This document shows, piece by piece, positions 1 through 64,000 of a stretch of 64,000 nucleotides of DNA; within the stretch, counting starts at the first letter, position 1, and each line of letters begins with the position of its first letter. A program made the translations under genes and the position numbers. Source of the stretch: Thermincola carboxydiphila (GTDB lineage Bacteria > Bacillota > Thermincolia > Thermincolales > UBA2595); the NCBI GenBank assembly GCA_016841325.1, contig JAENZJ010000003.1:62001-126000 (forward strand), read 5' to 3'. The notes below the pieces were generated by a model. That model saw only the letters and a program-made list of their open reading frames with translations, was not told the origin of the DNA and did no database searches.

Positions 1-2882
1 CCTGCCGATACCGATGTCAGGGTCACCGAAGCTTCACCTGCCAGGTTGGTAATTGCGCCAGATGAAGAAAGGTCCCCGAGGGTTGTGGTGAAATTAACAG
101 TTAATGGACTTTGCATCGGCACACCGTATTGGTCAAAAAGGGTAGCCGTAATCACCGCCTCATCAGCTCCATCGGCATCAATTACCGCCGGTGCAGCCGA
201 AATTATGGCCGAACTTACCTGCTGAGCTACAAAATGCACATCTGCGGTATTATTGGAACCATCCAGCGATGCCCGTACCGTAACTGTTCCCACTGTGCCT
301 GATTTCACCCGGACCAAGGCTCGCCCCAGCCCTCCGGATACAGGGGCTTGGGTTACTACCGTACCATCATCAAAAGTTCCTGTCCCTGCTGTAATCTCAA
401 AGGTAATCATTGTCCCGTCAGGCAGAGGGACTCCATCGGCATCACTGACTTCTGCAATAACAGTGGATGTTGTGGTATTGTTGGCCGGAAGGTTATCCGG
501 CACGACTTCCATGTCAATAGTCTGGGCCGGCGGATAAAAGGTTACCTGTGCCGACCCCGATACAGTTGTCCCGTTAACTGTTCCGGTAACTGTGGCAATC
601 CCTGAAGCCCCGGATTTCAGCTCCACTACGGCAGTCCCGGCAGCATCTGTGGCCACAGAAACGGCAGAAGTCCCGCTGGAGACAAAAGTACCCAGGCTGG
701 TTGAAATATCAACTGTCTTTCCGGCCATAACATTACCGTACTGGTCAGTAAGCAGTGCCGTAACCGCAGCTGTGGAAACATTGTCATAGGGGACCGAAGT
801 GGGAGAAGCTGTCACCTGCAGGTTTTGCGGCGCCGGGACAGTCCTTAAGGTTACTGTTCCCCCTGAGGAAGGTACCCCTGAATAAGTGTTCCCGGCCACG
901 TCCTGTCCTGAGACTGAAATTGCCGCTGTATCCCCGTCATCTGCAATACTGACCTGCCATTCATATTTCCAGGCGCCGGTGGCGGCATCCCAGGCAAATG
1001 CCTCATTGGTAATATCATTTGCTGTTCCCGGGGCATCAATGGTGACTGTATGCAGCCCGGACTCAGTGCCCAGAGATTCATCAGTAACCAGCCGGATATA
1101 TGTTGATCCTGCCTTAACAACCGTTTTCCCATCCGAAACCGGCAGAGGGGTCGTCAAACCTGCATCGGAATAATACTCGAGGCCCAGCACCGGAGACGTT
1201 GTATCAATCCTGACAACACCCCCGCTTTCGGGAACACCGGTTGTCACATTACCGACCAGGTCTGTTCCTTTCACAGTAATAGAGATAGTCTCCCCGTCAC
1301 TGCCGGCAGACACCGTCCAAGGATAAACCCAGGTACCTGCTGTCTCATCCCAGGTAAAATTGGCATTTAAAATGTCGTTATCCATTCCCACCGCATCAAT
1401 GCTTATCTGGTTAGTCCCGGCTGTCGAACTCAGGACTTCATCGGCATTAAGCCTGACATACACCGTCCCGGTCTTGGCTACAGGGACCCCCCCGGAAACC
1501 GGCAGCGGCTGGGTCAGGGCGCTGTCGGAGTAATACTCCAGGGCCAGGATTGGCGCCGTATTATCAACTGTAACGGTAATAGGGCTGCCGGTCAGCCGGG
1601 TACCTGCAGCATCAGTAACCACTGCCCTGATATAGCGCGTCCCGTCACCCATTGCAGACGTATCAAAGGAAGCAGCAGTCCATGTACCGTCTGTAACGGT
1701 CCCCTGGGTCAGTTCCGCCCCGGTGACGGTCTCCGCTCCGGTGAATGCGGTATTATCCGCCCATTCAAATTCAACTGAGCTGACCTCCATATTGTCTCTT
1801 GCCGTAGCTTTAAGGTCAATCAGGCCCCTGACCCGGCCCGTATCAACAGGAGAGATCACTGCAGCCGTATCCGGCGGAGTATTATCGATAAAATAAGTGA
1901 AGTAACTGCCGGTAATTACCGGTGAATTCACCCCATCATCAACCCTGGCCCTGACATAATATGTTCCGTTAAGGCCTGTAGTGTCCCATTCAACCCCCCA
2001 CATACCGGTGTTTGCAGTTCCGGAAACAAGTTCCGCCCCTGACAGGGTCACGGCCCCGCTGAAAGAGGAGTTGTCAGCATACTCAAAATCGACCTGGCTG
2101 ACGCCAAAGTCATCACTACAGGATGCCAGCAGGGTTATCGTACCTTTTTGGTTACTCAGGTCTGCCGGTGAAGACATGCTTACTGCCGGAGGATTATCTG
2201 TATAAACGGCATTTAAGACCACATCATCCCAGTTTACAGTAATATTGGAAGTACCAGACCACTGGGCCCGGTGCTGGGCATCAACTATCAGGCGGAGCTG
2301 GTAGGTCGTGTTGGGCTCCAGCCCGGTAACATTTACCGAGTAGGGGGTCTCCCCCCAGGGGACGCTGGTGGCTGCTGAATCAATTATTGACCCATAATTG
2401 ACCACAGTAGTGCCCGCAGCATCCAGAACCTGCCACTTAAGGTCACACCTGCTGACATTAGTTGTCCCGGAGGAACCCGGAACAACGATTATCTGCTTAC
2501 TATAGTAAAGGCTCAATGTCGCTGTAAATGAAGGCACATCTGGGGTAGTAAAAGAATACCGGTAGCCCCCGTTTAGTATGCGTTCCGTTGTCCCGTTTCC
2601 TGCCGTAATATAGCTGGATTGTGCAGCCGAGTAAGCCCCTGATTTAAAGGTACTGCTATCCTGGGTATAAGTCCACAATGTATCGCCACTGTCAAAATCA
2701 TGCAGCCAGCTGCTGTAGTGGTTGGGGGGGTTGAGGTCCTCAAAATCACCTTCCCCGCTCAGCATATCTATGGTTACCTGGGCCGCCCCGGCTCCAAGTA
2801 CCTGATAACCGACAACTGCTGCAATTACCAGGATGAGGCCGATACCCAGCATTATTTTTCTCCGCATTATTTTTCTCCGCAT
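1..2882 (-). CDS. Large Ig-like/invasin-like repeat surface protein (3' end beyond window)
   Basis: The frame stays open for 960 codons from 2882 to the left edge, so the C-terminus is missing. The start at 2882 has a GGGGGGAG ribosome site five bases upstream; two further in-frame ATGs follow at 2867 and 2852. The protein opens with a basic stretch (MRRKIMRRKIM) and a hydrophobic segment at about residues 11-31, a signal anchor or signal peptide. After a beta-rich domain (about 40-220) come internal repeats: two of a type with VDFEYADN/VEFEWADN, two starting LEYYSD at about residues 447 and 567, and from about 685 repeats of the Big_1/invasin type (VTASPTSVP, TDQYGNVMAGK). Such proteins are extracellular adhesins or wall-spanning stalks. 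It lies downstream of the cytochrome island but is cut off from it by a terminator. Substrate or partner cannot be told. Confidence 0.8.
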   Translation of the reverse strand, partial: MRRKIMRRKIMLGIGLILVIAAVVGYQVLGAGAAQVTIDMLSGEGDFEDLNPPNHYSSWLHDFDSGDTLWTYTQDSSTFKSGAYSAAQSSYITAGNGTTERILNGGYRYSFTTPDVPSFTATLSLYYSKQIIVVPGSSGTTNVSRCDLKWQVLDAAGTTVVNYGSIIDSAATSVPWGETPYSVNVTGLEPNTTYQLRLIVDAQHRAQWSGTSNITVNWDDVVLNAVYTDNPPAVSMSSPADLSNQKGTITLLASCSDDFGVSQVDFEYADNSSFSGAVTLSGAELVSGTANTGMWGVEWDTTGLNGTYYVRARVDDGVNSPVITGSYFTYFIDNTPPDTAAVISPVDTGRVRGLIDLKATARDNMEVSSVEFEWADNTAFTGAETVTGAELTQGTVTDGTWTAASFDTSAMGDGTRYIRAVVTDAAGTRLTGSPITVTVDNTAPILALEYYSDSALTQPLPVSGGVPVAKTGTVYVRLNADEVLSSTAGTNQISIDAVGMDNDILNANFTWDETAGTWVYPWTVSAGSDGETISITVKGTDLVGNVTTGVPESGGVVRIDTTSPVLGLEYYSDAGLTTPLPVSDGKTVVKAGSTYIRLVTDESLGTESGLHTVTIDAPGTANDITNEAFAWDAATGAWKYEWQVSIADDGDTAAISVSGQDVAGNTYSGVPSSGGTVTLRTVPAPQNLQVTASPTSVPYDNVSTAAVTALLTDQYGNVMAGKTVDISTSLGTFVSSGTSAVSVATDAAGTAVVELKSGASGIATVTGTVNGTTVSGSAQVTFYPPAQTIDMEVVPDNLPANNTTTSTVIAEVSDADGVPLPDGTMITFEITAGTGTFDDGTVVTQAPVSGGLGRALVRVKSGTVGTVTVRASLDGSNNTADVHFVAQQVSSAIISAAPAVIDADGADEAVITATLFDQYGVPMQSPLTVNFTTTLGDLSSSGAITNLAGEASVTLTSVSA

Positions 2883-2890
2883 TATTTCTC
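2850..2890 (-). repeat. 15-bp tandem duplication over the start codon
   Basis: The unit ATTATTTTTCTCCGC (plus strand) is present twice, with a diverged third copy. It duplicates both ATG and the preceding CGGAGA on the minus strand, giving MRRKI-MRRKI at the N-terminus and three possible starts. Confidence 0.7.
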
Positions 2891-3184
2891 CCCCCTGACC
2901 GAAGCCATGCCTGAGGCTGTATTACTATAATCCGTCATATTAATCTTTATCTTGTTTTTATGACTAATATTAGTAGACTAAAAAAAACAGCCGCAACATA
3001 AGTTGCGACTGCAGGGAACAATATGATAAATCCGTTGGAATATGTATCACTTTCAGCAAAGTAGATACCAGCCTTTCTGAAATAAATATCCAGGTGTTAA
3101 TTGCATAATTTTCCGAGGACTGTACTTATTATAACACAACAATGGTTGGTTTCGTGTCGAAACATGTTTTAATAGTTTACTTCT
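2883..3184. other. Intergenic region with terminator, no gene seen
   Basis: The stretch holds the terminator at 2980-3011, the presumed promoter of the Ig-like gene downstream of it, and an AT-rich segment with a TATAAT on the minus strand near 3132-3137. A short RNA from there to the terminator would be about 150 nt. I could not match it to the c-di-GMP-I, c-di-GMP-II or other riboswitch consensus I know. Confidence 0.4.
2980..3011 (-). terminator. Rho-independent terminator after the six-heme cytochrome gene
   Basis: On the minus strand a 10-bp stem (CAGTCGCAAC/GTTGCGGCTG, one G-U pair) with a TTAT loop is followed by eight T residues. Confidence 0.85.
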
Positions 3185-4432
3185 TTACTTCTTATGGCAG
3201 GACTGGCATACCCCGTAATTGTCCAGCCTGAGCATTTTTTGGCTTGATATCGTCTCACCTGTGTCAGGAAGGTAAACATTGAACGTTTTATAAGTACCGT
3301 GGGCAAAATGACAGGTCTCGCAAACCACGGCAGTTCTCTTATCTGCAGTACCTGCACCGGGGTCTGCCTGCAGCGGGAGATAGTCCCCCTCAGCCGGCCA
3401 GAGGCCCCTGGCTTCAACTGAATATACAGTTTCCCCGACTGTCACCGGGTGCCTGTAGACACTGGTATACACACCGTCCGCATAGTGGGCTGAACCCTGA
3501 CTGTAGTCTAGGTGACAGGATGAGCAGAATTCGGTGTTTCCGGAAATGAAATAGACTTCCTCACCGACAGTTGTATCCCTGACAACTGCATATGCCCTGA
3601 AATCGACATTCTGGGGATTCCATTCCCCGTCAGCCGGATAGATAGTTTTTTTCAGCAGGCGGTAATTATCATCTTTACCTCCATGGCCCTTATGGCAGGA
3701 CACACACGTAAAGGTCAGCAGCCTGCCCGGGTCACTTCCATATACTGTTGTCATCACATCAGTGGTATCATCTACATCATGTTTGGAAGTAATACCGGTA
3801 ACCCCGCTTCCTATCGGACCGGCCAGAGAATCAACCCATCCCGTTTCCGGGCCCATGTAGACCCTGCCGGTTTCCACATCATATTTGCTCTGGGTGGTAC
3901 TGTTTCCGTGGCATAACATACATAGCTCATAATATGTTGCCTGTCTCAGCAGGTATTCACCCAGCGCAGTATGGGTGATGTGGCATGCTGCACACATGCC
4001 GGTACCGGGGGTAAAATTGCCGTGGGCATAATCATTCTCGTACCTGTCGGAATTGGTACTGTTATTAAAATCCACTGGAAAAGCCCGCGCAATGGTAACC
4101 CTGGCCCCGTCACTGACCCGGAAAAAATAGTTTTTGTATTTGGTTACCGGAAGCTTAAAGACCGCACCTGCAGTCCCGGCATTATCAGGCGCAGCGGTCT
4201 GCCAGTCCAAATCTTCACCGCTGGAGAGCACATCATCAGCCCAGGCAAAACTGTACGGACCTCCGTTGTCGGCGGAATCGTTCCAGTAAACATAGGCATC
4301 GACACCGGTCCCGTTGTTGAAGTACCTGATATACACATATGGACCTTCCTCCGCAGAACCGGTTCCGATAAATACTGCCATGAGCCCAAACACTATTATA
4401 CCGGCCAATAAATATTTAAGCTTAACCTTCAT
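3185..4432 (-). CDS. Exported six-heme c-type cytochrome
   Basis: Six CxxCH motifs (CAACH, CMLCH, CVSCH, CSSCH, CETCH, CQSCH) mark covalent haem c sites, several in the doubled-CxxCH arrangement. The start at 4432 (MKVKLKYLLAG) is preferred over an upstream ATG inside the previous gene because it gives a clean signal peptide ending GSAEE and has a GGGGGTG ribosome site. About 115 residues before the first haem lack Cys and may be a beta domain. The protein parallels the six-heme cytochrome at 16755-17768: CAxCHxxHTA, YDVExGR, ITSxH and RLLxxxI recur in order. It is the last gene of a TPR-NHL-cytochrome module. Role: extracytoplasmic electron transfer; redox partner unknown. Confidence 0.9.
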   Translation of the reverse strand: MKVKLKYLLAGIIVFGLMAVFIGTGSAEEGPYVYIRYFNNGTGVDAYVYWNDSADNGGPYSFAWADDVLSSGEDLDWQTAAPDNAGTAGAVFKLPVTKYKNYFFRVSDGARVTIARAFPVDFNNSTNSDRYENDYAHGNFTPGTGMCAACHITHTALGEYLLRQATYYELCMLCHGNSTTQSKYDVETGRVYMGPETGWVDSLAGPIGSGVTGITSKHDVDDTTDVMTTVYGSDPGRLLTFTCVSCHKGHGGKDDNYRLLKKTIYPADGEWNPQNVDFRAYAVVRDTTVGEEVYFISGNTEFCSSCHLDYSQGSAHYADGVYTSVYRHPVTVGETVYSVEARGLWPAEGDYLPLQADPGAGTADKRTAVVCETCHFAHGTYKTFNVYLPDTGETISSQKMLRLDNYGVCQSCHKK

Positions 4433-4458
4433 GTGATACACCCCCGCAACGGCTGCAC

Positions 4459-5514
4459 TCAGTAACCCCACACCTGAACGCGGTTATTACCCCAGTCAGC
4501 GATGTAGACTTTCCCAATATCATCAACATAAACCCCGGCTGGGTAAATGAATTCCCCGTCACCGGAACCCGGGCGGCCAAAACTGTATAAATATGCACCT
4601 TCTTTGTCAAAAACCCTGATGGTACTGCTGATGGTATCAGCTACATACAGGGACCCGTTTTTGTCAACTGCGATCCCCCTGACCATACTAAAGGGATTGC
4701 CGGGTGTGACTGAATCAATTACCTGCTGTGGCTCCCTTGCCGTTTTTTCTCCTGTTCCACTTCCAGAAGCCTGCTCAAGTTCATAAACCTTCACCTCTGC
4801 CGCTCCGGAATCACTGACATAGAGTTTATTTCGTTCCACATCAACTGCTATTCCGTGCGGGTATGAAATATTCATGAATTTCTCCAAAACCGTGCCCTTC
4901 CTGTCGAACTTTACCACCTGGTTTCCCGATAAATCACCGACATATATTTGTCCCCGGCTGTCAACAAACACGGGACCGGGTTTTTGGACACCGGCCTGAT
5001 TATCAGGACCTAGAAATGTCCTCACAAACTTCCCCTCCGGGGTAAACTCCTGTATGCGGTAGTTTCCTGTCTCGGCAATGAGGATATTGCCGTTAGGTAA
5101 GATACCGATCCCATAAGGGTACATTAAATCACCGGGTAAGTCACCGGAACTGCCGATAACGCCTTTAGGCTTTCCGTTAGGACCAACAATTTCAACAGTG
5201 TGATTGCTGTTATTGCTCACATAAATCCTTGTACTGCCATATCCAGCAACTGCTATGGGATGTGAAAACCTGTTGCGGCCTTCATAAATACTAAAGCGAA
5301 ATTCCGGAGGATTTTTATTTACAACCGGCAGGACGCTGTCCGCAGGCTTTTGACCGAGGTAATACAAAACCCCAAAATATGTAGAAATCAAAACAGATGT
5401 TATTAAAATCAACAACCCCAGGGTTTTAAGGGTAATGGTCTTCCGCCTCCTCGGGCGGCTCCTGCCAGGCTCCCCGGATTTACCGGCAAAATTATCACTT
5501 GTCTGCTGCTGCAC
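4459..5514 (-). CDS. Membrane-anchored NHL-repeat beta-propeller protein
   Basis: The GTG start at 5514 has AAGGTGG six bases upstream. A basic N-terminus with RPRRRK precedes one membrane segment at about residues 28-50; the rest is predicted outside. NHL-type repeats recur (GIGILPNGNILIAETGNYRI, GIAVDVERNKLYVSDSG, GIAVDKNGSLYVADT, GVYVDDIGKVYIADWGNNRV), enough for a six-bladed propeller. NHL propellers bind proteins, glycans or metals; no catalytic residues are evident. It sits 26 bp upstream of the six-heme cytochrome gene and downstream of a TPR gene, the same order as the NHL gene at 17826-18830. A scaffold or ligand-binding subunit for the cytochrome is inferred. Confidence 0.88.
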   Translation of the reverse strand: MQQQTSDNFAGKSGEPGRSRPRRRKTITLKTLGLLILITSVLISTYFGVLYYLGQKPADSVLPVVNKNPPEFRFSIYEGRNRFSHPIAVAGYGSTRIYVSNNSNHTVEIVGPNGKPKGVIGSSGDLPGDLMYPYGIGILPNGNILIAETGNYRIQEFTPEGKFVRTFLGPDNQAGVQKPGPVFVDSRGQIYVGDLSGNQVVKFDRKGTVLEKFMNISYPHGIAVDVERNKLYVSDSGAAEVKVYELEQASGSGTGEKTAREPQQVIDSVTPGNPFSMVRGIAVDKNGSLYVADTISSTIRVFDKEGAYLYSFGRPGSGDGEFIYPAGVYVDDIGKVYIADWGNNRVQVWGY

Positions 5515-5555
5515 CGGTTACCACCTTCTTGTCTTAAATTGTGCCAATTTATATT

Positions 5556-6302
5556 TTATTTTGTTTTCGGGGAACCGCTTTCATCAGGAACAGCCTGGCG
5601 GTTTTCTGAGGACATTCGGCTTACCAGTGAATTTAATGCCACTTCGGCCTCTGTATAGTTTTTATTGATAGCCAAAGCCTTTTCATATGCCTTGATGGCA
5701 TTTTTCCTGTCATGCAGTTTTTCGTAGGCCAGCCCCAGGTAATAGTAGACCACAGGGTTTGCCGGATCCATCTCAGCGGCCTCCCTGAGCGTAGTCAAAG
5801 CAAGGCTGTGAGCGTCTGTTTCCAGGTAGTCCCGTCCCAGATACAACATGGCAAGCCTGGACTCCAGGCCCCGATTTCTCTTTAGGTATCTGTCAAGAAA
5901 TTCTATTGATTCCCGGTATTTTTTGCGCTCTGAAAGAATCAGGCCCAGGTATAACATTGCGGCATCATTCTCCGGTTCATCGGCCAGCACATCGCGCAGT
6001 TCAGCTTCGGCCTTATCCGCCTCTCCATCCAGGTAGTAGGTGATTGCCAGTTCGGTACGGATGCTGTTGGGCTTAGGGCTTTTGGCCAGCTGGTCCCTCA
6101 GGGATGCAATCCGGTATTCATAAAGGCTTTGGTCATTAACCCAAAACCACCGCTCACCGATGTAATTTCCGGCAAGGAACATCAATACTGCCATGAAGGC
6201 AACCAAAACAAGGGCCTTATTCCGGCTTATCCTTTTATTGATATTAATTTTAATGTCTATTCTGTGATTTAAGAATGAAGTCACCCTGTGCTGTAGTTTC
6301 AC
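5556..6302 (-). CDS. Membrane-anchored TPR protein
   Basis: The protein has 248 residues. One membrane segment lies at about residues 29-47 (ALVLVAFMAVLMFLAG), followed by tandem tetratricopeptide repeats, for example AMLYLGLILSERKKYRESIE and VVYYYLGLAYEKLHDRKNAI. TPRs are protein-protein interaction modules, here predicted outside the cell. It is 41 bp upstream of the NHL gene and begins the first TPR-NHL-cytochrome module; the equivalent in the second module is 18858-19523. An assembly factor for haem protein biogenesis (as CcmH/NrfG-type TPR proteins) or for surface complexes are both possible; nothing decides between them. Confidence 0.87.
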   Translation of the reverse strand: MKLQHRVTSFLNHRIDIKININKRISRNKALVLVAFMAVLMFLAGNYIGERWFWVNDQSLYEYRIASLRDQLAKSPKPNSIRTELAITYYLDGEADKAEAELRDVLADEPENDAAMLYLGLILSERKKYRESIEFLDRYLKRNRGLESRLAMLYLGRDYLETDAHSLALTTLREAAEMDPANPVVYYYLGLAYEKLHDRKNAIKAYEKALAINKNYTEAEVALNSLVSRMSSENRQAVPDESGSPKTK

Positions 6303-6422
6303 AAATATAAAATCCCTTCACAACCAGATTTATTTTCGGGACGATAATCTATTATTTTCAACATTTATAAAATAATTTCCTGCAATAGTTTATATTTCAT
6401 GCTGATATTTTGCAATTTTCAG

Positions 6423-8636
6423 TTAATTTCCCAGCAGGGCGCTGACCCGGTTAAAATAACCGGACATCTGAGGATTGTTTCGGATAATGGATCTAAGCCG
6501 GCCTTGCTGACCGGCTGAATCCGCCACAATTGCATACCACACCATAATTTTGGGGTTATCAGGCTCTTCTTCGGCGGCAGAGACAATCAATTCCCTGCCG
6601 GTCCGGGGATTTCCGGCAAGTAAATTTGCAGCACCCAAATAAGCTTTTATTGCCGGAGTTACAGATAATACCGGTTCAGATGTGTTACTCCGCCAAAGAT
6701 CGAGTTCATGCCGGGACAGCAGGCTTAAACGGTTTTCAATCATTTCAGGAATTTCATTTGCTGTATTAAGATAATTATGTGTTTTTTCATCCTCCCCATT
6801 TTCTTTTAAGTTAATTATTATGTTTAAATTTCTTTCAGCCAGCTCCTCATAGGCTGCCGTAAGCATGGGGTGAAGAAAAACATATTTTTGGGTTTCGGCC
6901 AGTGAGCCTTCATAATCTCCTTTGTAAAACAAAGCCGTCCCGTAAACAGCATGTGATAGCGGTTCATTAGGCCGGGCAGTGATAGCCCTCCTGACATAGT
7001 AAACGGCCTGATTAAGGGCTGAATAATCGCCATGTTCAGCCAGGGCCAGGTTTACCTGGGCCAGGCTGACTAAAGTATTTGCCTTAAATGGATCAAATTG
7101 AAGGGCCTTAAGGAAATGTTCCCTTGTCCCGATCAAATCGCCGCCCGCAAGAGCCTTTTCACCCCTGGCGAAGAATATATCTCCTGTTAAAAAACTTAAT
7201 GAAGCAGTTACATACAGGAAACCTGCCACTGAGACCAATACTAAAAAGCCCGGTCGGTACCTGCCCTTGGACGTATGGACAGAATTATCACCCAAAGCGC
7301 TGGCCATGCCAAAAACCGACCACAGGAGAAAGGCCATGGCACTGTGGGAAAGGTCAAAATCAAACAGGATGTGCAGCATAGTGATAAGCCCGGCAACAAA
7401 TATTAACCTGTAAAATGCTTTCTCCTCAGCATTTGTTTGACGATAAATCCTGCGCCCCGATAAATAAAAACACATCCAAATCGAAATAAATGCCGCCAAT
7501 CCCAGGATTCCGGCTTCAACAGCAACCTGCAGGAAATCATTATGGACATTTTCCGCATAGTATCCAAAGCTCTGGCTATTCAGATAAAGTATATCCCATG
7601 CCCTGCCCCCGGCACCCAAAACCGGATTCTGAGCAAAAATACCCAGGGCATCCTTAAAGAACACCAGGCGTTCCTGTACATTACGATCATAAAAAGAAAT
7701 GGACATGATTTTGCCGGCTAAGGCAGACGAGCTGCCGGACAACACCAGCCATACAGCTGCACTAATAATGCAGCCTGCCAAAGCTGCCATAAAGCGGCGG
7801 GTTAATGTTAACCGTTCCCCAAACCTCTGTCTTACCAAAACGCCCCCGCAGGCAGCCATTCCCCCGCCAATTACCACCAGCCAGGTTTGCAGGAATGACT
7901 CTTGGACCACTGAAGAAATTAAGGGCTCTGCAATGATAATAGCGGGCAGCAGGGAAATCATAATTCGCAAAAGAGACTGACCCCGCTTTTCGGCAGGTAA
8001 CCCGGCCAACATCAGCGCGAATGCCACCGGGAACAGCAGCCATACTGTCCGGGACTGGGTCCCGATAATTATGAGAAAGTTTAGGTAATTGCCGATTACC
8101 ATAAGCATTTCCGCTTTTACGGACTTACTGTAATAAGCCAGATACAGGCCAATTTGGGAACAAACAAGCAAAAAGAGTGCTCCGGTATTCTTGTACTCAA
8201 ATGCAGTCATGATTACAGAACCATCCAGGAATTTATCATCAAACCCTACCCCGGTCAAATTTAATAAAGTGACCAGTATCATCAATAATCCGCTGAGATA
8301 AATGACTCCTAAAAATTTAAGTCTCATACCATTATTCCGGGTTTTCGCAGCAACCATAACATAAATCAGGGTATAAGCCGCTATCCTCATTACTGTCAAC
8401 AGGGCTTCCCTGAAATCTGCAGCATTAAAAAGTGTAATCATGTAGGCCCCAAGAAAGGCAAAAACCGCAAAATCAAGGGGCCGGTTTAATGTGAACGGCT
8501 GCCTTTCCATTAAAAAGAAAATAAAGGTCACAAAAACCAGCACCTGGAAAACAAACATCTCCTGTTCATAATACAGCCCCCTTACAGACGGAGCAGTTAA
8601 CAATATTAATGCCAGTAGGATATCTGAAACCTTCAT
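6423..8636 (-). CDS. O-antigen ligase-like membrane protein with C-terminal TPRs
   Basis: The start at 8636 (MKVSDILLALILL) is chosen because its ATGA overlaps the stop of the upstream gene, implying translational coupling; a longer frame reaching 8771 only reads through that gene's repeats. Ten or more membrane segments fill about residues 1-460. The O-antigen ligase/Wzy_C signature is seen as GAGGRAWDI and VHNDFLQVAVEAGILG. The C-terminal third is helical and TPR-like (VSLAQVNLALAEHGDY, AVYGTALFYKGDYEGSLAET). The family joins or polymerises surface glycans on lipid carriers, and some members glycosylate proteins. In a Gram-positive cell with many exported cytochromes, an exopolysaccharide or protein-glycan role is inferred. 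Confidence 0.83.
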   Translation of the reverse strand: MKVSDILLALILLTAPSVRGLYYEQEMFVFQVLVFVTFIFFLMERQPFTLNRPLDFAVFAFLGAYMITLFNAADFREALLTVMRIAAYTLIYVMVAAKTRNNGMRLKFLGVIYLSGLLMILVTLLNLTGVGFDDKFLDGSVIMTAFEYKNTGALFLLVCSQIGLYLAYYSKSVKAEMLMVIGNYLNFLIIIGTQSRTVWLLFPVAFALMLAGLPAEKRGQSLLRIMISLLPAIIIAEPLISSVVQESFLQTWLVVIGGGMAACGGVLVRQRFGERLTLTRRFMAALAGCIISAAVWLVLSGSSSALAGKIMSISFYDRNVQERLVFFKDALGIFAQNPVLGAGGRAWDILYLNSQSFGYYAENVHNDFLQVAVEAGILGLAAFISIWMCFYLSGRRIYRQTNAEEKAFYRLIFVAGLITMLHILFDFDLSHSAMAFLLWSVFGMASALGDNSVHTSKGRYRPGFLVLVSVAGFLYVTASLSFLTGDIFFARGEKALAGGDLIGTREHFLKALQFDPFKANTLVSLAQVNLALAEHGDYSALNQAVYYVRRAITARPNEPLSHAVYGTALFYKGDYEGSLAETQKYVFLHPMLTAAYEELAERNLNIIINLKENGEDEKTHNYLNTANEIPEMIENRLSLLSRHELDLWRSNTSEPVLSVTPAIKAYLGAANLLAGNPRTGRELIVSAAEEEPDNPKIMVWYAIVADSAGQQGRLRSIIRNNPQMSGYFNRVSALLGN

Positions 8637-11530
8637 AATTCCCCCCTGCTTTTCATCATCCCATCTGCAACCGTGGAACACGGCGCCCCATGGGCCAACA
8701 TCATCCCATCTGCAACCGTGGAACAGGGTGCCCCATGGGCCGACATCATCCCATCTGCAACTGTGGAGCACGGCGCTCCGTGGGCAGATTCCAGCATTTC
8801 AGCAGTTGAAGACGAACACCCCTGGCCGGAAAGGCCATGACCTGCGGTGGGGTATCCATTACCAATTGTGGGGTGACCGTGACCTGTCATGGGATGTGTA
8901 CCCACTGCGCCATGGGCCTCATTGTGGCCAGACAAAATCCAGTCTTTAACACTGGTCGGTTCCAGGCCAAAGCCCAGAAGTTTACCCTGTGCCCTGCCGA
9001 TTATCTCAAACCCGTCCTCTGTTTCATACCCGATGTTATCAGTCTGGACAGCCAGTACGGTCGCCCTGTTTGTCAGGTCATAATGCCTGATAAGGCCGAT
9101 TTCTCCCTTAGGCAGCCGCTGTCCGGTCCTGGGACCAACTACAATGGTCCTGGTCCAGGGAAGACCGACCTTGCAACGATCCGTTTCCACAACACCATTG
9201 AAGAAATTCCTGATGGTGTTGTCAAAGTAGTTTGTCCCGCTTTCACTCATTCCAAGAGTATTAATACACATTTGGGGGGATACCCCCAGGAATTCCTGGC
9301 ACCTGGCATAGAAATCATCTCTGGAACAATTGCCAAAAGTCCCCTGGTAACCCCCTCCGTCACATATCCTGCTGCCTTCCGGGAGCCTGAAGGTAAGTCC
9401 TTTTTCACTACATCTGTTAAAGAAATGAACAAATCCGGAGGTCGCCCCTACAACAGCAACGGGAGTGCCGCTTTCTTCAGCCTCACGCAACGCCTCAGTC
9501 AGCGCCTCAGTCTCAAAGCCATTAGGTGTTATAAAATACATGCTGTCTTCTGTCCCAAACTCGTTTTTCATTTGTTCCAGTCCAAAAGCCATGGCCATTG
9601 CCGGAACAACTTTTGGTGAAGGAACCAGGAGCAAAATTCGTATCCGTTCAACATCGGGAAAAAGGAGGGATTTGGTTATCATCTTATTGGCTTCCAGAAT
9701 CATATCCAGACTGCTCTTATCCCGGTAAATCTTCCCCCTCATACCGGGGTCGGTGGTCCCGCTGGTAAGCAGGGCCAGTTCAGCATCCTTTAAGGGAAAC
9801 GAAGTAATTGCATGTTCTTTGAAAGCAGAAGTGGGAATTGCAGGTATCTCTGACCAGTGTCTGACATTTTCCGGAGTCCGCTCCTGATTTTCGCAGTACT
9901 CCCGGTAAACCGGGCTGGCCATATATTGAATCCTGAATTCACGAAGTGCCAGCAGGTTAAATTTTTCTTCGTCATAGTTATCCAGACCCTGCCGGATAAA
10001 TTCAACAATATCGGCATCCAACTCCTCTGACAGTCTGACAGTCTCCAGATGATTGACCATCTTGCCCTCCTCCTTAATCAACCCAATTATGGAATCTATT
10101 ATATCGCCCATTTCAGCAGGCATTGATATCGTGCTTTTCCCGAAATTATTGACAAAAAAATGGGTATGCATAATCCGGACCGATTTCAGCATATAGTCCT
10201 TCTTAAATCCATCATCCATCAATACCAGCTGCTGTACCTTGTTCAGGTAGAATACCCGAAAGCAGTTAATCAGTGCAGACCATAGACGTGGTATTTCCAG
10301 TCGTGCCGGCTTAATCACCGGATGAACAAAATGGTATTTGGAATAATCATTTTCAACTATGTATTCCCTTACCTGGTCATATATTTCAGTATATGGCCAT
10401 GGTGTCAGCAACAGAAAGTGCGCCAGGTCAGGAGCAAAATCCAGGGCTGTGTGCAGGGTTTTTTCAATATCCTCTTCGGTGTCATCAGGATTCCCAATTA
10501 TAAAAGAACATTCTGTAACAATATCATGCCGGTTTAACAGGTCAATGGCCCTGCGGGAAATGTCTACAGTCAGCTCCTTTCCGAACACATCCAGGATTTT
10601 CTGGTGGACTGTTTCCACACCCACATATATATGGATCACCCCGGCCTTCCGGTATTTGTTCAGGATGTCACTGTCCCTGACAACTGCATCTGCCCGTGTC
10701 TCCAAACTGATATGAATGTCAAGCCCTTTGGATATGAGCAGGTCCAGTACCCTCTCCCAAACTTCCCGCTCACAGGTGGCGAATTCATCAGCCATCATAA
10801 ACATACCAACACCATAATTCCTGTGCAGCATTTCCAGTTCGGTGACAAAGTCCTCAGGGGTCCTGGTGCGGTAAGTGCCCTGCCAGAACAGGTGTTGGGA
10901 ACAAAAACTGCAGCTATGCAGGCACCCACGTGATAACCCCACCAGGGCCAGTTTTCTCCCTGTAACATTATATTTATACAGGTCCCAGTCGAGCAAATCC
11001 CAAGCCGGAATAAGGCTGTCCATGTCAGACGCAAACCCCCGTTCCGGGGTCATGACCACAGACCCATCGGCAAGCCAGGCCAGCCCCCTGACATGGTCCG
11101 GGGTCACTCCGTCACTTACAGCCTGTGCCAGCTCCAGAGCAGTCTGCTCCCCTTCGCCCCTGACAACATAGTCAATTACTCCGGGTAGGTCTTCCAGTAA
11201 TTCCCGGCAGTGAAATGTGGCGTGAATACCGCCAAGACAGGTTATCATGTTCGGATTCACATCCTTGGCCGTCTTCAGGACCTCAACCGCAGCATTAATG
11301 CTGGGGGTAAACGCACCAATCATTATCAGGTCCGGATTTTCTTCGGAAATAACCCTCCTGACATCATTAATGTCGTGGTCCAGGGACATGGCGTCATATA
11401 TTTTAACCTGAAACCCGCCTGCTCTCAGGTGGCCTGCCAGGTAAACCAGGCTAAGTGGCGGCCATTTTCCGGTAACTTCAATTATTCCCGTATGGTATGG
11501 AGGTGTGACCAAAAGGATATTCAACGACAT
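8633..11530 (-). CDS. B12-binding radical SAM / LuxE-like acyl-protein synthetase fusion
   Basis: Residues 1-140 look like a cobalamin-binding Rossmann domain (NILLVTPPYHTG, DLIMIGAFTP). A radical SAM core follows with the 4Fe-4S motif CLHSCSFC. From about residue 491 the sequence is of the LuxE/acyl-protein synthetase type, adenylate-forming enzymes that activate acyl groups (LTSGTTDPGMRGKIY, ICDGGGYQG, NTLGMSESGTNYFDN). Met491 (10060) is preceded by AAGGAGGAGGG about four bases upstream, so a separate LuxE-domain protein may also be made. The tail is Gly/His-rich and ends with three 15-residue repeats. The reading frame is unbroken. B12-radical SAM enzymes methylate or rearrange lipids and cofactors; the substrate here is unknown. 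It is coupled to the O-antigen-ligase-like gene. Confidence 0.85.
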   Translation of the reverse strand: MSLNILLVTPPYHTGIIEVTGKWPPLSLVYLAGHLRAGGFQVKIYDAMSLDHDINDVRRVISEENPDLIMIGAFTPSINAAVEVLKTAKDVNPNMITCLGGIHATFHCRELLEDLPGVIDYVVRGEGEQTALELAQAVSDGVTPDHVRGLAWLADGSVVMTPERGFASDMDSLIPAWDLLDWDLYKYNVTGRKLALVGLSRGCLHSCSFCSQHLFWQGTYRTRTPEDFVTELEMLHRNYGVGMFMMADEFATCEREVWERVLDLLISKGLDIHISLETRADAVVRDSDILNKYRKAGVIHIYVGVETVHQKILDVFGKELTVDISRRAIDLLNRHDIVTECSFIIGNPDDTEEDIEKTLHTALDFAPDLAHFLLLTPWPYTEIYDQVREYIVENDYSKYHFVHPVIKPARLEIPRLWSALINCFRVFYLNKVQQLVLMDDGFKKDYMLKSVRIMHTHFFVNNFGKSTISMPAEMGDIIDSIIGLIKEEGKMVNHLETVRLSEELDADIVEFIRQGLDNYDEEKFNLLALREFRIQYMASPVYREYCENQERTPENVRHWSEIPAIPTSAFKEHAITSFPLKDAELALLTSGTTDPGMRGKIYRDKSSLDMILEANKMITKSLLFPDVERIRILLLVPSPKVVPAMAMAFGLEQMKNEFGTEDSMYFITPNGFETEALTEALREAEESGTPVAVVGATSGFVHFFNRCSEKGLTFRLPEGSRICDGGGYQGTFGNCSRDDFYARCQEFLGVSPQMCINTLGMSESGTNYFDNTIRNFFNGVVETDRCKVGLPWTRTIVVGPRTGQRLPKGEIGLIRHYDLTNRATVLAVQTDNIGYETEDGFEIIGRAQGKLLGFGLEPTSVKDWILSGHNEAHGAVGTHPMTGHGHPTIGNGYPTAGHGLSGQGCSSSTAEMLESAHGAPCSTVADGMMSAHGAPCSTVADGMMLAHGAPCSTVADGMMKSRGEL
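8654..8788 (-). repeat. Three tandem 45-bp repeats inside a coding region
   Basis: Copies begin at 8654, 8699 and 8744. They are nearly identical and encode AHGAPCSTVADGMM plus one variable residue, 15 residues each, at the extreme C-terminus of the radical SAM/LuxE fusion (residues about 915-959). The length is a multiple of three, so copy number can change without breaking the frame. Confidence 0.9.
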
Positions 11531-11883
11531 AAGCTATAGCCCCTTTTACGCTTCCCTGACTACTTCATATCATAGCATATTTCAGGTGTTCATCTTTGGT
11601 TCGTATTACATCTTTTAGGACAATAACTGCTATTAAGGCTGTACCTTAGAGGGCACAGCCTATAACTTTGACAACAAGCGTTTTATTCAGCAGAACCAAA
11701 TCTTAGTTAAGTTGTATAATTCGACATCTCCTTCCATTATCCTTCTTAAATGGGCAACCAGTTATTACCTCAAAGTTTGGTTTGATACCTGATTAGTATC
11801 AGTGAGCTGTCATTAATAGTCTGGAAAATAAACAGGCAAACCACCAAATTTGGCAGTCCGCCTGTTTATTAATTGACATACAA
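11531..11883. other. Intergenic region between cytochrome gene and radical SAM gene
   Basis: No gene seen. It contains the terminator at 11825-11872 and a short inverted repeat at about 11649-11670 (GGCTGT ... ACAGCC). The radical SAM gene has its own AAAAGGGGC ribosome site, and a promoter is expected here. No riboswitch class was recognised. Confidence 0.4.
11825..11872 (-). terminator. Terminator after the 24-heme cytochrome gene
   Basis: An 11-bp stem AATAAACAGGC/GCCTGTTTATT encloses an inner CCAAATTTGG palindrome; T residues follow on the minus strand. It is symmetrical and could work in both directions. Confidence 0.75.
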
Positions 11884-14184
11884 TTATTTTCTGTGCTGTC
11901 TTTGACCGCCACTGATGTTAGTATGGCAGTCCTGACATGTATATCCGGTCCTGTCAGGATTGGAGCTCAGGTTTTCTGTGATTGTCGCCGGCACCGGCTG
12001 CAGCCCGTGACAGGTATTACATTTATCTGCAGTACCTTCATGGGCGATGGTCACATCAGGGCTGTGACAGGATGCACAACCATTACCTGACCCCGAGTTA
12101 CTGTAAGCAGTAACCACGTGTAATTCATCGTGTTGTGTCAGGCTGTTGTGACAATCCTCGCAGGTATAAAATCCGTTGTCTGAACCTGCCCTGTCCCTGA
12201 TAAATTCCAAAACCACCTCATTACTGCTGCTGTGGCAGGTATTGCATTCATCTGACAGGTGGATTCCGGTAACATCTGCCGGGGAACCGAACGGCGCGTT
12301 AAATGAATGACAGCCGCTGCAGGTCACATCATCTTCCCCAAATGCCATGTGTTCCGGGTCATGTGCGCTTTCCCTGGTCTCCGGGAAACCGCCGGTACTG
12401 TCACCATTGTGACATGAACTACAATATATCGGTGTCTCAGAATTCTGCATCATGTCAAGATTCCCATCTCCGGTAATAATCCCGTCAAAGGTGCTGTTAT
12501 GGCATACGGAACACTGGTGTCCATACCCGGCATGCAGTTCTGCCAGCTCTGATACCTGGTTTGTATTGTCAGTACTGTGACAGACGATACAGTCCGTATC
12601 AGGTCCCTGCTCAAAGACGGTGATATTATGTTCATGTGATGTCTCAAAGTGGCATGCCCCACAGCTGGTATCATTTGCGGCCACCGCTTCGGGAACAGGC
12701 GGCCTGGCATCAGAACTATGGCAGGTTATACAGGTTACTGTGCTGTCAACGTCTTTTGAATGCACCACAGGAAGGGAAGTCCCGTCTGCGGAGTCTGCCC
12801 TGTGGCATTCCAGACACATGGTGCTGGTACTGTCTTCGGGAATATGTACTCCACTCAAATCAGTGTGACACTCAGTGCATGAGTATCCCGAAGCAGGGTT
12901 GACCGGGTCATTCAGCCTTGAAATTATTGTCTCCACTGCCTCCGCATAAGGGTCACCCGGAGTATGACACGTATCACAACCCTGGTGTAAATCGACTATT
13001 TCCATTGACTGTCCGTTATAATCAGCTGTATGAACGGGCTGTTTCGGATTTGGACTGCCTGTATGACAGGTCAGGCATGAATACTCTTTGTCTGTTTCAG
13101 CTGCCAGCCCGGCAATCAGGGGTAAGAGGCCATCTCTCTGGTGACAGGTGTTACATTCAGCATGAGGCCCGCCTTCTATATGAAGGTTGTTACTCAGGGC
13201 AGTGATGTGGAAAAGGTCATGCTCAGCCGGTACCGCAAGGACACTGCTGTTAAAATGGCACTTTTCACATGAGCGGTTTGTTTCCAGACCATCTGCTGAT
13301 GCAATAACCTCCAGGACACCTGTGTTTTGAGACCTGTGACAGGCCATACAGTCCCTGTCATGGTCAGCATGCTCCCTGTCAAGGGCACTGTTGTGGCATC
13401 CCGAACAATCAACAGCATACGTTCCGGTGAGCTGACTGTCAAATGTCAGTTCTGCAGGAAAAACCGATGTATGTATTGTATTAATCTGTTCCTCCGGATG
13501 TCCGTCCAGACCACTGGTATGACAGTTGTAACACAGATCAGTTCCGTCAGGCCGGAACCGCCTGGGTGCCGGGAGTGTCTGGTGACATTCGGCTGCTGCA
13601 CAGGTTGTCGAAATATTCCAGGTCGGATATACCACACCATCAGCATACCTGGTGTAGCCTGTCGCCTGGTTGGTAAGCACAGGGGTTACTATGGCAGCAC
13701 CTGTCAGCGGATTAACCGGATCCGCCGTGTAGTGGTTACCGTGGGGTACAGAGCTATGACAGGATGTGCAAGAGGCAACGGCATGACACTTCAGGCAGGT
13801 AGGTCCGGTAAGCTTGGTGGAAACCGCGTTATGAATGTAATGAAGGTATGCCGGCGGTTTATACAGCGAATCAGGGCTGAGAAACGCTCCGTATATAACT
13901 CCGTTTACCGTCTGTATCTGAGGATATACACCACTCATATGTACAGGTGCAATATCAATTGTATGGCAGGTAATACACCTGGATTTGTCAACTGTAGAAC
14001 CTTCAGGGCTTCCATCAGGGACAAGGGGAAGAACAAACTTTGTTACATCTGAATCGGGTTTGGCAGCCCAGTCATGGCAGTTTCCGCAGGTTGTCAGGTC
14101 TGCGGCAAAAGCAGTCAGGCTGCAGCAGAGAATGAGCACCAATGAAAAAATGCCTGTAAGAGAGTATTTTATAAAATTTTTCAA
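11884..14184 (-). CDS. Exported multiheme c-type cytochrome, 24 CxxCH plus one CX4CH
   Basis: The TTG start at 14184 has GGAGGTG five bases upstream and gives a signal peptide (IKYSLTGIFSLVLILC ... AFA); a longer ATG frame from 14280 lacks a ribosome site. I count 24 CxxCH motifs through the whole chain and one CX4CH (CAAAECH). The first 260 residues match the N-terminal half of the cytochrome at 14560-16518 closely (CHDW..KP, TVDKS, GVYPQIQTVNGV/GVYLTVQKVNGV, GPTCLKCHAVASC), so these are paralogues from a tandem duplication. The rest is a string of short haem segments with little other fold. With about 25 haems in 766 residues it can act as a long electron wire through the wall. No partner is proven. 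Confidence 0.92.
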   Translation of the reverse strand: MKNFIKYSLTGIFSLVLILCCSLTAFAADLTTCGNCHDWAAKPDSDVTKFVLPLVPDGSPEGSTVDKSRCITCHTIDIAPVHMSGVYPQIQTVNGVIYGAFLSPDSLYKPPAYLHYIHNAVSTKLTGPTCLKCHAVASCTSCHSSVPHGNHYTADPVNPLTGAAIVTPVLTNQATGYTRYADGVVYPTWNISTTCAAAECHQTLPAPRRFRPDGTDLCYNCHTSGLDGHPEEQINTIHTSVFPAELTFDSQLTGTYAVDCSGCHNSALDREHADHDRDCMACHRSQNTGVLEVIASADGLETNRSCEKCHFNSSVLAVPAEHDLFHITALSNNLHIEGGPHAECNTCHQRDGLLPLIAGLAAETDKEYSCLTCHTGSPNPKQPVHTADYNGQSMEIVDLHQGCDTCHTPGDPYAEAVETIISRLNDPVNPASGYSCTECHTDLSGVHIPEDSTSTMCLECHRADSADGTSLPVVHSKDVDSTVTCITCHSSDARPPVPEAVAANDTSCGACHFETSHEHNITVFEQGPDTDCIVCHSTDNTNQVSELAELHAGYGHQCSVCHNSTFDGIITGDGNLDMMQNSETPIYCSSCHNGDSTGGFPETRESAHDPEHMAFGEDDVTCSGCHSFNAPFGSPADVTGIHLSDECNTCHSSSNEVVLEFIRDRAGSDNGFYTCEDCHNSLTQHDELHVVTAYSNSGSGNGCASCHSPDVTIAHEGTADKCNTCHGLQPVPATITENLSSNPDRTGYTCQDCHTNISGGQRQHRK

Positions 14185-14559
14185 TCTATCACCTCCATTC
14201 AGACTTATATGAGAGCTTTCTCCCGAAATATTCACGAATTTCTCACCCCCTTCCCCAGGTTTTAGGATCCAGAAAGCCATATAGTTTTGTGAAACATTTT
14301 AAAATTCTGAATTTTACGTATGCATGTAGTACGACTATTTGTTTGAAACTTGACCTATTATTGTTATTTTATTACATATGTTCTGTTAATTTTATGTCAT
14401 TATTGTATTATTCTACACTGTAGAAAAATATCCTTCTTCTTTCCCTAATTTCATATAAATAACCTAAATATAACACCCTGTCGTACCGGTAAATACTGAA
14501 AAGCCGGACAGTCCTCTGGACTGCCCGGCCTTTTTAAAGCACATTATTTTTAAAGTACC
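14185..14559. other. Intergenic region between paralogous cytochrome genes
   Basis: It holds the terminator at 14498-14535 and, at 14411-14425, a perfect palindrome TTCTACA-C-TGTAGAA that could be an operator for the downstream 24-heme gene. The rest is AT-rich with no gene. Confidence 0.45.
14498..14535 (-). terminator. Terminator after the 14-heme cytochrome gene
   Basis: A long GC-rich stem (AAAGGCCGGGCAGTCC paired with GGACTGTCCGGCTTT, AGA loop region) is followed by TTTT on the minus strand. Confidence 0.88.
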
Positions 14560-16518
14560 TTATTTGTATAAAATCTCAATCCTGTACCCCTGGGTCAGAA
14601 CCGGAGAGGTTTGATGATTTTCCCCTCCATAGAAAAATACCGTTGCTTTTCTCTTATCTTTTTTAAATTCAGCTGTAAATGAATCCACAGCCAGCTGGAC
14701 CGATGGGAGTGTCCAGCCATTGGCGGCCATCTCCTGCCGGTAATATTCCCAAACCTCCTGACATGATACCTGCCTGCGGTTTGATATTAGCAGCCTGGCC
14801 CCTTCATATTCTTCCGGCATCCACGGCTCCCCTGACCAGACATCGGCTGACTGAGGAACTGACCATTGGAATCCTGGATAAAGTACTATATCCGGAGGCA
14901 CCTGCTGGATGAAGGTCAGGTTATGTGCTTCACTGTGACAGGCTGTACAGTCTGTGTTTCCTGTGGTAATAGAAAGCCTTACTTCAATGTCATCAGAATT
15001 ATGACAGGTCCCGCATGTTAAGGGGTCTTCCAGATTACCTGCCTGGGTTACCGGATTATCAAGGTGTTCGGTTGTCAGGATACTGTTATGACAGGTCTTG
15101 GTACAGTTTGAATCAATTATTCCGGAGTGACCCTCGTCAAGGGCCTCACCCGAATGGCAGGCGGTACAGGAATAACCCTGGCTGCCCGCATCAAGCTGAC
15201 CTATGATTTCTGATACTTTCTCCGCCTCCGGTGTCCCCGGGGTATGGCAGACTCCGCATCTTTCATGATTATCCGTAATCGAACCACTTTCACCGAAGAA
15301 ATCGGCAGTATGAACCGGTGCAAGTCCCAGGCTATCATTATGACAGACGAAGCAGTCATAGTCTCTTTCAGTTACAGGTATGGTGGCCAGGTTGTAAATT
15401 GTCTGGTACAATTCTGTATCAGCGTGACAGGTATTACAATCCCGGTGCGGTCCTCCGGTCACGGACAATCCGCTGCTGAGGTCTGCTTTATGATAGGTAA
15501 AATGCTCCAGTGGACGTGCCGGCATAACTGACAGGTTGAAGTGGCATTCCGTACAGGCCCGGTTATCAGCCATTATGGCCGGATCGGTAATGCCCGTGTT
15601 TGCTGTCTTAATGCCGGTAACAGCTGTGGCCACGGCAGGTTGTGCGGAATTACCGTGACAGTACCCGCATTCGGTGTTTTCCGGCAGCTGCTGCTCAGCT
15701 GCCACCCTCCTGTGTTCCGCTGACAGTGATTCACTGTGGCAGCCGGCACAGGAGACCACGTATTTTCCGGTGTTTGTCCTCAGGACATCTGTTTCCGCTA
15801 CATGTGCCCGGTCAAGCCTTTCCGGGTCATGACCGCTGAGCCCTGCTGTTTTATGGCAGTTATAACAGAGGTCATCTCCATTAGTTTTCCTGCGCAGCGG
15901 TGACGGCAGCTTCTGGTGACATTCGGAAGCCGCACAGGTAGTGGCAATATTCCAGGTAGGATACACCGTCCCGTTCTCATACCGGGTCCTCCCTGTGGAT
16001 ACATTGAGCACAGGAGTAATTATGTTATTTCCTGTAAGAGGATTTACCGGGTTAGCTGCATAATGTTTGTCATGAGGCACACTCGTATGGCACGACGAAC
16101 ATGAAGCCACCCCATGGCATTTCAGGCAGGTAGGACCGGTTATCTTGGTGGAAGCTGCATTATGGATACTGTGTAAGTAAGAGGGGCTCTTATAGAGTGA
16201 TTCCCGGTTCAAAAATGCGCCATAAACGACTCCGTTTACCTTCTGTACAGTAAGATATACACCGGACTGGTGCTTTGGCGCTATGTCTATTGAGTGGCAT
16301 ATCTGGCACTTACTCTTGTCCACAGTAGAACCGGCAGCACTGCCATCTGCTATCATGGGCAGGACAAACCTGGTCACTTCGGAGTTGGGTTTTTGGGTCC
16401 AGTCATGACAGTTGGCACACGTCTCCGGATCTGCTGCCAGAACACTCGAAGGAGCAAATATTAATACAGCAAAAGCAGCCAAAAAAGCGAGAGCGGTTAT
16501 GAAAGTTCCCTTTTTCAC
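14560..16518 (-). CDS. Exported multiheme c-type cytochrome, 14 CxxCH plus CX4CH and CX3CH
   Basis: The GTG start at 16518 has GGGGGGTGA just upstream and yields a signal peptide ending VLAAD. There are 14 canonical CxxCH motifs, one CX4CH (CAASECH) at the same place as in the 24-heme paralogue, and one CX3CH (CTKTCH). About 110 residues at the C-terminus have no haem motif and look like a separate globular alpha/beta domain (VLYPGFQWSVP ... YRIEILYK). The N-terminal half is paralogous to 11884-14184. Likely an extracytoplasmic electron carrier. The haem-free tail may be a docking or surface-binding domain, which is inference. Confidence 0.92.
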   Translation of the reverse strand: MKKGTFITALAFLAAFAVLIFAPSSVLAADPETCANCHDWTQKPNSEVTRFVLPMIADGSAAGSTVDKSKCQICHSIDIAPKHQSGVYLTVQKVNGVVYGAFLNRESLYKSPSYLHSIHNAASTKITGPTCLKCHGVASCSSCHTSVPHDKHYAANPVNPLTGNNIITPVLNVSTGRTRYENGTVYPTWNIATTCAASECHQKLPSPLRRKTNGDDLCYNCHKTAGLSGHDPERLDRAHVAETDVLRTNTGKYVVSCAGCHSESLSAEHRRVAAEQQLPENTECGYCHGNSAQPAVATAVTGIKTANTGITDPAIMADNRACTECHFNLSVMPARPLEHFTYHKADLSSGLSVTGGPHRDCNTCHADTELYQTIYNLATIPVTERDYDCFVCHNDSLGLAPVHTADFFGESGSITDNHERCGVCHTPGTPEAEKVSEIIGQLDAGSQGYSCTACHSGEALDEGHSGIIDSNCTKTCHNSILTTEHLDNPVTQAGNLEDPLTCGTCHNSDDIEVRLSITTGNTDCTACHSEAHNLTFIQQVPPDIVLYPGFQWSVPQSADVWSGEPWMPEEYEGARLLISNRRQVSCQEVWEYYRQEMAANGWTLPSVQLAVDSFTAEFKKDKRKATVFFYGGENHQTSPVLTQGYRIEILYK

Positions 16519-16685
16519 TATTTCACCCCCCTAATGCCGGTTTTTAAAAAACCGGAAATATATGGCATTATAATGTTATGGTCTGCTGATTGGAAATATG
16601 CTACAAATACTAGTATTATTTTCTATATACTATATATCGTGGTAAAATCCTGCCTGCTTTAACAAATTTTTTGCAATTCTTCCTG

Positions 16686-16720
16686 ACAAAGAGACCAGGG
16701 CAAAGCCCTGGTCTCTTTAT
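16686..16720 (-). terminator. Hairpin terminator after the six-heme cytochrome gene
   Basis: A 13-bp perfect stem AAAGAGACCAGGG/CCCTGGTCTCTTT has a five-base loop. The T-run is short (TTT) on both strands, so termination may be partial, allowing read-through to the next cytochrome. Confidence 0.7.
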
Positions 16721-16754
16721 TACAACTGTCGATTTTATGTACTGGTGAGACTCA

Positions 16755-17768
16755 TTACTGCAATCCCTGGCCAAATGCTTCAGTGTTCTTTTCAGCTGCA
16801 CCGTGACAGTCATAGCAGACATCCCGCTTGTCCTTCCTGAGGAGGACGGAACCGCTGAAGGTGCCTTCATCAGTATCCCAGTTGTTATAACCTGCAGAAA
16901 CCGGGGCAGCATCAGAACCGTGCGGGTAGTGACAGGTCAGGCAGAGAACCAGGTTTGTATTAGCAGAGCTGGCTCCTGAAACGCCCACCGGAAGGGTTGT
17001 TGAACCTGAAGCCACGGGAACACCCATGGCGTGGCGGTACTTGCCATCCTGCAGGCTCTTGGCGCCGTCATCAGCTACATTGAATTTACCATGGCACAGG
17101 CCGCAGAATTCGTTAATAGCAGTGGCACCGGCAACGTCGTCAGCATAACTGGTAGTAACGAGTGTATCGGGGTCATAGACAAAGTCAATAGTACTGGATA
17201 CGGTGCTGCCAGCAGTCCAGCCCAGTATACTTGACCTGAGCAGGCGGTCATTGGCCTTGTCACCGGCGTGGGGGTCATGGCAGGAGGCACACTTGAAACC
17301 ATTGTTGAAGTTCCAGTCAGCATTTGTTGCCAAGTTACCTGGAATACCGGTTGCCGCATAGACAACGGTATATGTAGGCCCTTCAACCTGGTGCCTGGAG
17401 GTAATTGCACCCCCGTTATAATAGTCATTGCCTTCAAAACCAAAGGCCCCTGCAAAAGACTGGTTTATACCGTCACTTACATTGTCATTACCCATAATTC
17501 TGCCGCGCTCTACGTCATAAGGAGCATAGGCCGTGGAACGGTGGCAGGAGTAGCAGAAATCCGTCTGTGTCTGGCCGGTTTTCAACAGTTTGGCTACAGT
17601 AGCCGTGTGGATTACATGACATCCGGCACAACCTTCGGCAGAAGTAGAGAACCCGTAGTGTGTTTTGGGGAAGTTATCTGAGAACCTGTTTTCTGCAAAA
17701 GCTACTCCACTGAACATAAACAGTGCAATTGCCACAACAGTAATAATTACTATATATTTTTTCATCAT
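16755..17768 (-). CDS. Exported six-heme c-type cytochrome
   Basis: The ATG at 17768 (MMKKYIVIITVV) is preferred over a GTG at 17774, which is part of the GGGAGGTG ribosome site. The signal peptide ends VAFAEN. Six CxxCH motifs are present: CAGCH, CYSCH, CASCH, CGLCH, CLTCH, CYDCH. Motif order and spacers match the cytochrome at 3185-4432. It closes the second TPR-NHL-cytochrome module, 57 bp downstream of the NHL gene. Predicted role is electron transfer outside the membrane, with the NHL protein as likely partner from co-occurrence. Confidence 0.91.
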   Translation of the reverse strand: MMKKYIVIITVVAIALFMFSGVAFAENRFSDNFPKTHYGFSTSAEGCAGCHVIHTATVAKLLKTGQTQTDFCYSCHRSTAYAPYDVERGRIMGNDNVSDGINQSFAGAFGFEGNDYYNGGAITSRHQVEGPTYTVVYAATGIPGNLATNADWNFNNGFKCASCHDPHAGDKANDRLLRSSILGWTAGSTVSSTIDFVYDPDTLVTTSYADDVAGATAINEFCGLCHGKFNVADDGAKSLQDGKYRHAMGVPVASGSTTLPVGVSGASSANTNLVLCLTCHYPHGSDAAPVSAGYNNWDTDEGTFSGSVLLRKDKRDVCYDCHGAAEKNTEAFGQGLQ

Positions 17769-17825
17769 TTTCACCTCCCTTCAGTGGGATATATAACAAC
17801 AATTAATTGTTATACAATTTTAAAC

Positions 17826-18830
17826 CTACCTGATGTCATATATCAGAATCCGACTTTTGCCAAGCTCGGTAACATACAGCCTGTTATTCTCATCCACAAA
17901 GACACCGGTCGGCAGTACCATGCTGTCCTCAGCAGACTCACCCTGAGTAAATAGTGCCAGCCTTTTGCCCGAAGAGTCTGTTACCGAGACCCCGCTGGCC
18001 AGCAGGTTGGCTGTCCAGACATTACCCTGTTTGTCAATGGCCACACCCCTGGGTATGGTATATCCCCCGGCATTATCAGGCTGGTCGCTCTTCCAGACAG
18101 CCTTTTCCTTCCCATCAGGGGTAAAGACCTGGAGCCTGAAATTGTTGGAATCGGCAACATAAATATTGCCTGCCTCATCTACGGTAATCCCCTTGGCATA
18201 ATAGAACTGGCCCGGTTCACTGCCCTTTCCGCCAAAGGAATTAAGGACTTTACCTGTAGTGTCTAGAATAAAGACCTTCTGACTGATACTGTCAAAAATA
18301 TAAAACGTGTCCCCGACAATTTTTATTCCTGAAGGGCCCTTTAATGTATCCTCAGCAAAATAGCCAATAAATTCACCGTTGAGAGAATAAATGCTGACTT
18401 TGCCGAGCTCGTAATCGGCAACATAAAGGTTGTTGTTGTAAACTCCCATATCAGTGGGGCCTACCATTGCCCCCGGGAAATCACCCCTGCCGCCGATCTG
18501 CCTGACAAAACTGCCGGTATAGTCAAACACCATTACCCGGCTGTTTACGGTGTCGGCAACATAAATATTGTTATCCCATACAATGGTGGCCTGGGGATTA
18601 TTCAGAAAATCAGCCGTAGGTCCATATATACTGAACTGATACTCCAGTCTCGGTACCGGGTCAACGGCAGGAACGACCTGCCTGACAGCGGTAACAATGT
18701 TGGTTTTCTTATAATACAGGTATCCGAAAACAGCACCGATAATAATCACTGTAATCAGGACAATGTTCAGGACCTGTGACTTGGTTATGCGCTTCTTGGT
18801 TATTTTATCAGCATCCAGTTTGGTTTCCAT
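17826..18830 (-). CDS. Membrane-anchored NHL-repeat protein
   Basis: The protein has 334 residues. One membrane segment lies at about residues 20-41 (VLNIVLITVIIIGAVFGYLY), followed by an NHL propeller (NNIYVADTVNSRVMVFDYTG, NNLYVADYELGKVSIY, GNIYVADSNNFRLQVF, NRLYVTELGKSRILIYDI). It is a paralogue of 4459-5514: both have FRFSIYEG/YQFSIYGP just after the anchor and a similar blade pattern. It lies between a TPR gene (27 bp upstream) and the six-heme cytochrome. No enzyme residues are seen; a binding or scaffold function outside the membrane is inferred. Confidence 0.88.
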   Translation of the reverse strand: METKLDADKITKKRITKSQVLNIVLITVIIIGAVFGYLYYKKTNIVTAVRQVVPAVDPVPRLEYQFSIYGPTADFLNNPQATIVWDNNIYVADTVNSRVMVFDYTGSFVRQIGGRGDFPGAMVGPTDMGVYNNNLYVADYELGKVSIYSLNGEFIGYFAEDTLKGPSGIKIVGDTFYIFDSISQKVFILDTTGKVLNSFGGKGSEPGQFYYAKGITVDEAGNIYVADSNNFRLQVFTPDGKEKAVWKSDQPDNAGGYTIPRGVAIDKQGNVWTANLLASGVSVTDSSGKRLALFTQGESAEDSMVLPTGVFVDENNRLYVTELGKSRILIYDIR

Positions 18831-18857
18831 ATCCCGATGCTCTACCCCCTTTTGGAC

Positions 18858-19523
18858 TTAATCTGTTAACTGGCCGCCTGCATCAATTATTTTCTTGACT
18901 TCAAGGGCTTCATCATAATCGGGAACCATAGCCAGAGCCTTGGAGAGGTGCTGGTCTGCTTTTTCCTTTTCTCCGTTTTTGTAACAGGCCTTTGCCAGGA
19001 AAACGTGGGCATCAGCAGAGGCCGGATTATATACCAATGCCAGTTCAAATTTCTCAATAGCCTTTGGGAAGTCACCCTTCAGGTAATAAGCAGCTCCCAT
19101 AAAATACTCGGCATCAAAGTCGAAAACCTTGTCATCTGTGAGTGGTTCCATGTTTTTAATGGCTTCATCATACTTGCCCAGCTGCATGTATGCCAGACCC
19201 CTGTTAAACTGAACGGCCTTGTTATCTGGTTCAATTTCTGCAGCTTTGTCTATCCACTTAAGGGCTTCCTCAGGCTGGTCATTCCGGATATAGTAATTTC
19301 CTTTGGCAAGGTAGCCCTCAACACTGTCAGGTTTGGCCTCAATGATGTAATCAACAGAATTTAACTCAATATCCTGTCTCTGTTCCGGTACTGTTCGCCA
19401 GAAGAATGCATACCCAACTGCAGTGAATACGGCTATGGCAGCTACAGCAGCTCCAATTATAATTAAAACCGCCTTCTTAAATGATATACCTTTATCTATG
19501 TCCTGGTTCAAACCTGATTCCAT
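18858..19523 (-). CDS. Membrane-anchored TPR protein
   Basis: The protein has 221 residues and starts with an ATG preceded by GGAGGTG. A membrane segment lies at about residues 17-40 (AVLIIIGAAVAAIAVFTAVG), followed by about four TPRs (GYLAKGNYYIRNDQPEEALK, VQFNRGLAYMQLGKYDEAIK, YFMGAAYYLKGDFPKAIEKF, HVFLAKACYKNGEKEKADQH). It is equivalent to 5556-6302 and starts the second module, 31 bp downstream of the 17-heme cytochrome gene, so probably in one operon with it. Probably a protein-interaction factor for cytochrome assembly or for the NHL protein. Confidence 0.87.
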   Translation of the reverse strand: MESGLNQDIDKGISFKKAVLIIIGAAVAAIAVFTAVGYAFFWRTVPEQRQDIELNSVDYIIEAKPDSVEGYLAKGNYYIRNDQPEEALKWIDKAAEIEPDNKAVQFNRGLAYMQLGKYDEAIKNMEPLTDDKVFDFDAEYFMGAAYYLKGDFPKAIEKFELALVYNPASADAHVFLAKACYKNGEKEKADQHLSKALAMVPDYDEALEVKKIIDAGGQLTD

Positions 19524-19554
19524 AACTACACCTCCGGCTCCCGGGAGATTTTAA

Positions 19555-21075
19555 TTACGTCCCGGCCTTTTTGTTAATAACTCCGGTCCTGTTGTTTTCT
19601 CTGGGTGGAACTTCAGTATCAATTGTCTTGGGCTTAGTTTCATTGCGCGGCTTAATGTTTCTGTGGATCTCAAGCCTGTCATCAACATTTTCACTGTGGC
19701 ACTTAAGACATAGCTCTGTCCGTTTAAGTAAAGTAAACTGCTCATGCTCAGTCCCGTGCGGACCGTGGCAGCTGGTGCAGTGCAGTGTGCCGCCGCGCCA
19801 GGGGTCGGTGTATTTGTCCCCAAAGGGGTGGTTTATCCTGGCTTTGGCTATCGATTGGTGACAGCCATTACACATCGGCTCCTGCTTATCCATCAGCAGG
19901 GGTTTCCAGTCGGACCCGTGGGGAACGTGACAGTTGGTACAGGCTCCCAGGCCTCCTTTCCCTTCGGCTTTGGTAGCATGCTGGAGCTTTTCATAGGTAC
20001 TCTCGAGTCCGAGGTGGCACATATAACACAAATCGTTCCCGGCTTTCCTGACCAGGTTGGGTCCTGAACCCACGTGGGGGTCATGACACCCATCACAGTC
20101 CAGGAGGCCGTTACCCACCGGGTGGTGGGAGGCTTTTTCAAAATCAGGCCTCATGGCTGAGTGGCAAAGGTAACACAGTTCTGTCCTGGCTTCGGGAAGC
20201 AGGGCCGGTTTTGCCGATGCATGAGGTACATGACAGTTGGTACACTTTTCTTTCACCGGGGTATGGACATACCCGTTTTTGGTAACTGCCTGTATTTTTT
20301 CATTTAAGCCATAATGGCAGCTTAAGCAGAGTCCGTTACCCGGAACAAGTGTCAGCTTCTCACCCGGTGTGGCGTGGGCCCCGTGGCAGTTGACACAGTC
20401 ACCGGTTGCATAGGGCTTGTGCTGGACCGGCAGGAGCAGTTCATTCTGCCTGTCATAGTGGCAGGTAAAGCATAACTGTTTACCGGGCAGCCTGGTCATC
20501 CCCCTGTTTTTTGATGCATGAGGGACATGGCAGTCAGAACAGGCACCAATCTCATACGGTTTGTGCTTCACCGGGAAATCATAAACCAGATCCAGTTTAT
20601 GGCACGCCGTACACAGGGTATTGGGCGATGTCCGCAGCAGATAGCGGTAATCAGATGCATGCGGGTCATGACAGTCTGTACAGTGTCCCAGCAGGTACGG
20701 CTTGTGCTGATAGACATATTCGGTCTCATCCAGCCGGTTAAAGTGACAGGTAGTACAAAGCTGGTCGAGGTCAACCACAAACTCATGCTTTCCTGAGCCT
20801 ACATTATGCGGCGCATGACAGTCTTTGCAGTACCACTTGACAAAAGGAGCATGCTGAAACTGCTTGTTAAAGTCCCTGCTCTTGTCAGAATGGCAGATGC
20901 CGCAAACCTCTTTGTCAGATTCTCTGTCGGCCAGTTTGGGCCCCGTATCGGCAGGAACAGTCTGAAATGACTGCAAAAATTCACTTATCTGTTTGCGAAC
21001 GGCAGGAAGGGATATTAATATACCGACAACCATCACCAACAGCAAACCGAATACCAATATCCTGTTGCGTTCCAT
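19555..21075 (-). CDS. Membrane-anchored 17-heme c-type cytochrome
   Basis: The protein has 506 residues. A signal anchor at about residues 5-24 (ILVFGLLLVMVVGILISLP) has no clear cleavage site. Seventeen CxxCH motifs occur in regular pairs with the doubled-CxxCH pattern CxxCHxPH (CKDCHAPH, CTDCHDPH, CSDCHVPH, CTNCHVPH, CTSCHGPH). This repeat type is common in decahaem and larger electron conduits. The C-terminal 50 residues are charged and haem-free. It begins the operon that continues into the TPR-NHL-cytochrome genes. Likely a periplasmic or wall electron relay between the NapC-like proteins upstream and outer cytochromes; the direction of flow is inferred. Confidence 0.92.
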   Translation of the reverse strand: MERNRILVFGLLLVMVVGILISLPAVRKQISEFLQSFQTVPADTGPKLADRESDKEVCGICHSDKSRDFNKQFQHAPFVKWYCKDCHAPHNVGSGKHEFVVDLDQLCTTCHFNRLDETEYVYQHKPYLLGHCTDCHDPHASDYRYLLRTSPNTLCTACHKLDLVYDFPVKHKPYEIGACSDCHVPHASKNRGMTRLPGKQLCFTCHYDRQNELLLPVQHKPYATGDCVNCHGAHATPGEKLTLVPGNGLCLSCHYGLNEKIQAVTKNGYVHTPVKEKCTNCHVPHASAKPALLPEARTELCYLCHSAMRPDFEKASHHPVGNGLLDCDGCHDPHVGSGPNLVRKAGNDLCYMCHLGLESTYEKLQHATKAEGKGGLGACTNCHVPHGSDWKPLLMDKQEPMCNGCHQSIAKARINHPFGDKYTDPWRGGTLHCTSCHGPHGTEHEQFTLLKRTELCLKCHSENVDDRLEIHRNIKPRNETKPKTIDTEVPPRENNRTGVINKKAGT

Positions 21076-21539
21076 AGTGAACCGGCTCCTTTCGCCGTTC
21101 TTGGACCATGAAAAATATGTAATGTCCTGATATATTCATTGGTATTCTGTGGGGAAAGCCCCGTAATGCTATGTCAATACCATTATTTACTCTTTATATT
21201 TATATCGTAAAAACACGCTGAAAATATTAGGGTTAATTACTTATTCGAACTGTTAGTTTTCTAATTTATAGAGTACGACATAACATACCAAAGTTCCTTC
21301 TGTGTTAAGAAAATTTTCTTCAGGAACCATATTTGCACCATTATACCAATTATTCTCTAATTTTTTCCCTGTATCTTCCGTGCCGACTGATTATTCTGAA
21401 AATTTATTGGGGTAAATTCTTCATGACAAGGATTAATTATCCAGTGAAAAAAGGCCCGGTAAAAGCAGGGGAACTCAGTTCTCCTGCTTTTACACATGCC
21501 CGTTACATCTCATCATTGATTCTGCGCTGTCATTGAGTC
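21076..21539. other. Intergenic region, 464 bp
   Basis: No gene seen. It holds the terminator at 21445-21493, a perfect palindrome AAGAAAATTTTCTT at 21307-21320 inside a longer GTTCCT...AGGAAC inverted repeat, and a small GGGG/CCCC hairpin near 21152-21163. The promoter of the 17-heme operon is expected here but I cannot place it with confidence. Confidence 0.4.
21445..21493 (-). terminator. Terminator after the 12-heme cytochrome gene
   Basis: The stem GTAAAAGCAGG/CCTGCTTTTAC with inner GAAC/GTTC pairing is followed by CGGGCC and six T residues on the minus strand. Confidence 0.75.
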
Positions 21540-22778
21540 TTATAAGCTGTTGGTATGGCACCTGGAGCAATGTGTGGTATCATGGCAGTTCCAGCAGCCT
21601 TCGTTGCTGGCGCCTTTTTCTTTGACTACAGTTGGATGATAAGTACGCCATCCACCGGGGTGATATTTTTCGAACTTTATTTTACCGGGTTCGGAAGGTG
21701 CACCCTGGTCAGGTTTCTCCTGCCCGCCGGGTTCCGTCCCGCCGCCCTCAGGCTCTGTACCGGCAGACTGGCTGCTGTGGCACTTGGCACAGTACGTAGG
21801 TACTGCCTTATCCTCAGCCTTGGGCTTGGTGTTATTATGGCACACCAGGCACCCGGATACGTCCCCATTGGGCACATCCTTTTTGTGGATCATCCGCCAG
21901 TCTTCGGTATGTCCCGCCGGTCTTTTCTGATGGCAGTCATAGCAGAAGACATTGCCCCTGGCATACCTGGCAACCGGATCGGCCAGAGGAATATCCTTAG
22001 CCTCCAGTGAATATGAGTGACATTTGTTACAGTAATCCAGGCCTTCCTGTTCCACTAATGGGCTGTGGTTGGAGTTAAACCCGGCCACTTTGTGGTCAGG
22101 CGGCATACTAATCTGAGTATGGCACGCCTCACAGGCCTGAGTAACACTCTCGACATTCTTTATCCCAAACTTGGCCGGTTCCATATGACAGGCCAGGCAC
22201 CTGTTCATCTTTGGCTCAGTGTACTCCTTGGTCATCTGCATCCTGCCTGTTTCCAGGGTCCAGGCCTCATAGTTGCCGTCTTCAGTAAGCTTTCTGGCGG
22301 CGATTGTGCCGTGGGCCACCCCGTCATGACACTGGACACACAATACATCTTTGGCGGCATGTTTATCATGTGGGATAATCAAATCCCCGGATGGGGTAAA
22401 TTCCCTTTTCATAGAGTGACAGGTTGTGCAGATTTCATCTTCCAGCATATGGTCCATTTTAATCGGGCGGTCATATGTACCGGTAAAGTACAGGTAGAGT
22501 TCTTTGGTTGCAGACAAATTGTTAACCAGGAGATTACCGATTCCGGGTTTGATATGGCAGTCTGTACAGGGGATATTCGCATGTGAGGATGCTTTCCAGG
22601 TAACATACTCGGGTTTCATCACATGACATTTGGAGCAAAATTCAGGGCTAAGGGTCATCCTGACGGCCCCGGCAGTCAAAACCAGCAGTATTGTTACCAC
22701 TCCGCTTATAAGGACAAATGCCTTTAAACGATCTTCGGTTCTTTCCATATTCAGCTTGAGCCTTTTAAACATCCCCAT
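21540..22778 (-). CDS. NapC/NirT-like membrane-anchored cytochrome c, 12 hemes
   Basis: The start at 22778 (MGMFKRLKLNMERTEDRLK) is chosen because it aligns with the paralogue at 22968-24035 and has GTGGGGG upstream; a TTG frame to 22829 has no ribosome site. One membrane helix (about residues 20-42) leads into MTLSPEFCSKCHVMKPEYVTW, the NapC/NirT pattern for quinol-oxidising tetrahaem cytochromes. Twelve CxxCH motifs follow in all, so the core is extended by about eight haems. A Pro/Gly/Glu-rich linker lies near residues 333-358. Predicted to take electrons from menaquinol and pass them to the exported cytochromes. Confidence 0.91.
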   Translation of the reverse strand: MGMFKRLKLNMERTEDRLKAFVLISGVVTILLVLTAGAVRMTLSPEFCSKCHVMKPEYVTWKASSHANIPCTDCHIKPGIGNLLVNNLSATKELYLYFTGTYDRPIKMDHMLEDEICTTCHSMKREFTPSGDLIIPHDKHAAKDVLCVQCHDGVAHGTIAARKLTEDGNYEAWTLETGRMQMTKEYTEPKMNRCLACHMEPAKFGIKNVESVTQACEACHTQISMPPDHKVAGFNSNHSPLVEQEGLDYCNKCHSYSLEAKDIPLADPVARYARGNVFCYDCHQKRPAGHTEDWRMIHKKDVPNGDVSGCLVCHNNTKPKAEDKAVPTYCAKCHSSQSAGTEPEGGGTEPGGQEKPDQGAPSEPGKIKFEKYHPGGWRTYHPTVVKEKGASNEGCWNCHDTTHCSRCHTNSL

Positions 22779-22898
22779 CCCCCACTGAAGACTCCCGTAA
22801 AGCCTGCCCGGGACCTGATCATAATCCAATTAACAGAGTTCTACATCAGGTGGAGTTTAGACTGCACCTGACTTCGGAAACAATTATCTTGGAGCCGG

Positions 22899-22940
22899 CG
22901 CTGCTTGGCTCCCGCTCTAAAAGCGGGAGCCTCAGCAGCG
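22899..22940. other. Strong hairpin between the two NapC-like genes
   Basis: A 10-bp perfect stem GGCTCCCGCT/AGCGGGAGCC is continued by CGCTGCT/AGCAGCG after a small internal loop. There is no T-run on either strand. It may be an mRNA processing or stability element that sets the ratio of the two cytochromes. Confidence 0.6.
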
Positions 22941-22967
22941 GTTAGCTTCAGATTAACAGGATCACCC

Positions 22968-24035
22968 TTACTTAAACCAGTGACAGTTGTTGCAGGCAAC
23001 TTCCTTGGCAGGTGACTGCAGGGTTTCTCCTGCCTTGGCCTTCTGAATACTGTGGCATGCAGTACAGTTATTCATACCCTTGCTGGCAACAGCTTCTTTA
23101 TGATATGGCATCCACTTGGACTTATCCTTGTGATCATCAGGTTTTTGACTGTGGCAGTTAATGCAGAACTCAGTAGTCCACGCAAAATCCTTTGCCGTAG
23201 TCCCGGCTTTGACGACATTATTTTTCACACCGTCAGCAGCAAAGGTAGGTTCCACTCCCATCGCGTGGCAGCTGACACAATCCTTGAGCTGTCCGGCTGC
23301 ATCCACACCGTGGTTCCTGGTCCAGGCAGCTTCTTTGTGTGAATTCGGGGTAAATATGTCTTCATGGCAGGCTCCGCAATCCCAGGTAACACTTTCTATT
23401 CCTTCAACCCCATATTTGGCAGGGTTAATATGGCAGGCAACACAGGTGTCCATATCAGGCCTGACGTATTCTGCAGCCATGTTTTCCTTACCTTCCTTAT
23501 CACTCCATGCGGCAAGGTCTCCTTCTGCAGTAACAGCCCTTCCGGCTATATTACCATGGGCCACACCTGAGTGGCACTTGACACAGCCCACGCCAACCTT
23601 TTCATGATACTCATGGGGGTCTTTAAGGTCTCCTGACAGGGTAAATGTCCTGGTTTCAACTGAGTGACACTGTTCACACAGGTGACTGGGAAGTTCATGC
23701 TTCATCTTAATAGGCAGGTGATGCTCATAACTGGCGGTAAGGTAGTCATACAGGTGTCCGGTGGCCACAATTTTTTCCTTGAGGATATTGATGACTCCCG
23801 GTTCCATATGACAGTCCACACAGGCGATATTGCTGTGAGATGAATACTTCCAGGTCACATACTCCGGCTGCATGGCATTGTGGCAAAGCTTGCAGAAGTC
23901 AGGTGACATAGTCAGTGAAATCCCGCCCACCGTAGCCACCAGCAGGAACAACAGTGTCCCACTGACCAGGATAAATAGTTTTAGCTTATCTTCAGTTTTT
24001 GACAGGTCAAATTTGAATTTATCTCGTATACCCAT
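22968..24035 (-). CDS. NapC/NirT-like membrane-anchored cytochrome c, 10 hemes
   Basis: The ATG at 24035 (MGIRDKFKFDLSKTEDKLK) has AGGGAGG upstream; a longer frame to 24125 lacks support. A membrane helix at about residues 20-42 is followed by MSPDFCKLCHNAMQPEYVTW, then CVDCHMEPG, the NapC/NirT N-terminal region. Ten CxxCH motifs are present. It is a paralogue of the 12-heme protein downstream, sharing GVAHGxIAxR, HxxPAKxGVE/HMEPAKFGIK and ESVTxxCxACH. Likely menaquinol dehydrogenase giving electrons to the wall cytochromes. It is the first gene of the island in the direction of transcription. Confidence 0.92.
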   Translation of the reverse strand: MGIRDKFKFDLSKTEDKLKLFILVSGTLLFLLVATVGGISLTMSPDFCKLCHNAMQPEYVTWKYSSHSNIACVDCHMEPGVINILKEKIVATGHLYDYLTASYEHHLPIKMKHELPSHLCEQCHSVETRTFTLSGDLKDPHEYHEKVGVGCVKCHSGVAHGNIAGRAVTAEGDLAAWSDKEGKENMAAEYVRPDMDTCVACHINPAKYGVEGIESVTWDCGACHEDIFTPNSHKEAAWTRNHGVDAAGQLKDCVSCHAMGVEPTFAADGVKNNVVKAGTTAKDFAWTTEFCINCHSQKPDDHKDKSKWMPYHKEAVASKGMNNCTACHSIQKAKAGETLQSPAKEVACNNCHWFK

Positions 24036-24258
24036 CGTAAACCAACCTCCCTCAACCGTTAGATTTCTTGCACTACAAATCACATTCCATCCAAAAAAAA
24101 TTAAGAATCTTTTTAGAGCCAGCACTACTCCGGGATTCTTGTCTGAAAATCTATTCTACGTAAAATGACAAAACCCTTCTTTTGTTTGGAATTTTTTGAT
24201 TAGTAGATAAATTCATACAAGTATAAATGTCTGGCCTCTTTTTGGCGTTTTTCCTTTT

Positions 24259-25227
24259 TTAAAATCTTCTTTTACCAACAAAATCGGCGATAGTTCTCAA
24301 ACTGTTGGTTGCTCTGCCAGCAGGTAGGTAATCTAGCTGTTCTTTTGCTTTTTTAAGATAGCGGTCAGATAGTTCAATAGCTTTCTCAATGGCTCCGCAC
24401 TCCTTGATAATCTTAATAGCCTCTAGGACTTCACCCTCCTTTTTTACCTTTTTCTGAATAATTTCCGCCAGCCTGGTTCGCTCGTCCGACCGGAGAAGTG
24501 CATAAATTGCCGGCAAGGTAACTATTCCCTGCCTCAGGTCACTCCCGACCGGTTTGCCCAATTCCTGCGCACTGGCAGTAAAATCTAGGATATCATCAGT
24601 GATCTGGAAAGCCATACCCAGGTAATAACCATAGCGTTTCAGGGCTCTGACATGATATGTTGGGGCCTCACACGCAATGGCTCCCAGTTCACAACTGGCT
24701 GAAATAAGTAAAGCCGTTTTTCTTTTAATTCGGAAAAAGTAATCCTTTACCGTCTGTTGGGAATCAAAAGTTGTCACAATCTGCTGAATCTCGCCCTCAC
24801 ACATCTTGGCACTAATATCTGCCAGGATTCTGCTGATAACAGGATTGTCACACCTGGCAATCAGGACAAGAGACTGGGCGAAAAGATATGTTCCGGTATA
24901 AATGGAAACCTGGTCCCCCCAGCTTGCCTTTACAGTCGGTATACCCCGCCTGGTATAGGAATCATCAATAACATCATCATGTACCAGGCTGGCCATATGG
25001 ATAAGCTCCAGTGCCGTGGCCAGGGGTATCAGTTTGTCTGAAGGCCTGGTGCACGTTTTACCGGCAACCAGGGCAAAGGCCGGTCTTAACCGCTTGCCTC
25101 CCGCATTAAGCAGGTGAGCAGATGTTTCCGTAAGTAACGGGTCATTAGTCTTAACAACCTTTTGCAGTTCCTGTTCCACTATATCTAGTTCGTCCTTTAT
25201 TATGTTAAACAACCCAAAACCTTTCAT
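24259..25227 (-). CDS. hepT: Polyprenyl diphosphate synthase (heptaprenyl-type, large subunit)
   Basis: The protein has 322 residues. Both Asp-rich motifs of trans-prenyltransferases are present: LVHDDVIDDSYTRRG (first) and ITDDILDFT (second), with GGKRLRP for pyrophosphate binding. It extends farnesyl diphosphate with isopentenyl units to the long side chain, most often that of menaquinone in these bacteria. Length and sequence fit the catalytic subunit HepT or a homodimeric octaprenyl synthase; chain length cannot be set from sequence alone. Its place beside quinol-oxidising cytochromes and TatA fits respiratory metabolism. Confidence 0.9.
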   Translation of the reverse strand: MKGFGLFNIIKDELDIVEQELQKVVKTNDPLLTETSAHLLNAGGKRLRPAFALVAGKTCTRPSDKLIPLATALELIHMASLVHDDVIDDSYTRRGIPTVKASWGDQVSIYTGTYLFAQSLVLIARCDNPVISRILADISAKMCEGEIQQIVTTFDSQQTVKDYFFRIKRKTALLISASCELGAIACEAPTYHVRALKRYGYYLGMAFQITDDILDFTASAQELGKPVGSDLRQGIVTLPAIYALLRSDERTRLAEIIQKKVKKEGEVLEAIKIIKECGAIEKAIELSDRYLKKAKEQLDYLPAGRATNSLRTIADFVGKRRF

Positions 25228-25423
25228 TATTCCACCCGCTCGTTAACTCCACCTTCTTGTCATATTAAAACTTTTGGCAAAAAATTTGTCTGAATCACTC
25301 ATCTTAATACCCAATTGCAATATATTCGATATGCCGCGGAAAATTCCTGCCTGTTGTAAAAACTGTCAGACAAAAAGGTGTTTTTAAAGAAATATTTCTG
25401 TTTTTTATTCTTTTAATGTATCC

Positions 25424-25450
25424 AAAAAAGGAGCAGATTCATCCTGCTCC
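25424..25450 (-). terminator. Terminator after tatA
   Basis: A seven-bp stem GGAGCAG/CTGCTCC with a seven-base loop is followed by six T residues on the minus strand. Confidence 0.85.
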
Positions 25451-25458
25451 AAAACTGA

Positions 25459-25641
25459 TTATTTATTTTCGGGTTCTTTCACCGCTTCATTGATTTCCTT
25501 CTGGATATCCTTTGAAGCGCTTCTGAACTCGTTTAACGCCCTGCCCATTGCCCGACCGACTTCCGGCAGTTTACGGGGACCGAATATAACAAGAGCAATA
25601 ACAAGTATTAGTGCTAACTCCTGAAAACCTAGGCCGAACAC
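25459..25641 (-). CDS. tatA: Twin-arginine translocase subunit TatA
   Basis: I start at GTG 25641, which gives [20 protein letters not shown], a typical TatA opening, with GGGGGTGA upstream; a TTG three bases before and a longer frame to 25680 are less likely. One short membrane helix, the [10 protein letters not shown] hinge, an amphipathic helix and a charged tail complete a 60-residue TatA. It forms the pore that exports folded Tat substrates. In this window the hydrogenase small subunit (RRDFLK) and the hydrogenase FeS protein (RRTFLK) carry Tat signals. It is transcribed divergently from tRNA-Sec. Confidence 0.92.
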
Positions 25642-25757
25642 CAAGTCACCCCCAGACAGTGCAAGTGAAATTGCCCGCAAAAACCAATCCCATCAACCTG
25701 TAAGAGATAGGTTGGTTCAAATATATTATCTCACAAACTTCTCCAAAAGTAAACCGA

Positions 25758-25786
25758 TTGCTTTGTTATTGTTGTTGTGTTATAAT
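25758..25786 (+). promoter_or_regulatory. Promoter of tRNA-Sec
   Basis: TTGCTT, a 17-base spacer and TATAAT end 14 bases before the tRNA 5' end, a good housekeeping promoter. Confidence 0.75.
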
Positions 25787-25799
25787 AATATCTGCTTGC

Positions 25800-25897
25800 G
25801 GGAGCGGATTGGGCCTGGTGGCCCGCCTGGTCTTCAAAACCAGTTGACGGGCAGTGATCCTGTCCGTGGTGGGTTCGATTCCCACACGTTCCCGCCA
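25800..25897 (+). tRNA. selC: tRNA-Sec (anticodon TCA)
   Basis: The 98-nt gene has the marks of bacterial selenocysteine tRNA: anticodon loop CTTCAAA with TCA, an extended D stem (GGGCC/GGCCC), a long variable arm (ACGG...CCGT), T arm GTGGG-TTCGATT-CCCAC and an encoded CCA end. The acceptor stem GGGAGCGG/ACGTTCCC is eight long with one G-T wobble and one mismatch at the inner end. It implies UGA-Sec decoding in this organism. No selA, selB or selD is in the window, and I find no clear selenoprotein here (the NiFe large subunit has Cys in both metal motifs). Confidence 0.95.
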
Positions 25898-26047
25898 AAA
25901 AATATCATCTTTCAGGAATATATTATCTTTCAGGAAAAACCAATTCATATTACGACTGTTAATGATGGAGCAATTTGCTGTCTGGTGGCAAATTGCTTCG
26001 TTTTTTTGTATATACATATAGTAGGCTCCCGGAAGGAGGTATCCCCT

Positions 26048-26563
26048 TTGATAAACAAAAATGTCTCTGTCACCGAACTGGTCCGTTATTCGCTGCTGGC
26101 CTCAATTACAGGACTGCTCCAGGTTTCGGCAGCCCTGTTTCCCGGCCCGGGAAACATGCTTGGTTTCTTCAGCACCCTGCCCATTGCCCTGGCGGCATTT
26201 ATCAGTCCGGGAGGAGGTTTGGCCTGTGCTGCTATCTCGGGATGGCTTACGGTGGTTATCCGTCCTATCGGATTACCGGCCTTTGCCCTGGTTATGGCAC
26301 CACTGGGACTTGCAATCGGTATAGGGCTTCACTACTCGGCAAAACCGCCGGGCACCATCATTTCAGGGGCCGCTGCGGTTACGGCAGGACTTTTGACTAT
26401 TACTTATGTGCTCGGCTTTCCGGCATTCGGTTATTCCCTGGAACAAAGCACCATTCTGGTGGCGTTCCCCTTCTATGCAGCCTTCTCTCTGTTATACAGC
26501 TATGCCTGGTACAACTTTGTCAGAAAAGTGATCCATAGGCTTACCAGATTTGTCAGGCTCTAA
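26048..26563 (+). CDS. Predicted multi-pass membrane protein
   Basis: The TTG start at 26048 has AAGGAGGT seven bases upstream, so the longer frame through the tRNA is rejected. About 171 residues with five or six hydrophobic helices (SLLASITGLLQVSAALF, LPIALAAFISPGGGLACAAI, AFALVMAPLGLAIGIGLH, ISGAAAVTAGLLTITYVLG, ILVAFPFYAAFSLLYSY). Size and helix pattern resemble substrate-binding (S) components of ECF vitamin transporters, but no family motif is certain and no ECF A/A'/T genes are nearby. The last codons are made from the first unit of the 14-bp repeat array. Confidence 0.75.
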   Translation: MINKNVSVTELVRYSLLASITGLLQVSAALFPGPGNMLGFFSTLPIALAAFISPGGGLACAAISGWLTVVIRPIGLPAFALVMAPLGLAIGIGLHYSAKPPGTIISGAAAVTAGLLTITYVLGFPAFGYSLEQSTILVAFPFYAAFSLLYSYAWYNFVRKVIHRLTRFVRL

Positions 26564-26649
26564 TTGTCAGGCTCTGACTGTCAGGCTCTGATTGTCAGGC
26601 TCTGATTGTCAGGCTCTGTTTGTCAGGCTCTGTTTGTCAGGCTCGGTTT
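26552..26649. repeat. Seven tandem copies of a 14-bp repeat
   Basis: The unit GTCAGGCTCTGATT and close variants (last positions AATT, GACT, GATT, GTTT) run head to tail between two convergent genes. The first copy overlaps the stop of the plus-strand gene, and the last reaches the stop of the minus-strand GGDEF gene. Confidence 0.92.
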
Positions 26650-28880
26650 TAGCCAACTTTGATTTTTTCTTCCTGAAGAATGCCAAGGAACACCTCAACA
26701 ACCTCATGGTCAAACTGTGTCCCCGCACACCTCCTGAGTTCATCCAGGGCCTCATTAAGGTTCTTGCTTTTTGTGTACGGCCTGTTGCTGGTCATGGCAT
26801 CAAAGCTGTCAGCAACAGCCATTATCCGGGCATGCAGCGGAATCTGTTTTCCCTTCAGTCCAAGCGGATACCCTGTGCCGTCAAAACGTTCATGGTGGTA
26901 TTTAATCAGGGGAAGTGTAGGATGAAGGGACTCAACAGCCTTAATGATCCCAGCTCCCCATATGGGATGCTGCCTGACAGTCTCAAACTCCTCCTCAGTC
27001 AGTGGTCCCTTCTTCATCAGGATGCCTCTGCTTATTTCGATTTTTCCCACATCATGCAGGAATGCACCCATCCTTATTGTCTTCACTTCTTCAGGCGGCA
27101 GCCCCATTGCTTCTGCAATGGAAACAGCATATCTGCCAACCCGTTCCGAATGGCCAAATGTATATTTGTCTTTGGCATTTATAATCCGTACCAGCATTTT
27201 AATCGAATTGATAAGTTCAGCCTCTGACTTGTTCAGGTCATGTTTCAGGTCATCCAGGACAGAGAAGTACAGTTCCACCTTGTTCCTGGAACAGGACTTG
27301 GCCTTATACAGGGCCTCATCAGCCAGCCTGACGAGTTCTTCCTTGTTTTTTGCGTTTTCGGGAAACGAAGCCACACCTATCGATACGGTCACCTTGCCGT
27401 CAGGCTGCTGCTCGCGCCCGGGGAAAGGAAATGCTTCCACAGCAGCCCTGATCTTTTCCGCTATCAACATGCCGTTCCTGTTATCGGAGTCATATAATAT
27501 GACTGTAAATTCCTCACCACCATACCTGGCAACCATGTCATTGGGTCCCAGTTCCCGGATTAACAGCTGGGCCAGTTCCTCCAGAAGTTTATCACCTGCC
27601 TGGTGTCCGAAAAGGTCATTATAATATTTGAAATGATCAATATCAAGAATCATCAGAGTTACCGATTTCCCTTCCTGTTCGGCAATGGAAACGGCTTTTC
27701 CCAGGCAGTCCTGGAAATACCTGTGATTATACAGTTTCGTCAGACCGTCGGTTATAGCCATAACCTGCAGTTCGATATTGGCCTTTTCCAGCTTTTCCTG
27801 TTTCTCAAGGATGTCTTCCCTCATGTCTTTGATACGTTCCACCATTGCATTAAAGGAATCAGCCAACACCCCTATCTCATTGTTTGAAGAGACATTTACA
27901 TTAAAATGGTAATCACCGTCGGCAACTCGCTTGACACCTTCCATAAGTTTCTCCAGGGGCTTTGTGATAGCTTTGGATTCGCGGTAGACAATACAAGATA
28001 TTATTATACTTAGCAGTACGGTAATAATTGCAATCAGGTTTCTCAGGTATACCGCTGACCGGAAGGCAGCTTTTGCAGGATAGGAGACAACCACTCCCCA
28101 CCCCAGTTTCTCTACCGGAGCGTATCCTATAAGATAGGGTTCGCCACCGATTTCCATAGTACTGGAGCCCGCCTGCCCTGCAAACAGGGCCTCTGTAACG
28201 GCATTCGGTTCGGCTTTTTTCATGATGAGGTCCCTGTCTGTATTGTAAATAATCATCCCATTGGAACCGATTACCTGAATAACCATTTCAGGGTTATATG
28301 ATTTGCTGCTGATAATAGTTGAAAACTTAGTACTCTTTTTCAGATCCATACTGCCCCCGATGACACCGATTATGTTGCCGGCGTTATCTGTCACCGGAGT
28401 GGCAGTTACTACCACATTATTGCCGGTTGCGGCTATGTATGGTTCTGAAATAAACTGCCCGCCGGTCCTAAGTACCTCCCTGACCCAGCTGCGCTTCGAC
28501 AGGTCCATCCCGATAATTCCCGGATTATCAGGAAAAAAGGCCACCATTTTCCCTGTACTATCAGTCAGGGCTATCCCGTCAAAAATCCTGATAACCGAAA
28601 AAAGCCGCAGCAATTCCTGCTGAATCATATCGGGGTCCATTTCCCTTATAGCAGGGTCCATGGCGAGTAAAGAGCCCGCATCCAAAGCACGTGACATCCG
28701 GACATTTATCTCATTGGAAATATATCCGGCAATTTCCCTGTTCCTGTCGAGCACCTGTTCCCTGGATTGCTGGTAAAAAACCAGCAGGGCAGAGACTCCC
28801 AGGATAAATGATGCCCCAAGGGCCACACTTAGGGTCAGGGCAAGTATTTCCTTATTTAAACCCTTAAGCCAGGATTTCAA
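26649..28880 (-). CDS. Cache-HAMP-GGDEF-HD-GYP c-di-GMP turnover sensor
   Basis: I prefer TTG 28880 (GGGGTGA ribosome site five bases upstream) over a TTG at 28928. Order: membrane helix (about 15-38), extracellular double-Cache sensor (40-285), second helix, HAMP (ITKPLEKLMEGVKRVADGDY), GGDEF with intact active site RYGGEEF, then HD-GYP (FLHDVGKIEISR, HHERFDGTGYPLGLKGKQIP). The GGDEF domain makes and the HD-GYP domain breaks cyclic di-GMP. Both motifs look active, so net activity may depend on the ligand bound by Cache. It stands alone, convergent with a membrane protein gene. Confidence 0.92.
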   Translation of the reverse strand: MKSWLKGLNKEILALTLSVALGASFILGVSALLVFYQQSREQVLDRNREIAGYISNEINVRMSRALDAGSLLAMDPAIREMDPDMIQQELLRLFSVIRIFDGIALTDSTGKMVAFFPDNPGIIGMDLSKRSWVREVLRTGGQFISEPYIAATGNNVVVTATPVTDNAGNIIGVIGGSMDLKKSTKFSTIISSKSYNPEMVIQVIGSNGMIIYNTDRDLIMKKAEPNAVTEALFAGQAGSSTMEIGGEPYLIGYAPVEKLGWGVVVSYPAKAAFRSAVYLRNLIAIITVLLSIIISCIVYRESKAITKPLEKLMEGVKRVADGDYHFNVNVSSNNEIGVLADSFNAMVERIKDMREDILEKQEKLEKANIELQVMAITDGLTKLYNHRYFQDCLGKAVSIAEQEGKSVTLMILDIDHFKYYNDLFGHQAGDKLLEELAQLLIRELGPNDMVARYGGEEFTVILYDSDNRNGMLIAEKIRAAVEAFPFPGREQQPDGKVTVSIGVASFPENAKNKEELVRLADEALYKAKSCSRNKVELYFSVLDDLKHDLNKSEAELINSIKMLVRIINAKDKYTFGHSERVGRYAVSIAEAMGLPPEEVKTIRMGAFLHDVGKIEISRGILMKKGPLTEEEFETVRQHPIWGAGIIKAVESLHPTLPLIKYHHERFDGTGYPLGLKGKQIPLHARIMAVADSFDAMTSNRPYTKSKNLNEALDELRRCAGTQFDHEVVEVFLGILQEEKIKVG

Positions 28881-28983
28881 CTCTTTCACCCCGGATTCAA
28901 AATACAGTATGCTATATTTTTTCGACAAATTATTGAAATTTCCTTTAATTGCCTCTGCTTTTCACTATAAAAAGGCTGAAACA

Positions 28984-29015
28984 ATAAAAGGGACTGTCTG
29001 GACAGTCCCTTTTAC
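28984..29015 (-). terminator. Terminator of the amino-acid ABC operon
   Basis: A perfect 13-bp stem AAAAGGGACTGTC/GACAGTCCCTTTT with a two-base loop region, 20 bp after the ATPase stop codon. Confidence 0.85.
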
Positions 29016-29034
29016 TGCTCCGGTGAATGGTGTA

Positions 29035-29760
29035 TCAGATCAGTATTTTACTTAAAAAAGACTGGGTACGTTCATGCTGTGGATTGCCAAATACATCTTC
29101 CGGTTTTCCTTCTTCTATAATGATACCCTCATCCATAAATATAGCCCTGTCACCCACTTCCTTGGCAAAGCCCATTTCGTGGGATACTACCACCATGGTC
29201 ATCCCTTCCCTGGCCAGCCCTTTCATAACTGCCAGGACCTCTCCGACCATTTCCGGGTCAAGAGCTGAAGTGGGTTCATCAAACAACATCACTTTCGGCC
29301 TCATGGCCAGCGCCCTGGCAATGGCAACCCTCTGCTGCTGTCCACCGGACAGCTGAGCCGGATAGTTTGATGCCTTGTCTTTCAAGCCGACCTTTTCCAG
29401 CATTTCTGAAGCCACAGACTCAGCCTGGGCCACAGGCATTTTGCGGACCTTTTCCAGGGCCAGGGCTACGTTTTCCAGGGCAGTCATGTGTGGGAAAAGA
29501 TTAAAATGCTGGAACACCATCCCTACTTCTTCCCGTACCTTGTTAATGTTTGTCCTGGGGTCTGTCATGTTAAACCCGTCCACAATTATTTCACCATCTG
29601 TCGGTTTTTCGAGAACATTGATACACCTTAAGAAGGTGCTCTTGCCCGAACCACTGGGTCCGATAACGACAACAACTTCTTTAGGCTTTATATGGCAGTC
29701 AATTCCCCTGAGCACCTTGAGCTTACCAAAATGTTTATGGAGGTTACGCACGTATATCAC
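29035..29760 (-). CDS. Polar amino-acid ABC transporter ATPase
   Basis: The GTG start at 29760 has AGGAGG ten bases upstream, inside the end of the permease gene (17-bp overlap). Walker [11 protein letters not shown]-loop [10 protein letters not shown], signature [16 protein letters not shown], Walker [15 protein letters not shown] and the H-loop VSHEMGFA are all intact. About 241 residues, the normal size for GlnQ/HisP-type ATPases. It powers the importer with the permease and binding protein upstream. Substrate is a polar amino acid (glutamine, cystine and arginine types are alike); not decidable here. Confidence 0.94.
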
Positions 29761-30430
29761 CTTTGCCAAACCTCCTTTCAAGATAAGCTACAAACCTGGA
29801 GAGAATCATAGTCATAATCAGGTAAAGAATAGCAACTGTTATCCACGGCTCAAACGGCCTGTAAGTACGGTTTGACATAAGGGTACCGGTCATAGCCAGT
29901 TCCTGGACGGAAATTACCGATACCAGTGAAGAGTCCTTAAGCATGGCAATAAACTCATTACCCAGAGCAGGAATAACCCTCTTAAACGCCTGGGGAATAA
30001 TTACATAGCGCATTGCCTGGGGATATGTCATCCCCAAAGACCTGGCTGCTTCCATCTGCCCCCTGTCAATGGACTGGATACCCGCCCTGAAGATTTCCGC
30101 AATGTAGGCAGCACTGTTCAGGGTCAGGGCTACCAAACCTGAAATAATACTGGGGAATGCACCCGGAATAATTGCGGGAAGAATGGCAAAGTGGAACATA
30201 AATATCTGCACCAAAAGCGGTGTCCCCCGGAAAAAGTCGACATAAACTACCCCGATTACGGAAAAAGGTTTCCAACTGGATAAACGGAGAAGACTTATAA
30301 AAAGTCCCAGGACCGTTCCCACACCTACGGAAAACACCGTCAGTTTAAGGGTTGTCAGCACCCCTACCTTGAGCAGCATCGGCATATAATCTACTATGAT
30401 GTCCCATCTGATTACTCCCAAACTTATCAT
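29744..30430 (-). CDS. Polar amino-acid ABC transporter permease
   Basis: The protein has 228 residues with about five membrane helices and the HisM/GlnP family EAA loop ([28 protein letters not shown]). It starts [20 protein letters not shown]. The gene lies between the binding-protein gene (separated by a hairpin) and the ATPase gene (overlapping). The single permease suggests a homodimeric membrane channel. Confidence 0.93.
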
Positions 30431-30465
30431 ATCTTAATGCCTCACCTTTCATAATTCCATTCAGG

Positions 30466-30503
30466 AAAAAGGCGTGATGTCGGTTGAAGCACCACGCCTT
30501 TTT
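30466..30503 (-). terminator. Attenuating hairpin between binding protein and permease genes
   Basis: The 11-bp stem AAAAAGGCGTG/CACGCCTTTTT with a 16-base loop, followed by T residues, lies inside the operon. It probably terminates part of the transcripts so that more binding protein than transporter is made. Confidence 0.75.
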
Positions 30504-30541
30504 ATTTCATTAATTTTGCCCGGACAGGTCACAGCCTGCAC

Positions 30542-31357
30542 TTATTCAGGCTTTGCACCAAACCACTTTTCATAAATCTGGTCATATTTCCCGTTTTCCT
30601 GGATTTTCTGCAGTCCGCTGTTAATCTTATTGAGCAGTTCAGCATCACCTTTTCTTACTGCAATTCCGTAATTCTCTTTGGGGAATTTTTCATCAACAAC
30701 GTACTTCAGGTTCTGGTCAGGATTGTTTTTAACATACTCCATGACAACACCTGAATCTGCAACAGCAGCGTCAACTTTCCCGTTCTTCAGCTCCAGGAAT
30801 GCTTCCGGTGTGCCTTTGAATCTCTTGATCCCGTCATAATTTTCACCAAGGAATTCGGTGAGAGCAATGTCACCGGTTGTGCCCTGCTGAACGGAAACAG
30901 TTTTCCCCTCCAGGTCTGCCAGTGAATTTATGCCGGAGTCCTTGGGAACAGCAATATAGTTGGTTGACTCAAAATAAGGGTCTGAGAAATCAACTTCCTG
31001 TTTTCTTTCCTCGGTAATGGTCAGGGCTGAAACCAGAATATCATTTTTGCTTTGGACCAGTGATGCAATAATACCATCCCATGCAGTATTGATAAACTCA
31101 ACCTCAATGCCTTCTTCTTCTGCGATTGCGCTTACAACATCAATGTCAAAACCTTCAATTTCCCCACTGGGAGAAACTGATTCAAAGGGGGCATATGCAG
31201 CATCAGTCCCGACTTTGTATACTTTAGACTCATTTCCTCCATCAGTCGCAGCCCCTTCATCGCCACCTGTAGCAGCCTTATCACCACCGCAGCCAATAGC
31301 AAAAACAAGGCCCAAAATAAGGATACCGAGGGTAACTAACTTGAGAATTTTTTTCAT
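30542..31357 (-). CDS. Amino-acid ABC transporter substrate-binding lipoprotein
   Basis: The ATG at 31357 (MKKILKLVTLGILILG) lies six bases after AGGAGG. A lipobox (LVFAIGC) predicts lipid anchoring at Cys. The mature part is a type II periplasmic-binding fold of the SBP_bac_3 family (YKVGTDAAYAPFE, IEGFDIDVVSAIAEEEGIEV, FSDPYFES, TVSVQQGTTGDIALTEF, NYGIAVRKGDAELLNKINS). It captures a polar amino acid for the permease and ATPase downstream. Confidence 0.94.
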   Translation of the reverse strand: MKKILKLVTLGILILGLVFAIGCGGDKAATGGDEGAATDGGNESKVYKVGTDAAYAPFESVSPSGEIEGFDIDVVSAIAEEEGIEVEFINTAWDGIIASLVQSKNDILVSALTITEERKQEVDFSDPYFESTNYIAVPKDSGINSLADLEGKTVSVQQGTTGDIALTEFLGENYDGIKRFKGTPEAFLELKNGKVDAAVADSGVVMEYVKNNPDQNLKYVVDEKFPKENYGIAVRKGDAELLNKINSGLQKIQENGKYDQIYEKWFGAKPE

Positions 31358-31482
31358 CATCGTCCTCCTTTTTCCTCTTCCATTACACATGGAGCGAATT
31401 TTGTTTTTCAAACTCTATTTCGCTTAAATTAAAAAAATTCCTGCTAAAACCGCATTTTATTTACACAACATTTTTTAAGTCC

Positions 31483-31510
31483 TTGACACTGTCATGCCAA
31501 TGTGTAAGAA
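31483..31510 (+). promoter_or_regulatory. Promoter upstream of DMT transporter gene
   Basis: A perfect -35 TTGACA, 16-base spacer and TAAGAA (-10) lie about 68 bp before the start codon at 31578. CACAACATT occurs twice around it (about 31464 and 31535), a possible operator. Confidence 0.6.
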
Positions 31511-31577
31511 TTATTTTGTTGTAATTTAAAAGTCACAACATTACTTTGTGGAAGCGTATTCTTCAGGAGGTATATCA

Positions 31578-32486
31578 ATGGGAAGCAGAAAAGTACAAAT
31601 CATGGCAGACATGGCCCTCGTCTTCGTTACCCTGGTATGGGGGGCCACTTTTGTTTCAGTCAAAGAGGCAATTAGACACATTGAACCCTTCTACTTCCTG
31701 GCAATAAGGTTTGGCATAGCCGCACTCATCATGCTGCTAATTACCAACAGGCGCCTCACCGGACTGACGCTGCCTGCACTCCTGAAGGGCATTTTAATCG
31801 GGCTTGTCCTCTTTGCTGCCTATGCATTTCAGACTTTTGGCCTGAAATACACCACAGCATCAAATGCAGGCTTTATAACCGGTCTCTCCGTGGTACTGGT
31901 CCCGGTTTTTTATACTCTGGTGACTAAAAAAGCCCCGGGGCTGATATCACTTTTTGGAATAACATGTGCAACTGCCGGTCTGGGGCTGTTAACCATTAAC
32001 GAAAGCCTGCAGTTTAACTTTGGTGACATTCTGGTCCTGTTCTGTGCATTCTCATATGCCCTGCACATCCTGCTGCTGGGAAGATTCTCTCCTGATAATG
32101 ACTCCTTTATCCTGGCAACGGTACAGATAGCCACTGTTGCCCTGGCCAGCTTTGCTGCCGCCGTATTCAAAGAAACTGCGCCAACTATGGCCAGTTTTAA
32201 CACCCAGGTATGGAATGCCATCCTGATTACAGCGGTTTTTGCCACAGCAATGGCTTTTTTTCTGCAGACCTGGACTCAGAAATATACTTCCCCTACCCAC
32301 ACAGCTATTATCTTTACAATGGAGCCGGTATTTGCAGCTTTATTTGCTTACCTTATCGGCGGGGAATCATTTACCCCGAGGCAGGGACTGGGAGCAGTGT
32401 TTATCCTTACAGGGATGCTGGCATCCGAATTGGGCAGCCAACGGGCGGTTAAACCGGAAACTGTTGAAGATACCATGAAAATATGA
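31578..32486 (+). CDS. EamA-type DMT superfamily transporter
   Basis: The ATG at 31578 has AGGAGG seven bases upstream. Ten membrane helices in two EamA halves are visible; the N-terminal half has LVFVTLVWGATFVSVKEAI and the C-terminal half MEPVFAALFAYLIGGESFTP, the family's signature. Such proteins export amino acids or other small metabolites; substrate unknown. It is convergent with a second EamA gene (32538-33467) of the same size but low identity, so not a recent duplicate. Confidence 0.9.
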   Translation: MGSRKVQIMADMALVFVTLVWGATFVSVKEAIRHIEPFYFLAIRFGIAALIMLLITNRRLTGLTLPALLKGILIGLVLFAAYAFQTFGLKYTTASNAGFITGLSVVLVPVFYTLVTKKAPGLISLFGITCATAGLGLLTINESLQFNFGDILVLFCAFSYALHILLLGRFSPDNDSFILATVQIATVALASFAAAVFKETAPTMASFNTQVWNAILITAVFATAMAFFLQTWTQKYTSPTHTAIIFTMEPVFAALFAYLIGGESFTPRQGLGAVFILTGMLASELGSQRAVKPETVEDTMKI

Positions 32487-32537
32487 CCCAATTATCCAGA
32501 TACACGTTACTGTGTCCTTACTGTGTCCCGGCACGGG

Positions 32538-33467
32538 TCAGGCGGCGTTTTTGCTGCTGCCTTCAAAGATAACCCTGAACCCCCTTTTGAACCATGTGCC
32601 AATATCGGCCAGATAAACGGCCAATACAACAAGGCCTCCACCCGCAAGCTGGGTGGGGGTTATTTTTTCACCGAGAATAAAATAACTGGCAATAACCGTT
32701 ACCACCGGAATCAGGTTAATAAAAAGAGATGATATACTTACTCCGATTTCTCCCATGGCATATACATAGAAGTAATAGCCGACAGCCGAGCAGAAAATTC
32801 CCAGGAACAGGACATTGCCGGCAATAACCCAGTTAAACGAAGCCCATTCGTTTGATTCAAAAAATACAAAGGGGATGATGGCAAGTGTTCCAAACATTGT
32901 CTGATATGTAGTTATGGCAAGTTTGGAATAGCGTTCCCCCAGGGGCCTGGTCAGCAGGCTGTAAGCAACCCAGGCAACCGCAGCTCCCAGCATCGAAAGG
33001 TTGCCCAGAAAGTATTCAGATGAAAAACTTAACTGTCCCCTGTCCCTGAATATCAGGTAAATTCCCAAAAAGGACAGTACAACTCCCAGGGCTTTTGACC
33101 AGGTAATCCGGTTGCCGCAGAAAATAAAATCCGACAGCACTGTCAGCACCGGTATAGTTGCGATTATTATGGAAGCGGTGGAAGCGGTGGAAAGCCTGAC
33201 ACCGTTATTTTCAAAGAAAAAATACAGGGTAATCCCCACTATGCCTGACAAGGCCATCAGGGGTATGTCCACCCGGTTAAGGTGTGCCGCAGGTTCCCTG
33301 ATTTTCAGAATAGCCAGCAGCATCAGCGATGCTATTACAAATCTGCTCAGAGCCAGGGTCATGGGACCGAGGACAGCCACAGACACCTTGATGCTAAGGA
33401 AAGACAGCCCCCATACAAACATTACAAAGGTAATTGCCGCAAACGGTACCACTCTGTTTTGTTTCAT
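32538..33467 (-). CDS. EamA-type DMT superfamily transporter
   Basis: The protein has 309 residues and an ATG with GGAG upstream. Ten helices in two EamA repeats: FVMFVWGLSFLSIKVSVAVLG at the N-terminus and SLFINLIPVVTVIASYFILG followed by EKITPTQLAGG near the C-terminus. Metabolite exporter of unknown substrate. Confidence 0.9.
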   Translation of the reverse strand: MKQNRVVPFAAITFVMFVWGLSFLSIKVSVAVLGPMTLALSRFVIASLMLLAILKIREPAAHLNRVDIPLMALSGIVGITLYFFFENNGVRLSTASTASIIIATIPVLTVLSDFIFCGNRITWSKALGVVLSFLGIYLIFRDRGQLSFSSEYFLGNLSMLGAAVAWVAYSLLTRPLGERYSKLAITTYQTMFGTLAIIPFVFFESNEWASFNWVIAGNVLFLGIFCSAVGYYFYVYAMGEIGVSISSLFINLIPVVTVIASYFILGEKITPTQLAGGGLVVLAVYLADIGTWFKRGFRVIFEGSSKNAA

Positions 33468-33598
33468 CCCGTTACTCCTTCTGCCGGATTAATCCTGCAT
33501 TATTAGCTGACTTCAATAATAATTCATCTAATTAAACCCTATAATATATTACTACAAAAGACCATCATAAACAATATATCTGGTGGAGGTGAACCGGC

Positions 33599-33847
33599 TT
33601 GATAATGGATATGGCAATGAATGTTATGGAAAAACTGGTTTTAGAAATCAGGGAAGCAGAACCCCAAAAGAGAGAACATTTTATCAAAAGCGCTGTAACC
33701 CTCTTGGAAATATCAACAGAAGCTCTTAAGGTCAGCCCTGAATTCAGGCAGGCTTTTGCCATGGTGCATTCTGAATTCCTTAAATATCCGGAGTGTCAGG
33801 ATACCCTGGAAAGAGGTGCCATGGCCTACCGTGAGTACCTGAACTAA
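33599..33847 (+). CDS. Small helical protein of unknown function
   Basis: An 82-residue protein with a TTG start at 33599, nine bases after GGAGG; an ATG at 33605 is the alternative. It is charged, has no Cys, membrane helix or signal peptide, and is predicted nearly all helical (MEKLVLEIREAEPQKREHF, SAVTLLEISTEALKVSPEF). I recognise no family. A hairpin follows the stop. Confidence 0.65.
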   Translation: MIMDMAMNVMEKLVLEIREAEPQKREHFIKSAVTLLEISTEALKVSPEFRQAFAMVHSEFLKYPECQDTLERGAMAYREYLN

Positions 33848-33852
33848 AATGG

Positions 33853-33890
33853 AAACCGGGGATTGTACCTTAAGAGGAGTCCCCGGTTTC
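33853..33890 (+). terminator. Hairpin after the small helical protein gene
   Basis: The stem AAACCGGGGA/TCCCCGGTTT has a 17-base loop and no long T-run; a weak terminator for the plus strand. Confidence 0.5.
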
Positions 33891-33960
33891 ATAATACACC
33901 GTATTTCTAATGTTTATCCTGCATTATAATCATTTAGTTAGTGAAGAATGCAGAGGTTAT

Positions 33961-35091
33961 TTAATTTCCGGCTGCCTTTTGCACCATTGCCTGGTGTTGG
34001 GAGTCAACACTGTTGGTATTGTGGGTTCTGCTGTTGAGAAAGTGCAGGTCAAAGTGTCCCGGAAAATCATTGTCAGATATGGTTTGAATATCATGTGGCA
34101 TCCCTGACATTGACCCGGCAATCACTTTTCCGTCTGCATAAACCAGCACTGCCCGGCGGTTCCAACTCCATGAACCCCCGAATAGTTCCTTCATAATGCG
34201 GGTATCTGCCGCAGTCAGGGGCTCCATATCGGCATGGTTAGAACCGCCCAGGCGGCGCGCCTTAAAGCTTTTTCCCGTAATCAGGTCTTTTAATTCTGCA
34301 GTATTCCGGGTATCGAGTATCCATGATGCAAATTCCCAGTCGTAAAGCATGCCATAACCTGCTTTCTGCGGCGCTTCCGGATAGGATAAATTAACCGCAT
34401 TCCGGCTGTTTTGGGGAATGAACAGGGGCTGGTTTACCTGGAGGAGGTCTGTGTGCAGGTGGTTTGTCGTCACAATGGCTGCCTGAGAGGTATTGAACCG
34501 TTGTGCTAGCAGCCAGAGGGTTTCACCTGACCTGACATGGTATAAAACCACCCCTTCAGGTATCGGACTCCACTGCCCGCCCAGAGATACGGGCGCTGTG
34601 CTCTCATCGCTGACGCCACCGGTGCTGCCCCCGTTATCCATACCCGGCTGCGAGGTGCCGGTTGCACTTTGCTGCCGGGGCATGGTCAGGACCTGGCCCG
34701 GATAAATCATCGTGGATGTAAGGCTATTAGCACTAATTATAGCAGCGGCATTGATGCCAAACCTGAGTCCAATAAAATAAAGGCTGTCACCCTGTTGTAC
34801 AGTATACCGCAGGGATTCCGGGAAGGCACCTGAAAGGCTGTCATCTCCGGTAACTTTCAACAACTGACCTGGATATATCCGGGTTGAATCAAGACCGTTG
34901 AGCTCCATCAGGGCTTCGGGGTTTGTCCGGTACTTTAACCCGATAAGCCACAGTGAATCTCCCGCCTGAACCCGGTAATATCCGTTCTCCGGGGCTGTGG
35001 CAGCCAGTACCGGGTACACTTCCGTGGACAGGGATAAGGTAACAGTGGTAACAAGAAGGATTACATAAGTAAAAATCTTGTTTGCGGTCAT
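33961..35091 (-). CDS. Exported protein with three LysM domains and a conserved C-terminal domain
   Basis: The ATG at 35091 (MTANKIFTYVILLVTTVTL) has AAGGAGGG upstream and begins a signal peptide. Three LysM domains follow (YYRVQAGDSLWLIGLKY, YTVQQGDSLYFIGLRFGI, YHVRSGETLWLLAQRFNT), which bind peptidoglycan or spore cortex glycans. The last 130 residues form a domain shared with the protein at 40928-42118: GGSNHADMEPLTAADTRIMK, GGSWSWNRRAVLV, SGMPHDI, FPGHFDLHF, SRTHNT. Conserved His/Asp residues suggest a metal-dependent hydrolase, but I cannot name the family with certainty. Confidence 0.88.
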   Translation of the reverse strand: MTANKIFTYVILLVTTVTLSLSTEVYPVLAATAPENGYYRVQAGDSLWLIGLKYRTNPEALMELNGLDSTRIYPGQLLKVTGDDSLSGAFPESLRYTVQQGDSLYFIGLRFGINAAAIISANSLTSTMIYPGQVLTMPRQQSATGTSQPGMDNGGSTGGVSDESTAPVSLGGQWSPIPEGVVLYHVRSGETLWLLAQRFNTSQAAIVTTNHLHTDLLQVNQPLFIPQNSRNAVNLSYPEAPQKAGYGMLYDWEFASWILDTRNTAELKDLITGKSFKARRLGGSNHADMEPLTAADTRIMKELFGGSWSWNRRAVLVYADGKVIAGSMSGMPHDIQTISDNDFPGHFDLHFLNSRTHNTNSVDSQHQAMVQKAAGN

Positions 35092-35227
35092 GAATTCCCT
35101 CCTTATTAACATTGCCTGGCCTTTAACTTGATTTATTTGGGTTTTGTGCCAACACCTCCTCTTAAATGGCGGGGATTGGTAATTATTTCGACATTTTTCG
35201 ACCTTTCCCCTCCTGGTAATTTGAACC

Positions 35228-35259
35228 AAAAAAAACAGTGAGGAACTGATCCTCACTGT
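35228..35259 (-). terminator. Terminator after the aldolase operon
   Basis: The stem ACAGTGAGGA/TCCTCACTGT with a five-base loop is followed by eight T residues on the minus strand. Confidence 0.9.
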
Positions 35260-35275
35260 CGCAGATATCACATTT

Positions 35276-35917
35276 CTAAAACTGCCCGTATCCTGTTTTC
35301 AGGAAGTCCTGCATCACCCTGACATCCTCTTCAGGTATAATCCTGGGTGTACCGATACTTTTGCTTAAAATCAGTATCTGAGCGGTCTTTTCCAGGACAT
35401 CTGATATTTTAAAAGCTGTTTCCATATCAGGCCCGGCACAAACAGCACCATGAGCAGCCAGAAGTACCGCCCTTTCCCTGCCCAGAGCCCGGACAGCATT
35501 CTCTGCCAGTTCCATTGTACCGGGCAGGGCATACTCAGCACACTTCACGGTGTAGCCCACAACCTGGGCAAATTCCTCGGTTATGGCCGGAATACTCTGC
35601 CGGGTAACGGCAAATACCGTTGAATAAACAGGATGGGTATGTATAATGGCATTAACATCGGGACGATGCCGGTAAATCAATAAATGCAGGTCTTTTTCAA
35701 TGGAAGGCCTGCGTTTGCCTTCCACCAGCATACCGTCCCGGTCAAATACCACCATATCTTCAGTGGTACAGGTCTCATAATTCATTCCACTGGGAGTTAC
35801 CACAACGTGTCCACTTTCCGGATCCCTTACGCTAAGGTTCCCCCATGTGGCCACAGTGAGGCTCCTCCTGAGCATTTCCTTACCGGCATCCACGATTATC
35901 TGCCTAAACTTCTCCAC
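35276..35917 (-). CDS. Class II aldolase/adducin family protein
   Basis: The GTG at 35917 lies seven bases after GGAGGT; a TTG 18 bases upstream would put the ribosome site inside the gene. About 213 residues. Family marks are GNLSVRD, TPSGMNY, the catalytic Glu in SIEKDLHL, the zinc-binding HTHPVYS and the third His in AAHGAVC. Members are fuculose-phosphate aldolase, ribulose-phosphate epimerase and methylthioribulose-phosphate dehydratase; the L-fuculose-phosphate type looks closest, but the substrate is not certain. It starts five bases before the end region of the GDYXXLXY gene, so probably the same transcript. Confidence 0.9.
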   Translation of the reverse strand: MEKFRQIIVDAGKEMLRRSLTVATWGNLSVRDPESGHVVVTPSGMNYETCTTEDMVVFDRDGMLVEGKRRPSIEKDLHLLIYRHRPDVNAIIHTHPVYSTVFAVTRQSIPAITEEFAQVVGYTVKCAEYALPGTMELAENAVRALGRERAVLLAAHGAVCAGPDMETAFKISDVLEKTAQILILSKSIGTPRIIPEEDVRVMQDFLKTGYGQF

Positions 35918-35921
35918 AGTT

Positions 35922-36503
35922 TTACCTCCATTCAACTTCCTGACCGTCTATAAACAGCCTTACCAGTGCTGCATTCCCCCACCGGTCAACACTGACCTCT
36001 GCCTCAAATGACCGTCGTTCCTGTTCAATTTCCTTCCCCTCGTGCTGGGGGACAAAGAAACTTTCTATCCCATATTTAAGTATCAGGATTTCCTGACTTT
36101 CCCGGGCATTCCGGCCTTCCTGAATACTCTGGGCTCCCGGAATACTTTGGCCTTCCATGTATAGCATGACCCTGCCTTTGATGGCCAGGCTTCCGTCAGC
36201 CGGCCTCCGGTGCGAAACAGAGGCGGGAGTCCAGTATCTGCCCTGTTTTTCCAACTGCACCCAGACGGTCTCATTTTGCTTAAAATCCTTCTTGTCAACA
36301 GGGACCTGGGAAAGGTCCAACTCGGAAATCTCATAATTCAGGACCACATAGTCTCCCCGGAACATATCCCATGGGTCAACCGGGGCGGTTTTGAGAAGTA
36401 TTTTGGTCCCAAAAGCAGCAGTGGACCATTTCATCCCCATCATTACCAGCAATACGGCAATTTGAAGGGCAACAGCAAAAACAAACAGTTTTCTATACCT
36501 CAT
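35922..36503 (-). CDS. GDYXXLXY domain membrane protein
   Basis: The protein has 193 residues. One membrane helix at residues 5-23 precedes the defining motif FRGDYVVLNYEIS, followed by a beta-rich outside domain. The family's function is unknown; in many genomes it neighbours a DUF2157 membrane protein. Here the neighbour upstream is the remnant of such a gene, overlapping by 11 bp. Confidence 0.85.
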   Translation of the reverse strand: MRYRKLFVFAVALQIAVLLVMMGMKWSTAAFGTKILLKTAPVDPWDMFRGDYVVLNYEISELDLSQVPVDKKDFKQNETVWVQLEKQGRYWTPASVSHRRPADGSLAIKGRVMLYMEGQSIPGAQSIQEGRNARESQEILILKYGIESFFVPQHEGKEIEQERRSFEAEVSVDRWGNAALVRLFIDGQEVEWR

Positions 36504-37028
36504 AACTGTTCACCTTCATTCCCCGGATAACTTTTCTCCTGTTGCGTTCCAGGAGAGTCCCCCCGACGAAAAGCAGGACCCCGCCTGCCATAAAAAACAG
36601 GGAATTGGGCATCATATCCCAGAAGAAATCAAAATACCTGGCAATTACATCAAGCACAAAAAACACGATCCCAACATTAATCAATACCGGCTCCCGGTTG
36701 GAGTAACCAATCACAACAACTGCAATTATACACGCAAACAACAGGACATTAATAACCGCTGCGAAGGCATCTTCACCAATTATTCCCGCTAAGACCATAA
36801 TCACCGGCAGCAGCGCCGCTGCCGAACCAGCAAAAAGGTTTTCCCTGATAAGCTTCCTGGTACGGCCGCCCTTTATATGTACAAAATCACGGCAGCAGCC
36901 GTACCGGCGAGGAGTACCCCCAGGGCAGTCAGGAAAGAGGGTGTAATTATCCCTTTCTCTTTCCAGAGGGCGACTTCCTCCTCGAGCCACTTCAGCCACT
37001 GTCCGGGAATTTTCCTTCCGAAATCGAT
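36493..37028 (-). pseudogene. Decayed DUF2157-type membrane protein
   Basis: From 37028 one frame encodes GQWLKWLEEEVALWKEKGII, typical for the N-terminus of DUF2157 proteins, then a helix, and stops at TAA 36873-36875; no start codon lies in frame before it. The continuing C-terminal part is in another frame: VVVIGYSNREPVLINVGIVF, RYFDFFWDMMPNSLFF and LLERNRRK, the usual DUF2157 C-terminus. The middle (roughly 150-250 residues in intact relatives, from general knowledge) is missing. So internal deletion plus frameshift. The C-terminal frame (start possible at 36999) might still make a four-helix peptide. Confidence 0.75.
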
Positions 37029-37052
37029 ATAATTCCCTTAATATAATTCCCT

Positions 37053-37487
37053 TTATTTAAAAAACAGGTAAACACCTGATACCATCAGCATCAGGGCGAC
37101 TATCCTGACGGGCTCCACGGGAATATGCCGCACCCCTGCCAGGCCGTAGTGGTCGGCAATCATGGCAAAACTAAGCTGGGCTACGATGATAATGCCGGTT
37201 GTAAGGGAAACACCCAGTTTGGGGATCAGGAAAGTACTCCCCATAACAATCACCAGTCCCAGGAAACCGCCCAGGAAGGCATACCAGTCGGCATCCCTGA
37301 GAACCGCAAAACTCTGCCTGCTGAAAAGGAGGTAAATGACCAGGGAACTTAACATGGCCACTGTATTAACCACCAGGACTGTCAGGGACAGATGTGCAGT
37401 TTTGTTGAGATTGCTGTTTAAAATAACCTGTGTGCTGGCAGCTGTTCCCACAGCAACTGCAATCAGGACATAAAATGCCACAGTCAA
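37053..37487 (-). CDS. Half-size DMT family protein (DUF606/YdcZ type)
   Basis: 144 residues, five hydrophobic helices, TTG start with AGGGGA upstream. AASTQVILNSNLNKTAHLSL and FLGGFLGLVIVMGSTFLIPKLG are typical of the YdcZ/DUF606 family, small-multidrug-resistance-like five-helix proteins that dimerise. Function of the family is not established. Confidence 0.85.
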   Translation of the reverse strand: MTVAFYVLIAVAVGTAASTQVILNSNLNKTAHLSLTVLVVNTVAMLSSLVIYLLFSRQSFAVLRDADWYAFLGGFLGLVIVMGSTFLIPKLGVSLTTGIIIVAQLSFAMIADHYGLAGVRHIPVEPVRIVALMLMVSGVYLFFK

Positions 37488-37562
37488 AGTCTTCCCCTAC
37501 TTTCTATATATTTGTTTATACCATATATATGCGCTTCGCATACTGTTAACGGCGGCCGGTAG

Positions 37563-38387
37563 TCAGCTTCCTGTCCCCCGGTATCTTTTGACCCCGGCTT
37601 CCCAGAACAAATACGCTATCACAAAAGATACTATCCCGACAACGGGAGTAAGCAGCGCATATCCCATGTACTCATATCTGTGCATGACGATGGTTGCCGG
37701 GTAAAAGCCAACAAAGGCAAAAGGGAGAATCCATGTCAGCAAAAATCTTACCGGTCCGCGGTAAATGGTCATGGGATACCTGCCATATTGGGAAAGGTTG
37801 TACACCATCGGCATCAGGCCAAGATTTCCTTCAGTCCAGAAACCCAGGCTGGCCAGGAATGTGTAAACCCCGGCATAAACCAGTGCCGCCCCGGCAACCA
37901 GAACTGCCGCCAGGGGTATATCCCACCATACGGGGACCAGGCCCATCCTGCTCCCGGAATGTATCATTATAATAATACCTACTATCATACTTACCAGCAG
38001 TTCAGGCCGCATTGTCTCAACAACAACCTGATACCAGGCATTTATAGGCCGGACAAGAATCCGGTCAAACTCGCCCTGGAGGACATACTTTTCAGGCACA
38101 TCAAAAAGGTGGTTAAAAAATCCGCTGTAAATACCAAAGGGCACCAGGAAAAAACCGTAGATGAACAATACCTGATCCCTGGTCCATCCCTGGATAGCAG
38201 GGACTTTGGAAAATATAATCAGGATAAAAATCAGGCTTACCGACTGCTGCAGGAACTCAGTGAATATATGTATAAAAAAATCCCACCTGTAAGCCATCTT
38301 TGTTTTTATGTACTGGGCCAGGTAATGAATAAAAATGGTCAAGTACCTGGCCGCCGTTTTGGATGAGCTGGGCAGCTTCATAGCCAT
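37563..38387 (-). CDS. ABC-2 family exporter permease (DUF990 type), second copy
   Basis: The ATG at 38387 (MAMKLPSSSK) has AGGGAGG eight bases upstream and lies just after the stop of the previous permease gene. Six membrane helices; family features include YRWDFFIHIFTEFLQQSV, FDRILVRPINAWYQVV and a C-terminal RYRGTGS, as in ABC2_membrane_6/DUF990 proteins. Forms a heterodimeric exporter with the next permease and the ATPase. Substrate unknown. Confidence 0.9.
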   Translation of the reverse strand: MAMKLPSSSKTAARYLTIFIHYLAQYIKTKMAYRWDFFIHIFTEFLQQSVSLIFILIIFSKVPAIQGWTRDQVLFIYGFFLVPFGIYSGFFNHLFDVPEKYVLQGEFDRILVRPINAWYQVVVETMRPELLVSMIVGIIIMIHSGSRMGLVPVWWDIPLAAVLVAGAALVYAGVYTFLASLGFWTEGNLGLMPMVYNLSQYGRYPMTIYRGPVRFLLTWILPFAFVGFYPATIVMHRYEYMGYALLTPVVGIVSFVIAYLFWEAGVKRYRGTGS

Positions 38388-38391
38388 GGTT

Positions 38392-39195
38392 TCAGCCTCC
38401 CTGGATAACGACATGTTTTACGGCGAAACGCCAAAAAAGGTGTGCCAGAAGACCAAGGACTGTTATCCAGAATACCTGCAGCCCCAGGACCTTAAAGGCA
38501 GCGGCACCACTGATCTGGCCGAGATAAATCATGTTGGGCAGGTAGCTTACCGCCTGGAACGGAAGCAGCTGAATAATGTCCCTGGCCCAGCCGGGATAAA
38601 AACTTATTGGCAGCAAAAGCCCTGACAAGAGGTCCATGATAACACGTTTCGCCTTATATACACCTGTGGGGCTTTTAGTAAAGAAAACCACAAAACCCGC
38701 AATCATACTGATTTGAGCATTGATCACAAAGGCCCCAAGTACTGCAATCACAAACATTACCACACTGTCCCATCCAATAGGGAGGGTAAAAGGCCTGATT
38801 AGGTAGATAGCCAAACCGGCCGGCAAGGCAAAGAAAAGCATCCTGAATATGGCCTCACCAAAGGACCTGGCATATTTAACCATCTGATAACTGTAAGGCC
38901 TGATAAGTTCCAGGGCAATCTTACCCTCCCTGATGTCTGTCCCCACCCGGCGGTCCAGGTTGCTGAAATAAAAGGAACGGACCACCCAGGCTATAATTAC
39001 ATATGTAATCATTTCCTCCCTGTCAAGACCGCCGATAACCCTGTTTCCGGCATATACAGCATCCCACAGAAAAAAGTATGCCCCTATCTGAATAGAATAA
39101 TTAAGGATACCGGTGAAGTAAAACGACCTGTAGGCCAGGTTGTTGACAAACTCCATGCGGATAAGTTCAAGGTAAAGCAGCAGACGGTTAACCAA
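38392..39195 (-). CDS. ABC-2 family exporter permease (DUF990 type), first copy
   Basis: 267 residues, six helices, with NNLAYRSFYFTGILNYSIQI, GKIALELIRPYSYQMVKYAR and AFVINAQISMIAGFVVFFT matching DUF990 permeases. Overlaps the ATPase gene by 8 bp. Partner of the permease at 37563-38387. Confidence 0.9.
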   Translation of the reverse strand: MVNRLLLYLELIRMEFVNNLAYRSFYFTGILNYSIQIGAYFFLWDAVYAGNRVIGGLDREEMITYVIIAWVVRSFYFSNLDRRVGTDIREGKIALELIRPYSYQMVKYARSFGEAIFRMLFFALPAGLAIYLIRPFTLPIGWDSVVMFVIAVLGAFVINAQISMIAGFVVFFTKSPTGVYKAKRVIMDLLSGLLLPISFYPGWARDIIQLLPFQAVSYLPNMIYLGQISGAAAFKVLGLQVFWITVLGLLAHLFWRFAVKHVVIQGG

Positions 39196-40024
39196 TGTCC
39201 CAGCCTCCCCCTGCTGAACCGGATGTCGGTTTTTGCCCCATGTAGATTCGTTTCACTATGTCTTCCAGCTTGTCCTGGCCCCACTGAGAATACAGGTTAT
39301 CAACCGAACCGTCATAAAGCATTTTTCCCCGGTCAATGATGGCCACCCTTGGGCAGAGGGCCTCAATATCCCCCAGGTCGTGGGTTGTAAGGATAACTGT
39401 AGTCTTATACTCATTGTTTATTTCCTTAAGGAACTCCCTGATTTTTGACTTGGCCAGCACATCCAAACCAATAGTAGGTTCATCCAGAAAGAGAATAGCC
39501 GGGTTGTGCAGCAGGGCGGCTGCCAGGTCACACCTCATCCGCTGGCCCAGGCTGAGCTTCCGGACAGGAAGATTGAGCAAACCGCTTAAGCCCAGGATAT
39601 CGTCAAACTGCTGCAGCCTCCGCCTGAAATCCTCCCGGGGAACATCATATATCCGCCGCAGCAGTTTAAATGACTCGATAACGGCAATATCCCACCAAAG
39701 CTGGCTGCGTTGTCCGAAAACCACCCCTATACCTCTGGTATAGGACTCCCTGTCCTTATGGGGTACATAACCGTTTACGGATACCGTACCCGCAGTTGGC
39801 ACCAGTATCCCTGTAAGCATTTTGATAGTGGTTGATTTTCCGGCGCCATTAGCTCCGATATATCCCACCATCTCCCCCCGGTCGACAGCAAAATCTATCC
39901 CATCAACAGCCCGGAGTATCCGGTACCTGCGGTGAAACAGGTCCCGGAACGCGCCCATAACACCTTCACTTCTGCTAAATATCCTGAATTCTTTGGTCAG
40001 TCCCCTTGCTTCAATCAGTTTCAT
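39188..40024 (-). CDS. ABC-2 exporter ATPase
   Basis: 278 residues. Walker A GANGAGKST, Q-loop VFGQRSQLWWD (the form typical of ATPases paired with DUF990 permeases), signature LSLGQRMRCDLAAALL, Walker B ILFLDEPTIGLD and H-loop TTHDLGDIEAL. An N-terminal RRYRILRAVDGIDF precedes the nucleotide domain. First gene of the three-gene exporter operon; drug, lipid or polysaccharide export is possible. Confidence 0.93.
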   Translation of the reverse strand: MKLIEARGLTKEFRIFSRSEGVMGAFRDLFHRRYRILRAVDGIDFAVDRGEMVGYIGANGAGKSTTIKMLTGILVPTAGTVSVNGYVPHKDRESYTRGIGVVFGQRSQLWWDIAVIESFKLLRRIYDVPREDFRRRLQQFDDILGLSGLLNLPVRKLSLGQRMRCDLAAALLHNPAILFLDEPTIGLDVLAKSKIREFLKEINNEYKTTVILTTHDLGDIEALCPRVAIIDRGKMLYDGSVDNLYSQWGQDKLEDIVKRIYMGQKPTSGSAGGGWDIG

Positions 40025-40213
40025 ATTTTACCTCCAACTGTGCCTCCCTCCGGCGCATCTTTCTTAAATTTAAGTTAAACACGGGAACTTAAATTCCTTC
40101 TTTTAGTATTGACCGCATAATATAGAAAGAGATTGTGATTTTTTTCTTTTACTTGCTCTGTTTCGACATTTTTTTCAAAGTCATCGTGATATACTTTATT
40201 TGGGGGGAGAATT

Positions 40214-40309
40214 ATGAAGAGGTATTTCCGGTTATTTAAAAAAATCCTTCGCGTTGAAGGCTTTATTTTGAAAAACATGGTGAAAACATTTTTCACTTTA
40301 CCCTGGTAA
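40214..40309 (+). CDS. Candidate 31-residue basic amphipathic peptide
   Basis: An ATG at 40214 lies five bases after GGGGGGAG, and a strong terminator begins five bases after the stop, so this is a complete small transcription unit. The peptide (MKRYFRLFKKILRVEG, then FILKNMVKTFFTLPW) has six or more Lys/Arg and no acidic residue but one Glu; hydrophobic and basic residues alternate with helical period. It could be a membrane peptide, a toxin or a leader. No family recognised. Confidence 0.55.
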   Translation: MKRYFRLFKKILRVEGFILKNMVKTFFTLPW

Positions 40310-40314
40310 ACACG

Positions 40315-40340
40315 AAAAACCGCGGCAGCGCGGTTTTTTA
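40315..40340 (+). terminator. Terminator after the small peptide gene
   Basis: The 10-bp stem AAAAACCGCG/CGCGGTTTTT with a GCAG loop is followed by T residues on the plus strand; it also works on the minus strand. Confidence 0.85.
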
Positions 40341-40427
40341 TGTTCTGAATGATGTCATTCCATATCAGGTTTAAAATAATCACTTCTGAAAGCTCTTTCC
40401 CGCTTCACTTCCCTAAACCATTCCGGT

Positions 40428-40568
40428 TCACTTCCGGGCCCCCTTCTTCAGGGACTTGAACTTAAACTCCACCTGCACGGGAGCCGGGCAGTACCGTCTG
40501 CATTCCACAATAATAACTGATTTATCCTGTTTGCATTCCCTGAGGCATAACCGGCAGAGTTTATTCAT
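40428..40568 (-). CDS. Small Cys-rich protein, 46 residues
   Basis: ATG at 40568 with TTAGGA upstream. Two Cys clusters (MNKLCRLCLRECKQ and VECRRYCPAP) could hold zinc; the tail is basic (KFKSLKKGARK). Predicted a zinc-binding mini-protein, possibly nucleic-acid binding. No named family recognised. Upstream neighbour is DUF3006. Confidence 0.6.
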   Translation of the reverse strand: MNKLCRLCLRECKQDKSVIIVECRRYCPAPVQVEFKFKSLKKGARK

Positions 40569-40616
40569 ATATCCTAACCCCCAAGGCCGTTCCGTGATAT
40601 TTTCAATCCGGCGATA

Positions 40617-40835
40617 TTATTCAACCGGGTCTTCCATGATTACCTGCCTGCCTTTATCCAGCCTCAGACGTTCTGTATCACCGCGAAGACAGACTTCAAT
40701 CCTAACCTGGTCACCCTCTTTGACACCGCCGGGAACCAGGAACTTAGGTATCTTAAATGTATCTTTGCCCCACTCTATAATGACCCATGGGCCATCAATT
40801 TTTTCCACAGTAAGCAACAAGTTATCCCACTCCAT
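40617..40835 (-). CDS. DUF3006-like small beta protein
   Basis: About 72 residues; VEKIDGPWVIIEWGKDTFKI, then PKFLVPGGVKEGDQVRIEV matches the DUF3006 pattern (an OB-like small beta fold). Family function unknown. The first residues are uncertain: a TTG seven codons in is an alternative start. Confidence 0.7.
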   Translation of the reverse strand: MEWDNLLLTVEKIDGPWVIIEWGKDTFKIPKFLVPGGVKEGDQVRIEVCLRGDTERLRLDKGRQVIMEDPVE

Positions 40836-40927
40836 TCCGTTGCAGCAGCTGGTGGTGTTTGGTCCTGTTTCTTACTTATTCTAGCACACACGGGCCGGTT
40901 TGTCATGAAAAAAAGGGCAGAATATGA

Positions 40928-42118
40928 CTAATTATCTTCCGTTTCCGGTTCCTGCAGTATCTCAACAATGCTCATTCCCCGCACCTGCCATGGGATCGGC
41001 CCTGAAACTTTTACTGTTTCACAGGCAGCCTCCCTCTCCTTCACCTGGGTTCCGTCCCTGAGCCCATAAGATACTTTTACCCTAAACAGTGTTTTGTTTT
41101 CTCCGGCAGGTCCCGAGACCTCTGCCACACTGAACCAGCTAATTCTGCTGAAAATCCGGTCAATCTCCCTTTCCCCGGCCCCGGCTTCATACCTAATGAG
41201 CCGTTTACTCAGGTTATAATCAGCCTGTTCCACCGTGGTGAGCACAACATTAAGTACCTGCTCCGCTCCGGCTCCTGCCAGCATTTCCTCAAACCTGCCT
41301 GCAGCCTTCCAGACCATCACCTGGTGTGCCAGGTTGACCTTATTATTATGGACCCTGCTGTCCCGGAAATGAATACAAAAATGCCCGTTAAATTCATTTC
41401 CTCCTATGGCCCCGGCGCCGTGAGGCATCCCGTTCATAGATGCAGCAATCCTGCGCCCCCTTACCGTAACAACTATAGCCCTTCTTTTCCAGCTCCAACT
41501 GCCTCCGTAAATTTCCTTCATAATCCTGCTGTCAGCCGCAGTCAGAGGCTGTACATCAGCATGCAGGCTCCCTGCCCTGCGCTGCACCATAAAGGACTTG
41601 CCGGTATCCAGGTCAGTGATTTTAGCCCGGTCAAACTTGCAAAAAATTTCGTCCACCTCTGCCCATGACAGGAATTCACCATAGGGACTTTTTTTGTTAA
41701 TCTCCTTTAATGCTCCCTCCAGGCAGGCACCTCCGTCCTTCAGGACATAAGTCCGTCCCGTTTCCGGTTCGTACAGGTTTGCCGGCTTGTCAAACCAAAA
41801 GGTCTGGGTTTGGTTTCTGCGTTTCACCACAAGCCGGTACCTCATCCCGGCAGGCCTGCTGTCCTGCTCACCCTGCACCTGTCCCCTGTCTCCGGCAATC
41901 ATGGCACCCGAGATTTGCCTGTTCAGTTCTGTAAGGGTGTTGTCATCGGCAAGGGCTATTTTTCCCTCATGTGAAGCGAAACTTAACTGGGCAGAAATAA
42001 TTTGGCTTATCCAACTGTGCACACCACGACCAAGAAAGAATATAAATAAACAAAAGACCACAATAATCAGGAGTGTTCTTTTAACGGACCTGCCGGTACG
42101 AAACCCGATAACCCGCAA
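40928..42118 (-). CDS. Membrane-anchored protein with the same conserved domain as the LysM protein
   Basis: The TTG at 42118 has GGGGGAGGTG six bases upstream; a frame to 42202 has none. A membrane helix (about residues 14-34, TLLIIVVFCLFIFFLGRG) anchors an outside protein of about 396 residues. The central domain, GSLHADVQPLTAADSRIMKE, GGSWSWKRRAIVV, NGMPHGAGAI, FNGHFCIHF, SRVHNN, matches the C-terminal domain of 33961-35091, residue for residue at the His, Asp, Trp and Asn positions. A further 130 residues follow. It is divergent from the cotE genes. A wall- or spore-related enzyme is likely; not proven. Confidence 0.8.
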   Translation of the reverse strand: MRVIGFRTGRSVKRTLLIIVVFCLFIFFLGRGVHSWISQIISAQLSFASHEGKIALADDNTLTELNRQISGAMIAGDRGQVQGEQDSRPAGMRYRLVVKRRNQTQTFWFDKPANLYEPETGRTYVLKDGGACLEGALKEINKKSPYGEFLSWAEVDEIFCKFDRAKITDLDTGKSFMVQRRAGSLHADVQPLTAADSRIMKEIYGGSWSWKRRAIVVTVRGRRIAASMNGMPHGAGAIGGNEFNGHFCIHFRDSRVHNNKVNLAHQVMVWKAAGRFEEMLAGAGAEQVLNVVLTTVEQADYNLSKRLIRYEAGAGEREIDRIFSRISWFSVAEVSGPAGENKTLFRVKVSYGLRDGTQVKEREAACETVKVSGPIPWQVRGMSIVEILQEPETEDN

Positions 42119-42396
42119 CCGATACACCTCCCCCAATACCCGCCACAGCAGTGCGGCCGGAATGGGCCCGCAAAAGAGCCGCCGGCCTAACCTCACATAC
42201 AAATACTTATTGAAGAGATGTCCCGATTATGTCAAAAAAAGCGGCAAAGGTGTGTCACCATATACAAGTCAGTATCATAGTATACATTAGTATTAAGTGG
42301 CCTGCGAAGGGAGCTGATGTCATAAGGGGGACCAATGCTTCCCAGAATCATATAAATAAATTCAATTTATAAATTATGTACAGGAGGGGATTGTTA

Positions 42397-42924
42397 ATGG
42401 CCGATGTTGGCGGCAAACTGGAGCAAGAAATGGCTGCTCCTACAGACACTTCTTTCAGGGAGATTATTACCAAGGCTATATGCGGGACAGGACAACAGGA
42501 TTTCCGGTATACTGAGGTGCTGGCCATCCCGGTTGGGCGGGTCCCGTCAAGCATCCTCGGATCTTCCGTAACCAGACTTAAGCTCACGGAACCACTGGTC
42601 ACTGAGATTTCAGGAGATGGCAGCAAAAGTGTTCGTGTCAGCGGGACATTTGATATTAATGTCTGGTATGCCTATAATGATGACCAGGCAACAGATGTAG
42701 CCAAAGAAACTGTTAAATTCACCGAGGTTATTCCTATCAATGTTATCAGTGAAAATATCATTGGCCAGGTTGATGCCAGGGCCGTGCTGGTTAAATCACC
42801 CAAGTGCCACAAGACCATAATCACCGCTGGCAACCAGGTCCAGGTAGAGGTTGAACTCGGTATTTATGCTGAAATCATCGGAGAAACCAAGGTTTATGTC
42901 CAGGTGTACTCCGAAACCGACTAG
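42397..42924 (+). CDS. cotE: CotE-type outer spore coat protein
   Basis: The ATG at 42397 has CAGGAGGGG seven bases upstream. FREIITKAICGTGQQDF, PVGRVPSSILGSSVTRLKLT, GTFDINVWYAYND, FTEVIPIN and YAEIIGETKVYVQVY follow the CotE family through its length. In Bacillus CotE is the morphogenetic protein that assembles the outer coat in the mother cell. 175 residues, normal size. First of two paralogues and of the long plus-strand coat locus. A CATATAAATA box at 42349 with AC 16 bases upstream resembles a sigma-K promoter. Confidence 0.88.
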   Translation: MADVGGKLEQEMAAPTDTSFREIITKAICGTGQQDFRYTEVLAIPVGRVPSSILGSSVTRLKLTEPLVTEISGDGSKSVRVSGTFDINVWYAYNDDQATDVAKETVKFTEVIPINVISENIIGQVDARAVLVKSPKCHKTIITAGNQVQVEVELGIYAEIIGETKVYVQVYSETD

Positions 42925-42954
42925 CACAATATTTCTTGAAGGGAGGATTGGTAA

Positions 42955-43587
42955 ATGACCACCGACCGCCCCGCTGTGCGGGAAATAATTACGAAAGCGG
43001 TTTGCGGCAAAGGTGCCTATAAATACCAGAGGTCCATTGACCTGGAAATACCGGTAAGGCATAAAACAATTCAGGTACTCGGTAACTTTGTCTCAAATTC
43101 GGCAATAGATGAAGCAGTAGTTGTGGATAAACCCTTCCAGGGCAAAACTGTCCGGGTCAGGGGCCGCTATGATGTCCATGTCTGGTATGCATATGACCAG
43201 GAGACCTGTGCCGCAAAAACTACCGTATCGTTTACAGAATTTATACCAATAAACTCTTTCGGTAACGAAATTGTCTCCAACCAGCAGGCTTCCGCTAAAA
43301 TCATTGAAAAACCCCGCTGCCGCAAGGCTTATGTAAAAGACCTCGGTAATAAGACAGTTATCAGGGTGGAAATCGAACAACAACTGGCAGCGGAAGTCCT
43401 CGGGCTGACAAAAGTAAAGGTAGGTGTATTGCCACAGGCAGCAGGTATCAGTCAGACCGTAAAAGGCCGGGAGCTGACTGCTCCCCAGGCTTCGGAAACA
43501 AGCACCATAAGTCCGGTACAAAACTACTATTTTGATTTAAAATATGATGAAGACCTTGTAGAAGATGATGACGATTACGACCACTAA
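42955..43587 (+). CDS. CotE paralogue with acidic tail
   Basis: ATG preceded by GGGAGG. VREIITKAVCGKGAYKYQ, GRYDVHVWYAYDQ, FTEFIPIN and LAAEVLGLTKVKVGVLPQ match the first CotE. 210 residues; the extra C-terminal part ends in YDEDLVEDDDDYDH, strongly acidic as the CotE tail in Bacillus, where this end recruits outer-coat proteins. 30 bp downstream of the first cotE, surely the same operon, which ends with the terminator at 43597. Confidence 0.88.
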   Translation: MTTDRPAVREIITKAVCGKGAYKYQRSIDLEIPVRHKTIQVLGNFVSNSAIDEAVVVDKPFQGKTVRVRGRYDVHVWYAYDQETCAAKTTVSFTEFIPINSFGNEIVSNQQASAKIIEKPRCRKAYVKDLGNKTVIRVEIEQQLAAEVLGLTKVKVGVLPQAAGISQTVKGRELTAPQASETSTISPVQNYYFDLKYDEDLVEDDDDYDH

Positions 43588-43596
43588 AATTACCAG

Positions 43597-43637
43597 AAAA
43601 GCGTCCTGGTTCTTAAGCTGAACGACGCTTTTTTTTT
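43597..43637 (+). terminator. Terminator after the two cotE genes
   Basis: The stem AAAAGCGTC/GACGCTTTT with a loop containing CTTAAG is followed by nine T residues. Confidence 0.85.
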
Positions 43638-43731
43638 GGGGAAATAGCATCACAGTAAGTGTTTACATACTATATATAGTAACTTCAGTTTAAAAAACAC
43701 CATCTTAAACCTGAAAAGAGGCGGAAAAATC

Positions 43732-45162
43732 TTGCCAAAGATATTTACCGTAAACCTTAGCTGTTCGCCTTCCCTGCCTGAAGGCAGCATTACCGTTTCT
43801 GATAATCTCTTCCGTTACATCAGGTGTACTTTTAATGAAGAAATTATTCTCAGAACGGGCCAACAGTCCCTGGTTGTCAGGTTCAGGGGAACCCACCGGG
43901 ATGATTTGCCATCTCTGCAGATTGACCCCCGGACCTGCCGGGAAATCCTGCTTCCTGTCCCGTTAAAACTGGACCTCCTGTTAGACCCTTCCTCCGGCAT
44001 ATGGCGCCTGGGACCGGTAATCGGCATTTTGGCCCACCGCTATGACAAAATATTGAAACCCTTTGGAGAACAAACATCTTTTTTTCGCAAACTGATTAAT
44101 TGTGCCAACAATATTAATGCTGTCTGTTTCGCCTTTTCTCCCGGTGATATTGACTGGGAAAACGAGGTCATCCGCGGGTCTGTACCGGCTGATGATGAAG
44201 GCAGCCGGCAGTGGAATCAGGTAATGTTTCCTTTTCCCGATGTCATCTATGACCGGGGGTTATTTCCCCAGGGTGAAAAGCGCAGTATGGCAGCGGAAGT
44301 CAGGAAATATTTCAGAAAACATCCTCGGGCAAAGCTTTTTAACCCGGCCTTCTTTGGAAAATGGAAAACTCACAAATTTTTTTCGGGCCATGAGGAAATT
44401 TGCCGGCACCTGCCGGAAACCATGCTTTACACAACAGCGGCAGATGCCGCTGAACTCACAGCCAGGCATGGTGTGGTTTACCTGAAACCCAGCGGTGGCA
44501 GTTCCGGAAAGGGTATCATTGTACTCAGCACAAAAGCCCCGGGCTATACCGCTTTTTACCGGAAATTTCGCAAACTTAACAAAGTCAGTTTGGCAGATTT
44601 CTCCCAATTAAACACCACTCTGGATACCCTGATTAACGGCCGCAGGTATGTGGTCCAACAGGGGATCAGGTTAGCCAGTATAAACGGGAATTCCTTTGAT
44701 ATCAGGGTCCTGATGCAAAAAAACCGGCATGGAGTGTGGCTGCGTACCGGGATCGCTGCCAGGGTTGCAGCGGCGGGGAGCTTCATCAGCAACATTCATG
44801 CCGGGGGGCATGCTGAAAAGATTACCAATGTCCTGCAGGCCGTTTTCCCCGACCCGGGACAGGCGAAAAGAATCCTGAATGATATCAGGAGACTGAGTTC
44901 CCTTATTGCAGCCTACATTTCAAAAGAAGGAAATCCCCTGTTTGGTGAAATTGCTGTGGACCTCGCAGTTGATGAATCAGGTAAGGTTTGGGTTATTGAA
45001 TGCAATGCCATCCCGGGCAGAAGTGTTTTCAGGCGAATCGGTGCCCATAACATTGTTGCCCGGGCTGTCAGCCGGCCGATGGAATACGCGTATTATCTTT
45101 CCGGATTTGCCTCTCAGTCAGACAAATACCAAGAGGAGGAACACAGCCAATGGCCTTCATAA
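43732..45162 (+). CDS. YheC/YheD-type ATP-grasp protein 1
   Basis: TTG start with AGAGGCGG upstream; 476 residues. Residues 1-100 form the family's N-terminal beta domain, followed by the GPVIGILAH segment, FSPGDIDWENEVIRG, PFPDVIYDRG and the ATP-grasp core: VVYLKPSGGSSGKGI (nucleotide loop), RRYVVQQGIRL, FDIRVLMQKN and GEIAVDLAVDESGKVWVIEC, NAIPGR with the metal-binding acidic residues. ATP-grasp enzymes join a carboxylate to an amine through an acyl phosphate. YheC/YheD of Bacillus are spore-coat associated. First of four in tandem. Confidence 0.9.
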   Translation: MPKIFTVNLSCSPSLPEGSITVSDNLFRYIRCTFNEEIILRTGQQSLVVRFRGTHRDDLPSLQIDPRTCREILLPVPLKLDLLLDPSSGIWRLGPVIGILAHRYDKILKPFGEQTSFFRKLINCANNINAVCFAFSPGDIDWENEVIRGSVPADDEGSRQWNQVMFPFPDVIYDRGLFPQGEKRSMAAEVRKYFRKHPRAKLFNPAFFGKWKTHKFFSGHEEICRHLPETMLYTTAADAAELTARHGVVYLKPSGGSSGKGIIVLSTKAPGYTAFYRKFRKLNKVSLADFSQLNTTLDTLINGRRYVVQQGIRLASINGNSFDIRVLMQKNRHGVWLRTGIAARVAAAGSFISNIHAGGHAEKITNVLQAVFPDPGQAKRILNDIRRLSSLIAAYISKEGNPLFGEIAVDLAVDESGKVWVIECNAIPGRSVFRRIGAHNIVARAVSRPMEYAYYLSGFASQSDKYQEEEHSQWPS

Positions 45163-46529
45163 ACTTAGATACCACAAATGAAACCTCTCAGACTATATGT
45201 CTGGACCCCGATGACCTGGAGTCACTTGGTTTGCAGCCCAGGGACACCATAACTGTAAGAGCAGGGTCACTGGCAGCAGAAGTGATGGTCAAAGTTATCC
45301 CCGGAGAAAATCAAATTTCCGCCGGGATTCTGAAAACCCTGGAGCTTCCTGTAGTCAACGGTTTACGGCTCATCAGTGAAGGGCCTGCCCAGGTCAGGGT
45401 CGGCCCATTGATTGGGATTCTTACCAGCCAGGGCAAAAGATACCGGACCCCGCCCTATTCATCACAAGGCAAACTGCTACAGCGGTTTCTTACTTATGCC
45501 CTGGAAACAGGCAGCCTGGCTTTTGTTTTTAATCCCCGTGGGGTCGACAGGGATAACGGGAAAATCACCGGACTCTATCTCCATCAGGAACAGGATGGAA
45601 CAGTGACCTGGAAGGTGCATACCTTCCCCCTGCCTGACATAGTTTATGACCGGATCCTGTTCCGCAGTTATGAGAGAAAGAAGCTGACAAAACAAATAAC
45701 ATCATACCTGGTACATCAGGAGGACATAGTTTGTTTTAACCCCAAATTCCTTAATAAATGGGAAACCCACCTGGTCCTGTCGCAAAACCGTTTTTTACGG
45801 GACCACCTGCCGGAAACCTTAAAATTTCAAAGTTCGGAATCGCTGAGGGATTTCGTTAATATATATAAAACAGTGTATCTCAAACCTGTGCACGGCAGCC
45901 TTGGAAAAGGTATTATGAAAATATCGCTCCTGCCGGAAGGTTACAGCTATCAATACCGGAACAGGAAAAACAATATCAAGGGCATCTGGACAGATGTGCA
46001 CAGGATGGACACTGAAATTACTGATTTTGTCAATAAGAAGCCGTATGTGGTGCAACAGGGCCTGGAATTACTCAGCTATAACGGCCGGGTATTTGATATC
46101 AGGGTCCTAATGCAAAAAAACGGTTCAGGTAAATGGGTCAACACAGCCATGGTGGCCCGGGTGGCTTCAGAGGGAAATATTTTCCCAAATGTTGCCGCCG
46201 GAGGTGAAGCCAGGAATGTGGAAACACTCTGGCATGATATAACCTCACAGGACTGGATTGGCAGTGAAACATATTTATCCACACTCTCAGTAAGCCTGAC
46301 AGCGGCAGAAATCCTGGAAAACACCCTGGGTACCTTTGCCGAAATAGGTCTAGACATAGGCATAGATACCAATGGCAAAGTATGGATTATCGAAATCAAC
46401 TCCAAGCCTTCATATAAAGTCTTTCCCAAAGACCAGCCCTACCTGAAGCATAATGCAATAAAACTCCCCATGGATTTTGCAGCATATATGGCAGGGTTCA
46501 CCCCCGGGGAGGAGAGGGGTTCCAAGTGA
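45150..46529 (+). CDS. YheC/YheD-type ATP-grasp protein 2
   Basis: ATG with AGGAGG ten bases upstream, overlapping gene 1 by 13 bp. 459 residues, the best-conserved member: VGPLIGILTSQGK, FNPRGVDRD, PLPDIVYDRI, TVYLKPVHGSLGKGI, KPYVVQQGLELLSYNGRVFD, IRVLMQKNGSGKW and GLDIGIDTNGKVWIIEINSK, PSYKVF. Complete N-terminal domain (LDPDDLESLGLQPRDTITVR). Amide-bond-forming ligase by family; acceptor unknown. Confidence 0.92.
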   Translation: MAFINLDTTNETSQTICLDPDDLESLGLQPRDTITVRAGSLAAEVMVKVIPGENQISAGILKTLELPVVNGLRLISEGPAQVRVGPLIGILTSQGKRYRTPPYSSQGKLLQRFLTYALETGSLAFVFNPRGVDRDNGKITGLYLHQEQDGTVTWKVHTFPLPDIVYDRILFRSYERKKLTKQITSYLVHQEDIVCFNPKFLNKWETHLVLSQNRFLRDHLPETLKFQSSESLRDFVNIYKTVYLKPVHGSLGKGIMKISLLPEGYSYQYRNRKNNIKGIWTDVHRMDTEITDFVNKKPYVVQQGLELLSYNGRVFDIRVLMQKNGSGKWVNTAMVARVASEGNIFPNVAAGGEARNVETLWHDITSQDWIGSETYLSTLSVSLTAAEILENTLGTFAEIGLDIGIDTNGKVWIIEINSKPSYKVFPKDQPYLKHNAIKLPMDFAAYMAGFTPGEERGSK

Positions 46530-47155
46530 ACGCCCCGGCCGGCAAAGCAGTTTTCCGGCTGATAAAAGCCAGGTGGGGAGGGCTTATGGGGGACCAGGGC
46601 AATTATCTTTATCTTTCACCCCAGAGCCTAAAACAACTGGGGATTCAACCCAACAGTGAAATTTCTTTTAAGGCAGGGGCATCCTGGAATAAGGCAGTCA
46701 TTGATACAGTCCGCTGCTCCACAGATTACACTGAACCCATTGTCTTTGTATCCCCTGCCCTGGGCCGCAGCTGCCAGATTCCCCCGGGCACCGCCATTAC
46801 CCTGAAATTTTACCCTGCCACGGGTTTATTATGTGCCGGCCCCCTGATTGGGCTTTTTACAATACGCAACAGTATTCCCGATACAGAATTCGGAAGCTGT
46901 GAACAGGTTTTAGCCGCCCTGTCAGAATCAGCAGAAAAAATATCAGGCCTCATTTTCGTTTTCTGTCCTGAAGACATTGACTGGAGAAACTCTTTGGTAA
47001 CCGGATATATACCGCATTACGAACCTGTAACCGGGAGGCGGACCTGGCAGCCCCTTATCCTGCCCCTGCCGGACACAGTTTATGACCGCATTCCTACCAG
47101 GTCAGCCGAATCCAGGCCCGAGGTTCAGGAAGCAAAATCATGGCTGATGCTGTAA
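46526..47155 (+). CDS. YheC/YheD-type ATP-grasp protein 3, N-terminal part (interrupted)
   Basis: GTG at 46526 shares GTGA with the stop of gene 2. It covers the N-terminal beta domain (LSPQSLKQLGIQPNSEISFK), AGPLIGLFTI, FCPEDIDWRNSLVTGYIP and LPLPDTVYDRIPTRSAES, then ends at TAA 47153-47155 within what should be the linker before the FNPRF motif. The C-terminal half continues in the same frame at 47162, so a single nonsense codon splits the gene. Either a recent mutation, a sequencing error or a true two-chain enzyme. Confidence 0.75.
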   Translation: MNAPAGKAVFRLIKARWGGLMGDQGNYLYLSPQSLKQLGIQPNSEISFKAGASWNKAVIDTVRCSTDYTEPIVFVSPALGRSCQIPPGTAITLKFYPATGLLCAGPLIGLFTIRNSIPDTEFGSCEQVLAALSESAEKISGLIFVFCPEDIDWRNSLVTGYIPHYEPVTGRRTWQPLILPLPDTVYDRIPTRSAESRPEVQEAKSWLML

Positions 47156-47161
47156 TCAGGG

Positions 47162-47992
47162 GTGATGTATTTTAACCCCAGATTTCTTGATAAATGGGAA
47201 ACCCCTGCACTCCTGCAGAATATTCAGGAGGTAGCCGATTATCTGCCACCGACCAGACCCGTTTACAGCCCGGAAGACATCCTTCAGTTCCTGGAACAAT
47301 ACCGTTCAGTATTTTTAAAGCCATCTTCCGGCAGCCTGGGGCGGAGAATAATAAATATCCGGCAGGGCGGTCCGGACCAATACCAGTTTATGTACCGTAC
47401 CAGGGATAAACAGACCATTTCCGGCAAGGCAGCCGGTTTCACAGACCTGATGACTGCCCTTGGTCCCGTTATGGGTAACAAATCCTACATAGTCCAAAAA
47501 GACCTGCAGCTGGCCAAATACCAGGACTGCCCGTTTGATATCCGCGTACTGGCTCAAAAGGACAGGTTCGGAAACTGGCGCAGGACAAAAATTTACGTCC
47601 GCAAAGCAGCCCCGGAAAGTTTTCTCTCAAACCTCAGTGACGGAGGAAACCCTGAATCCATAAAAACTGTCCTTAAAGAGGTTTTTCATACGGACTTCCT
47701 GACAGGAGAAGGGATTGGCGAAGAAATCCGCCAGGCAGTAAAAAGGCTTCCGGCAGCCCTGGAAAAAGCCTCAGGTATGATTTGGGGTGAACTGGGACTT
47801 GACCTGGGCATAGACTGCAATGGGAAAATATGGCTGATAGAAATAAACGCCAAACCTTTCCGCACCCTGGTGTCCCAAAGCGGGTCTTATAAAGTTATTG
47901 AGAGGTCCCTGATGCGCCCGCTGGAGTATGCAAAATTACTGGCCGGGTTTTATGGTCATTCCCTAAACCCATTTCAGGCCAAAGGAGGGTAA
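47162..47992 (+). CDS. YheC/YheD-type ATP-grasp protein 3, C-terminal catalytic part
   Basis: Begins GTG-ATG six bases after the in-frame TAA; TCAGGGGTG before the ATG at 47165 could serve re-initiation. It holds the whole ATP-grasp core: MYFNPRFLDKWETPALL, VFLKPSSGSLGRRI, KSYIVQKDLQLAKY, FDIRVLAQKDRFGNW and GELGLDLGIDCNGKIWLIEI, NAKPFRT. All catalytic motifs are kept, which argues the break is recent or tolerated. Confidence 0.78.
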   Translation: MMYFNPRFLDKWETPALLQNIQEVADYLPPTRPVYSPEDILQFLEQYRSVFLKPSSGSLGRRIINIRQGGPDQYQFMYRTRDKQTISGKAAGFTDLMTALGPVMGNKSYIVQKDLQLAKYQDCPFDIRVLAQKDRFGNWRRTKIYVRKAAPESFLSNLSDGGNPESIKTVLKEVFHTDFLTGEGIGEEIRQAVKRLPAALEKASGMIWGELGLDLGIDCNGKIWLIEINAKPFRTLVSQSGSYKVIERSLMRPLEYAKLLAGFYGHSLNPFQAKGG

Positions 47993-49107
47993 TGCCATTG
48001 GAAATCGGTCCGCTGCTCGGCATCCTTACTATTTCGCGGCCCGGCACAACCCCTTTCGTCGGAGGCCAAAACGATTCCTTTACGGAAATCCTTGCTGTTG
48101 CCGATGAGATGAAATGTATCGCCTTTGTTTTCAATCCACTTGAAATTGACTGGTCCAAAAAGGCCGTATGGGGTTACCGGTATAACTTCAAACTGAATCC
48201 GGGAGAATGGGAGCGGCAAATCTGCCCTCTGCCCAACATAATTTATAACCGGATTCCTAATAGGACACTGGAAAACAGAGATGACATAATCCCTGTACTC
48301 GACAAACTAAGGCGCCAGTACGGCCCCAGGTTTTTCAATCCGTTTTTTCTGGATAAATGGCTGACCCACAAAGTTTTGTTTCAGAACGGTAAAACCAGGG
48401 ATTTTCTTCCGGAGACCCATCAGCTTAAAGACCCGGCAGTACTGTCTGACATGCTGTCCCGGTATCGTTCGGTTTACCTTAAACCCAAAGCCAGCAGTCT
48501 CGGGAATGATATTTTAAAAATCAGCATAACCGACAATAATGAATACTTCTTTATTCATCAGGCCCTTGGCCAGGAGACGCGGGAAGGCATTATCCGTGAC
48601 TGCCGGGACATTTTAAAGGAATTGCCGGAGACCGGAGAAGAACCGGGTTACCTCATACAGCAGGCAATACCCCTGGCCCGTTTCAGAAACAGGCCGTTTG
48701 ACCTGCGGCTTCTGGTGCAGAAGGACCGTAAGGGAACCTGGCGGAAAACAGGTACTGCAGCACGCATCGCCGGGGAGGGGAGCATTACCACCCATGTTTT
48801 CTACGGGGGCACCAGGTTTAATGCCGACACAGTCATCAGGGAGGCCGCCCGAAATCACGGTTTTTCTTATAAAAAAGTAACCAAACAGCTCAGGAGGATT
48901 GCCTTCCTGTTCCCCAGGGTTATTGAAAATGCTTACAGGCAATCCTTCGGTGAACTGGAAATGGATATCGGTATCGACGAAAAGGGTAAGGTCTGGTTTT
49001 TTGAGGCCAATTCAAAACCCTTCCGATTTGATGAGAAACTGCTGCGGGCAAAATCGCTGGTCCGCCTGATCCATTATGTCCGTTATCTTGACCAGTTACA
49101 GAGCTAG
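47992..49107 (+). CDS. YheC/YheD-type ATP-grasp protein 4 (short form)
   Basis: ATG at 47992 shares one base with the stop before it and has AAGGAGG upstream. 371 residues: it lacks the 100-residue N-terminal beta domain of its neighbours and starts directly at EIGPLLGILTISRPG. The rest is complete: FNPLEIDWSKKAVWGYR, PLPNIIYNRIPNR, RFFNPFFLDKWLTHKVL, VYLKPKASSLGNDI, YLIQQAIPLARFRNRPFD, LRLLVQKDRKGTW and GELEMDIGIDEKGKVWFFEA, NSKPFR. In YheC/YheD of Bacillus two proteins differ in the same way, so it may pair with a long form. Confidence 0.9.
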   Translation: MPLEIGPLLGILTISRPGTTPFVGGQNDSFTEILAVADEMKCIAFVFNPLEIDWSKKAVWGYRYNFKLNPGEWERQICPLPNIIYNRIPNRTLENRDDIIPVLDKLRRQYGPRFFNPFFLDKWLTHKVLFQNGKTRDFLPETHQLKDPAVLSDMLSRYRSVYLKPKASSLGNDILKISITDNNEYFFIHQALGQETREGIIRDCRDILKELPETGEEPGYLIQQAIPLARFRNRPFDLRLLVQKDRKGTWRKTGTAARIAGEGSITTHVFYGGTRFNADTVIREAARNHGFSYKKVTKQLRRIAFLFPRVIENAYRQSFGELEMDIGIDEKGKVWFFEANSKPFRFDEKLLRAKSLVRLIHYVRYLDQLQS

Positions 49108-49151
49108 GTCTGAAATTATACACTGCCAGCATTCCCAAAGGAGGTGATCCG

Positions 49152-50690
49152 ATGAGGCTGGCCTTTCTTTACGACAGGCACCTGACACAGCCTGAACTGC
49201 TGGATGCATTCAGTGACTGCATCCTGACAACAGGGCCGGTTAAGGGCTGTAGCGTCCTTCTCCGGTGGGGAAACCCCGAAGGACCGGATAACATCTGCCA
49301 GGTAGTACTCAACAGAAAACAGCCTTTAAGAAACTCACTGGATAAGGAAAAAGTCTTCGAAATACTCAGGCTCAACAGAATCAGGCGTCCCCGCTTTATT
49401 ACACCCGGGCCCGGCTCACCTTATCCCCTGGTGGGTAAATGGAATAACCAGACTTCGGGAGGCGTTAGGGAAGCACTTATCCAGTCCTTTGACAAGGCCC
49501 TGACATCAGGGGCCGATTTCTTTGTGGAGTATGTAAATACAATAAAGAAATACAATATATATTTTTTTAATCTAAACAGCTTCTGGGTGACTAAAAAAGT
49601 TGCCGTAAAAACCAACACTCCGCATAACCGGGTAACACCCTCATGGGTGTATGAACAAATTCCCCCTGACCTGGACCGGGATACGGTAAAAGCCTGCCTG
49701 CTGGCCCAGCGGGCAATCTACATTTTGGGCCTGGATTTTGGCATGGTTCATGCCGCCATTGATATCAGGGGCCGCCCTGTTATTCTGGATATAGACCCGG
49801 CCCCTGTTCTGCCCTCAAAATCCATAAACCTGTTCTCCGAGAAGGTAAAAAAATTTACAGCTGACATCGAAAAACCTGATACAAGGCCTGACAGCCTCTT
49901 GGAAAACACTGTCCTCCTGGGCGCTGACCCTGAGTTTATGTTAAAAGACCCGGAAACAGGTACTGTTGTTTATCCATCAGATTATCTGCAAAAGGACGGC
50001 CCTCTGGGATATGATGAAAGAAGTGAAAACAGGGAAGGCAGGCTCTTTCCCCTTGCTGAAGTCAGGCCCTCTCCGGACTATTGCCCTCTCAGGCTCACCA
50101 AAAAAATCAGGGATATTTTAAGACAGGCTGCATTCATGATTCCTCCGGATATCCAATGGCTTGCCGGCAGCCTGCCCTTTGACAGCTACCAGATAGGAGG
50201 CCATATACACTTCAGCAACATTAAGGTGAACTGCCGCCTGTTAAGGGCTCTCGATAATTACCTGGCCATACCCATGATGCTGATTGAGGACCCCGAAAAG
50301 TCCTCCAGACGCCGCCGTCAGTACGGGTGGCTGGGAAGCATCCGTCCCAAACCCCATGGCGGCTTTGAATACCGGACACCGGGAAGCTGGCTGGTCTCGC
50401 CGGAAATAGCACGAGGCTGCCTGTGCCTGGCAAAGATTGTGGCCACAGAGTTCCGGTCACTTACCAGGGATTATTTTACTGACATAGAGCTGCAAAAGGC
50501 ATTTTACCAAAGTAAAAAGTATTACTTTTATGACATTTTCAATGAAATCTGGGAGGACCTCCGGAAAACAAGACTTTTTAGCAGATACTCAGCATACCTT
50601 AACCCTGTTGTAAACCTCATCAAAACCGGCAGCCACTGGGACGAGACGTCTGATATACGTAAATCCTGGGGGCTGCTGCCGGTGCCTTAA
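49152..50690 (+). CDS. ATP-grasp-like / COOH-NH2 ligase (amidoligase) fusion
   Basis: ATG with AAAGGAGGTGA upstream; 512 residues. Residues 1-250 look like a reduced ATP-grasp domain (PLVGKWNNQTSGGVREAL, LGLDFGMVHAAIDIRGRP, VILDIDPAP). Residues 255-480 match the glutamine-synthetase-like COOH-NH2 ligase type 2: LLGADPEFML, PLAEVRPSP, IGGHIHFS, RRRRQYGWLGSIRPK, GGFEYRTPGSWL; His, Glu and Arg residues for metal and substrate are present. Such amidoligases join an amine to a carboxylate with ATP, and comparative genomics has linked them to peptide tagging. Last enzyme of the array, 44 bp after gene 4. Confidence 0.87.
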   Translation: MRLAFLYDRHLTQPELLDAFSDCILTTGPVKGCSVLLRWGNPEGPDNICQVVLNRKQPLRNSLDKEKVFEILRLNRIRRPRFITPGPGSPYPLVGKWNNQTSGGVREALIQSFDKALTSGADFFVEYVNTIKKYNIYFFNLNSFWVTKKVAVKTNTPHNRVTPSWVYEQIPPDLDRDTVKACLLAQRAIYILGLDFGMVHAAIDIRGRPVILDIDPAPVLPSKSINLFSEKVKKFTADIEKPDTRPDSLLENTVLLGADPEFMLKDPETGTVVYPSDYLQKDGPLGYDERSENREGRLFPLAEVRPSPDYCPLRLTKKIRDILRQAAFMIPPDIQWLAGSLPFDSYQIGGHIHFSNIKVNCRLLRALDNYLAIPMMLIEDPEKSSRRRRQYGWLGSIRPKPHGGFEYRTPGSWLVSPEIARGCLCLAKIVATEFRSLTRDYFTDIELQKAFYQSKKYYFYDIFNEIWEDLRKTRLFSRYSAYLNPVVNLIKTGSHWDETSDIRKSWGLLPVP

Positions 50691-50781
50691 CGTAAATATT
50701 CCTTCATGTAACCTCCTGAGGAAATTTCTCATATAATGTATTGATTCGGAGCCTTACAGAAACAGAAAGGAGGTTAAGTTG

Positions 50782-51150
50782 ATGGGCAGACATCGTTGTA
50801 CCCCGCAGGTTAATTATAATTACAACTTTATGATCCCTTACACCGGATATGCCGGCGACCCTGGTGCAATGTACGGGGCTTATCCCGGGACTCATGTGCC
50901 CGGCGCAGTTGCAGGAGCCTATGGTGAATACCCCGGAATGTATCCCGGAGGCTATCCGGAAATGTACCCCGGAGGCTATCCGGGAATGTACCCCGGCTAC
51001 TATCCAGACTTATATCCCGGAATGTATGCCGGCTACTATCCCGGGTATTATGGAGGCGATTACAACTGCGGTCACAGGCGCCGCAGGAACTTCCCATGGT
51101 GGTTGCTGCTGCTGCCGTTCGTATTCCCCTTCTTTGGCCCCTTCTTTTAG
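50782..51150 (+). CDS. Gly/Tyr/Pro-rich coat-like protein with hydrophobic tail
   Basis: ATG at 50782 lies eight bases after AGGAGG (a TTG at 50779 also possible). About 122 residues. The middle repeats MYPGGYPEMYPGGYPGMYPG and YYPDLYPGMYAGYYPGYYGG, like many spore coat and cross-linked structural proteins. A basic CGHRRRRN follows, then WWLLLLPFVFPFFGPFF, a hydrophobic end. Low-complexity, no enzyme fold. It follows the ligase array with its own terminator. It may be a coat protein and, by position, a substrate of the ligases (inference). Confidence 0.8.
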   Translation: MGRHRCTPQVNYNYNFMIPYTGYAGDPGAMYGAYPGTHVPGAVAGAYGEYPGMYPGGYPEMYPGGYPGMYPGYYPDLYPGMYAGYYPGYYGGDYNCGHRRRRNFPWWLLLLPFVFPFFGPFF

Positions 51151-51159
51151 AAAGTAAAA

Positions 51160-51205
51160 AGGTGTGTCCCATGATTAGTTGTAAACTGGGGCACACTTTC
51201 TTTTT
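51160..51205 (+). terminator. Terminator of the coat-like locus
   Basis: The stem GTGTGTCCCA/TGGGGCACAC with a 15-base loop is followed by TTTCTTTTT on the plus strand, ten bases after the Gly/Tyr/Pro-rich gene. Confidence 0.8.
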
Positions 51206-51213
51206 GGCCACTT

Positions 51214-51270
51214 AAAAAGGAAGGGCAGATATTTTCAGACCTGTATTTCCGGAAAACATCCACCCTTCCC
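51214..51270 (-). terminator. Terminator after murF
   Basis: GGAAGGG pairs with CCCTTCC across a long loop and is followed by five T residues on the minus strand. Confidence 0.6.
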
Positions 51271-51286
51271 TATTGTTCGGGAAAAA

Positions 51287-52681
51287 CTAATTTGTCTCAC
51301 TCTGTTTCCTGAGTTCTTTTACCACCCTTTCCATATAGGACCCCCGGGAACCCTTCACCAAAATCACACTGTTTTCGGGAATATTATTTCTGAGAAAATC
51401 TGCTGCCTGTTTTTTTAACAGGAATGACCATATCTTCATTTGGTCAGAGCTTAAGGCTGCTCCCTCGGCAATCTGTTTCGCCAGCCTGCCTACCGTAACC
51501 AGCCAGTCGATATTTAATTCCCCTGCCCGCCGGCCAACTTTGCGGTGGTTTTCCACAGCATATTGTCCCTGTTCCAGCATGTTGCCAAGTACGGCAATTC
51601 CTGTTTTGCCGCGGGACAGGGCTGACAAGACCTCCAGTCCTGCCATCATTGAACCGGGATTGGCATTATAAGTGTCATTTATCAGGATACTGTTCCTGAT
51701 ACCTTTGGTGATCTGCAGCCTCATGGCAGGTTTCCTGTACCCGGCAAGACCTCTTCTGATAGTATCTGCATCGAAATCAAAAATGCAGGCGGCTGCTATT
51801 GCCGCCAGGGCATTGCTTACATTGTGTTCACCAAAAGTCGGAATAAAGAAACTGTGTTCCTTGCCGTCTATTACTGCCGTAAAGGATGTTCCTTTTTTAT
51901 CAAAAGTTATATTACCTGCATTGAAGTCGGCCTTATTTTTCAGACCATAATAAAGCACCTTGCCTTTAAAACCCGAATGGTCTATTTTCTTTGTATTGGG
52001 GTCATCTGCATTCAGCAACAGAAATCCGTCATCAGGTATTCCTTCGATTATCCCCGCTTTCTCACTGATAACGTTCTCAAAACTACCCAGGTGTTCAACA
52101 TGCCCTTCTCCTATATGGGTAATAATTCCTACCCGGGGCTGTATAATCCGGGACTGTTTGCTGATATGTCCGGGCCTGTTCATCCCAATTTCAAAAACAG
52201 CAGCCTCATAACCATAGTTTAGCCGCATGATGTGTGGTGGTACGTAATGGGGCAGGTTCATATTGCCTACCGTTTTCAGGGTCTTCCACCTGTTCCGGAA
52301 GATTGATGCAATCATTTCCTTGGTTGTGGTCTTTCCCGATGTACCGGTCACCCCGACCACAGGGATATCGTGCAGGTCCCGATAATACTTAACGGCTTTC
52401 CAAAAAGCCTCCCCTACCTTGGGTACGGATATAACCGGAATATCAGGATCAAAGGGCAAAGCCTTTTTGTATTTGGAAACCACAATGCCTGCCGCCCCTT
52501 TGTCAATGGCTTCAAGTATATTATCATTTCCCGGCCTTCCACCCACAACATCAAAATACACTAAGCCCGGTTTTACAGAAGCGCACCTGGACATAATCCC
52601 TTTCACAGGCTTGTTGCCATCTCCCCTGACAAGGCTGCCTTCCACTATTTCACATAACCTGGCAGCGGGTATAGTTCGCAA
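51287..52681 (-). CDS. murF: Mur ligase, MurF type
   Basis: TTG at 52681 with GAAGGGGTGA upstream. About 464 residues with the three Mur ligase domains: an N-terminal domain (VKGIMSRCASVKPGLVYFDV), the ATP loop GVTGTSGKTTTKEM, NLPHYVPPHI, GEGHVEHLGSFENV and the MurF-typical ILINDTYNANPGSMMAGLEV. MurF adds D-Ala-D-Ala to UDP-MurNAc-tripeptide. It stands alone, outside a division/wall cluster, beside a spore-coat locus full of other amide-forming ligases, so it may be a second copy for the spore cortex. Whether another murF exists cannot be seen. Confidence 0.88.
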   Translation of the reverse strand: MRTIPAARLCEIVEGSLVRGDGNKPVKGIMSRCASVKPGLVYFDVVGGRPGNDNILEAIDKGAAGIVVSKYKKALPFDPDIPVISVPKVGEAFWKAVKYYRDLHDIPVVGVTGTSGKTTTKEMIASIFRNRWKTLKTVGNMNLPHYVPPHIMRLNYGYEAAVFEIGMNRPGHISKQSRIIQPRVGIITHIGEGHVEHLGSFENVISEKAGIIEGIPDDGFLLLNADDPNTKKIDHSGFKGKVLYYGLKNKADFNAGNITFDKKGTSFTAVIDGKEHSFFIPTFGEHNVSNALAAIAAACIFDFDADTIRRGLAGYRKPAMRLQITKGIRNSILINDTYNANPGSMMAGLEVLSALSRGKTGIAVLGNMLEQGQYAVENHRKVGRRAGELNIDWLVTVGRLAKQIAEGAALSSDQMKIWSFLLKKQAADFLRNNIPENSVILVKGSRGSYMERVVKELRKQSETN

Positions 52682-52747
52682 AATTATCACCCCTTCTGAT
52701 GCCAAAACCGGATACGCGGGATAAGTAGAAAAACACTGTTACTTTTA

Positions 52748-53128
52748 TTATACCAGGGCACCTTCCGCTTCTCCGGAATCAGCGCCCAGTTCCTCCGGGC
52801 TTTCGGTATTATCGTAGAAGTCATGGCTGAAAGCCAGGAGGTTCCCGGATAGTATAAGGAGGATCAGAATCAGGAACAGGACGAATACCAGATTAAGTGA
52901 TAAGGTAACAGTACCTGCGGCGGTATTCAGAGTAATTGTCTTTTCCTCACCTCTGATGGATGTAAGCGCATGGCTCATGGTTTTTACCGCTTCCTGACCG
53001 GGATTGCTGGTGACTACCTCCAGCAGGCTTAAGAGACCATCGGTGACAGCCTGGCCTTTTGCCCCGAGATAAGGTCTAAATCCCTGCAGCAGCGGGACAA
53101 TATTGGGGTCAATGGGAACATAACTCAT
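52748..53128 (-). CDS. Membrane-anchored protein of unknown function
   Basis: 126 residues, ATG with AGGAGG upstream. Residues 1-60 are helical (LLQGFRPYLGAKGQAVTDGL, LLEVVTSNPGQEAVKTMSHA), residues 75-98 a strong membrane helix (LNLVFVLFLILILLILSG), and the tail is acidic (ESPEELGADSGEAEG). No family recognised. It lies between the hydrogenase operon terminator and murF. Confidence 0.72.
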   Translation of the reverse strand: MSYVPIDPNIVPLLQGFRPYLGAKGQAVTDGLLSLLEVVTSNPGQEAVKTMSHALTSIRGEEKTITLNTAAGTVTLSLNLVFVLFLILILLILSGNLLAFSHDFYDNTESPEELGADSGEAEGALV

Positions 53129-53212
53129 ATCCTTGCCTCCTGCTCAATTTATTTTAAAATTAATCTATTACATATTATGAACAAAGAGACAATACGTTCC
53201 GCATTCCAACAT

Positions 53213-53244
53213 GAAAAAAGCCATTTGGGCTGTCCCAAATGGCT
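53213..53244 (-). terminator. Terminator of the hydrogenase operon
   Basis: The 11-bp stem AGCCATTTGGG/CCCAAATGGCT with a four-base loop is followed by six T residues on the minus strand. Confidence 0.92.
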
Positions 53245-53254
53245 GAACTGTTTC

Positions 53255-54175
53255 TCACACTGCAAGCAGGATGACATATCTCAGGAAAAATCCGCCACAC
53301 AATACCAGTACTGCCGACATTACTGCCAGGCCCCTGGTATTGGCGCCGTATGATGCCTTCAGGCTGTACCGCTGGATACTGAGGGGCAGCAAAAGTCCCA
53401 CTACGATAACACCCAGCCAGAAGAAGACTGCATAACTGCCAAACATCACCGTTCTTACCAGTCCCGAGGCATCGGGAAGAAAAAGTAATATTAAGAATGT
53501 CAGGGCCACAACCAGTAACTCAACCTTTATTATATAACTGTCTCCTTTTTCAAGGCGGGCCAGAACTCCATGGTCATGAGCGCCTGACAGCCCCATCAGG
53601 AGAATGATAGCTGCAATTCCGGTAGATGTGGCTGACAGCACAAACAGCGCCGGCAGCAGGGGAGTATCGGCCCAAACCGGTACAGATGTGGCGGCAAGCA
53701 GTACACCTGTATACGCTGCTACCAAGACAGCAAAGGGCAGTCCCAGCAAACCGATATTCCGCCTTAGCTTCTCCTTTCCGGCAAGACCTGATATCAGCGG
53801 CATGTTCCGGCCGGTTTTCCCTTCTGCCAGCCACATCAATGGGTACAAGATCCCGCAGATTAACACAAAAGCGCCTAATAACCATACACCCAGTGACATT
53901 GCCGAACCCGCCCTGAAAACCAGGCCGTTATGGAGAGGACCTGTCTGGAAAATCAGGTGCCAGAACCGTGAAGGCTTGCCAAGGTCCAGGAGCAGCATAA
54001 TAAGGCCGATACAGATGGGTATAAAAACTGAATATGAGCCCAGCCGGGCGATTTCCCTGTATCTGCCCTTTCCGGCAATATCGGCAATCACGCCAACGTA
54101 ATATGCCGCTGCAGCCATGCCCCCTATAAACAGGTAAACAGCAACCGGAAGTCCCCAGTTAATCTCTTCAGGCAT
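53255..54175 (-). CDS. nrfD: NrfD/HybB-like membrane quinone-reducing subunit
   Basis: The ATG at 54175 (MPEEINWGLPVAVYLFIGG) has AGAGGGGG upstream and overlaps the FeS gene by 8 bp; a longer frame to 54232 reads through that gene. About nine membrane helices with the NrfD/PsrC pattern (LGKPSRFWHLIF, FRAGSAMSLGVW). In Hyb-type hydrogenases this subunit passes electrons from the FeS protein to the quinone pool, sometimes with charge movement. Last gene of the hydrogenase operon. Confidence 0.91.
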   Translation of the reverse strand: MPEEINWGLPVAVYLFIGGMAAAAYYVGVIADIAGKGRYREIARLGSYSVFIPICIGLIMLLLDLGKPSRFWHLIFQTGPLHNGLVFRAGSAMSLGVWLLGAFVLICGILYPLMWLAEGKTGRNMPLISGLAGKEKLRRNIGLLGLPFAVLVAAYTGVLLAATSVPVWADTPLLPALFVLSATSTGIAAIILLMGLSGAHDHGVLARLEKGDSYIIKVELLVVALTFLILLFLPDASGLVRTVMFGSYAVFFWLGVIVVGLLLPLSIQRYSLKASYGANTRGLAVMSAVLVLCGGFFLRYVILLAV

Positions 54176-55061
54176 TCCCGTTATCCCCCTCTCTTGGTCC
54201 GGATCCTTCCCCTTCACCTGCAGGGTCGTCACTGAACATTTTCCTTATGGGAGAAACCATCAGAAATCCTCCCATGGCAAGTCCTGTAAGCCATTTCAGG
54301 ATTGAATCCCCATTAGCCTGCCGTGGGGTTTCCGGCAACCCGCAGGCATCCGGTGTATCAGGCAGCACGTACAATACCCTGAGCCCTCCCAGTTCGGCAT
54401 TGCCATACAGGGCTGAATTGGGGAAACCGTCCGACTTGAGGAAAGCAAGTCTTTCCTCTGCCTTTTTCAGCAGTTCGTCAAGGCTGCCAAACTGTATGGC
54501 ACCAGCCGGACAGGCTTCAGCACAGGCTGTTATCCGCCCCTCTTTTATCCTGCCCTCACAGAAGGTGCACTTACAGACAACTCCTTTTTCTTCAGATAAC
54601 CCGGGAACCCCAAAGGGACAGCTCATGACACAGTACTTGCACCCAATACAGGTTTCCCGGTCGATTACCACTATCCCGTCTTCACGTTTATAGGCAGCCC
54701 CCGTCGGACATACTGCCACACAGCTGGGATTGCCGCAGTGCATGCACTGGACCTTGAGGTTAACAGGGGCCCTGGTCTCCCCTGCCTTCCTCTCCATAAA
54801 TCTGACTGTAGTCCAGTTATCTCCGTCAGTAACAGGAGAATACTCCATAGGATCAGGCAGTTCGTTTGCCTGTTTGCAGGCAATGGCACAGCTCAGACAA
54901 CCGATGCATTTGGAGACATCATTCAGCATACCCTGCCCTCCCGGGCCGGTTAGCTCGCCGGCGCCGGCTCGGCCTGCCCTGATCGGGACAAGACCGCCGG
55001 TCACCGACCCGGCAGCAATCAAACCGGATATTTTTAAAAAGGTTCTCCGGTTAATACCCAT
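54168..55061 (-). CDS. HybA-like 4Fe-4S ferredoxin subunit with Tat signal
   Basis: ATG at 55061 with GGGAGGG upstream. Tat motif NRRTFLK at the N-terminus. Cys groups for four 4Fe-4S clusters: CIGCLSCAIACKQ, CMHCGNPSCVAVCP, CIGCKYCVMSCP, CKCTFCEGRI with CAEACP. A C-terminal hydrophobic helix (WLTGLAMGGFLMVSPI) anchors it, as in HybA. It carries electrons from the hydrogenase small subunit to the NrfD-like protein. The Tat signal and the hydrogenase's own signal suggest export of the complex to the outer face. Confidence 0.92.
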   Translation of the reverse strand: MGINRRTFLKISGLIAAGSVTGGLVPIRAGRAGAGELTGPGGQGMLNDVSKCIGCLSCAIACKQANELPDPMEYSPVTDGDNWTTVRFMERKAGETRAPVNLKVQCMHCGNPSCVAVCPTGAAYKREDGIVVIDRETCIGCKYCVMSCPFGVPGLSEEKGVVCKCTFCEGRIKEGRITACAEACPAGAIQFGSLDELLKKAEERLAFLKSDGFPNSALYGNAELGGLRVLYVLPDTPDACGLPETPRQANGDSILKWLTGLAMGGFLMVSPIRKMFSDDPAGEGEGSGPREGDNGNA

Positions 55062-55087
55062 ACATTTCCCTCCCTTCACAGTCAGTC

Positions 55088-55549
55088 TTAACTCCTGAAG
55101 GTCCGAATTTCATCCATAACCAGATCTACAATCCGAGGTATCATGGAAGCCAGCAGCGGGCTGGGTTCAGTACCCCAGTCAATATCCCGGGGCTGAATTC
55201 CGATAATCACCGTCTCCGGGCAGCACCCCAGGAACCGGGCCAGTCTCAGGGTTTCAAAAAGGTCAATCTGGTGCAGGGATGTCTTATGATGATTGATCAT
55301 CACATCAACCTCTTCCGCCCCGAACCGATAGACGGTCCCGGGACGGTCACCGCCGTCAATGGCATCAATAATAAGCAGCCGCTCAGTATTGGCGATTTCC
55401 TCAATCAGGTCAATACCGGCAACCCACCCGTTAACAATACCGACACCGTCCGGAAGCTGACGCCCCTCCATGGCTTTGATAACATGGACCCCGATACCCT
55501 CATCACTAAGCAGGTCATTTCCCACACCCATTACCGTGACTCTGTTCAT
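55088..55549 (-). CDS. Hydrogenase maturation endopeptidase (HyaD/HybD family)
   Basis: 153 residues. GVGNDLLSDEGIGVHVI, IDAIDGG and HHKTSLHQIDLFETL hold the nickel-sensing Glu, Asp and His of the family. It cuts the C-terminal extension from the large subunit after nickel insertion. It overlaps the large-subunit gene by 4 bp (ATGA), typical coupling of protease and substrate; the expected cut site in the large subunit follows DPCIACAVH and removes 15 residues. Confidence 0.94.
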   Translation of the reverse strand: MNRVTVMGVGNDLLSDEGIGVHVIKAMEGRQLPDGVGIVNGWVAGIDLIEEIANTERLLIIDAIDGGDRPGTVYRFGAEEVDVMINHHKTSLHQIDLFETLRLARFLGCCPETVIIGIQPRDIDWGTEPSPLLASMIPRIVDLVMDEIRTFRS

Positions 55550-57093
55550 ATAACCCTGAATTTACGGATCTCGTTGGAATCAGCCCTGATCAGGTGCACC
55601 GCACAGGCGATACAGGGGTCAAATGACCTGACTATACGGACAACATTCAGGGGGTTATCAGGGTCCGGAACCGGGGCCCCTATCAAAGCCTCTTCAACAG
55701 GTCCCCTGGCCCCTTTATCATCCCTGGGGGAACAGTTCCATGTAGTGGGGACCACACACTGGTATCGTTTTGATTTACCGTTTTCTATTTCCACAAAATG
55801 CCCTAAGGCCCCCCTGGCAGCCTCTACCAGGCCCATCCCGCGGCCATTCATGGGGACAGGTTTTTCATCACATACAGGTTGGCCAGGCTTCAATTCCTCA
55901 AGCCACTTCAGCATACCCTCGGCAACCATTTTGCATTCCCAGGCACGCGCCGCATGACGGGCCACAGCCGATGGCCAGGCGCCGATTTTGGTAACCAGGT
56001 CCATAAAGCCTTTATCCTGAGTGACCAGCATTCGGGCCAATGGGCCGACTTCCATAGGCTTATCATCATACCTTGGGGCTTTGAGCCACGAATAGGCCCC
56101 GGCTTTATCCGGTTCAGGACTGGTTTCGCCCTCTGACGGGTGTTTGCCGCTTGCCGCATCCGAATACCATGAATACCTCACATATTCGGCAATCTTATCA
56201 GGATCGAGGGGCTTGACGTTTGCAATATCTCCCCCGAATATAGTGCCTGATTTCAGGAACCGGTTATTGTAATCACCTGACTTACCCAGGTCAAAATTAC
56301 CATAGGCAAGGAAATTACCGCACCCGAATCCGATTTTGGCATCATGGATAGGTTTCAGGGGACCGGTGCCAAATAACAGCACATCCTTCAGATAAACGTT
56401 ATTAATAAAATCGATAAGTTCCAACAGGCGGCTCCTGAATGCGGCGATCCGGTCCGGGGTTGGTTCTATGGTCACCCCTCCGGCAACAAATGTGGCGTGG
56501 TGAGGCATTTTACCCCCGAACACAGCCAGCATCTCCTGGGCCTTTTTCCTCATCTCCAGGGCCTGAATGTAATGATATACTGCAGTGGTTACTATTTCCG
56601 GGTCACTGACACAAAACTGGTCAGGCTCATACCGCGGAGTCAGCGGGGAAGTATCCCCCGTTTTCACCAGGCCTACAATTTTTTCCTTGACCCGCAGGAG
56701 ATTGGCATCCATCCCGTTATACCCGGCCACAGCCATAATATCAAGGTAATCCAAGGCTGCCAGGTGATAAAAGTGCAGGATATGTGAAGCCACAAAATTA
56801 CTTCCAGAAACCAGGTTCCTGATTATCCGGCCATTATCAGGCACTTCAGCGCCAAAGGCTGAATCCAGGTTCTGCACCGATGCGTGGGCGTGTTCTGCCG
56901 GACAGACTCCGCAGATACGCTGCGTAAGTACTCCGGCATCCCGGGGGTCTCTCCCCTGCAGAATTACTTCAAATCCGCGCCACAGTGTCCCTGCGGCCCT
57001 GGCATCAACTACCTTGCCACCCTCAACCTCGACCTCAATGCGCAGGTGCCCTTCTATCCTGGTTATGGGGTCTATTACCACAGTCTGTGCCAA
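55546..57093 (-). CDS. NiFe hydrogenase large subunit
   Basis: TTG start at 57093 with GGAGGTG upstream; 515 residues. The nickel-iron ligands are in RICGVCPAEHAHA near residue 60 and DPCIACAVH near the end, both with Cys only (no Sec). A 15-residue extension after the last His is the target of the protease encoded next. Group 1 membrane-bound uptake type by sequence and operon (small, large, protease, HybA, NrfD). Oxidises H2 and feeds menaquinone through the NrfD subunit. Confidence 0.95.
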   Translation of the reverse strand: MAQTVVIDPITRIEGHLRIEVEVEGGKVVDARAAGTLWRGFEVILQGRDPRDAGVLTQRICGVCPAEHAHASVQNLDSAFGAEVPDNGRIIRNLVSGSNFVASHILHFYHLAALDYLDIMAVAGYNGMDANLLRVKEKIVGLVKTGDTSPLTPRYEPDQFCVSDPEIVTTAVYHYIQALEMRKKAQEMLAVFGGKMPHHATFVAGGVTIEPTPDRIAAFRSRLLELIDFINNVYLKDVLLFGTGPLKPIHDAKIGFGCGNFLAYGNFDLGKSGDYNNRFLKSGTIFGGDIANVKPLDPDKIAEYVRYSWYSDAASGKHPSEGETSPEPDKAGAYSWLKAPRYDDKPMEVGPLARMLVTQDKGFMDLVTKIGAWPSAVARHAARAWECKMVAEGMLKWLEELKPGQPVCDEKPVPMNGRGMGLVEAARGALGHFVEIENGKSKRYQCVVPTTWNCSPRDDKGARGPVEEALIGAPVPDPDNPLNVVRIVRSFDPCIACAVHLIRADSNEIRKFRVI

Positions 57094-57096
57094 TTG

Positions 57097-58194
57097 TTAC
57101 ACCTCCTCTGCCTTTGACGCCTGCTGCCGGGATTTTTCCTTGGCAAGATACATGCCCCCGGCTGCAGCCGCGGCTCCCACCACAGCCCCTCCGAGGCTGG
57201 CCCCGAAGGTACCGATGGCTGCCTGTTTGTCATCATTTTCCTGAGCCCTGATAGTCTTAGCTACCTCAGGTACCGCTTCATATAACGGTGTCTGTGGAAA
57301 TTCCGGCTCCACACACCCGGCACACGGCGCCCCTGCAGCGATGCAGAAATTGGTACCTGAATTCCACAGCCTGTGGGGACAGTCTGCCGACGTCACCGGG
57401 CCGCGGCAGCCTTTAGCTCCCAGGCAGCCTTCGATGTCAGGAAATTCACTCCCAAAGTTCCTGATAAACCGGCCCTGCTCATATCCGCCGCGCCGTGGAC
57501 AATTCTCATGAATGACCTTGCCATAAAATATCGTTGGCCTGCCTTTGCTGTCTAGGTCAGGTACCTTGCCAAACAACAGGATGTTCACTATTGTGCCCAC
57601 CAGCCAGTCAGGATGGGCAGGACAGCCCGGGATATTCACAACTGTGCCCCCGATTACGTCCTTCAGGCCTTTGGCGCCGGTAGGATTCGGTCCGGAAGCA
57701 GGTATTCCCCCATAGGAAGCGCAGGTACCTAAAGCTACATGATATGCGGCCCCCTTGGCCACCTTCTGCACGACATCCACAAAGGGTTTGCCTCCGATTT
57801 TACAGTAAATACCGCCATCCTTGGTGGGAATAGCCCCCTCAACAATCATTACATATTTGCCGTTAAATTCCCTGATAGCATCATCAAGAGCCTTTTCAGC
57901 CACATGTCCGCTGGCAGCCATCAGTGTCTCGTGGTACTTAACAGACAGTGTGTCCAGCACCAGTTCGGCGACAGACGGATAATGTGAATTGGCAAATGAT
58001 ACGGTACAGCCGGTGCACTCCGCACCGTGCAGCCATATCACGGGTGTCTTCCGGGACACCACTGATTCCAGGGCATGTGCTATCCGGGGTACATATAATT
58101 CGGACAACCCCATAAGGACAGCGAGACTTGAACTGTACTTGAGAAAATCTCTCCTGGTAAACTCTTTCCGGAAAACCTTGCCCAGTTCAAACAT
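57097..58194 (-). CDS. NiFe hydrogenase small subunit, Tat-exported
   Basis: 365 residues. Tat signal FTRRDFLKYSSSLAVLMGLS, then the proximal cluster motif HGAECTGCTVSF, GTCASYGGIPA, IPGCPAHPDW and the further cluster ligands HENCPRRGGYEQGRF, CLGAKGCRGP, CPHRLWN, CAGCVEP. A C-terminal helix (GASLGGAVVGAAAAAGGMYL) anchors it. First gene of the operon, transcribed from the sigma-54 promoter at 58249-58263; three bases separate it from the large subunit gene. Confidence 0.95.
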   Translation of the reverse strand: MFELGKVFRKEFTRRDFLKYSSSLAVLMGLSELYVPRIAHALESVVSRKTPVIWLHGAECTGCTVSFANSHYPSVAELVLDTLSVKYHETLMAASGHVAEKALDDAIREFNGKYVMIVEGAIPTKDGGIYCKIGGKPFVDVVQKVAKGAAYHVALGTCASYGGIPASGPNPTGAKGLKDVIGGTVVNIPGCPAHPDWLVGTIVNILLFGKVPDLDSKGRPTIFYGKVIHENCPRRGGYEQGRFIRNFGSEFPDIEGCLGAKGCRGPVTSADCPHRLWNSGTNFCIAAGAPCAGCVEPEFPQTPLYEAVPEVAKTIRAQENDDKQAAIGTFGASLGGAVVGAAAAAGGMYLAKEKSRQQASKAEEV

Positions 58195-58248
58195 AACTTT
58201 CTAATACACCCCCCTGCATTATTTCAATAAAATTTACTAATGTGTAAT

Positions 58249-58263
58249 GCAAAATTCGTGCCA
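58249..58263 (-). promoter_or_regulatory. Sigma-54 promoter of the hydrogenase operon
   Basis: Minus strand TGGCAC, five bases, TTGC: an exact -24/-12 match with correct spacing, about 55 bp before the small-subunit start and just downstream of the gene for a sigma-54 activator. Confidence 0.88.
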
Positions 58264-58265
58264 CT

Positions 58266-58294
58266 AAAAAACGGGGTTAATTAACCCCGTTTTG
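58266..58294 (-). terminator. Terminator after the sigma-54 regulator gene
   Basis: A perfect inverted repeat, AAAACGGGGTTAATTAACCCCGTTTT, with T residues on both sides, lies directly before the sigma-54 promoter and insulates the operon from the regulator gene. Confidence 0.85.
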
Positions 58295-58337
58295 TATAAT
58301 TACTGTACATGCATTTTTATATCATGCGAGTATACAA
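58292..58337. promoter_or_regulatory. Inverted repeat, candidate activator binding site
   Basis: TTGTATA at 58292 and TATACAA at 58331 form an inverted repeat, with TGCAT/ATGC inside, 30-75 bp upstream of the -24 box. The distance fits an upstream activating sequence for the neighbouring sigma-54 activator, though somewhat close. Confidence 0.4.
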
Positions 58338-58438
58338 GCATCTTAGGTTGTCATTGTATATTTTCTTTACATGTTAATTAAAACTTACACGCGTAGTTTT
58401 TCGGCCGGTGGTTGAAAGTCAGATATCCCCCGCTAACC

Positions 58439-60643
58439 TCATTCAGACATCCTGATATCATATTCCTTCATTTTCTGATAAAGGGTTACCCTGGTAATCC
58501 CCAGCAGCTTTGCCGCCATCACCTTGTTATTATTGGTCCTCTGCAGCGCCTCTACCACCAGACGGCGCTCCACTTCTTTTACAGCATCCTTCATTGGCCT
58601 GAATTCATTGGTAGTCCCGTCCTTGCCCAGGGCCTGTATGTGTGGCGGGAGAGACTCAGGACGGACCACAGTCCCCTCTGTAAGGAAAAGGGCACGTTCG
58701 ATGATGTTTTCCAGTTCCCTGACATTCCCCGGCCAGTTATATTTCAGCAGTAATTCCATGGCTTCCTCGGAAATTATCCTGGGAGAAATGTTTTTCTCCC
58801 GGGATATCTTTTCTATGAAATGACCTATTAAAAGAGGGATGTCATCTTTTCTTTCCCGCAAAGGCGAAACATAGAGGGGAAGCACATTTAACCTGTAAAA
58901 CAGGTCAATGCGGAATTTTCCTTCTGCAGTGAGCTTGCGCAGGTCTTTATTAGTGGCGGCGATAACCCGGACATCAAATCTGATCACCCGGGTCCCCCCT
59001 ACCCGTTCAAACTCCTTTTCCTGTACCACCCGCAGCAGCTTTGCCTGCATATTAAGGGGCAGGTCCCCGATCTCGTCAAGAAGTATTGTGCCACCGTCGG
59101 CAAGCTCAAATTTTCCGGGCTTACCGCCTTTCCGGGCTCCGGTAAAAGCCCCCTCTTCATATCCGAATAACTCGGATTCCAGCAGAAGTTCCGGCACGGC
59201 AGCACAGTTTATGGCAACAAAAGGGTTTTTGCTGCGGGAACTGATGTTATGGATAGCCTGGGCCACTATCTCTTTACCAACACCGCTTTCACCCTGTATC
59301 AACACAGTCGAGTCACTTGCCGCCGCTTTTTCAATCAATCGTTTCAGGCTGCTGATAACCGGACTTTCCCCGATAATGGCATCAAGTATGTACTTGCTGG
59401 CTTTCGGAAAATTAAGCCTGTCCCTGTAATATTCAATTTCGCCTCGTGATTTGTTCAGCAGGTATGGGAGACACATGTCTATTTCCGCCAGCCCCTGGTA
59501 TACGGCAACAGCCTTTTCGCGACAGGTATTGTATCCACATGACCCGCAATTCAGTTCATCCTCGGGGGCCACTTTATATGTATGCTTAAGGATTTCCCGG
59601 ATTTCGTTTTCCGTGGGATACTGCAGCGGAACCGACCGGTCTGCATACTTCCGGCTTAATTCAAGTTCAGGCATGCCGCCCTCAAAACGGGAGCAGGCAG
59701 CCTTGGCATGCCGCAGCACCAGCTCCTTGCGGGTGAAAAAGTCTATGTCTGTGTCTATCTCAGGCCCGTCCACACATCCTTTACAAAAAAGGATATCCAG
59801 AAACCTGGGCGCAATTATGCCCTCACTAAGGTTCTGAATAACCTCCACACAATCGTCTTTTCCCTCCACCACAGAAAGTTCAGGCACAATCTCATCATTC
59901 AGTCCCAGGTTTTTCAGGAGCCCCCCGGAAACAGGAAACAGGCTTGGCAGAAACTCCCCGGATTCCGGGATGCAGACCTTTTTCTCTTTTAATTCAATGC
60001 CATTCTCCCGGAAAAGGCATTTTAATTCACGGAAGGTCAGTACTGCATTAACCAGGTTCCTGTCATCACCCCTGGCCTCCTCCTTTTTGGCAACACACGG
60101 TCCAATAAAGACTACCTCGACATTTCTGTGCCTCTTCCTCACCAGCTTGGCTGTTGCCATTACCGCCGAATCTACCGGCGCCAGCATGGGGATGAGGTTT
60201 GGATAATGCCTTTCGATAAGCCCCACCACAGCGGGACAGTAAGATGCAATAACAGTCCCCCAGGTTTCACTAAGGTACTGCCGATAACTGGGAACAGTCA
60301 GCTCAATCCCCTGGGTTACCTCTTCAACAGAGCTGAACCCCAGTTTGTATAATGCCGAAAACAATTCATCGACCTCAATGCCGGGAAAAGCAGCCGGAAA
60401 GGAGGGTGCCAGCATAGCCACCGTATTCTGGGTTTTTAAAAACACCCTGACCGCATCTATATCCTTAGTATCGATTTTTTTTGCTTTCTGGGCACATACC
60501 CGTACACAGTTGCCACAGCTGACACATCGTTCCTCAACAATCTTGGCCTGCCCGTCTTCAACCTTGATCGCCTTTGCAGGGCAGTTCCGCACACAGGAAT
60601 AACAGGTTTGGCACTTTTCTGAAATTGTAACAACAACACTCAT
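58439..60643 (-). CDS. Sigma-54 activator with FeFe-hydrogenase-like sensor domain
   Basis: 734 residues. Order: two 4Fe-4S motifs (CQTCYSCVRNCP at 10-21, CVSCGNCVRVCA at 40-51), a domain like the FeFe-hydrogenase H-cluster domain (about 70-360), a further FeS motif CGSCGYNTC (about 378), the sigma-54 AAA+ domain (about 425-655: GESGVGKE, GAFTGA, GGTILLDEIGDLP, WPGNVRELEN) and a Fis-type helix-turn-helix (NNKVMAAKLLGITRVTLYQK). H-cluster motifs are altered: ASYCP for TSCCP, GPCVAKK for MPCxxKK, FCKGC for ACxxGC. It probably senses H2 or redox state and turns on the hydrogenase operon downstream. Upstream-most gene of this region on the minus strand. Confidence 0.92.
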   Translation of the reverse strand: MSVVVTISEKCQTCYSCVRNCPAKAIKVEDGQAKIVEERCVSCGNCVRVCAQKAKKIDTKDIDAVRVFLKTQNTVAMLAPSFPAAFPGIEVDELFSALYKLGFSSVEEVTQGIELTVPSYRQYLSETWGTVIASYCPAVVGLIERHYPNLIPMLAPVDSAVMATAKLVRKRHRNVEVVFIGPCVAKKEEARGDDRNLVNAVLTFRELKCLFRENGIELKEKKVCIPESGEFLPSLFPVSGGLLKNLGLNDEIVPELSVVEGKDDCVEVIQNLSEGIIAPRFLDILFCKGCVDGPEIDTDIDFFTRKELVLRHAKAACSRFEGGMPELELSRKYADRSVPLQYPTENEIREILKHTYKVAPEDELNCGSCGYNTCREKAVAVYQGLAEIDMCLPYLLNKSRGEIEYYRDRLNFPKASKYILDAIIGESPVISSLKRLIEKAAASDSTVLIQGESGVGKEIVAQAIHNISSRSKNPFVAINCAAVPELLLESELFGYEEGAFTGARKGGKPGKFELADGGTILLDEIGDLPLNMQAKLLRVVQEKEFERVGGTRVIRFDVRVIAATNKDLRKLTAEGKFRIDLFYRLNVLPLYVSPLRERKDDIPLLIGHFIEKISREKNISPRIISEEAMELLLKYNWPGNVRELENIIERALFLTEGTVVRPESLPPHIQALGKDGTTNEFRPMKDAVKEVERRLVVEALQRTNNNKVMAAKLLGITRVTLYQKMKEYDIRMSE

Positions 60644-60769
60644 TATTACACCTCATTGTGCTCTAAATATTGTGAAAGGCAGGGGGCCCTGCCTCTAAGA
60701 ATATTTTGGTATTTTAACAATATTTCGACAAAAATTTATTAATTCCTCTTTGAATTGGTATGTGGTCAA

Positions 60770-60799
60770 TAAAAAAAGCGGGATGCCCGGTGGGCATCC
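60770..60799 (-). terminator. Terminator of the ybaB operon
   Basis: GGATGCCC/GGGCATCC stem, three-base loop, then CGC and seven T residues on the minus strand. Confidence 0.88.
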
Positions 60800-60841
60800 T
60801 ACCTTGGAATCATATTCAGCAGCAGTATAAGCAAAGGAATC

Positions 60842-61510
60842 TTAAGAACGCTGGCCAATTCCTCTTTTCCCCTCAAATCCATGTCTGCTGTTGTGTTTGT
60901 CATCAGGACTTTTTTTTTCTGCCCCCGGGTTGCTTTCCGTACTCTGGTAATTTCCGTTTTTCAGAGTTTCTTTCTGCTGCCCCGGCGAATCAGATGCTTC
61001 AGCCGCAGGGGCAGAAGACTGCTGTCCTTCCTGGGATTGCCCTGAATACCTGGCCTGAGCCGGGACCGGATTTGCTGCCTGAGCCTGAGCGGACTGATTC
61101 CCCTGTTGTGTATTCTGACTTGACCCGGCGCCTCCCTGGTTTAACATGCTGAAAAGTGAAAGCAGCAGGCCGGGATTTATCTTCTTTTTTGTGGCCAGAT
61201 TACCAAGCAAACTCATTAGGTCCGGCTGCCCTCCGCCCTGACTGTTCATCAGGCTGCTAAGTGTATCATTCAGGTCCTGGGCCTGGGGATTTCCGTTACT
61301 GCCACCCGGGCCGGTCACCTGCCTGATACCACTGTGCGGAGCTTCCCGGACTACACTCATGATAGTAAGGACATTAAACAGTCCCAAAATACCCAGCAGG
61401 ACGTTTGGGCTTATTTTGTGGTCAGTCTGCCTGTCAAGCAGACCGATTAGCTTGTCGATAAGGTCGTTGCCACCCTCTTTGGATTCCAACAGTGCGGTTA
61501 GTTCTTCCAA
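60842..61510 (-). CDS. Gln/Ser/Gly-rich protein of unknown function
   Basis: TTG start with GGAGG seven bases upstream. 222 residues: the first 60 are helical (LIDKLIGLLDRQTDHKISP, LLGILGLFNVLTIMSVV), a second helical block lies at about 105-125 (ATKKKINPGLLLSLFSMLNQ), and the remainder is low-complexity Gln, Ser, Ala, Gly and Asn, ending in a basic tail. No family recognised. It follows ybaB by 20 bp, so is in its operon. Confidence 0.72.
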   Translation of the reverse strand: MEELTALLESKEGGNDLIDKLIGLLDRQTDHKISPNVLLGILGLFNVLTIMSVVREAPHSGIRQVTGPGGSNGNPQAQDLNDTLSSLMNSQGGGQPDLMSLLGNLATKKKINPGLLLSLFSMLNQGGAGSSQNTQQGNQSAQAQAANPVPAQARYSGQSQEGQQSSAPAAEASDSPGQQKETLKNGNYQSTESNPGAEKKSPDDKHNSRHGFEGKRGIGQRS

Positions 61511-61530
61511 ATCATGACCTCCTTCCTTCT

Positions 61531-61857
61531 CTAAAAGAACCCGGGGATATTTGGGATATTCATACCGCCTGTTACCCTGCTCATTTCCTGCCTGGCAAGT
61601 TTTCGGGACTTTTCCATGGCCAGGTTCACGGCTTTAACCAGGAGTTCCTGAAGAACCTGCGCATTGGCAGGGTGTATGATTGCGGAATCAACAACAATAT
61701 CAATAATCTCCTGGCGTCCGTTAGCAACTACTTTTATTGAACCTGCATCAACTACGGCTTCCACGGTTTTGTTCCTTAATTCTTCCTGAACATTCGCCAT
61801 ATCGGACTGTAATTTCTGCGCCTGCTGCAGGAGTTTACCCAATTGGTCATCAAGCAA
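61531..61857 (-). CDS. YbaB/EbfC family nucleoid-associated protein
   Basis: 108 residues, TTG start. LGKLLQQAQKLQSDMANVQE, then ELRNKTVEAVVDAGSIKVVANGR spread over the usual beta strands, and VNLAMEKSRKLARQEMSRVT, fit YbaB, a small DNA-binding dimer. It is usually next to dnaX and recR; here it is not, since DUF4911 and a LarA-like gene precede it. Confidence 0.9.
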   Translation of the reverse strand: MLDDQLGKLLQQAQKLQSDMANVQEELRNKTVEAVVDAGSIKVVANGRQEIIDIVVDSAIIHPANAQVLQELLVKAVNLAMEKSRKLARQEMSRVTGGMNIPNIPGFF

Positions 61858-61953
61858 TTTAAGGCCCCCCTAACCTTTATATATAATCACACATTTAAAT
61901 ATATTCAGGACGGCCCGATTTGTTTCACGATTTCCAGATTTTTTTAGTAAAAA

Positions 61954-62042
61954 GAGCTATCGAGTTCGGGGACGCTGCCTTGCTGCCGGTGGTGGCAGCT
62001 TAGACTCATAGGCGGTAATGCGGAAAGTCGGTGTAATAGCTC
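61954..62042. ncRNA. Possible structured RNA element
   Basis: An 89-base segment closed by the perfect pair GAGCTAT/ATAGCTC contains GCTGCC/GGCAGC and GAGT/ACTC stems; on the minus strand it is followed by five T residues. The plus strand carries GCTTAGA and GTAATAGCTCACC in the order and near the spacing seen in the GTPase-centre region of 23S rRNA, but the pairing differs. Could be a leader of ybaB or a decayed rRNA-like piece. Confidence 0.3.
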
Positions 62043-62077
62043 ACCATATTCCATTTCCGGTCATTTCCGGAAGCCCA

Positions 62078-62311
62078 TTAGTTAAGCATTACCACATCAA
62101 AGGGAAGGTTAGCCACTATTTCCCTTACCTCAGGCATATTGTCGGGTGTGGCAAACAGTGCCACTACACCCTCACGTGAATTAACCGGTGAAAGGAATAC
62201 CAGATGGCAGTAAGCCTCCATAATCCTGGTAAACAGATGCACCTGTTCCCGTTCCATTTTAACCCTGATACATACCGACGGGTCATCAAGTTCCTGCAGG
62301 TACCTGCTCAC
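62078..62311 (-). CDS. DUF4911 family small protein
   Basis: GTG at 62311 shares GTGA with the stop of the LarA-like gene and follows GGGGAGACG. About 77 residues; VHLFTRIMEAYCHLVFLSPV, SREGVVALFATPDNMPEV and REIVANLPFDVVML match the DUF4911 pattern (small alpha/beta). Function unknown. Confidence 0.8.
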   Translation of the reverse strand: MSRYLQELDDPSVCIRVKMEREQVHLFTRIMEAYCHLVFLSPVNSREGVVALFATPDNMPEVREIVANLPFDVVMLN

Positions 62312-63606
62312 ACAACCGTCTCCCCGGTATCTCCGTGCCATTGTTTTTCACCATCTCCCCTCAATACGGGAAAGGTCAGGCCTCCCCACGGCATAATGAT
62401 CACCCGGCCCTGACCTCCCCGGTCTTTAACTGCTGCATCAGTCGCAGCCTGGAACGAACTGAAAGGTGTAAAAAAAAGTCGGGCCACATCAGCCGGTTCC
62501 ATTTCAGAAACCCAAAAAACCCGGGCCTGTTTTACCGCTTTTATGATAAAGGCTGCCTTATGCCCTCCGAGTACAAATTCTTTTCGGGTCCTCTCCTCAA
62601 GTTCCGGTAAATCAGCCGCTCCCTTTATCCAATCTTCAAAAACAGGGTCACCAAAACCTTCAGCACACCTTGCCGTTACGATAATGATACCCCCTTTGGC
62701 AGTCATTTTCAAGGCATTACTGACGGCCTTCTGGGCCTGATATACGGTGTCATCCCTGGGAGTGCCTCCAGGTGAAACAATGGTAATACCCGAAGGGCCG
62801 TCAACTTCAACCATGCACAGGCGCTTCGCAAAGGAACACCCGGCACGGTGGGCAGCAACCGGGGCACCGGCAACAACTGCAATCACTTTTTTATACTCAT
62901 TAAGGACAACATTTATAATAAAACCCAGTTTAGTCTGTCCGGCAAACTCTTCCATATCGTCTCTCACCGGGTTACCGTCCAAAATGCCGGCTGTGGTGCC
63001 ATACAGGCAGGACAACCGGTGATTATGTTCAATGGCCCGTTTACTGGCAGTCCCTATGGCAACACTTTTGGCCCCGCCAGAATAACCGGCCAGCTGGTGC
63101 AGCTCAATACTACCCAAACCTATCACCAGGTCAGCTGCTGCCACCGGGGTACTTACTGCAACCGGAGTCCCTCTCTTGGTCACCCCCAGCATCCGGTACC
63201 CCGTTTCAGTGCTGTGGACACACCTGAGCTGACCATACAGAGGCCCCATCAGGCGTTTCCTTTCCTCTTCCGTAACCGGCCTGTGGTTACCCCCTCCGAT
63301 AACTACAGTAATATTATCTTTTTTTATTCCTGCCTGCCCCAGTTCGTTACACAGGATTGGAAGCAGGGCCCCTGAAGGCAGTGTCCTGGTGTGGTCACTG
63401 ATTACAATAGCAATCTCCTCCATCCCCTGCGCCATTATCCTAAGGGGGATGCAGTCCCTGGGAGAGCGCATGCAGTTGATAACCTCCTGTTCCAGGTCTG
63501 CCACTTCCGGAAGCTGATTTGGCCTTATTTCTGTCAAATCCCAGGCATCAGGGACAACAGCCTTAGTCCAGCCATCCCCATACCTTAGGTTTATCTCCAT
63601 ACCCAA
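62308..63606 (-). CDS. larA: LarA-like nickel-dependent racemase/epimerase (DUF2088)
   Basis: A TTG at 63606 lies five bases after GGGAGGAG; ATG 63600 is the alternative, and a longer frame to 63672 has no ribosome site. About 430 residues. ISDHTRTLPS, VIGGGNHRPVTEEE, HQLAGYSGGAKSVAIGTASK, PSGITIVSPGGTPRDDTVYQ follow the LarA superfamily, which binds a nickel-pincer nucleotide and racemises lactate or other 2-hydroxyacids. Many relatives act on other substrates, and no larB, larC or larE lies here, so the substrate is open. Confidence 0.86.
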   Translation of the reverse strand: MGMEINLRYGDGWTKAVVPDAWDLTEIRPNQLPEVADLEQEVINCMRSPRDCIPLRIMAQGMEEIAIVISDHTRTLPSGALLPILCNELGQAGIKKDNITVVIGGGNHRPVTEEERKRLMGPLYGQLRCVHSTETGYRMLGVTKRGTPVAVSTPVAAADLVIGLGSIELHQLAGYSGGAKSVAIGTASKRAIEHNHRLSCLYGTTAGILDGNPVRDDMEEFAGQTKLGFIINVVLNEYKKVIAVVAGAPVAAHRAGCSFAKRLCMVEVDGPSGITIVSPGGTPRDDTVYQAQKAVSNALKMTAKGGIIIVTARCAEGFGDPVFEDWIKGAADLPELEERTRKEFVLGGHKAAFIIKAVKQARVFWVSEMEPADVARLFFTPFSSFQAATDAAVKDRGGQGRVIIMPWGGLTFPVLRGDGEKQWHGDTGETVV

Positions 63607-63709
63607 CACGTCTCCTCCCATGCTTTCCGCCATATCAATTATTTTTACCACCACATCCGGCCCTATACGCACAGGGACTGATATTTAACCCACCCCGGGG
63701 GTCAGGTTT

Positions 63710-63757
63710 AAAAAAAATACAGTCCTTTACAAAGCCAAAAGGCTCAATGTAAAGGAC
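63710..63757 (-). terminator. Terminator after the GGDEF gene
   Basis: A 10-bp stem GTCCTTTACA/TGTAAAGGAC with an inner GAGCC/GGCTT pairing is followed by TGTA and eight T residues on the minus strand. Confidence 0.85.
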
Positions 63758-63778
63758 CGTACCTGGTTAAAATTTTAT

Positions 63779-64000
63779 TCAAATTTGCCGGAGCATCTCT
63801 TCACCGGTCAATGCAGCTATCCTGGTAGCATTCCTGCCGGATTTTTTCGCATTATATAAAGCCCTGTCAGCCAAAGTGAAAAGAATGTCTGCCGAATCAC
63901 CATGTTCGGGACAGCAGGCAATTCCCGCGCTGATGGTAACCTGATTTTGGGCCGCAATGCCGTTTTCCCCATGGTGAAACCACATCCCCTCAAGGGCCTG
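63779..64000 (-). CDS. GGDEF domain protein, C-terminal end (5' beyond window)
   Basis: The frame is open to the right edge. VTISAGIACCPEHGDSADIL followed by ADRALYNAKKSGRNATRI is the end of a GGDEF (diguanylate cyclase) domain; the catalytic GGDEF motif and any sensor lie outside the window. A 14-residue tail follows. The gene ends at the terminator at 63757. Confidence 0.82.
   Translation of the reverse strand, partial: QALEGMWFHHGENGIAAQNQVTISAGIACCPEHGDSADILFTLADRALYNAKKSGRNATRIAALTGEEMLRQI

Follow-up and report, generated by a model that had tools for sequence, protein, structure and literature searches.

The window, a stretch of 64,000 nucleotides from Thermincola carboxydiphila, contains between positions 42397 and 51150, in this order, two CotE genes, four YheC/D-type ATP-grasp genes (G1 to G4), a COOH-NH2 ligase gene (PF14395), and a gene encoding a Tyr/Gly/Pro-rich protein (Table 1). 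All nine plus-strand reading frames listed in the preliminary description were found on re-reading, but they represent eight genes, because an in-frame TAA codon (47153-47155) cuts G3 in two in this assembly. G3 is uninterrupted in all seven other array genomes, and at the position of the stop codon genome G001 carries CAG and genome G002 CAT. A recoded stop (Sec/Pyl) was ruled out, since the codon is TAA and the relatives have CAG or CAT.

Table 1. Genes and candidate regulatory elements of the array (positions in the window)
Feature	Position	Strand	Evidence
Candidate sigmaK-like promoter of the CotE genes (ACC-16-CATAGTAT)	42257..42284	+	Positional conservation
CotE1, coat morphogenetic protein homologue	42397..42924	+	PF10628 E=9e-34; mechanical ORF from 42376
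CotE2, CotE homologue, acidic C-terminal tail	42955..43587	+	PF10628 E=8e-28
Intrinsic terminator after CotE2	43595..43634	+	RNA fold -15.6 kcal/mol, z -2.65, T run
Candidate sigmaE/K -10 element of the ligase genes (CATACTAT)	43666..43673	+	Positional conservation
G1, YheC/D-type ATP-grasp ligase	43732..45162	+	PF14398 E=2e-76; active site intact; own orthologous clade
G2, YheC/D-type ATP-grasp ligase	45150..46529	+	PF14398 E=7e-79; AlphaFold fold matches
G3, YheC/D-type ATP-grasp ligase, two frames (46526-47155 and 47162-47992)	46526..47992	+	PF14398 E=2e-76 (second part)
G4, YheC/D-type ATP-grasp ligase	47992..49107	+	PF14398 E=1e-69
N-terminal part of the fusion, degenerate ATP-grasp-like region	49152..49916	+	Weak profile link to YheC/D; metal site lost
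COOH-NH2 ligase type 2 domain (phage phiEco32-like, glutamine-synthetase/GCS fold)	49917..50690	+	PF14395 E=6e-99
Candidate sigmaK-like promoter of the low-complexity gene (ACC-16-CATATAAT)	50711..50737	+	Conserved in the three genomes of the genus
Tyr/Gly/Pro-rich low-complexity protein with YPG repeats and a C-terminus rich in Phe and Pro	50782..51150	+	Mechanical ORF from TTG 50779

Conservation of the array and of the ligase active sites

The assignments of the two CotE genes, the four tandem YheC/D-type genes and the COOH-NH2 ligase were each confirmed by Pfam matches, with scores of 117 and 97.5 bits for the CotE profile (PF10628, cut-off 25), 235 to 265 bits for the ATP-grasp genes (PF14398, curated cut-off 26.8), and 331 bits for the PF14395 domain (cut-off 25). 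A survey from 2012 saw no CotE in clostridia (PMC3533761). The proposed start of CotE1 at the ATG at 42397 is most likely correct, as the Shine-Dalgarno sequence AGGAGGGG lies directly before it. Linkage of the array genes in relatives, set beforehand as a refuting test, was strongly upheld: the gene order is common to eight genomes of two families (that of the window and seven others), and its recurrence in these seven is far beyond chance.

The four ATP-grasp genes form four orthologous clades of eight members each, with deep groups that further families have in common. G1 to G4 are under purifying selection (dN/dS 0.07-0.23). The catalytic residues (LKP lysine, S-x-G, FD-R-L-QK, and E..D..D..E-x-N) are invariant in all four clades, as are the catalytic motifs of the PF14395 domain, and G4 is devoid of the extra N-terminal region present in G1 to G3. 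The array ligases look active and non-redundant. The AlphaFold model of G2 (pLDDT 75) matched the folds of graspetide ligases, RimK, ArgX, GshB, and tubulin tyrosine ligase (TTL); of these, RimK, ArgX with LysW, the graspetide ligases, and TTL act on peptides or proteins. Residues 1-84 of G2 were modeled with low confidence and no fold was assigned to them for this reason.

The search for degenerate active sites, also raised in the preliminary description, gave a divided result. The sites are intact in G1 to G4 and in the COOH-NH2 domain, but degenerate in the ATP-grasp-like half of the gene that had been described as a fusion of the two ligase kinds. A Pfam search with the first 255 residues of the fusion protein from eight orthologues gave no family match. 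The region resembles the C-terminal lobe of ATP-grasp enzymes with a weak profile link to YheC/D, its glycine loop and Glu-x-Asn metal motif are lost or altered, and a PDB sequence search returned one borderline match to a D-Ala-D-Ala ligase. Because the AlphaFold model of the fusion failed (two sequences, pLDDT 30.5), the assignment as a degenerate ATP-grasp region is sequence-based. This half is probably non-catalytic.

Candidate transcription signals and association with sporulation

Upstream of the CotE genes, GTGTCACCA and CATANNAT occur at constant spacing in the eight aligned genomes, and an element CATA(C/A)(A/T)AT before the ligase genes is kept in seven of the eight; a single match is not significant in either case. 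Counts of sigma factor motifs were dropped as statistical evidence, as they were not significant, and the weight of the motifs therefore lies in their positional conservation only. The stem-loop and T run after CotE2 are also present in relatives; the CotE genes and the ligase genes are therefore probably not transcribed as one operon but in separate ones. The acidic CotE tail was ruled out as an array-specific acceptor because CotE proteins of ligase-free genomes are equally acidic in a comparison that left out minus-strand loci.

Beyond the eight genomes, a YheC/D gene was located within 12 kb of the PF14395 ligase in 44 of 51 Bacillota-type genomes having the ligase, and CotE within the same distance in 25 of the 28 ligase genomes that encode it. 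Ligase and CotE co-occur across genomes (Fisher p about 4e-17, uncorrected), and in a sample of 398 genomes each of the 50 with the ligase also carried spoIVA (p 2e-4). Many ligase arrays, those of families f16 and f50, are entirely without CotE. Other arrays carry GNAT and AstE/AspA partner genes beside the ligases; an AstE/AspA gene was not found in the window's own genome. In two relatives (G289 and G309, two species of another genus), the PF14395 ligase gene is interrupted at one codon by an element with a large serine recombinase and direct repeats, and joining of the flanks yields a single frame.

The link of the array to coat and mother cell is strong, based on the linkage of CotE and YheC/D, the co-occurrence with spoIVA, and the skin-like split ligase gene. 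We infer expression in the mother cell, which is indirectly supported by the conserved -10 elements, the restriction of the ligase to spoIVA genomes, the skin-type element, and the control of yheC and yheD by sigmaE; in Bacillus subtilis, both belong to the sigmaE regulon and their expression is increased by SpoIIID (PMC517825).

Proposed role of the ligases

We have moderate confidence that the array encodes a group of amide-bond-forming ligases which acts in the mother cell, is linked to the spore coat and modifies coat proteins. Together the ligases probably attach amino acids to these proteins, a chemistry so far predicted for enzymes of this kind. Against this reading stand the arrays without CotE, the weakness of the promoter motifs taken singly, and the broken G3 of this assembly. 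CotE1 and CotE2, produced from their own promoter, would form part of the coat scaffold. G1 to G4 and the COOH-NH2 ligase would each use ATP to convert a carboxylate into an acyl phosphate that is then coupled to an amine. Coat proteins at the forespore surface would thereby receive amino acids one by one on their carboxylates, either at the C-terminus or on Asp/Glu side chains. The degenerate half of the fusion probably serves in docking. The coat location and the successive action of the ligases are inferred. Stepwise addition of different residues is plausible and would fit four ancient, non-redundant paralogues. The nearest candidate acceptors are the acidic CotE2 tail and the low-complexity YPG protein, a candidate coat protein or acceptor with counterparts at the same position in five of six other genomes of the family.

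Alternatively, the product of the array might be a small molecule or a polymer, namely a non-ribosomal peptide or polyamide that is made in free form and deposited in the coat, with the coat proteins left unmodified. Linked ATP-grasp and COOH-NH2 ligases often yield peptides through successive ligations (PMC4431377), and several distinct ligases with GNAT and carboxypeptidase partners resemble a pathway. However, neither a gene for amino-acid supply nor an export gene consistently accompanies the array in the compared genomes, and the tight CotE linkage and the conserved low-complexity protein suggest protein partners; a free product is rather unlikely. Still less likely is a mainly structural role, in which YheC/D proteins polymerise around the spore and catalysis is residual or minor. 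B. subtilis YheD is an early coat protein, listed as being of unknown function, that self-associates strongly and encases the spore (PMC7911427), but the catalytic lysine, loop, and metal-site residues do not vary in the four array clades, the fused ATP-grasp copy illustrates how an unused site decays, and the array is associated with a second, unrelated ligase fold. A graspetide-like (RiPP) system, with ATP-grasp enzymes crosslinking the low-complexity protein, is highly improbable: the G2 model has graspetide ligases among its best fold matches, and the putative substrate gene follows the ligases with both protein ends kept in six genomes of the family, but the NCBIfam graspetide ligase models matched none of the array ligases, the repeats are poor in Asp/Glu, Lys, Ser, and Thr with a composition unlike known graspetide cores and shift from YPG to MMPG between genera, and the gene is missing next to the array in G005 and G009.

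For the modification of coat proteins, a broader version is proposed tentatively: three to four non-redundant ATP-grasp enzymes and a glutamine-synthetase-fold ligase, in places with GNAT-fold and carboxypeptidase-like enzymes, could act in the mother cell to assemble a specific chain of amino acids on coat proteins, as a widespread post-translational modification, which one lineage would control via programmed DNA excision in the ligase gene. If so, the coat would bear an amide-linked modification that is unreadable from the genome and may affect spore resistance, adhesion, and germination.

Comparison with known systems

Our literature search found nothing treating ATP-grasp enzymes of the spore coat, and the literature surveyed gave no substrate or activity for any YheC/D protein or cellular PF14395 ligase. 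YheC and YheD of Bacillus belong to the same profile family (PF14398) as G1 to G4 and are sporulation-linked, YheD being a coat protein (PMC517825, PMC7911427); unlike in Bacillus, the array has four distinct tandem paralogues beside CotE and a COOH-NH2 ligase. Across many Bacillota, YheC/D-type ligases, conserved as separate paralogues, are tied through this array to CotE and to another type of ligase, which makes their role in the coat testable.

RimK, ArgX/LysX, and TTL, which are among the best fold matches of G2, are ATP-grasp ligases acting on protein tails. They are single enzymes with known substrates, whereas YheC/D has an extra N-terminal region, and the YheC/D proteins of the array score far below the curated family cut-offs of all three. 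Successive ligation by linked ATP-grasp and COOH-NH2 ligases is already predicted in print: the amidoligase operons of Iyer and Aravind, as cited in PMC4431377, combine ATP-grasp with COOH-NH2 or GNAT amidoligases and, like the array, place amidoligases of several folds side by side. The array differs from the operons described there in being tied to CotE and endospore formers and in the degenerate ATP-grasp half of its fusion. Phage phiEco32-type ligases share the PF14395 domain, and the array ligase is 24-33% identical to viral copies; the alignments begin at about residue 250, and apart from one weak match none extends over the ATP-grasp-like half.

The element in G289 and G309 resembles skin (in sigK), SPbeta in spsM, and the gin elements (PMC5025042, PMC4191935, PMC5595907), where an element with a large serine recombinase likewise splits a sporulation gene, the direct repeat is short, and the frame is restored on joining. 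It differs in its target, the PF14395 ligase gene of relatives outside the window, and is known from sequence, with excision predicted. The split gene is an independent hint that the requirement for the ligase is confined to the terminal mother cell.

Composition and conservation of the array

The gene content given in the preliminary description is correct: two CotE genes (CotE1 and CotE2), four YheC/D-type ATP-grasp genes (G1 to G4), a fusion gene whose product carries a COOH-NH2 ligase domain (PF14395) at its C-terminal end, and a gene for a Tyr/Gly/Pro-rich low-complexity protein of 122 residues are all located on the plus strand. The nine reading frames described were also recovered, but they represent eight genes instead of nine, because an in-frame TAA cuts G3. 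The codon at this position is CAG in G001, which belongs to the genus Thermincola like the window's genome, and CAT in genome G002; the other seven array genomes all have an uninterrupted G3. The dN/dS values of the two G3 parts are 0.23 and 0.15 (0.07–0.17 for the remaining genes). Little constraint is lost in either part, and the stop is therefore an assembly error, a recent change, or tolerated in the form of a split protein. Several codons adjacent to the TAA differ from those of relatives, and a GTG start lies close downstream.

Scattered, unlinked genes in relatives had been considered in advance; instead, the order [divergent gene]-CotE1-CotE2-G1-G2-G3-G4-ligase is common to the window and seven further genomes (loci L019 to L025), six of the same family and one from another family of the order. 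In a maximum-likelihood tree, the ATP-grasp proteins of these eight genomes formed four clades with good support, one per array position and with eight members each. A wider tree including further arrays (FastTree, some deep nodes weak) contained G1-like, G2/G3-like, and G4-like deep groups, mostly with one gene per group and genome. Clades and deep groups together argue for an old, non-redundant set of distinct ligases. YheC/D copies outside the arrays, three of which are present in the window's genome on C35 and C36, branch apart.

The gene divergent from CotE1, conserved in all eight array genomes, has no Pfam match; its N-terminus includes an apparent transmembrane segment. Two genes convergent with the array at its 3' side, one for a ligase that by eye is MurF-like and one for 126 amino acids, are found in every family genome with the array and are absent in genome G009. 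In the array of genome G023, a YheC/D gene is disrupted by a DDE transposase insertion; single array members can therefore be lost.

Active sites and a split ligase gene

The LKP lysine, the S-x-G loop, the FD-R-L-QK motif, and the E..D..D..E-x-N metal site are retained in all four ATP-grasp clades, as are GxDPEF, AE-RP, GGH-HF, and FEYR of the COOH-NH2 domain in 11 of 11 aligned sequences. Degenerate ATP-grasp sites, a possibility raised in the preliminary description, thus do not apply to G1 to G4 but to the N-terminal half of the fusion. This half resembles an ATP-grasp C-lobe (LGLDFG.V..ID..GRPVILDI.PVP), with weak profile similarity to YheC/D and no Pfam family match. The glycine loop is missing, E-x-N is changed to D-x-[T/S/D] in most family members, and the metal site has drifted across 29 ligases. 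We read this half as a probable non-catalytic ATP-grasp remnant.

In G289 and G309, two species of another genus, an element of 5.2–5.4 kb with a large serine recombinase of 504 residues interrupts the PF14395 gene at an identical codon position adjoining the GGH motif. Direct repeats of 14 bp (G309) and 10 bp (G289) are located at the ends of the element, and a single open frame of about 465 residues through GFPIGGH results when the flanks are joined via these repeats. The two genomes are far diverged, with synonymous sites saturated or nearly so. Decay would be expected for a dead gene, whereas both ligase halves are open and constrained between the two (dN 0.29 and 0.18); the divergence of the recombinase equals that of host genes. 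The arrangement matches that of skin, SPbeta-spsM, and gin, which are removed in sporulation from genes needed there (PMC5025042, PMC4191935, PMC5595907), and the element may be a new intervening element of the skin type. A limited literature search retrieved no earlier description of an amidoligase gene interrupted in this way.

Linkage across the phylum and partner genes

PF14395 was present in 50 of the 398 genomes of the phylum sample; with G007 added, the ligase set comprised 51 genomes. The distance from the ligase to a YheC/D domain was at most 1 kb in at least 39 and at most 12 kb in at least 44 of the 51; of the 28 ligase genomes with a CotE gene, 25 carry it no more than 12 kb from the ligase. 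A recount leaving out the eight genomes of the first two families (43 ligase genomes, 20 with CotE) gave at least 31/43 and at least 36/43 for YheC/D at these distances and 17/20 for CotE. In the reverse direction, the ligase was found in 27 of 44 CotE genomes versus 23 of 354 others (Fisher p about 4e-17, ignoring kinship). spoIVA was encoded in all 50 ligase genomes versus 340 of 398 overall (p 2e-4, ignoring kinship). In genomes of another family (f23), the ligase adjoins CotE and the YheC/D array is located elsewhere (L028, L029), so the ligase–CotE tie is independent of YheC/D. The f23 ligase has no ATP-grasp-like region, and the five-gene YheC/D array, which includes a GNAT gene, is 1.7 Mb away (loci of G030).

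A GNAT-fold gene, usually the last gene, was found inside the YheC/D array in seven genomes of other families. In eight genomes, the COOH-NH2 ligase gene has an AstE/AspA-type carboxypeptidase-like gene as its neighbour, which in some of them encodes a multi-domain protein of at least 800 residues; no AstE/AspA-type gene is present in the window's own genome. Both enzyme types are recurrent partners of peptide-ligase systems (compare PMC4431377).

Coordinates of the array and of related features in the compared genomes
Feature	Location	Strand	Remark
Array	window 42397-51150	+	CotE1, CotE2, G1, G2, G3, G4, fusion, low-complexity gene
In-frame TAA in G3	window 47153-47155
Divergent gene	window 40928-42202	-
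MurF-like and 126-aa genes	window 51287-53128	-
Disrupted YheC/D gene of the array	L026:2964-5848		G023
Ligase next to CotE	L028:9020-11059		G030
Five-gene YheC/D array	L029:6211-12922		G030
Split ligase	L054:8989-15733		G289
Split ligase	L056:3608-10212		G309
GNAT-fold gene	L027:6349-6843, L029:7323-7841, L043:15890-16360, L047:13947-14444, L049:8077-8613, L054:4673-5110, L056:14099-14578		in YheC/D arrays
AstE/AspA-type gene	L026:15942-16886, L040:2265-4850, L042:16900-17697		plus loci of five more genomes

Candidate transcription signals and acceptors, and proposed function

A stem-loop with a T run lies directly 3' of CotE2, and its AAGCGTC...GACGCTTTTTTTT was found again in relatives. The block GTGTCACCA-16 nt-CATA..AT 5' of CotE1 is present in all eight array genomes, a CATACAAT-type -10 5' of G1 is conserved in seven of the eight, and ACC-about 16-CATATAAT 5' of the low-complexity gene is conserved within the genus. 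These three blocks resemble mother-cell sigmaE/sigmaK promoters, a likeness that is suggestive only, because the motifs, taken as single matches, have no statistical significance. In B. subtilis, the sigmaE regulon includes yheC and yheD, whose expression is increased by SpoIIID (PMC517825); YheD is a coat protein without an assigned function that binds to itself and forms a layer around the spore (PMC7911427).

Of the six other family genomes, five encode a counterpart of the low-complexity protein at the corresponding position. Its N-terminus (KPKVNYNxNYNFMMP) and a C-terminus rich in Phe and Pro (FFPFFFPFF) are kept, and the repeats in between vary from YPG to MMPG. The protein resembles a coat protein and is a possible acceptor. 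CotE2 ends in an acidic tail similar to the tails modified by RimK, ArgX, and TTL, enzymes that rank among the best fold hits for the G2 model (pLDDT 75, E about 1e-10). The CotE2 tail is a candidate acceptor only, because acidic tails are general for CotE, including that of ligase-free genomes.

Most likely, the array ligases would be produced in the mother cell and would use acyl-phosphate chemistry to attach amino acids to proteins of the coat on the surface of the forespore, every ligase performing its own step; we infer expression, location, and successive action alike. Operons that combine ATP-grasp and COOH-NH2 ligases have been described before, with successive ligations as the proposed activity (PMC4431377, which cites earlier studies), and the general kind of system is therefore known. 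Distinctive and apparently new here are the four ligase genes linked to CotE, the degeneration of the fused ATP-grasp, and a ligase gene that is split in relatives.
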